DNA of 23,125 nucleotides from a virus, in the IMG/VR virus record IMGVR_UViG_3300048596_000042, positions 1 to 23,125 of that record; one strand, given 5' to 3'. Both the position numbers and the translations under genes were made by a program. A model generated the notes under the pieces. It did not search any database and was not told the DNA's origin. It saw only the letters and a program-made list of their open reading frames with translations. Position 1 is the stretch's first letter. Every line of letters begins with the position of its first letter. Of this stretch, positions 1 to 23,125 are shown one piece after another.

Positions 1-1
1 C

Positions 2-142
2 TTCGACAACCTCCGCACCATCGCCACCGGCACCGGGCTGTTCGCCACAGCCGCCACCCGGGACGCCGCGATCCGCACCTGCGCCAGGGCCCTCGTCATC
101 CTCATCCGCCTCCAGCTCCGCAGGCTCGACGCGACCGACTGA
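2..142 (+). CDS. C-terminal end of an unidentified protein (partial)
   Basis: An open frame enters from the left edge and stops with TGA at 140-142. It gives 46 residues that begin FDNLRTIATG and end RRLDATD. The visible part is Ala/Arg/Leu rich, with a hydrophobic helix-like stretch (ALVILIRLQLRR) just before the end. Codons end mostly in C or G, as expected for a real high-GC gene. The gene runs towards the leftward block and meets it at a shared hairpin terminator. It could be the last gene of the phage structural/lysis arm, or a host gene if this is a prophage end. I do not recognise a family. Confidence 0.5.
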   Translation, partial: FDNLRTIATGTGLFATAATRDAAIRTCARALVILIRLQLRRLDATD

Positions 143-169
143 CCACGCAGGTAGCGGGTACAACGCGAA

Positions 170-197
170 GCGCCCCACCCCTCCAGGGGTGGGGCGC
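170..197. terminator. Perfect 12-bp hairpin, bidirectional terminator
   Basis: A perfect inverted repeat with arms 170-181 and 186-197 (GCGCCCCACCCC and its complement) has a 4-nt TCCA loop. It lies between the converging partial gene and the leftward gene ending at 215. There is no T-run on either side, which is usual for terminators in high-GC actinobacteria. It probably ends transcription in both directions. Confidence 0.75.
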
Positions 198-214
198 CAT
201 TCGTGCGTCCAGGG

Positions 215-823
215 TCAGGACTTCGGCGGGGACTCCACAACCGCGGGCTGCACGGGCGCCGGTTTCTGTGGCGGAGTCGCGATCCTGCGGTCCGTCTCCA
301 CCCACTTACCGTTCACGCACCCGTACGTGATCTGGTACTCACCCGCCCGTGCGGGCACACCCCGCGTCTGCCCCGGCTGACACTCCGGGGCCGGCGCGGC
401 CGGGGTCGTGGGCTTGGCCACAGGCTCCTCCTCCACGGCGACGACCGGGGCCACGACTGGCGCCGGCTTCGGCGCGGTCGTGTTCTCCGCGCGGTCAGCG
501 GCGGTCTCCGCCCGGTCGGCCTCGGTGGCCGCACGGTCCGCGGCCTCGGACGCAGTCTCCCCGGAACCGCCGCCCGACGCCACGACGGGCACCGGCGCGG
601 GGTGGACGACCATGGGAGCGGGAGCCGGATCCTCGTCCACTACGGGCGCCGCGCTCGGCTCAGGTGTGGCCTCGTCGGCGACCTGATGCAACGTCACCGA
701 GCTGCTCGGCGCGACCGGCGCCGCCTGGCCGCTCATCACCAGCGCACCACCGACAGCGCCGCCCATGATCGCGACGACGAGGACCCCCGCGGCGGTGAAC
801 CCACCCACGCTCGGCCGCTTCAT
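215..823 (-). CDS. Membrane-anchored Ala/Pro-rich protein
   Basis: This 202-aa protein of unknown function has an N-terminal hydrophobic segment at about residues 6-30, after MKRPSVG. It is probably an uncleaved anchor or a signal peptide. A long low-complexity Pro/Ala/Val region follows. Near the middle is a charged heptad-like stretch in which ADRAE-type units repeat, likely a short coiled coil. A small C-terminal domain carries two Cys (ECQPG and YGCVNG) that could form a disulfide outside the cell. I chose the ATG at 823 because it overlaps the stop of the upstream lipoprotein gene (ATGA) and places the hydrophobic segment at the N-terminus. The longer upstream frame is only a shadow of that gene. 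The two overlapping genes probably act together at the cell surface, perhaps in superinfection exclusion or lysogenic conversion. That role is inference. Confidence 0.75.
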   Translation of the reverse strand: MKRPSVGGFTAAGVLVVAIMGGAVGGALVMSGQAAPVAPSSSVTLHQVADEATPEPSAAPVVDEDPAPAPMVVHPAPVPVVASGGGSGETASEAADRAATEADRAETAADRAENTTAPKPAPVVAPVVAVEEEPVAKPTTPAAPAPECQPGQTRGVPARAGEYQITYGCVNGKWVETDRRIATPPQKPAPVQPAVVESPPKS

Positions 824-1323
824 CGACGCGTCCAGTCGCCGCAGCCGGACGTCTCGAAAGCCGCGTCGGAGGACTTGATCGTGACCGTCGTGGGACCGGC
901 CGGGTTGCCGTTCGTGATGAGCTCGGAGAAGCTCCCGGAGGTACCCGAACGCCGTGCCCAGTAGCAATTGTCATCGGTGGGGCCGCTCGTCCGGTAGGTC
1001 CCCGGCTTGATGTCCTCGCCGACGAGGTAGGTGCCCTCCCCGAACGTCGCGGCAGCGGCGACCTTCTCGACCTTCTCCGACTTCACGATCCCGGCCTCGC
1101 GTGCGTCGAGGTCCTTCTCCCGCCGGTCGAGCTGCGCGAGACGCGTGTCGAGGACGGCCTCCCGCCCGGCGAGCTCCTCGGTCTTCGCCTGCACGTCGGC
1201 GGGCGCCGCGGTCGCGGCCGGCTTCGACGCGGCGGCGGCCGCCTGGTCCGTCTTCGCGACCGCGCAACCCGACAGGCCGACGATCGCGGCCGCGGCAACG
1301 ACCGCGGTGATGGTGCGCTTCAT
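820..1323 (-). CDS. Lipoprotein with C-terminal conserved domain
   Basis: This is a 167-aa predicted lipoprotein. The signal sequence MKRTITAVVAAAAIVG is followed by a lipobox LSGC, with the Cys at about residue 20. An Ala-rich linker comes next, then a charged coiled-coil segment (about 45-85; EELAGREAVLDTRLAQLDRR and on). The C-terminal domain begins GEGTYLVGEDIKPGTYR and contains CYWAR and SGCGDW, so two Cys could pair. Related C-terminal domains are common in exported actinobacterial proteins of unknown function. The ATG at 1323 has a clear ribosome site (GGGGGGAAC) and gives a proper signal peptide. The gene overlaps the following membrane protein by 4 nt, so the two are co-translated. 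In a phage lysogeny block, such lipoproteins often exclude other phages or alter the cell surface. That role here is inferred. Confidence 0.85.
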   Translation of the reverse strand: MKRTITAVVAAAAIVGLSGCAVAKTDQAAAAASKPAATAAPADVQAKTEELAGREAVLDTRLAQLDRREKDLDAREAGIVKSEKVEKVAAAATFGEGTYLVGEDIKPGTYRTSGPTDDNCYWARRSGTSGSFSELITNGNPAGPTTVTIKSSDAAFETSGCGDWTRR

Positions 1324-1365
1324 GGTGTTCCCCCCTGGAATCTGATCACTAGGACGACCGCGGTG

Positions 1366-1376
1366 AACCACTGGTT
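1366..1376. promoter_or_regulatory. Small palindrome upstream of the lipoprotein gene
   Basis: The 77-nt gap between the 73-aa gene and the lipoprotein gene holds an 11-bp palindrome (AACCA-C-TGGTT) about 43 nt before the lipoprotein ATG. A second palindrome, TGATCA, follows at 1343-1348. This is the only place where a separate promoter and operator for the two surface genes could lie, which would let them be expressed in the lysogen. I see no convincing -35/-10 pair. Confidence 0.3.
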
Positions 1377-1400
1377 GCACCCCGACCGGACGTGCCCGAC

Positions 1401-1622
1401 TCAACCGTTCGGCCGGTGAGCCGCCTCGTACGCGGCCCGCAGCGGTGCGCGCCGAGCCTCCGACGCCCGGTACTCCCGGAAACACGCCAGCGCCTCCTCC
1501 GGGTCCGCGGACACCATCCACCCCGCAATGAACGAGTACAGGCCCCCGAGGTGCTCGGCCTCGTCGGCCAGGCGGTCCAGCTCGGCGAGCGCAGCGGCCT
1601 TCACCGCCGGGTCCGGTGTCAT
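1401..1622 (-). CDS. Small hypothetical protein downstream of integrase
   Basis: This 73-aa, mostly helical protein has an acidic, Ala/Leu-rich N-terminal half (KAAALAELDRLADEAEHLGG) and a more basic C-terminus ending AAHRPNG. It has no membrane segment, Cys motif or recognisable domain. The ATG at 1622 overlaps the integrase stop by one base (TGATG), which marks it as the next gene in the repressor-integrase operon and fixes its start. The longer frame to 1853 is a shadow of the integrase. Small helical proteins beside integrases are sometimes integration accessory factors, but nothing in the sequence shows that here. Confidence 0.65.
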   Translation of the reverse strand: MTPDPAVKAAALAELDRLADEAEHLGGLYSFIAGWMVSADPEEALACFREYRASEARRAPLRAAYEAAHRPNG

Positions 1623-2602
1623 CACCGCGCACCCCGCCCCGTCACGTCGGGCAGCCGCAGCACGGCGGCGCGACGAGCGTCGTCCTCGACCTCGACGTAG
1701 ATCGCGGTCGTATTCAGGTCGGAGTGCCTCAGCAGCGTCTGGACCGTGCGCAGGTCCGTTCCCGACCGCACAAGCGCCGTGCCGTACCAATGCCGCAGCC
1801 CGTGCGCCGACGAAGCCACACCCGCCCGCGACATCGCCAGCCCGATCGCGCACGACACGGACGACGGGAGGATCGGCCCGCCGCGATCAGCGCGACGGCC
1901 CGGGAACCACCACCCGGACGACGGCATCGACGCCGCGGCCTCCGCGACCGCCGGATGCAAGGGCAGGGACGCGTCCTTACCGCCCTTCCCGAGAACCCGC
2001 AGGACGCCATCGCCGACGTCGACTTCCTCCCCGCGAACCTTCGCGACCTCGTGGACCCGTAGGCCCTCGAACGCGGCGAGCAACACCATCACCCTCGTCG
2101 ACCACGGCATGGGCGAGGCCAGCAGCACCTGCAGCCCCAAGGTCGAGCACGGATGCGGGATCCCCTGGGGTTGCTTCGGTTGGCGCATCAACCGGGTCGG
2201 GTCGTCGTCGCGGTAGCCCTCGCGGTGCAACCAGCGGTGGAATCCGACCACCGCCCGGTGGTAGGTGCTGCGGGTGTTCGCGTTGGAGAAACCAGCGAGC
2301 CAGTACCGCAGGGCGGGCAGCGTCATCCCTGTCAGCGGTTCGCCGGTCGCCTTGCTCGCGCGAGCAAGGATCAAGGGCCAATCCTTCGCGGTCCGAGGGG
2401 ACAGTCCCTCGGCCAGCATCGTGATCTTCCAAAGGTCGAGCAGTCGAGCGGGGTCGGGGCTCGCGGCCGGCGGATCGATGACCTTAAGTGACGGAGTGTT
2501 CTGCGTCAGCATCGGCCGAAGGTGAATGCAGCGCGGACGCGGCGCAAGATGTACCAGGGGCACAACCGGGCGGGCGGGGCGAATCACCCCCAATTGGGTC
2601 AT
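1622..2602 (-). CDS. int: Tyrosine site-specific recombinase (integrase)
   Basis: This phage integrase catalyses recombination between attP and a host attB site. The N-terminal core-binding (SAM-like) domain spans about residues 50-145 (LLDLWKITMLAEGLSPRTAKDW and on), and the catalytic domain about 150-320. The full catalytic set is visible: Arg182 (EGLRVHE), Lys209 (GKGGKD), His267 and Arg270 (AHGLRH), His293 (LLRHSD) and the nucleophile Tyr302 (AIYVEV). It is a short integrase without an arm-binding domain of lambda type. Two starts are possible. ATG 2602 overlaps the repressor stop (ATGA), the dominant junction type in this genome. ATG 2512 would remove 30 residues of unusual Pro/Arg-rich sequence and fits the family N-terminus better. 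I list the overlapping one, with the shorter form quite possible. Confidence 0.93.
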   Translation of the reverse strand: MTQLGVIRPARPVVPLVHLAPRPRCIHLRPMLTQNTPSLKVIDPPAASPDPARLLDLWKITMLAEGLSPRTAKDWPLILARASKATGEPLTGMTLPALRYWLAGFSNANTRSTYHRAVVGFHRWLHREGYRDDDPTRLMRQPKQPQGIPHPCSTLGLQVLLASPMPWSTRVMVLLAAFEGLRVHEVAKVRGEEVDVGDGVLRVLGKGGKDASLPLHPAVAEAAASMPSSGWWFPGRRADRGGPILPSSVSCAIGLAMSRAGVASSAHGLRHWYGTALVRSGTDLRTVQTLLRHSDLNTTAIYVEVEDDARRAAVLRLPDVTGRGAR

Positions 2603-2710
2603 GCCGCCGACTGGTGCAATAGCACGCAGGGGGTGCCTTCGCGTGGCCCGAAGCGGCTAGCCACCACCCATGACACGGGATACCTCTTAGTAGCTCTAGA
2701 GGATCTGCGG
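2599..2710. other. Candidate attP region at the repressor 3' end
   Basis: The segment is richer in A/T than its surroundings and has atypical codons. It contains short dyads: CCTCT/AGAGG flanking TAGTAGCTCT near 2681-2700, and a perfect palindrome CCCAATTGGG just outside at 2589-2598. It lies directly before the integrase gene, as attP does in several actinophages. I could not recognise a tRNA 3' end or a repeated core, so the exact site is unknown. If the segment is an intact attP, the window is the non-integrated form of the genome. Confidence 0.25.
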
Positions 2711-3126
2711 CCGTCCTGGGCCGGCAGATCCGCGCTGCCCGGGCGGACCGCGGCGAGGCGGCCGCCCTGGTCGACGAGCAGCAGCCCCAGCTGGTCGAGG
2801 GTGAGCACGACCGCGAAGGCGTCGACCCCGGTGTGCGGCATCCCCAGGTCGGCGGCGATTCGCTCGCACTCCGCGCCGTCCGCGGCCGAGAGGTCTACCC
2901 CCTTGGTCATCCAGTCGTAGTCGACCCCGCACCGCACGGCCCAGTCGCGCAAGGTCGACGTCCGCGGCCGTGACCGGCCGGACGTCCAGGCCCGCATCGA
3001 CGCCAGGCTGACCTCGAGGTAATCGGCCAGCTCGCCCACGGACAAACCCGCGTAGGCGAGCGCAAGTCTCATCCGCCAACCGAGGCTGTCAACAGCCGTC
3101 GGCGCGGTCTCTGTCTGCTTAAGCAT
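2599..3126 (-). CDS. XRE-type immunity repressor
   Basis: This 175-aa DNA-binding repressor of lysogeny has a helix-turn-helix at about residues 19-75 (RMRLALAYAGLSVGELADYL, then SLASMRAWTSG), followed by a small C-terminal domain containing VDAFAVVLTLDQLGLLLVD. It is divergent from the excisionase-like gene and faces a pair of inverted operators, the classic switch layout. ATG 3126 was chosen. A TTG at 3144 would start inside operator O1. The last 35 codons (2599-2706) use AGA, AGG, TCT, ACT, CTA and TTG, rare elsewhere in the window, and the protein ends VLLHQSAA. Mycobacteriophages BPs, Brujita and Charlie carry attP inside the repressor 3' end, and their virion-form repressor has a degradation tag ending in Ala-Ala. 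This gene has the same order and a similar tail, but that mechanism is inferred here. Confidence 0.85.
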   Translation of the reverse strand: MLKQTETAPTAVDSLGWRMRLALAYAGLSVGELADYLEVSLASMRAWTSGRSRPRTSTLRDWAVRCGVDYDWMTKGVDLSAADGAECERIAADLGMPHTGVDAFAVVLTLDQLGLLLVDQGGRLAAVRPGSADLPAQDGRRSSRATKRYPVSWVVASRFGPREGTPCVLLHQSAA

Positions 3127-3139
3127 CCCGTCACTGTTG

Positions 3140-3154
3140 CACAAGGTATTGCGC
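3140..3154 (+). promoter_or_regulatory. Operator O1 (repressor side)
   Basis: The 15-mer CACAAGGTATTGCGC lies 14 bp from the repressor start and matches operator O2 in inverted orientation at 14 of 15 positions. It covers the likely -10 of the repressor promoter, so binding here would autoregulate the repressor. Confidence 0.7.
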
Positions 3155-3171
3155 TTGCGCTACGGGCCGAA
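3143..3171 (-). promoter_or_regulatory. Possible repressor promoter
   Basis: On the minus strand a -10-like TACCTT (3143-3148) and a weak -35-like TTCGGC (3166-3171) are spaced by 17 nt. The transcript would start near 3136, about 10 nt before the ATG. The -10 lies inside O1. The match to consensus is weak, so position and strength are tentative. Confidence 0.35.
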
Positions 3172-3181
3172 CGGACGACGC

Positions 3182-3196
3182 GCGCAACACCTTGTG
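3182..3196 (-). promoter_or_regulatory. Operator O2 (early-promoter side)
   Basis: On the minus strand this reads CACAAGGTGTTGCGC, the inverted partner of O1 with one mismatch, 27 bp away. It overlaps the -35 region of the rightward early promoter, so the bound repressor would shut off the early operon. Confidence 0.7.
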
Positions 3197-3221
3197 CCAA
3201 AACCTATCGCACCGCTAGGTT
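3192..3221 (+). promoter_or_regulatory. Rightward early promoter, possibly leaderless
   Basis: A -35-like TTGTGC (3192-3197) and an actinobacterial -10-like TAGGTT (3216-3221) are separated by 18 nt. The -10 ends 6 nt before the ATG at 3228, so the transcript would begin at or very near the A of the start codon. No ribosome-binding sequence precedes that ATG, which fits a leaderless mRNA. The -10 is also one arm of an imperfect dyad (AACCTA at 3201-3206, TAGGTT at 3216-3221), a likely second operator. Confidence 0.5.
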
Positions 3222-3227
3222 CCGGCC

Positions 3228-3452
3228 ATGGCGCAAAAAGCTGACGAACTGATGGGTGCCGCGGACGTCTGCGACCTCCTCGCGATCGACCGCAGCACCC
3301 TCGCCCGCTGGGCGCAGTCCGGGAAATTGCCGCCAGCGCTGAAGATGCCGGGCGTCCGCGGCGCGTACCTGTTCCACCGGCGCGACGTCGAGGCGCTCAA
3401 GCCGCGCGCCGCCGACGAGGCATCGACCGTCGTCGCCGAGCACGGCCCGTAG
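3228..3452 (+). CDS. Excisionase-like (AlpA/MerR-type HTH) protein
   Basis: This 74-aa DNA-binding protein is the first gene of the rightward operon. A winged HTH of the AlpA/excisionase kind fills residues 9-58: LMGAADVCDLLAIDRSTLARW for the helices, then a wing ending AYLFHRRDVEALK. Proteins of this type bend DNA and either control integrase direction (recombination directionality factors) or repress transcription like Cro. Its place opposite the repressor, downstream of the operators, fits both. ATG 3228 lies just after a strong -10-like box with no ribosome site, so translation is probably leaderless. It could bind the dyad at 3201-3221. A second protein of the same fold lies at 17247. 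I cannot tell which one, if either, is the true excisionase. Confidence 0.8.
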   Translation: MAQKADELMGAADVCDLLAIDRSTLARWAQSGKLPPALKMPGVRGAYLFHRRDVEALKPRAADEASTVVAEHGP

Positions 3453-3461
3453 CACGCAAGA

Positions 3462-3514
3462 AGCCGGGCCGCGTTGACGCGCGACCCGGCTCGGGGGGAC
3501 CTCCAGTGTCCCCC
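3462..3514 (+). terminator. Two tandem hairpins after the first early gene
   Basis: The first hairpin has arms 3462-3468 and 3485-3491 (AGCCGGG and its complement) with an inner CGCG-TTGA-CGCG stem. The second has arms 3494-3500 and 3508-3514 (GGGGGAC and its complement) with a 7-nt loop. Both lie in the 106-nt gap between the excisionase-like gene and the main early operon, the only sizeable forward gap before 14.6 kb. They could act as an attenuator that separates immediate-early from later transcription. Confidence 0.5.
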
Positions 3515-3558
3515 GTTCGACCCATCGTTCGCCACCGATCACCCCGGGGGGATCTCCG

Positions 3559-3948
3559 ATGTCCGACCAATCCACGGCCGACCTGCTGAGGCGGTGGGCC
3601 GCGCTTGGACACTGCGAGCAGCAGTTCCTCCTCTTGCACCTGGCGCAGGCCGAGCACGACGGGTTCGCCGACGCGCTGACGGCGGTGGAGGTCCACCGGA
3701 TCCGCCCGGGCGCCGACCCCAAGGCCGCGCGGCTCTGTGTCTCGCTCGACACGGCCGAGATGCAGCGCGACTTCTTCGCCGGGCTGCTGCGTTCGGTCGC
3801 GACCGGGCTGGCCCAGGGCGACCTCGATGACGCGCTGGCGGCGCAAGCGATCCTCGACGCGGTCGAGAGGGCCCTCGAGCGTCCGGCGACGATTCACGCG
3901 GCCTCGGCGGCGGACCGGGAGCGGATGCGCGCGGGTGAGCCGCGGTGA
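3559..3948 (+). CDS. Hypothetical helical protein, first of the coupled early operon
   Basis: This 129-aa predicted all-helical, mildly acidic cytoplasmic protein (MSDQSTADLLRRWAALGHCE and on) has repeated Ala/Leu/Asp segments. It has no Cys pair, membrane segment or recognised motif. The ATG at 3559 is preceded by a strong ribosome site (GGGGGGA, spacing about 6), as expected for the entry point of a long translationally coupled operon. It overlaps the next gene by GTGA. Function unknown. Placement directly before recombination genes suggests an early DNA-metabolism or host-takeover role, but this is a guess from context only. Confidence 0.75.
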   Translation: MSDQSTADLLRRWAALGHCEQQFLLLHLAQAEHDGFADALTAVEVHRIRPGADPKAARLCVSLDTAEMQRDFFAGLLRSVATGLAQGDLDDALAAQAILDAVERALERPATIHAASAADRERMRAGEPR

Positions 3949-4169
3949 ACGGCCCCGATCACTACCTCGAGGCCGAGCGGCTCGTGCACCAGGCCCAGGA
4001 CCTTCCCCGCGTCGACGCTTCGTTCCGCGCCGGGCTCGCGGCCTGCGCGCAGGTCCACGCGACGTTGGCGCTGACCGCGGCGACGATCGCGGCCGCGGAC
4101 GCAGCGGAGTCCCGGGTCGGGCCGAGCTGGCTCGAGGCGACCGCACCCCGACCGGAGGCCCGCCGATGA
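3945..4169 (+). CDS. Small actinophage hypothetical protein
   Basis: This 74-aa protein starts MNGPDHYLEAERLVHQAQDL and has a helical core around AQVHATLALTAATIAAAD. Short proteins with a DHY-EAE-L start and an AQVHATLALAAAT helix recur in actinobacteriophage early regions near recombination genes, but no function has been assigned that I know of. The GTG at 3945 overlaps the previous stop (GTGA), and its own stop overlaps the exonuclease start (ATGA), so the start is well fixed. There are no Cys, membrane or catalytic motifs. Confidence 0.75.
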   Translation: MNGPDHYLEAERLVHQAQDLPRVDASFRAGLAACAQVHATLALTAATIAAADAAESRVGPSWLEATAPRPEARR

Positions 4170-4972
4170 CCGCGTTCGTCCCGCCGATCCGACGGAAGAA
4201 CACCGCGAAGGGCCACTACTACGCCGACGCCGTCGGGACCCGCGTCACCGGCGTCACGACCTTCATCAACGACGGGTCCCCGAAGCCGGCGCTCATCAAC
4301 TGGGCCGGCGACACGACCGCGGACGCGGCGATCGACCGGTGGGACGAGCTCGCCGCGATGAAACCGGCCGCCCGGCTGAAGGAGCTCAAGGGCGCGCGGT
4401 GGGCGGAGAAGGACAAGGCAGCGAAGCGGGGCACCGAGATCCACGGCTACGGCGAGCAACTCGTGAAGGGCGAGACCGTCGACGTCCCCGACGAGCTCCT
4501 CGGCTACGTCGAGGCGTACGCCCGGTTCCTCGACGCATTCAAGGTCGACCCCGACCACGTCGAGTTCTCAGTCGCGTCCTACAAGCACGGGTACGCCGGC
4601 ACCGGGGACCTCATCGCGAACCTGGTGATCCCGCGGGTCGGGACGAAGCGGCTCCTGATCGACCTGAAGTCCTCGAGGTCGGGGATCTTCGGCGAGACCG
4701 CGCTCCAGCTCGCCGCCTACCGGTACGCCGACGTCCTCCTCGACGGCGACGCCGAGGAGCCCATGCCCGAGGTCGACGACTGCGCGGCCGTGCACATCCG
4801 CGGTGACGGCGCCGACCTCATCCCCGTCACCACGTCCCCGGAGATCTTCCGGGACTTCCTCTACGTCCAGCAGGTCGCCCGGTTCACCAAGATCTCCCGC
4901 GACCTCGTCGGCGCGCCGATCTCGCCCGCCGCCCACAGCCCTTACCGGCTCACCCGTACGGAGACCCAGTGA
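4166..4972 (+). CDS. RecB/Cas4-type PD-(D/E)XK exonuclease
   Basis: This 268-aa nuclease of the PD-(D/E)XK superfamily shows motifs typical of RecB/Cas4-like exonucleases, in order: RGTEIHGYGE (about 88-97), Glu133 in HVEFS, Asp148 in GTGDL, the D-x-K pair Asp166/Lys168 in LLIDLKSS, and the QLAAY motif (181-185) that follows the active site. It probably resects phage DNA ends 5' to 3', leaving 3' single strands for the annealing protein encoded next to it. That is a Red-type (Exo/Beta, RecE/RecT) pair. The ATG at 4166 overlaps the upstream stop, and its stop overlaps the RecT-like GTG. No Cys cluster like that of Cas4 is seen, so an iron-sulfur site is unlikely. A frame shadow extends upstream to 3737 but lacks coding character. 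Confidence 0.87.
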   Translation: MTAFVPPIRRKNTAKGHYYADAVGTRVTGVTTFINDGSPKPALINWAGDTTADAAIDRWDELAAMKPAARLKELKGARWAEKDKAAKRGTEIHGYGEQLVKGETVDVPDELLGYVEAYARFLDAFKVDPDHVEFSVASYKHGYAGTGDLIANLVIPRVGTKRLLIDLKSSRSGIFGETALQLAAYRYADVLLDGDAEEPMPEVDDCAAVHIRGDGADLIPVTTSPEIFRDFLYVQQVARFTKISRDLVGAPISPAAHSPYRLTRTETQ

Positions 4973-6123
4973 CAGAGCTCGAGCAGTACCAGCCCGCCGC
5001 GGCCGTCGTCGCCGCGCTGCCGCCCGGGGCGAGCAACGTCCGCGCCTGGGTCGAGACCTACCAGTTCGCGGTCGAGTTCGCGGCCGCGGTCGTCGACACC
5101 CCGTTCGTCCCGGACTCCTACCGCCCGCGGATCCCGGACCGGGCCACAGACGCGCAGCGGTACGCGGCGAGGGAGATCGCGATCGCGACCGCGGCGACCG
5201 CGATCGTCTACGGCGCCGGGATCGGGTTCGACAACCCCGTGCAGGCGCTGCAGAACGTGTACGTCGTCAAGGGCCGCCCTGCGCTGTACGCCGACGCGAT
5301 GGTCGCCGTCGTCCAGGCCGCCGGTCACGAGTTCTGGGTCGAGGAGGTCACCGACTCCCGCGCCGTGGTCTGCGGGCGCCGCGCCGGTGGGCGCGAGGAG
5401 CGGGTCACGATCACGATGGACCAGGCCCGCAAGGCCGGGTGGACGCAGCGGAACGACAACTACGCCAAGGACCCGCAGGCGATGCTCTACGCCCGCGCGG
5501 CCGGGCGGTTGTGCAAGCGGATCGCGCAGGCCGAGCTCAAGGGCTTCGTCGCGATGGAGGAGGCCATCGACGGCGACGACGACGCGATGAACGCGGTCCC
5601 GCCGGCGCCGAACCTGGTGACCCGCACGGCGCTACCCGCGGGCGAGACCAGCGACGAGCAGCCCGCCGCTCCGGCCGCCGCGGCGAAGCCGGCCGCGAAG
5701 ACCGCGGCGTCGCGGACCCGGAAGAAGACCGCAGCGGCGGCGCGCCCGACAGGTGAGGCCGGACCCCCGCCGCTACCGGGCGAGGACACCACCGCCCCGG
5801 CCGCGGCTGCGGCCACGCCTGCCGCCGCGCCGCCGCTGCCCGGTGAGGGCGACGCCCGCCCGACCCCGGAGCAGCTGACGGCGATGGACACCGGGTTCGC
5901 GGAGCTGGAGATCACGGGGGTCGCCCGCCGCGACTACGTCGCGAAGGTGATCGGGCGTCAGGTCGGCCACCCGAACGAGTTGACCGCGGCGGACGTCGCG
6001 AAGGTCGTCGAGGCGCTGCAGGCCCCGGCGTTCGACCCGGACGACCAGGACGACCCGGGCTCTGACGCCGACGGTTACGACGAGGAGCCGCAGCAGGACC
6101 CTCAGCAGGAGACGCTCGGATGA
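4969..6123 (+). CDS. recT: RecT-like single-strand annealing protein
   Basis: This 384-aa protein has a conserved N-terminal domain (about 55-205) containing the RecT-family signature: YGAGIGFDNPVQALQNVYVV, a GRPALYADAMVAVVQ segment, and a later WTQRNDNYAKDPQAMLYARA. RecT proteins coat single strands made by the partner exonuclease and anneal homologous DNA, here likely for genome circularisation or replication-linked recombination. Residues 210-290 form a long Ala/Pro/Lys-rich linker with KKTAAAARP. A small acidic C-terminal domain follows and ends in a Gln/Asp/Glu-rich tail, similar in style to tails that recruit partner proteins. The GTG at 4969 overlaps the exonuclease stop, so the two are made together. 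Function of the C-terminal domain is unknown. Confidence 0.87.
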   Translation: MTELEQYQPAAAVVAALPPGASNVRAWVETYQFAVEFAAAVVDTPFVPDSYRPRIPDRATDAQRYAAREIAIATAATAIVYGAGIGFDNPVQALQNVYVVKGRPALYADAMVAVVQAAGHEFWVEEVTDSRAVVCGRRAGGREERVTITMDQARKAGWTQRNDNYAKDPQAMLYARAAGRLCKRIAQAELKGFVAMEEAIDGDDDAMNAVPPAPNLVTRTALPAGETSDEQPAAPAAAAKPAAKTAASRTRKKTAAAARPTGEAGPPPLPGEDTTAPAAAAATPAAAPPLPGEGDARPTPEQLTAMDTGFAELEITGVARRDYVAKVIGRQVGHPNELTAADVAKVVEALQAPAFDPDDQDDPGSDADGYDEEPQQDPQQETLG

Positions 6124-6293
6124 CCGGGGAGCGGGTCCTCGCCTGGCTCTTCGAGCGCGCGGGCGCGTACCGGCGGGCGTCGAAGACGTGCAAGCGCGAC
6201 GGCGACCTCGTGCAGGCCGCGGTGTACAAGGAGGTCGCGAACCAGCTCGGGGACCTGATCGGGCAGCTCGAGCTCCAGCTGGTCCCGGCGTGA
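6120..6293 (+). CDS. Small hypothetical helical protein
   Basis: This 57-aa protein (MTGERVLAWLFERAGAYRRA and on) is predicted to be two helices, the second amphipathic (LIGQLELQLVPA). It is enclosed by a four-base overlap at each end: ATGA with the recT-like gene and GTGA with the RuvC-like gene. Those overlaps make it a real gene despite its size. It has one Cys and no known motif. Because it sits between a strand-annealing protein and a junction resolvase, an accessory role in recombination is plausible but unproven. Confidence 0.7.
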   Translation: MTGERVLAWLFERAGAYRRASKTCKRDGDLVQAAVYKEVANQLGDLIGQLELQLVPA

Positions 6294-6781
6294 ACGTCAT
6301 CGGGATCGACCCGAGCCTCGAGGGGACCGGACTCGCCTGGTCCGACACCGGCGTGGGGACCTGCCGCGGCAACGCCGACGAGCGCCTGGTCGCCATCCAC
6401 AGCGACGTGCAGGAAATGGCGAAGGGCTTCCACCTCGCCGTCGTCGAGGACCTCCCCACCCACGGGCACGGCGCGGGGAAGACCGGGATGGCGCAGGGTG
6501 TGGTGCGGCTCGCGCTGCTGCAGCTGGGCGTGCCGTACGCGCTGATCACCCCTGCGACGTTGAAGAAGTTCGCGACCGGCAAGGGCAACGCGACGAAGCC
6601 GGATATGCGGGTGGAGCTCCTCAAGCGCACCGGCATGGACCTGCGCGATGACGACCAGGTCGACGCGTGGTGGCTGCGGGCGATGGGGATGCAGTACCTC
6701 GGCGCGCCGATCGTGGAGCTCCCGAAGGCTCACCTCGCGGCGCTGGTACCGGTCGTCTGGCCTGCGGGGGTGGGCTGGTGA
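6290..6781 (+). CDS. RuvC-like Holliday junction resolvase
   Basis: This 163-aa protein has the RNase H fold of RuvC. It opens MNVIGIDPSLEGTGLAW, in which Asp7 is the first metal ligand. Further acidic residues sit where the family needs them: Glu53 in VVEDLP, and Asp121/Asp122/Asp125 in DDQVDAWWLRA. The mid-section VPYALITPATLKKFATGKGN is typical of phage-type RuvC-like resolvases. It would cut branched DNA produced by the exonuclease/RecT pair or at replication forks before packaging. The GTG at 6290 overlaps the previous stop. The longer in-frame extension to 6188 overlaps a real gene and is rejected. Length matches the roughly 160-aa family norm. Confidence 0.88.
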   Translation: MNVIGIDPSLEGTGLAWSDTGVGTCRGNADERLVAIHSDVQEMAKGFHLAVVEDLPTHGHGAGKTGMAQGVVRLALLQLGVPYALITPATLKKFATGKGNATKPDMRVELLKRTGMDLRDDDQVDAWWLRAMGMQYLGAPIVELPKAHLAALVPVVWPAGVGW

Positions 6782-6984
6782 CGGGGGATCAGCTCTCGCT
6801 CGAGCTTTACATCGAGCTTTACACCGGCCCTGGCCGCGACGCCGACGAGGTCCTCGACGTGTGGGCCGGTGAGGGCCGCCCCGCGCGCCTGTGGCACCGA
6901 AGAGGGAACCTCGGGTCCATCCGGTCGTCCTGCCTGTGGCGTCCCGTCGAGACCGTGACCCTGGCCGCCGGCGATGTCCTATGA
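6778..6984 (+). CDS. Hypothetical protein with LELY/IELY repeat
   Basis: This 68-aa protein (MTGDQLSLELYIELYTGPGR and on) has a Trp-rich second half (VWAGEG, RLWHRRG, CLWRPVE). A 12-bp tandem repeat at 6800-6823 encodes LELY-IELY. Its start region is nearly the same, in DNA and protein (MTGDQ), as that of the next gene at 6981. This hints that one start was copied or that the gene entered by recombination at short homology. GTGA and ATGA overlaps at its two ends fix the frame. The small compact mix of Trp and Arg might be a nucleic-acid binding fold, but I do not recognise it. Confidence 0.7.
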   Translation: MTGDQLSLELYIELYTGPGRDADEVLDVWAGEGRPARLWHRRGNLGSIRSSCLWRPVETVTLAAGDVL

Positions 6985-7370
6985 CGGGCGATCAGGTCTG
7001 CCGCGGCTGCCGCGAGGAAACCGACTTCACTCAGGGCCGCGGACTATGCCGCCGCTGCTACCAGCACCACCACCTCGCGGGGACCCTCGATCAGTTCTCC
7101 ACCCGCGGTGAGGCGCTTCTCTTCGTCGACGTCTCTTGGCACATCGACGCGCTCTGCGCCGAGACCGACCCGGAGATCTTCTTCCCAGAGAAGGGCGGGT
7201 CCACGAGGCCCGCGAAGGCCGTGTGCTCGCAGTGCGTCGTGCGAGCCGAATGCCTCGACTACGCGCTGAAGACCCAGCAACGGTTCGGGATCTACGGCGG
7301 CGTCAGCGAACGCGCCCGCCGCCGCCTGGCCGCGCAGGCCGAAGCCGACGACCTGGAGGGAGCGGCATGA
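6981..7370 (+). CDS. WhiB-family regulator with N-terminal zinc knuckle
   Basis: This 129-aa protein has two metal-binding parts. Residues 7-26 hold CxxC-x12-CxxC (Cys7, 10, 23, 26), a probable zinc knuckle. Residues 55-115 form a WhiB domain with the four iron-sulfur ligands Cys59, 82, 85 and 91 in the C-x22-C-x2-C-x5-C spacing. The family turn (GIYGG, 103-107) and a basic DNA-contacting tail ERARRRLAAQA follow. WhiB proteins are found only in actinobacteria and their phages. They bind a [4Fe-4S] cluster and the main sigma factor to change promoter choice, and phage versions can repress host whiB genes. The added zinc knuckle is unusual. ATG 6981 overlaps the previous stop (ATGA). Confidence 0.9.
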   Translation: MTGDQVCRGCREETDFTQGRGLCRRCYQHHHLAGTLDQFSTRGEALLFVDVSWHIDALCAETDPEIFFPEKGGSTRPAKAVCSQCVVRAECLDYALKTQQRFGIYGGVSERARRRLAAQAEADDLEGAA

Positions 7371-8497
7371 CGGACACGACCGAGCTGACCGTGCTGAAGA
7401 TGCTCGCCGCACGCCGACGCGTGCAGTTCGTCGCCACCGCGTGCTCGCTCATGCCGGTGCAGGTCCTCGACATCGCTCGGCGCCACGGCTGCCTCGTCGC
7501 GAACGGGGAGGTCGACTACACCGCCGCCGGGCACGCCGCCGCGGAGCTGCTGCAGGCCAACGGTGCCCGGATCCCCGTCCGCGACCCGGAGCCCGTTAAG
7601 CCACACGCTGCGCCGCCCGTGAGGGTTACGCACCCCGTTCCGGGGCCACCGGCCGCCGCGTCGAGGCAGATGCCGCCCCCGGCTCCGTCCGTCGCGGACG
7701 ACCAGCTGCTCCGCGTCCGCATCGAGCAGGTCCACCCTGACCCCGACAACCCGCGCACCGACCTCGGCGACGTCACAGAGCTCGCGGACTCGTTGCGCGC
7801 TGTCGGGATGCTCCAGCCGATCGTCGTGCGCCGCAGCGCAGGCGGGTACCTCATCGTCGCCGGGCACCGCCGCCACGCCGCGGCCCGCCTCGTCGGGTGG
7901 GCGACCCTGCAGGTCATCGTCCGCCGCGCCATGCGCCCCGACGACGTCCTCGCCGCCATGTTGGTGGAGAACTCCCACCGCAAGGACCTCGACCCGATCG
8001 AGGAGGCCCGCGGCCTCGCCCGGCTGAAGGCGCAACTCGGCGTCGGTGACTCCGTCGTCGCCCGCCGCGTCGGGCGCCACCAGTCCCACGTCTCGGCGCG
8101 CCTGATGCTCCTGTCGCTGCCGATCGAGGAGCAGGAGGAGCTACGCCGCGGCGAGATGACCCTCACCGAGGCCCGCGATCGCGCCCGCCTCGCGTCCGGG
8201 CGCATCGGCCCGGGCGTCGGGCGCTCGTCGATCGGGCACCTCGCCGCGTCCCACCCCCTCGCGCACCGTGCGAAGGCCCGGTGCCTGCAGATCGCGGCCG
8301 TCGACCCCACGCACACCCGCGGCAAAGGCAAGGGCGTCGGCGGGATCGCCTGCGGTCAGTGCTGGGAGGCACTCATCCGCTCCGACGAACGGCAGCACCT
8401 GCACTCCCACTCCGCGCGCACCGGCACTTGCGCGATCTGCGACACCCCAATGCCGGTCGAGACCACACCAACCCCACTTCGAGAGGCCACGGCATGA
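7367..8497 (+). CDS. ParB-like protein with C-terminal Cys/His motif
   Basis: This 376-aa protein has, in order: an N-terminal HTH-like segment (about 8-45); a Pro-rich linker (70-110); a ParB/Sulfiredoxin-type N-terminal domain (about 115-205) with HPDPDNPR, the nucleotide-site motif AGHRRHAAARL (165-175) and MLVENSHRKDLDPIEEARGL; an HTH (about 228-250, VARRVGRHQSHVSARL); and a C-terminal segment with C-x2-C pairs (CGQC 329-332, CAIC 355-358) and several His. ParB domains bind and hydrolyse CTP and clamp on DNA. Phage versions may act as transcription regulators, nucleases or in plasmid-like partition. No ParA-like gene is visible, so partition is less likely than regulation. ATGA overlaps lie at both ends. 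The terminal Cys cluster is uncommon for ParB. Confidence 0.85.
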   Translation: MTDTTELTVLKMLAARRRVQFVATACSLMPVQVLDIARRHGCLVANGEVDYTAAGHAAAELLQANGARIPVRDPEPVKPHAAPPVRVTHPVPGPPAAASRQMPPPAPSVADDQLLRVRIEQVHPDPDNPRTDLGDVTELADSLRAVGMLQPIVVRRSAGGYLIVAGHRRHAAARLVGWATLQVIVRRAMRPDDVLAAMLVENSHRKDLDPIEEARGLARLKAQLGVGDSVVARRVGRHQSHVSARLMLLSLPIEEQEELRRGEMTLTEARDRARLASGRIGPGVGRSSIGHLAASHPLAHRAKARCLQIAAVDPTHTRGKGKGVGGIACGQCWEALIRSDERQHLHSHSARTGTCAICDTPMPVETTPTPLREATA

Positions 8498-9015
8498 CCG
8501 TCAGCGTGAAGATCAACCCCGGGCTCGTCGGCGGCGACCGGACCGCGTCCATCGACCGGTACGCCGCCCGCCTGTACGAGTCCTCCGGGATGGCGCTGAT
8601 GGGCGTCGTCGAGCTCGTCCACGTCGACTCCGTCGTCCCCGCCGAAGGGTCCAAGAAGGACCCGCAGGTCCGCATGGAGATCCGGTCCATGGAGGTCGCC
8701 GGCGGGGAGCAGGAGCACACCCTGCGCGACGTCCAACGGTTCCTGTACCTCGCCCGCACCGCGGTCGGGACCCTCGACGGGGACAACGAGGTCCAGCTGG
8801 CCAAGCAGACGATGGAGAACGCCCAAGGCCTCATCGCCGGGGACGAGGTCGCCCGGCTCCGCGCCGCCCTGGGGTGGGTGCTGGAGCAGCTCGACGGGAT
8901 CGGGGCGGCGACGAAGCTCCGCGAAGCCGATATGCGCAAGGCCATCGGGAAGCTCGCGGCGTCGCTGACCGCGATCCAGTCGGGCGCCGAGCAGCGCGCG
9001 GACGGTGTCTGGTGA
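8494..9015 (+). CDS. Actinophage hypothetical protein
   Basis: This 173-aa protein (MTVSVKINPGLVGGDRTASI and on) has a beta-rich first part (GVVELVHVDSVVP, VRMEIRSMEVAG) and a helical second half with LGWVLEQLDGIG and a charged tail. It has no Cys, membrane or catalytic motif. Similar proteins without known function appear in actinophage early operons. It is coupled upstream to the ParB-like gene (ATGA) and downstream to a 44-aa gene (GTGA). The first half resembles a small beta-barrel in pattern, which would fit nucleic-acid binding, but that is only an impression from the residue order. Confidence 0.75.
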   Translation: MTVSVKINPGLVGGDRTASIDRYAARLYESSGMALMGVVELVHVDSVVPAEGSKKDPQVRMEIRSMEVAGGEQEHTLRDVQRFLYLARTAVGTLDGDNEVQLAKQTMENAQGLIAGDEVARLRAALGWVLEQLDGIGAATKLREADMRKAIGKLAASLTAIQSGAEQRADGVW

Positions 9016-9146
9016 GCGTCGACGCGGTCCTCCCGCGGATCTACGACGACCTCTGGGCCGAGCACGGGCCCGCGATCCGCTCAGCGCAGCTCGCCGCGGT
9101 CGAGGCGGAGGCTGAGGTCCTCGAGGCGATGGGCGGCCCGGCGTGA
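9012..9146 (+). CDS. Very small hypothetical protein (44 aa)
   Basis: This 44-aa acidic helical protein starts MSVDAVLPRIYDDLWAEHGP and ends with an Ala/Glu-rich helix. It is framed by GTGA overlaps on both sides, which supports it as a real gene. No motif is recognised. It may serve as a structural subunit or mainly keep ribosomes running through the operon. Confidence 0.6.
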   Translation: MSVDAVLPRIYDDLWAEHGPAIRSAQLAAVEAEAEVLEAMGGPA

Positions 9147-9316
9147 AGCGGCGCCTCCTCGGGTGTGACGACGACGCGCACGCGTTCGTCCGCGTCCCGG
9201 GCGAGCGCCTATGGTCGTGCCGCCGGTGCGGCGTGCAGGACGCGTTCTTCGCGGTCCCTGCGGGGGACAAGCCGGTGCTCGAGCCCGCGGAGTTGCCGAC
9301 GCCGGTGCTGTCCTGA
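9143..9316 (+). CDS. Small Cys/His zinc-knuckle-like protein
   Basis: This 57-aa protein has Cys8, His13 and a CRRC pair (Cys26/Cys29) in a pattern that could bind one zinc. The start MKRRLLG is basic and the C-terminal third is Pro/Leu-rich. The GTG at 9143 overlaps the previous stop, and the stop shares one base with the next ATG (TGATG). It is one of several tiny Cys-containing proteins in this operon. Function unknown. Confidence 0.6.
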   Translation: MKRRLLGCDDDAHAFVRVPGERLWSCRRCGVQDAFFAVPAGDKPVLEPAELPTPVLS

Positions 9317-9468
9317 TGGGCGCTCAGCTGGAGAAGGCGACGCCGCCGACCCCACCGGACGTCGTGCACACGTACACGATGGAGCAGATCCGCGACCGCT
9401 GCGTGCACGACCTCGTCCTCGCGAACGGGGTGTGCGTCGGGTGCTCCCGTCAGGTCGGTGACCTCTAA
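9316..9468 (+). CDS. Small Cys-containing hypothetical protein (50 aa)
   Basis: This 50-aa protein contains His and Cys in RDRCVHDLVLANG followed by CVGC near the C-terminus, so a C-x-H plus C-x2-C zinc site is possible. Its ATG overlaps the previous stop by one base, and its TAA overlaps the next ATG by one base (TAATG). No family recognised. It probably belongs with the neighbouring zinc-knuckle protein as a small regulatory or scaffolding factor. Confidence 0.6.
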   Translation: MGAQLEKATPPTPPDVVHTYTMEQIRDRCVHDLVLANGVCVGCSRQVGDL

Positions 9469-10625
9469 TGGGCGACCACCCGATCGACCCGGCCGAGGTC
9501 CTCGCGGCATGGCCGGACGACGACGCGGTCCGGGAGTCCCCCGAGCTGGCCGTCGAGCAGATCCACGAACTCGTAGCGTTGATCGAGGAGTCCAGCGCCC
9601 GGCACGCGGAGACCAGGATCCTGCTCGCCCGCAGGGCCGCCGAATGTCGGCGCGCTGAAGAGCAGCGAGACCAGGAGACGGCCTGGAACGCCAAGCGGAC
9701 CGAGGAATTCACCGCGACACTGGCGCAGACCGTCGCCGCAGCGGAGGCCGAGATGCTGCTTGCGGTTGTGGATGCGCGGAAGGCGGCACTCCTCGAAGCG
9801 GCCGACGAGCTCGACCGGTTCGCCGCCAAGCCGACCGGCCAGGCGGCGATCGACTTCCTCCGTGCACGCGCCGACGCCCAGGGATCGACCCCCAAGCCTT
9901 CACCAACCCCCGCGCCAGCGAGGGATACCGCGGTTCCGGGCGTCGAGGTCGGGACCGTCGTCGGCCTGGACCTCGACGGCGTCCGCAACGGGCACGTCCC
10001 CTGGCCCGGCACCGAGGACGACGGGACGTGTTCCTGCTGCGGGATGCCCTACCCCTGCGTCACCCGCCGCCTCGCCGACGAGCTCGAGGACGCGCGGGCC
10101 CAGGTCGCACGCCTGCTGCGCTGGAAGGCCGAAGCGACGACCGCGCTGAACGGGTGGGAGGCGGCGCGGGCCGAGATCGCGCGCCTGACACGCGAGTTGG
10201 GACACGCGGACACCGGGAACGGGAAACTCTCCATCGCGCTCGCCGAGACGCAACGTCGCACCGAGCAGGCCGAGGCGGAGGTCGCGCGTCTGACAGCCGA
10301 GGAGCGTAACGACCGCGCCGTCATCGCGTCGACCCTCGCCCGCGCCGAGAGGGCCGAGGCGCAGGTCGCGATTCTGCGCGACTCGATGTGCTTGCTGGTG
10401 TTGTGGGCGAGCTGCCCTCGGACAATCTCCAGGGCCGTACAGCAACCAGGTCGCAACCACATCGACGACCAGTCGGCGGTCGGCCAGGAGACCGCACGGA
10501 TGCTCCGGGCGTTTCGCGGCGCCAGGACTGCGTTTACGCAGCTGCAGGCTGACCGGGACCGGCTACAGGACGACCTCAACCGGGCGCGGATGGCGGCCTA
10601 CGAGCGGGGCGACGCCGATGCCTGA
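9468..10625 (+). CDS. Long coiled-coil protein with central Cys motif
   Basis: This 385-aa protein is built mostly of charged coiled coil. Residues 25-130 and 205-380 are rich in Glu/Arg/Ala heptads (HELVALIEESSARHAETRIL; RTEQAEAEVARLTAEERN). Between them is a Pro-rich linker (about 137-155) and a short domain with DLDGVRNGHVPWPGTEDD followed by a CSCC and Cys cluster (about 187-197), a likely zinc site. There is no signal or membrane segment. It could bridge DNA or other early proteins, or act as a structural adaptor, but I recognise no family. ATG 9468 shares one base with the previous stop, and its end overlaps the next gene by 8 bases. Codon use around 10380-10460 is less GC-biased than the rest. 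Confidence 0.75.
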   Translation: MGDHPIDPAEVLAAWPDDDAVRESPELAVEQIHELVALIEESSARHAETRILLARRAAECRRAEEQRDQETAWNAKRTEEFTATLAQTVAAAEAEMLLAVVDARKAALLEAADELDRFAAKPTGQAAIDFLRARADAQGSTPKPSPTPAPARDTAVPGVEVGTVVGLDLDGVRNGHVPWPGTEDDGTCSCCGMPYPCVTRRLADELEDARAQVARLLRWKAEATTALNGWEAARAEIARLTRELGHADTGNGKLSIALAETQRRTEQAEAEVARLTAEERNDRAVIASTLARAERAEAQVAILRDSMCLLVLWASCPRTISRAVQQPGRNHIDDQSAVGQETARMLRAFRGARTAFTQLQADRDRLQDDLNRARMAAYERGDADA

Positions 10626-10821
10626 CGAGCGCCCCGACCTCGAGTACCTCGCCGCCGGTTACCTCACCGGGCTGATGGCCCGCGCCGGCCACCCGGTCGA
10701 GGACCTGGAGGTCCCGACCGACAGCGCGGGCGTCGTCACCGGCGAGCTCGTGTTCGTCTACCTCGGCGAGCGGTTCCTCGTCAGCCCCCAGATGCTCGCG
10801 CAGGAGGACGTCGATGGCTGA
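10618..10821 (+). CDS. Small hypothetical protein
   Basis: This 67-aa acidic protein (MPDERPDLEYLAAGYLTGLM and on) has a helix then two likely strands (VVTGELVFVYLGERFLVS). It overlaps the coiled-coil gene by 8 bases, and its end overlaps the next ATG by 8 bases. No Cys and no known motif. The overlaps and good codon bias support expression. Confidence 0.7.
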   Translation: MPDERPDLEYLAAGYLTGLMARAGHPVEDLEVPTDSAGVVTGELVFVYLGERFLVSPQMLAQEDVDG

Positions 10822-11332
10822 CCCGATCCGCTACTGCGGGAAGTTCCTCCCCGACTTCAACTGGCCTGACGCCGGGAAAGGCGCGTGCTGCGCGGGCGCC
10901 GCCGACGTCGGCCGCATCGGCTGCACCTGCTGGGAACCCGTCTACGACCCACCCGCCCAGGCGCCGATCCGCCGCGAGCAGGACGCCACCGTCATGCCGC
11001 GGATGTGCGCGGACTGCGCGTACAAGCCCGGGTCCCTGGAGCGCCGCGACGACCCGAACGTCGTCGCGTCCGCGCAGCTCCTCGACGACATCGTCATCAC
11101 CGGCACCCCGTTCTGGTGCCACAACGGGCTGCCTCGGATCACGCACTATGTGCACCCCGCGACCGGCGTCGAGTACCACCCCGATGTCGACCTGACCTCC
11201 GCGTACAAGCCCGTCATCGATGAGAACCACCGCCCATACAAGGCCGACGGGTCACCCGCTGACTACTGCGCCGGCTGGTCCGCGCGGATGCTGCGCCACA
11301 ACGAGCGGGTCCTGCGCGGTGAGTCCCTGTGA
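10814..11332 (+). CDS. Cys-rich hypothetical protein
   Basis: This 172-aa soluble protein has at least nine Cys and several His spread over its length: YCGKF, ACCAGAADVGRIGCTCW, MCADCAY, FWCHNG and DYCAGW. The pattern suggests two or more structural zinc sites. Related Cys-rich proteins of unknown function are seen in actinophage early regions. It has no signal peptide, so disulfide use is unlikely. ATG 10814 overlaps the previous gene by 8 bases, and its stop overlaps the next GTG (GTGA). Confidence 0.75.
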   Translation: MADPIRYCGKFLPDFNWPDAGKGACCAGAADVGRIGCTCWEPVYDPPAQAPIRREQDATVMPRMCADCAYKPGSLERRDDPNVVASAQLLDDIVITGTPFWCHNGLPRITHYVHPATGVEYHPDVDLTSAYKPVIDENHRPYKADGSPADYCAGWSARMLRHNERVLRGESL

Positions 11333-11571
11333 GCGCCGTCTGCGGATCCTGCGACGCACCCATCTCCTGGGCCACCCTTCCCAGCGGGAAGCACATGCCC
11401 CTCGACGCGATCCCCGTCCCCGACGGGAACATCGCCGCCCGCCGCGACGCCAAGGGCGACCTCCTCGCCCGGGTCCTCAAGGCCGGCGACGAGCTCGCCG
11501 AGGGTGAACGCCGCGGCACGTCGCACTTCCAGACGTGCGTGAACGCGGCCCAGCACCGGCGGAAGCGATGA
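11329..11571 (+). CDS. Small zinc-ribbon-like protein
   Basis: This 80-aa protein opens MSAVCGSCDAPISWATLPSG, with CGSC as the first metal pair, and ends HFQTCVNAAQHRRKR, with His and Cys as possible remaining ligands. The layout resembles small zinc-ribbon proteins found in many actinophages, where the central part (HMPLDAIPVPDGNIA) is well conserved. The GTG start overlaps the previous stop, and the TGA overlaps the next ATG. Function unknown. A basic tail would suit nucleic-acid contact. Confidence 0.72.
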   Translation: MSAVCGSCDAPISWATLPSGKHMPLDAIPVPDGNIAARRDAKGDLLARVLKAGDELAEGERRGTSHFQTCVNAAQHRRKR

Positions 11572-12107
11572 GGGCCGACGTTCCCGTGCTCGAGCTCGCG
11601 TGGGCGGCCGGCGTGTTCGAGGGTGAGGGGTCCGTCCGGATCAACAAGCCGACCGCCCGCAACCGCGGCGCGCTGCTGTGCGACATGGTCAACACCGCCC
11701 CGGAGATCACCGCGTTCTTCGCCGACCGGTGGGGCGGTTACCACCGGCCCATCCCGGCCGCGCCGCCGCGGAACGCGTACTGGCGCTGGCGGGTCGCCGC
11801 ACTGGAGGCCGCCCGCTTCCTCCGCGACGTCCAGCCCTACCTGCGCACCGAGAAGTACCGCACGCGGGTCGACCTGGCTCTCGCCTTCCAGGACCAGAAG
11901 CGCCGCAGCTCGGGGCTCAACCGCGGGGCGCTCTACCTCGCGACGCAGGACCAGTACTACGAGCAGATGCGCGACCTCAACGTCCGCGGCGTGCGCGACG
12001 ACCAACCCGCCGCCCCGGCCTGGCCGGCCCCGCGTCCTGATCTGACGATCGCGCTGTTCGACGAGGCCGACCTCGTTCCCCGCCGCGTCCTGGGGCTGGT
12101 CACATGA
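11568..12107 (+). CDS. LAGLIDADG-like DNA-binding or homing endonuclease protein
   Basis: This 179-aa protein has one clear LAGLIDADG-like motif near its start (LAWAAGVFEGEGSVRINKPT; acidic residues in the GEGEGS turn). It then shows the usual second-half pattern: a W-x-W strand (AYWRWRVAA) and the helix AARFLRDVQPYLRTEKYRTR leading to LALAFQ. Such domains make up homing endonucleases and their non-cutting relatives, including transcription factors. It has ATGA overlaps on both sides and no intron or disrupted gene around it. That argues for a settled operon member rather than a freshly arrived homing element. Only one motif is seen, so a dimer is expected. Cleavage activity cannot be judged. 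Confidence 0.72.
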   Translation: MRADVPVLELAWAAGVFEGEGSVRINKPTARNRGALLCDMVNTAPEITAFFADRWGGYHRPIPAAPPRNAYWRWRVAALEAARFLRDVQPYLRTEKYRTRVDLALAFQDQKRRSSGLNRGALYLATQDQYYEQMRDLNVRGVRDDQPAAPAWPAPRPDLTIALFDEADLVPRRVLGLVT

Positions 12108-12379
12108 GGCACGCCTGGGACCGGTACCGGCTGCTCGTGCACACCAACGTCAACGGCCCGACCCGCGGCGACATGCTCGACGACCTCGGCGAGGGCGGCG
12201 AGCGCCCGATCCGCGAGGTCGTCATCACCGTCTACGTCGACCTCTACTGCGAGCGGTGCGACACCGAGATCGCCGCCCTCGAGCCCGACGACGTCGCCCT
12301 GGCCGACGTCGTGTCCGTCATCGCCGCCCACGAACCCGCCTGCGTCGCGGCGCCGTCCTGGCCTGGTGATGACGCATGA
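12104..12379 (+). CDS. Small protein with C-x2-C / H-x3-C motif
   Basis: This 91-aa acidic protein has an N-terminal basic part (MRHAWDRYRLLVHTNVNG) and a later zinc-like site: CERC at residues 47-50, then HEPAC near residue 76. The strand VITVYVDLY precedes the CxxC, as in zinc ribbons. It is joined by ATGA overlaps to the LAGLIDADG-like gene and the ASCH gene. No family recognised. Confidence 0.7.
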   Translation: MRHAWDRYRLLVHTNVNGPTRGDMLDDLGEGGERPIREVVITVYVDLYCERCDTEIAALEPDDVALADVVSVIAAHEPACVAAPSWPGDDA

Positions 12380-12897
12380 CCGACGTCCGCGCTATCACCG
12401 TGAAGAACCCGTGGGCCTGGGCCATCGCCCACGCCGGCAAGAACATCGAGAACCGCTCCCGCCCGGTCTCCTACCGCGGGCTGCTCCTCATCCACGCCGG
12501 CGCTACCTGGTCGGACCGCGGCGCCTCCGACGAACGGATCGCGGCCGCGTGGGGGCCGTGGCACTCCGACGGCCGGATCCCGGGGCCGTGTCACCCGTGC
12601 CCGAACCCGGACTACTTCCGACCCGGCGTCGTCGCTATCGCGCAGCTCGTCGACGTGCATCTGCAGACCCTCGACTGCCTGACGGACCCGGACCGGTGCG
12701 ACCCGTGGGGCGAGCAGTCGTACCTGCACCACAACGCCGACGGCACGACGCGGATGGTGTTCGACGTCCACCACTTCGTCCTCGAGGAGATCCGCGCCCT
12801 GCCCGAGCTGGTGCCCGCGCGCGGGCGCCTCGGCCTGTGGCGCCCTGACGCCGACGTCCTCGACGCCGTGCTCGTCCAGGTCGAGGTGCCGTGGTGA
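12376..12897 (+). CDS. ASCH-domain protein
   Basis: This 173-aa protein has an ASCH (ASC-1 homology, PUA-like) fold. The opening MTDVRAITVKNPWAWAIAHA carries the family Trp and Ala run, the KNIENRSRPVSYRGLLLIHAG strand pair carries the conserved Asn-Arg and Gly-Leu-Ile-His, and V-A-I-AQLVDVH follows. ASCH domains bind RNA or nucleosides, and some hydrolyse N4-acetylcytidine. Phage versions are widespread but poorly studied. An insertion with C-H-P-C-P (about residue 75) and C-DPWGEQ is not part of the basic fold and may carry a zinc. Typical neighbours are small early genes, as here, and no partner gene is evident. Confidence 0.82.
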   Translation: MTDVRAITVKNPWAWAIAHAGKNIENRSRPVSYRGLLLIHAGATWSDRGASDERIAAAWGPWHSDGRIPGPCHPCPNPDYFRPGVVAIAQLVDVHLQTLDCLTDPDRCDPWGEQSYLHHNADGTTRMVFDVHHFVLEEIRALPELVPARGRLGLWRPDADVLDAVLVQVEVPW

Positions 12898-13106
12898 AGC
12901 TCCTCGTCGGGTACCGCCTCGTCGAGGCCGCGCCCGGGTGCCCCTACTGCGGCGAGCGGATCTACACCCTCAGCGACAACGGCCACGCCACCAAGCTCGA
13001 CATCCGCTGCTGGTGCGGCGCGAACGCGACAGTCCCGCGCACCGACCCGGACCTGGCGAAGTGGCCCGGCCTGCCCGTCGCGTACCTCCCCGAGGCGGGC
13101 GCCTGA
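12894..13106 (+). CDS. Small zinc-ribbon protein
   Basis: This 70-aa protein has CPYC (residues 16-19) and CWC (about residues 39-41), a plausible three- or four-ligand zinc ribbon with strand pairs RIYTLSD and KLDIRCW. The GTG at 12894 overlaps the ASCH stop as GTGA. A GTG one codon earlier is also possible. Small single-ribbon proteins like this often contact nucleic acid or the transcription machinery. Function unknown. Confidence 0.68.
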   Translation: MKLLVGYRLVEAAPGCPYCGERIYTLSDNGHATKLDIRCWCGANATVPRTDPDLAKWPGLPVAYLPEAGA

Positions 13107-13107
13107 C

Positions 13108-13497
13108 GTGCTCGAGCCCACCGCCCTGGCCCGCGACGTCCTCGCGCGCGCGCCCAGACCGATCCCGCGCTACGCCGACCCCGCCTGGCACGCCCTACCC
13201 GAGAGCGACCTCCGCCGGGTCGCCGCGGTCCTCGTCGCCGCCGAGTGCTGGCGCAGCCACACCACCCTCGAGCAGATCACCGCGGACCTCCTCGAGCAGC
13301 TCGCCGCGGATGACGCGCTCGTGCGGGCCCGCCTCGTCGCCGCGGCGGTCGACGTCCGTGACGCCCTCCCGTCGATCAGCCCGGAGTCGTGGTGGGACCG
13401 CGTCGCCGCGGCGACCGTCCTCGCCCGTGACATGGCCCGCAAGCACTACGACGAGCACACCGCGCACAACGCACGCCAACGGGGGACCCTGCTGTGA
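13108..13497 (+). CDS. Hypothetical protein, DUF2742-like
   Basis: This 129-aa helical protein contains a P-x-Y-ADPAWHALPESDLRRVAAVLVAAECWR-type segment (residues 18-48), which recalls the DUF2742 proteins of mycobacterial prophages. I give that likeness with moderate confidence. The rest is a helical bundle (LEQITADLLEQLAADDALVR) with a His-rich end. The GTG at 13108 follows the previous stop after a single base. Its own stop overlaps the ATPase GTG, and the adjacency suggests a link to replication. Confidence 0.7.
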   Translation: MLEPTALARDVLARAPRPIPRYADPAWHALPESDLRRVAAVLVAAECWRSHTTLEQITADLLEQLAADDALVRARLVAAAVDVRDALPSISPESWWDRVAAATVLARDMARKHYDEHTAHNARQRGTLL

Positions 13498-14627
13498 CCA
13501 CGCAACGCCCGCCCACCCCCGCCGAGCACGCGATCGCCCGGGAGATCGAGCTCAACGGCGGCGTCCACCCCGACCTCGCCTGGACCGCCTGGGACCCGAA
13601 CCCGCCCCGCAACGACATCCCGCCGCTGGAGACCGAGTTCAACCGGCTCGGCACACCCCTGACCCGCTCGCAGCTCGGGACGCTCCCGAAGATCGAGCCC
13701 CTAGTCCAGGGCGTCATCTCGACCCCGTCGACCGCGGTCCTCGTCGGCGGGTACGGCCTCGGGAAGTCCGTCCTCGCCCACGCCCTCGGGTGCTGCATCG
13801 CGACCGGGAAGCCGTGGCTCAGCCGCGGCGTGCAGCAGCGCCGGGTCCTCTTCGTCGTCGGGGAGGGCGCCTACGGCCTCGACGAACGGATCACCGCATG
13901 GGAACGGGCGTGGAACGCCGGCACCCGGGTCGGGGAGGAGCAGGCCACGTTCCTCGTGAAGCCCGCGTCGCTGCGCGACGAACGGACCTGGAAGGAGGTC
14001 ACGTCCTACGCGGTCGACGGCGGGTACGGGTTCGTCGTCCTCGACACGTTCTCCTCGTTGGCCCCGGACGCGGACGAGACGAAGGACGCGGCCCGGATCA
14101 TGCGGCAGCTCTCCGACCTGTCCTCCGAGCTCGGCGGGACCGTCCTGCTCGTGCACCACCCCGGGTGGGGCGACGCGTCCCGGACCCGCGGCGGGTACCA
14201 GTTCGAGGCGAACGCCGACGAGGTCCTGGTCCTCACCTCCGTCGCCGAGGGGTCGACCCTGGTCTGCCTGACCCGCAAGAAGGTCAAGGACGGCGCGTCC
14301 GGGGGGACGCAGTGGCTGAACCGGCGCCCCGTGTTCGGGTCCGTCATCCTCGAGCACGCCCAGCCCGACGACTCCGAGATCCCCGTCCGCTCCCGGGTGA
14401 TCGCCGTCCTCACCAACTACGGCGACGTCGGCGCGACCGCAGCACAGCTCCTCCTCGAGCTCGCCGTCCCCGAGACCGGCAGATCCCCGTTCTACCGCTC
14501 CCTGCGCCGCCTCGCGGAGGAGGGCGACATCCGCGCCGAGGGCCCGCGCGGTCGAACCAGGTACTTCCTCAGCACCATCCCCACCGTCCAGCAGAACCTC
14601 GACGAAGGGCAGGAGAAGCCGTGGTGA
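13494..14627 (+). CDS. RepA-like AAA ATPase (RecA-fold replicative helicase type)
   Basis: This 377-aa protein has a RecA-type ATPase core: Walker A GGYGLGKS (85-92), a strand FVVGEG (120-125), Walker B VVLD (181-184) followed by TFSSLAPDADE, and a sensor-like VLLVHHPG (217-224). Proteins of this AAA_25/RepA type act as hexameric DNA helicases or helicase loaders in plasmids and phages. The C-terminal part (about 295-360; RVIAVLTNYGDVGATAAQLL, then FYRSLRRLAEEGDIRAEG) is a winged helix that could bind origin DNA. The repeat-rich region starts directly after the gene, as in replicons where Rep protein and origin are adjacent. The GTG at 13494 overlaps the upstream stop. No primase or DNA polymerase is seen in this window. 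Confidence 0.87.
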   Translation: MTTQRPPTPAEHAIAREIELNGGVHPDLAWTAWDPNPPRNDIPPLETEFNRLGTPLTRSQLGTLPKIEPLVQGVISTPSTAVLVGGYGLGKSVLAHALGCCIATGKPWLSRGVQQRRVLFVVGEGAYGLDERITAWERAWNAGTRVGEEQATFLVKPASLRDERTWKEVTSYAVDGGYGFVVLDTFSSLAPDADETKDAARIMRQLSDLSSELGGTVLLVHHPGWGDASRTRGGYQFEANADEVLVLTSVAEGSTLVCLTRKKVKDGASGGTQWLNRRPVFGSVILEHAQPDDSEIPVRSRVIAVLTNYGDVGATAAQLLLELAVPETGRSPFYRSLRRLAEEGDIRAEGPRGRTRYFLSTIPTVQQNLDEGQEKPW

Positions 14628-15073
14628 CCACAGGCGACCTTTGCACCCGCTTTGCCCGCGTTCGCCCGCGAGTGTCACAGGAACCAAAAGTGACACAGCG
14701 CGCGGACCTGCGGATACGACCCCGGTCGATCCTGAGAATCCCAGGATGTGGACGGTTCCCGAGATCAACATCGGCAGGTGATCGTTTCACCTGGTCACAA
14801 TGCGGCGTGTCGCGCCGACACGCCGAGCGAAGTGACACTCGAAGTGACACTCACGCCAGACCCCCGAAAACCGCGAGTGTCAGCCAGTGTCACCCCCTGA
14901 CACTCGAATCGGGGGCATACCCGCAGGTCACAGTCTCGCGGACTTTGGTGAGTGTCAGCGAGTGTCACCCCATGACACACAGGCGAGTGAGTGTCCTTGA
15001 GCCCCCCTCTTTAGAGGGGCTCAAGCACTACTCACGGCGGACGGAAATCGACCCCCTGCGCAGGACCTCGTGA
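14624..15073 (+). CDS. Uncertain ORF running through the iteron region
   Basis: A 149-codon frame starts with a GTG overlapping the ATPase stop (GTGA) and stops at the TGA of the next gene's GTGA, so it would keep the operon chain unbroken. Against it, third codon positions are far less GC-rich than in true neighbours (AAA, TTT, ACA, CTT, TCA common). The translation is Ser/Arg/Thr-rich with no domain, and the DNA is full of repeats. It may be a genuine gene that carries the iterons, a decayed gene, or chance. The five GTGACAC/TGACAC sites that could supply a TGA stop all avoid doing so in this frame. Confidence 0.25.
   Translation: MTTGDLCTRFARVRPRVSQEPKVTQRADLRIRPRSILRIPGCGRFPRSTSAGDRFTWSQCGVSRRHAERSDTRSDTHARPPKTASVSQCHPLTLESGAYPQVTVSRTLVSVSECHPMTHRRVSVLEPPSLEGLKHYSRRTEIDPLRRTS
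14805..14823. repeat. Perfect 8-bp dyad in the iteron region
   Basis: The arms GCGTGTCG (14805-14812) and CGACACGC (14816-14823) are separated by 3 nt. Its core GTGTCG/CGACAC is close to the GTGTCA iteron word. It sits just before the tandem 12-mers and is a likely protein-binding site. Confidence 0.7.
14828..14851 (+). repeat. Tandem 12-bp iteron, two perfect copies
   Basis: CGAAGTGACACT occurs twice head to tail (14828-14839, 14840-14851) with no spacer. The 12-bp period is close to one helical turn, so bound proteins would lie on nearly the same DNA face. Confidence 0.85.
14875..14905 (+). repeat. 31-bp composite repeat, copy 1
   Basis: It is composed of GAGTGTCA, AGTGTCAC and TGACACTC, so it contains two direct iterons followed by an inverted one. 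It matches copy 2 at 28 of 31 positions, by direct comparison of the two stretches. Confidence 0.85.
14950..14980 (+). repeat. 31-bp composite repeat, copy 2
   Basis: It has the same layout as copy 1 with three substitutions, 75 bp downstream. A further partial unit, GAGTGTCC, lies at about 14989-14996, next to the terminal hairpin. Confidence 0.85.
14996..15025 (+). terminator. Long hairpin closing the iteron region
   Basis: CTTGAG (14996-15001) pairs with CTCAAG (15020-15025), and CCCCTC (15004-15009) with GAGGGG (15014-15019), around a TTTA loop with a 2-nt bulge. This 12-bp stem ends about 45 nt before the next start. It could be a terminator for the early operon or a structural part of the origin. 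No T-run follows. Confidence 0.55.
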
Positions 15074-15393
15074 CCGCCGACGTGCAGGTCCTCGCCCGCA
15101 TCCGCGCCCAGGACTTCCATTGCCGCCCCCAGGCCTACCGCGACGAGGTCCTCGCGTGGCTCGATGCGAACGGGGTCAACCCCGCCGACATCCCTGCGAA
15201 CTGGGGAAGCCGCGACGTCGAGATCGTGCTGCTCGACGCGCCGGCGATCGCCCGCGACGAGGTAGTGCGCGACTCCGACGGGCGCGTGTTCTTCGATGAG
15301 GACCCGACGACCGGTGGGCGGACCATCCGGCGCCGCCGGGTTCACTCGCTGCTGCGGGTCCCGCTCCCCGAACACCTCGCGGACCCGACGTGA
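15070..15393 (+). CDS. Hypothetical protein
   Basis: This 107-aa mixed alpha/beta protein (MTADVQVLARIRAQDFHCRP and on) has a helical first half with DEVLAWLDANGVNPADIP, a strand VEIVLLDAPAI, and a basic RRRRVHSLLRVPLP near the end. It is the first gene beyond the iteron region, with a GTG start close after AGGACC. No known motif. The family is common beside replication genes in actinophages, but I know of no assigned function. Confidence 0.72.
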   Translation: MTADVQVLARIRAQDFHCRPQAYRDEVLAWLDANGVNPADIPANWGSRDVEIVLLDAPAIARDEVVRDSDGRVFFDEDPTTGGRTIRRRRVHSLLRVPLPEHLADPT

Positions 15394-15719
15394 GCGCCGA
15401 CGTGTGGCTCGTCATCGACACCGGCGGCCCCGAACCCGCCGAGGTGCCGCGGACGGCCATGAACGTCACGTACAACCTCACGCCGATGCTCCGCGCCGCC
15501 GGGTTCATCGGCTGGCAGGAACTGCGCGGCACGGGCGCCCGCGAGTCGCTCCCGATGCTCCGCGAGACCCTCCGCGCCCTGGTCGAGGAACCTGCGCGGC
15601 TCGAGGTGCACACGCCGGCGAACGGATGGGGCACCCGCGACTGGGCCATCGCGGCATTCACGGAGATGGTCGCGGCCGCCGAGGCGCACCCCCTCGCCCG
15701 ATGGGACGGGTGGCTGTGA
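15390..15719 (+). CDS. Hypothetical protein
   Basis: This 109-aa protein begins MSADVWLVIDTGGPEPAEVP, with a strand then a helical domain containing NVTYNLTPMLRAAGF and a Trp-rich end (GTRDWAIAAF, ARWDGWL). The NVTYNLTPML motif is shared with actinobacterial phage and mobile-element proteins of unknown function. The GTG overlaps the previous stop. This is the last gene of the early operon before the leftward toxin-antitoxin pair, whose tail meets it at 15743. Confidence 0.75.
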   Translation: MSADVWLVIDTGGPEPAEVPRTAMNVTYNLTPMLRAAGFIGWQELRGTGARESLPMLRETLRALVEEPARLEVHTPANGWGTRDWAIAAFTEMVAAAEAHPLARWDGWL

Positions 15720-15742
15720 CCGCGCCCGAGCGCGGCCGCGGG

Positions 15743-16300
15743 TCAATCCCGGCGATCCCCGACCGGGCGCCGCGTCAGCTGACCGAGTCCATCAGGCATC
15801 GCTTCGAGGAGACGTTCCGCCGCCTCTTCGCTGACCCGCTCGATGCTCCAGTCCGCATCACCGTCCTGGCGTCGGTGAACCTCGACGTGCCCGTCATGCC
15901 ACACGAGCATGAGCGCCTCCCCGTCCAACGTGGCCGTCAGGACCTTGTCCGCGTGGGAGTCCTGCTTCGGCATCGTGGCAGCCGACCGCTGTTGCCGTGC
16001 CTTCGGTCGCGCCTTCGCCCGCGGCGCGGCGCCGTCCTTGGCCGTGGACCCGTACCGCTGCCGCGCCGCCTCTCCGGAGGTCCCGAGGAACACGGCGATC
16101 GCCGCCCAGGAGCAACCCGCAGCGCGGGCCGCGGTCACGGACTCGGTGAGCTCACGCTCTGCGGCGGCACGCGCCGTCGCGGCGTCGCGGACCCGACGCA
16201 GCGCGTCGACGTCCTGCACCGTGCCGGGGGCGTCGTCGGCCTCGAAGCGGGCCGCGAGCTCGTCGGCATGGTCGAGGATCTCCTGCAGAGAGCGGGGCAT
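15743..16300 (-). CDS. Putative antitoxin with HTH and C-terminal extension
   Basis: This protein is about 185 aa. The first 90 residues (SLQEILDHADELAARFEADD, then an acidic helix) end in a helix-turn-helix GCSWAAIAVFLGTSGEAARQ followed by RYG, a pattern seen in antitoxins next to small BrnT-like toxins. A basic linker (AKARPKARQQR) and an extra C-terminal domain of about 80 residues (VLTATLDGEALMLVWHDGHV) follow. The extension is larger than I would expect and may neutralise the toxin or bind another ligand. Start chosen at ATG 16300, with a ribosome site AGGTGAT spaced by 4. ATG 16306 or GTG 16309 are possible. It lies 27 nt after the toxin gene and likely represses their shared promoter. 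Confidence 0.72.
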   Translation of the reverse strand: MPRSLQEILDHADELAARFEADDAPGTVQDVDALRRVRDAATARAAAERELTESVTAARAAGCSWAAIAVFLGTSGEAARQRYGSTAKDGAAPRAKARPKARQQRSAATMPKQDSHADKVLTATLDGEALMLVWHDGHVEVHRRQDGDADWSIERVSEEAAERLLEAMPDGLGQLTRRPVGDRRD

Positions 16301-16327
16301 CGTCATCACCTGGTGTGGTCGTCGTTG

Positions 16328-16543
16328 TCAGGGGAGGTAGCGGCGGCGGCACGGCATCGCGTGCGCAATGGCCGGGCCGTCGACGATGCCGATCTCCAGC
16401 AGCGCGTCGTCGCGGGCGTAGCCGGTCAGCATCGTGAAGCCCTCGCCGAGGTACTCGGCGCGCACGAAGGTGTCATAGGCGTGGAGCATGTCCTCGTCCG
16501 CGATCCCGTGCTTGCGAGCACTGGCGAGGATGAGCAGCTCCAT
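16328..16543 (-). CDS. Putative BrnT-like toxin
   Basis: This 71-aa protein has the short alpha-beta pattern of a BrnT/RelE-like toxin family: MELLILASARKHGIADEDML, then HAYDTFVRAEYL, a glycine turn, two strands (ALLEIGIVDG) and the family ending AIAHAMPCRRRYLP. Members act as ribonucleases and are held inactive by the protein encoded next to them. In this pair the toxin comes first in the operon. It is encoded against the surrounding forward genes, which marks it as an inserted module. Leaderless expression from a -10-like box directly before the ATG (TACCTT) is possible. Toxic activity is inferred from likeness and context. Confidence 0.72.
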   Translation of the reverse strand: MELLILASARKHGIADEDMLHAYDTFVRAEYLGEGFTMLTGYARDDALLEIGIVDGPAIAHAMPCRRRYLP

Positions 16544-16608
16544 GAATCAAAGGTATCTTGCGGAGCACATTCCCGCAGGTTAACTTGCGAACCGGCGGGG
16601 GTCAATCG
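16544..16608. promoter_or_regulatory. Divergent promoter region with direct repeats beside the TA module
   Basis: The direct repeats AGGTATCTTGCGG (16551-16563) and AGGTTAACTTGCGA (16577-16590) lie between the toxin gene and the forward gene at 16609. Forward: a -35-like TTGCGG (16558-16563) and -10-like TAACTT (16581-16586) spaced 17. Reverse: a -10-like TACCTT (16549-16554) directly before the toxin ATG. A small dyad (TGCGG/CCGCA) sits between. The antitoxin is the likely ligand. The AAGGTAT and TTGCG words resemble those of operator O1, so the phage repressor might also bind. Confidence 0.5.
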
Positions 16609-17247
16609 GTGACCGCGACCCCGTGCCCGGGCCCGTGCAACCGCGCCCACCGCGACAACCCCGACCACGTCCCCGCGATCGCAGGTGACCCGACCTGGTG
16701 CCCCGGCTGCGCCACCGGGATCGCGGCCCGCCTCGCCGACCTCGACGACCTCGTCGCCCTCCTCGAGGCGGAGATCGACGGCCACCGCGGCCAGACCACC
16801 GACGCCTCACCCGTGTCCGGGACCCGCGGCCGGCCCTCACCGTCGCCCGCCGTCGACGACGTCGACGAGATCGTCCGCACCCTCGAAGCGTGGGAAGCCG
16901 CGTACCGCGAACACCGCCGCCTCCCACACACCCCGACCAGGGCAGCCGAACACCGCGTCATGCTCACCACCGCATGGCTCACCCGCCACCTCCCCGGCCT
17001 CCTCGCCTCCGACCTCGCCCGCGACTTCGGCCTCGAGATCACCCGCCTACACCGCATGGCGAAACGACGCACCAGCACCGACCCGTCGAAGACCCGCAAG
17101 CCGATCCCCTGCCCACGCTGCGACACCAAGGCGCTGTGGCACCACGACGGCGACCGCCACGTCGAGTGCGAGAACTGCGGGCGCCTGCTCACCCTCGACG
17201 AGTACGACGACCTGACCCGCGACCTGACCAACCAGAGGACCGCGTGA
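16609..17247 (+). CDS. Protein with two zinc-ribbon motifs
   Basis: This 212-aa protein has an N-terminal cluster CPGPC...H...CPGC (about residues 6-34), a helical middle with an acidic linker, an HTH-like helix pair (SDLARDFGLEITRLHRMAKR, about 137-160) and a C-terminal zinc ribbon CPRC-x16-CENC (about residues 177-198). Similar proteins with terminal ribbons are found upstream of packaging genes in actinophages and are likely transcription regulators. That makes it a candidate late-gene activator here, which is inference. The GTG at 16609 follows GGCGGGGG at a good distance. The earlier ATG at 16558 would start within the operator repeats and is rejected. Confidence 0.8.
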   Translation: MTATPCPGPCNRAHRDNPDHVPAIAGDPTWCPGCATGIAARLADLDDLVALLEAEIDGHRGQTTDASPVSGTRGRPSPSPAVDDVDEIVRTLEAWEAAYREHRRLPHTPTRAAEHRVMLTTAWLTRHLPGLLASDLARDFGLEITRLHRMAKRRTSTDPSKTRKPIPCPRCDTKALWHHDGDRHVECENCGRLLTLDEYDDLTRDLTNQRTA

Positions 17248-17468
17248 TGACCGACCTTGCCCAGTCCTGGCTCACCATCGACGCGGCCGCCGCCGCCACT
17301 GGGCGCAGCGAACGCACCATCCGCCGCTGGATCACCGACCAACGCCTACGCCACCTCGAGTTCGCAGGCGTCCGATACGTCAACGAGCGCGAGCTCCTGC
17401 ACCTTGAGCGCACCACCCGCCACGCCGCACGCCAAGGTCGACCAGGCGCCCGAGCACGGGCATGCTGA
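17247..17468 (+). CDS. Second excisionase-like HTH protein
   Basis: This 73-aa winged-HTH protein reads LTIDAAAAATGRSERTIRRW followed by ITDQRLRHLEFAGVRYVNER, the HTH_17/excisionase pattern. The tail is Arg-rich. It shares the fold but little sequence with the protein at 3228. ATG 17247 overlaps the previous TGA by one base, and a GTG one codon upstream would overlap as GTGA. It may be the true excisionase, or it may control the late genes. No experiment-like evidence in the sequence separates these roles. Confidence 0.78.
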   Translation: MTDLAQSWLTIDAAAAATGRSERTIRRWITDQRLRHLEFAGVRYVNERELLHLERTTRHAARQGRPGARARAC

Positions 17469-17488
17469 CACCCACGGGAAGGACCACC

Positions 17489-17899
17489 ATGCCTAGCTGG
17501 AACGAGCACACGGACCGAGCCGCACGCACGGCCGCCGGTGCGCACCTCGACCGCCCCTACGCCGCCGACGAGGTCGCCCTGTTCGTCCGCCATGGGCGGC
17601 AACGTGTTGCCGCGATGATCGAGATGGAGCAGTTCTACGCGAAGGCCGAGGCACTCGGACTGACCCGTGACGAGGCGACGGAGGTCTTCGGGGCGTGGTC
17701 GGACTGGCACCGGTCGATCCCCGACCCGCTCCGATGGGATGACGTTCGAGCCGCACTGACGCTTCGGGCGAGCGGCATGACGTGGCGACCCGAGGACATC
17801 GCGCGGGAGCGTCGCCAAGAGTGGGCCGCCCGTATGACTGCGGCCCTCGCCCCCTTGGCCGTCGATCTGCAGCGTGGCCGAGGCTGCGACCCACGGTGA
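17489..17899 (+). CDS. Hypothetical helical protein
   Basis: This 136-aa, mostly helical protein (MPSWNEHTDRAARTAAGAHL and on) has several Trp residues (FGAWSDWHRSIPDPLRW) and a C-terminal segment with PEDIARERRQEWAARM. ATG 17489 has a good ribosome site (GGGAAGGA), so I prefer it to ATG 17462, which would add nine residues overlapping the previous gene. Codons are a little less C-ending than in flanking genes. No domain recognised. Confidence 0.72.
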   Translation: MPSWNEHTDRAARTAAGAHLDRPYAADEVALFVRHGRQRVAAMIEMEQFYAKAEALGLTRDEATEVFGAWSDWHRSIPDPLRWDDVRAALTLRASGMTWRPEDIARERRQEWAARMTAALAPLAVDLQRGRGCDPR

Positions 17900-17973
17900 A
17901 CGTCCACATGTTGGACGAGTTGCGCTCGGGTGGCCTATCGTCTGGTCAACCTGGACCCCGTCCGCCCCGATGA
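17896..17973 (+). CDS. Possible 25-codon coupling ORF before the HNH gene
   Basis: A GTG at 17896 overlaps the previous stop (GTGA), and the TGA at 17971-17973 overlaps the HNH ATG (ATGA). The peptide would begin MNVHMLDELRSGG and end PRPPR. It would carry ribosomes across an otherwise 70-nt gap. The same stretch holds a promoter-like pair TTGGAC (17911-17916) and TATCGT (17936-17941) with 19-nt spacing, so it may instead be a promoter leader. Confidence 0.3.
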   Translation: MNVHMLDELRSGGLSSGQPGPRPPR

Positions 17974-18350
17974 CCCGGGCGTTGACACCCTGCACCACAC
18001 CCGGATGCCCCGCCCTCACCACCGGCGGACGCTGCCCCACCTGCCAACGCCAAGCCGAGCAGGCACGAGGCACCGCACGCGACCGCGGCTACGACACCCG
18101 ACACGAACGGTTCCGACGAGCAGTCCTCCGACGCGACCCCATCTGCGTCCGCTGCCACCAACGACCAGCCACCGTCGCCGACCACCACCCCCTGTCCCGC
18201 CGAGCACTGGTCGCCGCCGGACTCAACCCCAACGACCCCGCCCGAGGCCGCGGCCTATGCGCCCCATGCCACGGCACCGAGACGGCGAAGCACCAACCCG
18301 GCGGATGGAACAACCGCGACGACGACACGGACGGCGATCACGCACCGTGA
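17970..18350 (+). CDS. HNH endonuclease (right-arm copy)
   Basis: This 126-aa nuclease has two outer zinc Cys pairs, CVRC (59-62) and CAPC (97-100). The active-site segment DHHPLSR (71-77) supplies the HH of HNH, an Asn lies around 86-88 and the final His is in PCHGTETAKH. An extra CPTC with nearby Cys in the N-terminus (residues 8-25) forms another zinc knuckle. Phages with cos ends often need an HNH protein together with terminase for packaging, and one is frequently the last gene on the right arm, next to the genome end. ATG 17970 gives the family-like N-terminus with its Cys pair. The longer start at 17874 overlaps another gene. The gene lies just left of a skew flip and candidate cos. 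Confidence 0.87.
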   Translation: MTRALTPCTTPGCPALTTGGRCPTCQRQAEQARGTARDRGYDTRHERFRRAVLRRDPICVRCHQRPATVADHHPLSRRALVAAGLNPNDPARGRGLCAPCHGTETAKHQPGGWNNRDDDTDGDHAP

Positions 18351-18490
18351 CACCGGACAGGCCCGGCGAAACGGACAAAGGGTGGGGTACCCCCCCATGC
18401 CCGACATGTCCAAAGGACCGCCGGGGAGGTCACAAGGAGTGCAAGCCCCTGAGTCGCTTCCGTGCACGCGAGACCGGTGACGGAACGTGA
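18347..18490 (+). CDS. Small ORF with CxxC-x8-H-x3-C, uncertain
   Basis: A 47-codon ORF starts with a GTG overlapping the HNH stop and ends overlapping the next HNH start. It contains CPTCPKDRRGGHKEC, a possible zinc knuckle. However, it spans the palindrome and skew flip proposed as cos, and coding across a genome end would be unusual. The Cys/His pattern may be chance. If it is real, this point is not cos. Confidence 0.3.
   Translation: MTPDRPGETDKGWGTPPCPTCPKDRRGGHKECKPLSRFRARETGDGT
18351..18486. other. Candidate cos region between the two HNH genes
   Basis: These 136 nt contain the perfect palindrome GGGGTACCCC (18384-18393), flanked by G- and C-runs, and a wider inverted pair GGACA (18373-18377)/TGTCC (18407-18411). 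To the left the plus strand is C-rich in third positions. To the right, from 18487 onwards, it is G-rich. The position just before HNH-TerS-TerL is where cos lies in many cos-type phages. The actual cut sites cannot be read from sequence alone. Confidence 0.4.
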
Positions 18491-19050
18491 CCACGCCGGA
18501 TCGGACCTGCGTCGTCTGCGGCGCAACCTTCGTTGGCCGACACCGGTCGGAGACGTGCTCGCGTCACTGCTGGAACGTGTCCTACGGGCGGGCGCGGGCG
18601 ACCGTGCCGCCCGCCCAGGTCTGTGCGCTGACGGAGTGCGAAGCCGAGTTCGTGCCGGTCAAGGCCGGGCAGCGGTGCTGCTCGGAGCGGCACGGCAAGT
18701 TGCTGTGGAACCGGGAGAGCCGGGCGGATGGGCGGCAGGCGCCGCCGGCGTGGACTGATCGGCGTCGGGATAACCACCACCGGCGTCGGGCGTTGAAGAG
18801 GGCCGCGGCGGTGGGCGAGCCGGTGGTCTTCGCGGTGGTCGCGGAGCGGGACCGGTGGCGGTGCGGCCTCTGCGGGAAGCGCGTCCGAGCGGACAAGGTG
18901 TGGCCCCATCCGTTGTCGCCGTCGCTGGATCACATCGTGCCGTTGTCGCGGGGCGGGACGCATGAGCCGGTGAACGTCCAGTTGGCGCACCTGGTCTGCA
19001 ACACGGCCAAGGGGAACCGCGGCGCCCAGCAGCTGCCGATGTTCGGCTGA
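18487..19050 (+). CDS. HNH endonuclease (packaging-side copy)
   Basis: This 187-aa nuclease has N-terminal CVVC (residues 8-11) with further Cys (TCSRHC; CALTEC; RCCSERH), making one or two zinc ribbons. A basic middle follows (RRRDNHHRRRALKRAA). The HNH core is CGLC (125-128) then SLDHIVPLSRGGTHEPVNVQ with the DHIVP motif and Asn, ending LVCNTAKGNRG. It probably works with the terminase in cutting cos or finishing packaging, as shown for HNH proteins next to terminases in HK97-like phages. The GTG at 18487 follows a weak site. This gene begins the G-rich half of the window. It shares only the nuclease core with the HNH at 17970, so it is not a simple copy. Confidence 0.87.
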   Translation: MTTPDRTCVVCGATFVGRHRSETCSRHCWNVSYGRARATVPPAQVCALTECEAEFVPVKAGQRCCSERHGKLLWNRESRADGRQAPPAWTDRRRDNHHRRRALKRAAAVGEPVVFAVVAERDRWRCGLCGKRVRADKVWPHPLSPSLDHIVPLSRGGTHEPVNVQLAHLVCNTAKGNRGAQQLPMFG

Positions 19051-19062
19051 GAGGCGGTCGTC

Positions 19063-19455
19063 GTGACCGATGTTTCGCCCGACGAGCTGGTCGCGGTCCC
19101 GGCCGGGCTCGGTGACCGCGGCGCCCGGCTGTGGCGCTCGCTGCTGGCGCAGGACGCGCTGCTGCGGGTCGCGCTCGAGCCGCGCCGCGAGGTGGCGCTG
19201 TCGGCGTGCCGGACGGCGGACCGCCTCGAGGACCTGGAGCAGCGGGCGACGTGGTCGACGCCGGTGCTGGAGGGTCGGACCGGGCAGATCATCAACCCGG
19301 TGCTGGCCGAGGTCCGGCAGCAGGCGGCGCTGATGGCCCGGTTGATCGCGGCGCTGCGGTTGCCGGACGAGGCGACGGGGCAGCGGCCGCAGAAGCGGCA
19401 GCTGCGCGGTGTGCAGCAGCCTTCGAAGTCCCGCGACCGGCTGAAGGTCGTGTGA
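19063..19455 (+). CDS. terS: Terminase small subunit
   Basis: This 130-aa protein resembles the P27/HK97-like small terminase. It has an N-terminal helix with GDRGARLWRSLLAQDALLRV and a middle with CRTADRLEDLEQR. It also has GQIINPVLAEVRQQAALMAR followed by LIAALRLPDE, where the NPVL-EVRQQ motif is typical, and a basic tail (QKRQLRGVQQPSKSRDRLK) that may contact DNA. Small terminases form rings that recognise the packaging site and pass DNA to the motor. The GTG at 19063 follows a GAGAGG ribosome site. The stop overlaps the next GTG. Confidence 0.85.
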   Translation: MTDVSPDELVAVPAGLGDRGARLWRSLLAQDALLRVALEPRREVALSACRTADRLEDLEQRATWSTPVLEGRTGQIINPVLAEVRQQAALMARLIAALRLPDEATGQRPQKRQLRGVQQPSKSRDRLKVV

Positions 19456-19691
19456 GCCTCGACCCGGACGTCGTGCGGGAGGCGATGGCCAACGCGGTCT
19501 CCACCGCCCTGCCAGGCGAGATGGTGACCAGGTGGGTGACCATCGTCGAGACCATCGACGACGAGGGTGTGCGCGCAGTCTGGCTGCAGGCGGCGGAGGG
19601 TCAGAAGTCCTGGGACACGCTCGGCCTGCTGCGCTACGCCGACCACCTCGAGGCGGCGTCGATCGTGCACGACGGAGAGGACCCCACCTGA
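19452..19691 (+). CDS. Hypothetical protein between terminase subunits
   Basis: This 79-aa acidic protein begins MSLDPDVVREAMANAVSTAL and contains VTIVETIDDEGVRAVWLQAA followed by a helical end LRYADHLEAASI. Small proteins with the WVTIVE and GVRAVWL pattern are found near terminase genes in actinophages. Their role is unknown to me, though packaging or transcription is plausible. GTGA overlap upstream, one-base TGATG overlap downstream. Confidence 0.75.
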   Translation: MSLDPDVVREAMANAVSTALPGEMVTRWVTIVETIDDEGVRAVWLQAAEGQKSWDTLGLLRYADHLEAASIVHDGEDPT

Positions 19692-19957
19692 TGGCGAAGA
19701 CCCTGACCGTGCGCTCGTGCCGCGTGCTCGATCTCGTCCGGCCTTGGGGTGAGGTCGTCCAGATGTGGGACGGGCCGCCCGGTAGCCGGGAGAAGTTCGT
19801 CCCGGCTCCGGGCGCTGAGGTCCGGTTCGAGCAGCTGGACGAGGACACCTTCGCCCCCGCTACCTCGCTCACCATGACCGCGGAGTCGTGGCGCGACCTC
19901 GGCTCGCCGCTGCAGGTGACGCTGACGATCGAGCCTGGCGACCTCCTCAACGCCTAG
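19691..19957 (+). CDS. Hypothetical beta-rich protein upstream of TerL
   Basis: This 88-aa protein is predicted to be mainly strands (MAKTLTVRSCRVLDLVRPWG; AEVRFEQLDED; LQVTLTIEPGD) and is acidic. The ATG shares one base with the preceding stop, and its TAG shares one base with the terminase GTG. It has no motif and one Cys. It probably goes with the packaging or head genes by position only. Confidence 0.75.
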   Translation: MAKTLTVRSCRVLDLVRPWGEVVQMWDGPPGSREKFVPAPGAEVRFEQLDEDTFAPATSLTMTAESWRDLGSPLQVTLTIEPGDLLNA

Positions 19958-21555
19958 TGGGTCGCTTCGTCCCGGAGTGGGACGGGCAGGTCTGCTCGCT
20001 CGGGTACGACGTCGCGGACTGGATCGAGGCGTACCAGTGCCACGGCCCGGGCGACGTGCAGGGCGACCCGGTCGTGCTGGACGACGAGTGGCTGCAGTTC
20101 CTCGTGAAGGCGTACGAGCTGGACCCGGTGACGGGGCGGCGGGTGTTCCGGGAGGCGATCCTGTCCCGGCCGAAGGGTCGGGCGAAGTCGGAGCTCGCGG
20201 GGTTCGTGACGGTCGTCGAGGCCCTCGGGCCGGCGCGGTTCGACGGGTGGAACGCGGACGGGCAGCCGGTGGGGCGCCCGGTCCGGTCGCCGCTGATCAA
20301 GTGCTTGGCGACCGAGGAGTCGCAGGCGGGGAACACGTTCGAGAACGCGGCGTTCATCGCGGGCGAGTGGGGCCCGGACGTGCACCCGGAGATCTACGCC
20401 GGCGTCAGCGGTGTCCGGCGGTACCAGTCGGCGACGGCGGTGTACCTGCCCGACGGTGGTGAGGTTCGGGCGTGCACGTCGGGCGGGGCGTCCAAGGACG
20501 GCGGGAAGGAGACGTTCGTCGTCCCGGACGAGATCCACCTGTACGTGCTGCCGGAGCTGCGGTCGATGTACGCGACGGTGATGCGGAACCTGGGCAAGCG
20601 GAAGGCCGCGGACCCGTGGTCGATGCCGACGACGACGGCGTACCGCCCGGGTGAGATGTCGATCGCGGAGGAGAAGCTGACCGCGTGGCGTAAGGGCGAG
20701 CTGGACCCGCGGATCTACGTGGACCACCGGGAGATCAAGGGCCGGGTCGACCTCGACGACGAGGCGCACACCTTGGCCCAGCTGCGGGAGTTGTACGGCC
20801 CGGCGATGCACCCGGAGACGGGGTGGATGGACCCGGAGCGGGTGTACTCGGAGATGCGGGACCCGACGATCTGCCCGGACGTCGCGACGGCGGTCCGGTA
20901 CTACGGGAACCGCGCGACGTCCGGTAAGGACGCGTGGATCGCGAGGGACGTCGTCGAGCGGCAGGCCCGCAAGGAGCTGGTCGCACCGGGGACGGCGATC
21001 GCGCTCGGGTTCGACGGTTCGCTGCGGGACGACGCGACGGTGCTGATCGGGTCGCGGATGTCGGACGGGTTCGTGTTCCCGGTGGGGATCTGGGCGAAGC
21101 CGTCCGGCCCGCAGGCGTCGTTCTGGGAGGTCCCGCGCCCGGAGGTGCTGGCCGCGGTGCGGGAGGCGTTCGCCCGGTACGAGGTGTCGCGGATGTACGC
21201 CGACCCGCACGAGTGGCGCACCGACATCGACACCCTCGCGGCCGAGCTCGGTGAGGAGCGGGTCCTGCGGTGGGAGACCCGCCGCGACGTGCAGATGGCG
21301 GCGGCGTTGGACCGCCTGCACACGGGGCTGATGACCGGGGAGCTGTGGCACTCCGGGCACCTGGTGTTGATGGAGCACTTCGGGAACGCGTACGTGCGGC
21401 GTAAGGGCGGGCACCGCCTGGTCCGCAAGGAACACGAGAGCTCACCACGGAAGATCGACTCGGTCGTCGGTGCGGCGTTGGCCGGCGAGGCGAGGGCGGA
21501 CGCGTTGGCGGCCGGGTGGGGTCAGAAGAAGGTCCGTCGGGCGTACGGCTTCTAG
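19957..21555 (+). CDS. terL: Terminase large subunit
   Basis: This 532-aa protein is the DNA-packaging motor and nuclease. The N-terminal ATPase domain has a Walker A-like RPKGRAKS (71-78), a coupling region with SPLIKCLATEESQAGNTFEN (about 111-130), and the Walker B end PDEIHLY with Asp191/Glu192. The C-terminal RNase H-like nuclease shows Asp353 in ALGFDGSLRDDATVLI (first metal ligand), Asp416 in MYADPHEW and Asp501 in RKIDSVVGAALA (third). The length is normal for the family. The GTG at 19957 overlaps the previous stop. An in-frame GTG or ATG further upstream would overlap a real gene. The protein belongs with the HNH-TerS-TerL cos packaging set. Codons are strongly G-ending, in contrast to the early genes. 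Confidence 0.95.
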   Translation: MGRFVPEWDGQVCSLGYDVADWIEAYQCHGPGDVQGDPVVLDDEWLQFLVKAYELDPVTGRRVFREAILSRPKGRAKSELAGFVTVVEALGPARFDGWNADGQPVGRPVRSPLIKCLATEESQAGNTFENAAFIAGEWGPDVHPEIYAGVSGVRRYQSATAVYLPDGGEVRACTSGGASKDGGKETFVVPDEIHLYVLPELRSMYATVMRNLGKRKAADPWSMPTTTAYRPGEMSIAEEKLTAWRKGELDPRIYVDHREIKGRVDLDDEAHTLAQLRELYGPAMHPETGWMDPERVYSEMRDPTICPDVATAVRYYGNRATSGKDAWIARDVVERQARKELVAPGTAIALGFDGSLRDDATVLIGSRMSDGFVFPVGIWAKPSGPQASFWEVPRPEVLAAVREAFARYEVSRMYADPHEWRTDIDTLAAELGEERVLRWETRRDVQMAAALDRLHTGLMTGELWHSGHLVLMEHFGNAYVRRKGGHRLVRKEHESSPRKIDSVVGAALAGEARADALAAGWGQKKVRRAYGF

Positions 21556-21573
21556 CACCTCGAGGAGGTGGTC

Positions 21574-22980
21574 ATGGCACCAGAGACGGAGTCCCCGGAG
21601 TGGTGGCGGGACCGCCTGTACCCGCGGCTGATGAAGCGTCAGCCCGAGGTGAAGGCCCTCGATGAGTGGTACTCCGGGGACCACCCGGCGCCGGTCGGGT
21701 ACGAGAAGGGCCGGGAGCTCCTCGGGCGGCTGCTGCAGATGACGAACACGAACTTCATGCAGCTCGTCGTCGACGCGGCGATGGAGCGGATGCATGTGGA
21801 GGGGTTCCGTATCGGCGGCGAGGTCTCCGAGCCGGTGTGGAAGATCTGGCAGGGCAACGCGTGGGACCTCGGCTCGGAGATGGTGTTCCTCGAGTGCTTG
21901 GCCGTGGGTGAGGCCCTGGTCCTCGTCGACCCGACGACGAATGAGTTCGACGTGCCGACGATGACCCCGGAGCACCCGTCGCAGGCGATCGTGGAGTACC
22001 GGCCGGGTTCGTTCCTGGACCGCGTCGCCGGGTTGAAGACCTACGACGACGACATCAACGAGGTCCGCGTCGCGACGGTGTACACCGTGGACCGGGTCGA
22101 GACGTGGTGGGCGCCGCTGCCGAAGTCCGGCGTGGTGATCCTGGCGAAGAAGCCGGCGTGGGAGTACCAGGGCTCGATCTCCGGGCCGAACCCGCTCGGC
22201 GAGGTCCCGCTGGTGCCGTTCCACAACCGGCCGCGGATGCTGCACCCCAGCACGTCGGAGTTCGCGACCGTCATCCCGATCCAGCGGCGCATCAACAAGA
22301 CGATCCTCGACCGCCTGGTGATGCAGGAGTTCTCGGCGTTCAAGCAGAAGTGGGCGTCCGGGATCGACATCCCGAACGACCCCGTGACCGGGCAGCCCAT
22401 CGAGCCGTTCAAGGTCGCGGTCGACCGCATGTTCACCTCGACGGACCCGGACACCCGGTTCGGGACCTTCGAGTCCGACGACATCAAGGGCCTCCTCGAG
22501 GGTGTCGACGCGGATGTGAAGGCGATCGCGGCGATCGTCGCGACGCCGGCGCACTACCTGCTGGGGAACCTGGTGAACCTCGCGGCGGAGGCGATGAAGG
22601 CCGCGGAGGCGTCGCTGATCTCCCGGGTGCGTCGCCACATGCGCCACCTCGAAGAGCCGGGGGAGACCGTCGCCCGGCTCGGGCTGAAGGCGTCCGGGGA
22701 CTCGGTGCCGAACTCCGCGGACATGGAGACCGTGTGGCGGAACCCGGAGTACCGCACCGAGGGTGAGCTCGTCGACGCGCTGGTGAAGATGCGGACCCTC
22801 GGTGTGCCGCTCGAGGCGCTGTGGGAGCGGTACGGGGCGACGCAGACGGAGATCGCCCGGTGGAAGACCCAGGTGGACGCGGAGGCGCTGGACCCGCTCG
22901 CGCAGCAGCTCCTCCGCTCGGCCGGCGCGGCGACCACGACCACGACGACGGCGCCGGTGGCCGATGCTGGAAACGGCTGA
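21574..22980 (+). CDS. Portal protein (SPP1 gp6-like)
   Basis: This 468-aa protein forms the ring at the head vertex through which DNA is pumped. The pattern fits Gp6-like portals: an N-terminal helical clip region (RLMKRQPEVKALDEWYSG), the hydrophobic MQLVVDAAMERMHVEG, the stem with GEVPLVPFHNRPRM and VIPIQRRINKTILDRLVMQE, and a C-terminal crown helix region around ATPAHYLLGNLVNLAAEAMK. The C-terminus has a short Thr run (encoded by ACG/ACC repeats) and a Gly/Asp tail. ATG 21574 has a ribosome site GAGGAGG at about 5 nt. A GTG two codons earlier is less likely. It overlaps the minor head gene by 17 nt. Confidence 0.93.
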   Translation: MAPETESPEWWRDRLYPRLMKRQPEVKALDEWYSGDHPAPVGYEKGRELLGRLLQMTNTNFMQLVVDAAMERMHVEGFRIGGEVSEPVWKIWQGNAWDLGSEMVFLECLAVGEALVLVDPTTNEFDVPTMTPEHPSQAIVEYRPGSFLDRVAGLKTYDDDINEVRVATVYTVDRVETWWAPLPKSGVVILAKKPAWEYQGSISGPNPLGEVPLVPFHNRPRMLHPSTSEFATVIPIQRRINKTILDRLVMQEFSAFKQKWASGIDIPNDPVTGQPIEPFKVAVDRMFTSTDPDTRFGTFESDDIKGLLEGVDADVKAIAAIVATPAHYLLGNLVNLAAEAMKAAEASLISRVRRHMRHLEEPGETVARLGLKASGDSVPNSADMETVWRNPEYRTEGELVDALVKMRTLGVPLEALWERYGATQTEIARWKTQVDAEALDPLAQQLLRSAGAATTTTTTAPVADAGNG

Positions 22981-23125
22981 CGACCACTACCGCCGCCAGG
23001 CCGCCCTCGCGGTCCTCGTCCTCGTCGCCGCGCGGAAGGCGTGGGCGAAGGTCCCGGTCGCCGACCTCGCCGCATGGGAGGCGCTCGCCGCCCCCCTCGC
23101 GTCCACGATCTCGGCGGCGCAGTAC
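22964..23125 (+). CDS. Minor head / head-morphogenesis protein (partial)
   Basis: This frame starts at ATG 22964, 17 nt inside the portal gene, and runs off the right edge. The visible 54 residues are MLETADDHYRRQAALAVLVL then AARKAW and an Ala-rich helix (VADLAAWEALAA). This start and position, directly after portal, match the capsid maturation protease or MuF-type minor head proteins of actinophages. The fold cannot be confirmed without the rest. Confidence 0.65.
   Translation, partial: MLETADDHYRRQAALAVLVLVAARKAWAKVPVADLAAWEALAAPLASTISAAQY

Follow-up and report, generated by a model that had tools for sequence, protein, structure and literature searches.

Phage P4 alpha is a helicase whose C-terminal domain binds short repeats, and the P4 repeat, GGTGAACAG, matches the array ACTGTTCACC of an Escherichia coli prophage considered below and not the array that is the subject of this study. 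In PICI/SaPI elements the replication origin lies directly 3' of rep and carries element-specific iterons, and autonomous replication has been shown for some of them (PMC6092414). ORF904 of pRN1 possesses a C-terminal winged helix, and an essential stem-loop 3' of its gene acts as origin (PMC4234260). For another phage AAA_25/RepA-like protein, 5'-3' DNA helicase activity has been demonstrated (PMC8965321). The RepA mycobacteriophage prophages, such as Miko, Rachaly and Jeeves, are reported to have an N-terminal HTH and no repeated motifs near repA (PMC7157519). No description of the helicase-plus-array arrangement reported here was found in the open-access literature, to which the original SaPI and P4 papers do not belong.

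The unit in question consists of a RepA-like ATPase gene and the noncoding region 14628-15069 behind it, which is in all likelihood the replication origin of an actinobacteriophage, with the ATPase as its initiator-helicase; replication, binding and melting are inferred. By analogy, the unit may work like PICI rep-ori, P4 alpha and pRN1 ORF904, which belong to another superfamily (SF3), and its fold groups it with RSF1010 RepA. With PICI it shares element-specific repeat words and a place directly 3' of the gene, a likeness that concerns the position of the array, whose origin function is unproven. PICI iterons flank an A+T-rich region, whereas our unit lacks an obvious A+T-rich centre and has a TTTA hairpin instead, and the D5-type (SF3) helicase of PICI-type replicons is unrelated to the RepA/RecA fold. 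P4 alpha, a primase-SF3 helicase, is also unlike this ATPase. With pRN1 the unit shares a helicase with a C-terminal winged helix and a putative origin stem-loop downstream of the gene, but ORF904 combines prim-pol with an SF3 helicase, and its stem-loop is about 100 nt long and without iterons. RSF1010 RepA is the closest solved fold, with a match limited to the RecA-type core; it differs in that origin melting there falls to a separate protein, RepC, which acts ahead of RepA loading. Miko, Rachaly and Jeeves would resemble the present phage in protein-dependent extrachromosomal replication in actinophages.

The window, that is, the whole stretch of DNA analysed, is IMG/VR record IMGVR_UViG_3300048596_000042 (23,125 nt, classed as linear, GC 0.71). 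It encodes a WhiB protein, a ParB, a RuvC-like nuclease, an HNH protein and an SPP1-type portal and therefore derives from a tailed phage, whose host, judged from WhiB, is most likely an actinobacterium. The ParB may indicate an extrachromosomal prophage or may be a ParB-like regulator; no ParA was seen in the window. No recognised primase was found in the window either, the record being a fragment. The features are as follows.

6891-7370, plus strand: WhiB-family protein, pointing to an actinobacterial host
7364-8497, plus strand: ParB_N plus HTH_ParB protein (PF02195 and PF17762)
13494-14627, plus strand: RepA-like ATPase (RSF1010 RepA fold, Pfam AAA_25), 377 aa, proposed initiator-helicase
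14385-14573, plus strand: C-terminal winged helix of the ATPase, about residues 298-360, from AF2 secondary structure
14628-15069, no strand: proposed replication origin, the whole noncoding region, with array position conserved in relatives
14669-14978, no strand: array built from GTGACACT(CG), which occurs ten times and in either orientation
14729-14747: perfect dyad with 6-bp arms
14775-14793: perfect dyad with 7-bp arms
14803-14825, no strand: perfect dyad with 10-bp arms, CGGCGTGTCG-CGC-CGACACGCCG
14828-14839 and 14840-14851, plus strand: two identical tandem 12-mers, CGAAGTGACACT
14875-14905, no strand: composite repeat copy 1, in which direct and inverted words are combined, matching copy 2 at 28 of 31 positions
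14950-14980, no strand: composite repeat copy 2
14987-15035, plus strand: closing hairpin with core CCCCTC-TTTA-GAGGGG, its arms extending through an array-like word at the base
15070-15393, co-directional with the ATPase gene: next gene after the noncoding region

Beyond these features, the DNA at 16052-16311 shares about 70% identity with that of Gordonia phages such as Yeezy and Attis, where the matching genes are annotated as hypothetical protein or BrnT-like toxin; in the window its minus strand carries an ORF whose function is unknown and which matches an HTH-type PHROG.

The noncoding region between the ATPase gene and the next gene is 442 nt long, with a GC of 0.62. A 711-aa open frame (12938-15073) crosses it, but codon-position GC bias is absent from all frames, and the region is for this reason regarded as noncoding. 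It gave no match in Rfam. Exact GTGACAC/GTGTCAC words are encountered six times (14672, 14690, 14832, 14844, 14887 and 14962), against two in the remaining 22,683 nt of the window, and four one-base variants are found at 14877, 14897, 14952 and 14972; the hexamers GTGTCA/TGACAC number ten. The copies of GTGACACT(CG) are positioned at 14672, 14691, 14833, 14845, 14877, 14887, 14898, 14952, 14962 and 14973. This short-repeat array is far above chance: the commonest 7-mer of the region has 8 copies, and the maximum in 2000 first-order Markov simulations of the region was 5. The initial annotation, made from the sequence alone, had listed at least eight GTGACAC-type copies, two identical tandem 12-mers, two 31-bp composite repeats matching at 28 positions, three further perfect dyads and a long closing hairpin, and each of these was recovered. 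As single-stranded DNA the hairpin folds at -16.7 kcal/mol (z -6.57), and all words lie on one side of it. No obvious A+T-rich stretch that could serve as an unwinding element is present in the region, unlike the E. coli relatives, which are A+T-rich in the corresponding region. The cumulative GC-skew minimum, near 18.5 kb, is away from the array and counts against an origin there. When the exact composite pattern was searched in IMG/VR, one other contig only, L018, was found; it contains the word AGTGTCAC as in the window but no recognisable AAA_25 protein. In this contig the AGTGTCAC words lie within 1185-2450, and about 1 kb away there is an unassigned ORF (61-1197) whose end resembles a winged helix.

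The 377-aa ATPase matches Pfam AAA_25 at 5.4e-27, and the best PDB fold matches of its AF2 (AlphaFold2) model (pLDDT 76) are 1nlf/1g8y, the hexameric helicase RSF1010 RepA, with E about 1e-10. From this family match and fold it possesses the RecA-type P-loop core of the RepA family; the SF3/D5-type Rep signature is absent, since the protein matches AAA_25 only, while D5_N was found in the E. coli prophage L212. Hexamer formation and 5'-3' helicase activity are predicted from family and fold. The C-terminal secondary structure in the AF2 model (H298-309, H316-322, H327-343, E346-349, E356-359) is that of a putative winged helix, with residues 327-343 as the recognition helix and RSPFYRSL at 330-337. 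Relatives of the ATPase exist that are fused to Toprim or Prim-Pol primase domains.

Relatives were drawn from viral contigs, phage and plasmid records, and genomes. A genome scan with the window protein as sole query confirmed no relatives, and one with an alignment yielded four. The strongest short-word array of a locus is located at the 3' end of the ATPase gene in 76 of 106 usable loci, where 8.0 are expected. Near-identical loci are among these 106, and so are L098-L104 and L107, eight phages that belong to cluster J or carry primase-polymerase fusions and have no array; several of the other negatives (L004, L111 and L158, for example) show by eye arrays of 4-5 words that fall below the scan threshold. 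In the nearest relative, L002, whose ATPase is 54% identical, the array is in the same place but built from GTGGACTT instead of GTGACACT. The array word is lineage-specific, and GTGGACA, GTGAGAC, GTGGGAC, ACCTGTCC, CCGGAGGA, CATCCGAA, GTACCGAA and CGCGGATAG are encountered besides these two. In an uncultivated phage (L083, 4059-4460), 17 words of the GTACCGAA type are packed very densely behind a Toprim-AAA_25 primase-helicase. The word ACCTGTCC recurs behind helicases with seemingly unrelated C-terminal ends (L151 as against L026, L168 and L079), which may possibly reflect convergence or a shared extra binding partner.

The arrangement has exceptions. Cluster J phage Baka encodes a related ATPase (49% identical to that of L111), and no array was detected in the 99 of its 112 kb covered by the analysis; the array is also absent from the primase-polymerase fusion phages (those of Gordonia, of Nocardia and of cluster B). 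In mycobacteriophages of clusters B and J the ATPase fold is kept without the array. The helicase-array unit is therefore not universal, and some lineages use the helicase differently. The initial annotation would have been refuted if homologous phages had kept the ATPase, lost the repeats and carried a conserved protein in their place; the opposite holds in most loci, and an ATPase without repeats is confined to cluster J and the primase-polymerase fusion phages. Its proposal of an iteron origin beside a RepA-like ATPase gains support from this comparative evidence, with replication undemonstrated, and its plasmid-like route is fair as an analogy, subject to the same reservation.

The position of the array also bears on its interpretation as an operator, through which the ATPase or a repressor would control its own operon or the downstream genes. 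The array does stand upstream of the co-directional genes starting at 15070, a winged helix could belong to a regulator, and origin binding and autoregulation frequently coexist. It is, however, 3' of the ATPase gene and not at the ATPase promoter, and no sigma-70-like promoter was found in the region, although this is a weak test for actinobacteria. Moreover, the next convincing ORF in L026 is convergent (4094-4510, minus strand), and at least 10 sites plus a hairpin exceed the usual operator. We consider an operator unlikely.

The closing hairpin of the window shares its TTTA loop with relatives, in which a hairpin often closes the array. Perfect stems of at least 5 pairs around TTTA were identified in 21 of 108 dereplicated downstream regions; TATA, the next tetraloop, was found in 5 loci, and shuffled sequences gave no TTTA-loop stems. 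The complementary loop TAAA occurs in no locus, against 21 for TTTA, and the signal is therefore strand-specific. A stem of at least 4 bp is present at 23 of 56 TTTA sites (0.22 expected). The stems vary widely around the same loop, for example CACTCC/GGAGTG, GGGTC/GACCC and CCCCCCGTTC/GAACGGGGGG, and the words to the left and right of the hairpin are oppositely oriented in nearly all loci having both. These observations bear on whether the hairpin might do no more than terminate transcription, the words being incidental repeats. The hairpin does lie behind a gene, and many actinobacterial terminators lack a T tract; but no T tract follows the window hairpin, a scan for intrinsic terminators found none in the region, the loop is conserved on one strand only, and the words are above chance expectation. 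A terminator alone can hardly be entertained.

Covariation between the array word and the ATPase was examined in two groups. In Mycobacterium-type loci the recognition helix reads x-[ST]-F-X-R. All 13 loci with H, N, D or T at X have a word containing GGACA; among those with Y or F, 2 of 26 have one, L173 and L175, which are the two loci of the TF-x-R family that break the code. In a phylogeny of the ATPase core, with the winged helix excluded, helix residue and word each change ten times, and seven independent supported pairs are concordant in 6.6 cases on average and opposite in none (sign test p 0.016). As the coding of residues and words was done by eye, with the data already seen, this covariation is strong but not blind. 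Arg or Lys at the helix start accompanies GTGAGAC in 9 of 16 loci, against 0 of 23 without it, with too few independent pairs (p 0.125). A broad partial Mantel test is significant for the winged helix (0.138, p 0.0065) and the ATPase core (0.172, p 0.0105) alike and is therefore not used as proof.

The second group consists of E. coli prophages. A RepA-family helicase is present in 547 of 5,426 complete E. coli genomes (at least 80% coverage), roughly a tenth. Its putative recognition helix, K-x-[FML][RK]RWL, starts with Asn or His, and all 14 loci examined fit a simple rule: Asn is associated with GTGAG in 9 of 9 loci and His with GTGGG in 5 of 5 (Fisher p 5e-4, relatedness ignored). By array copies, the Asn loci have 74 GTGAG and no GTGGG, and the His loci 48 GTGGG and 2 GTGAG. 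The last 62 aa of L200 and L210 differ by one residue, the Asn/His position, and the array word is switched. In the pairs L200/L204 and L207/L209 the cores are 99% identical, yet residue and array switch together. As the remaining intergenic sequence of the switching loci also differs (65-75% identity), some switches probably arose by recombination that took in both the gene end and the array, and not by stepwise mutation. Helicase end and array travel together, whether by recombination or mutation. In E. coli the slot after the DUF4222 gene is occupied by one of two modules, either the RepA-like helicase and its array or a D5-type (SF3) primase-helicase followed by an array of its own, so that helicase and array are swapped there as a unit. 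The D5-type case is the following.

L212 (E. coli prophage), 3501-5700: D5_N/DUF5906 (SF3-type) primase-helicase, followed by six ACTGTTCACC

If the repeat ACTGTTCACC is the one bound by P4 alpha, a known helicase-origin module has been exchanged there for the RepA-like one.

Because the array word covaries with the recognition helix in relatives, the winged helix of the ATPase is proposed as the reader of the words. Such binding is inferred, with no binding data to accompany the covariation. The initial annotation had left the choice between the ATPase and an unidentified initiator, and the comparative evidence points to the ATPase's own C-terminal winged helix. An origin whose words are bound by a separate initiator, with the ATPase as helicase only, has a precedent in RSF1010, where RepC first melts the origin and the loading of RepA follows (PMC8965321). 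The covariation with helix residues, down to a single one, implicates the ATPase itself, and no other conserved neighbour was identified; a separate initiator is accordingly improbable, more so than an operator. The same covariation weighs against a centromere (parS) at which the phage ParB (7364-8497) would segregate an extrachromosomal prophage. The window does encode a protein with ParB_N and HTH_ParB, and in mycobacteriophages parS takes the form of repeats next to the partition genes (PMC7157519). A ParB-like ORF is, however, found in none of 195 loci around ATPase relatives (with short flanks), and no ParA was seen in the window. We regard a centromere as very improbable. Operator, separate initiator, centromere and terminator are all weaker explanations than an origin with its own initiator-helicase.

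For such an origin the following mechanism may be proposed. The C-terminal winged helix would bind the words and so load several RepA-fold subunits next to one another. Assembly of a hexameric ring would follow, and the strands would open near the hairpin. The helicase would then start theta-type replication with a primase supplied by phage or host. The TTTA hairpin may act as single-stranded DNA, as a primase or ring-loading site; this is the least certain step. A RepA-type helicase that carries a winged helix for origin binding would, as a single protein, both find the origin and unwind it, and the Toprim or Prim-Pol domains fused in some relatives would add priming. The balance tips, if only slightly, towards the unit being a widespread, undescribed class of phage and prophage replicon, in which a RepA-fold (SF4-type) helicase with winged helix acts as sole initiator at an origin of array plus TTTA hairpin directly 3' of its own gene, specificity shifts by single recognition-helix substitutions matched by concerted repeat change, and the hairpin is a structural priming or loading site.

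In summary, 14628-15069 is very probably the start site of phage genome copying, read by the DNA-binding tail of the helicase, with replication untested. A helicase-plus-repeats unit whose spelling shifts in step with the helicase is, on the comparisons made here, present in many other phages and bacterial prophages. For phages and prophages without an annotated origin this gives an origin-finding rule, namely to inspect the DNA directly behind the AAA_25 helicase gene. The E. coli prophages show natural, near one-residue switches of the array word, which make protein-DNA coevolution, replicon incompatibility and concerted iteron evolution testable in a laboratory strain.
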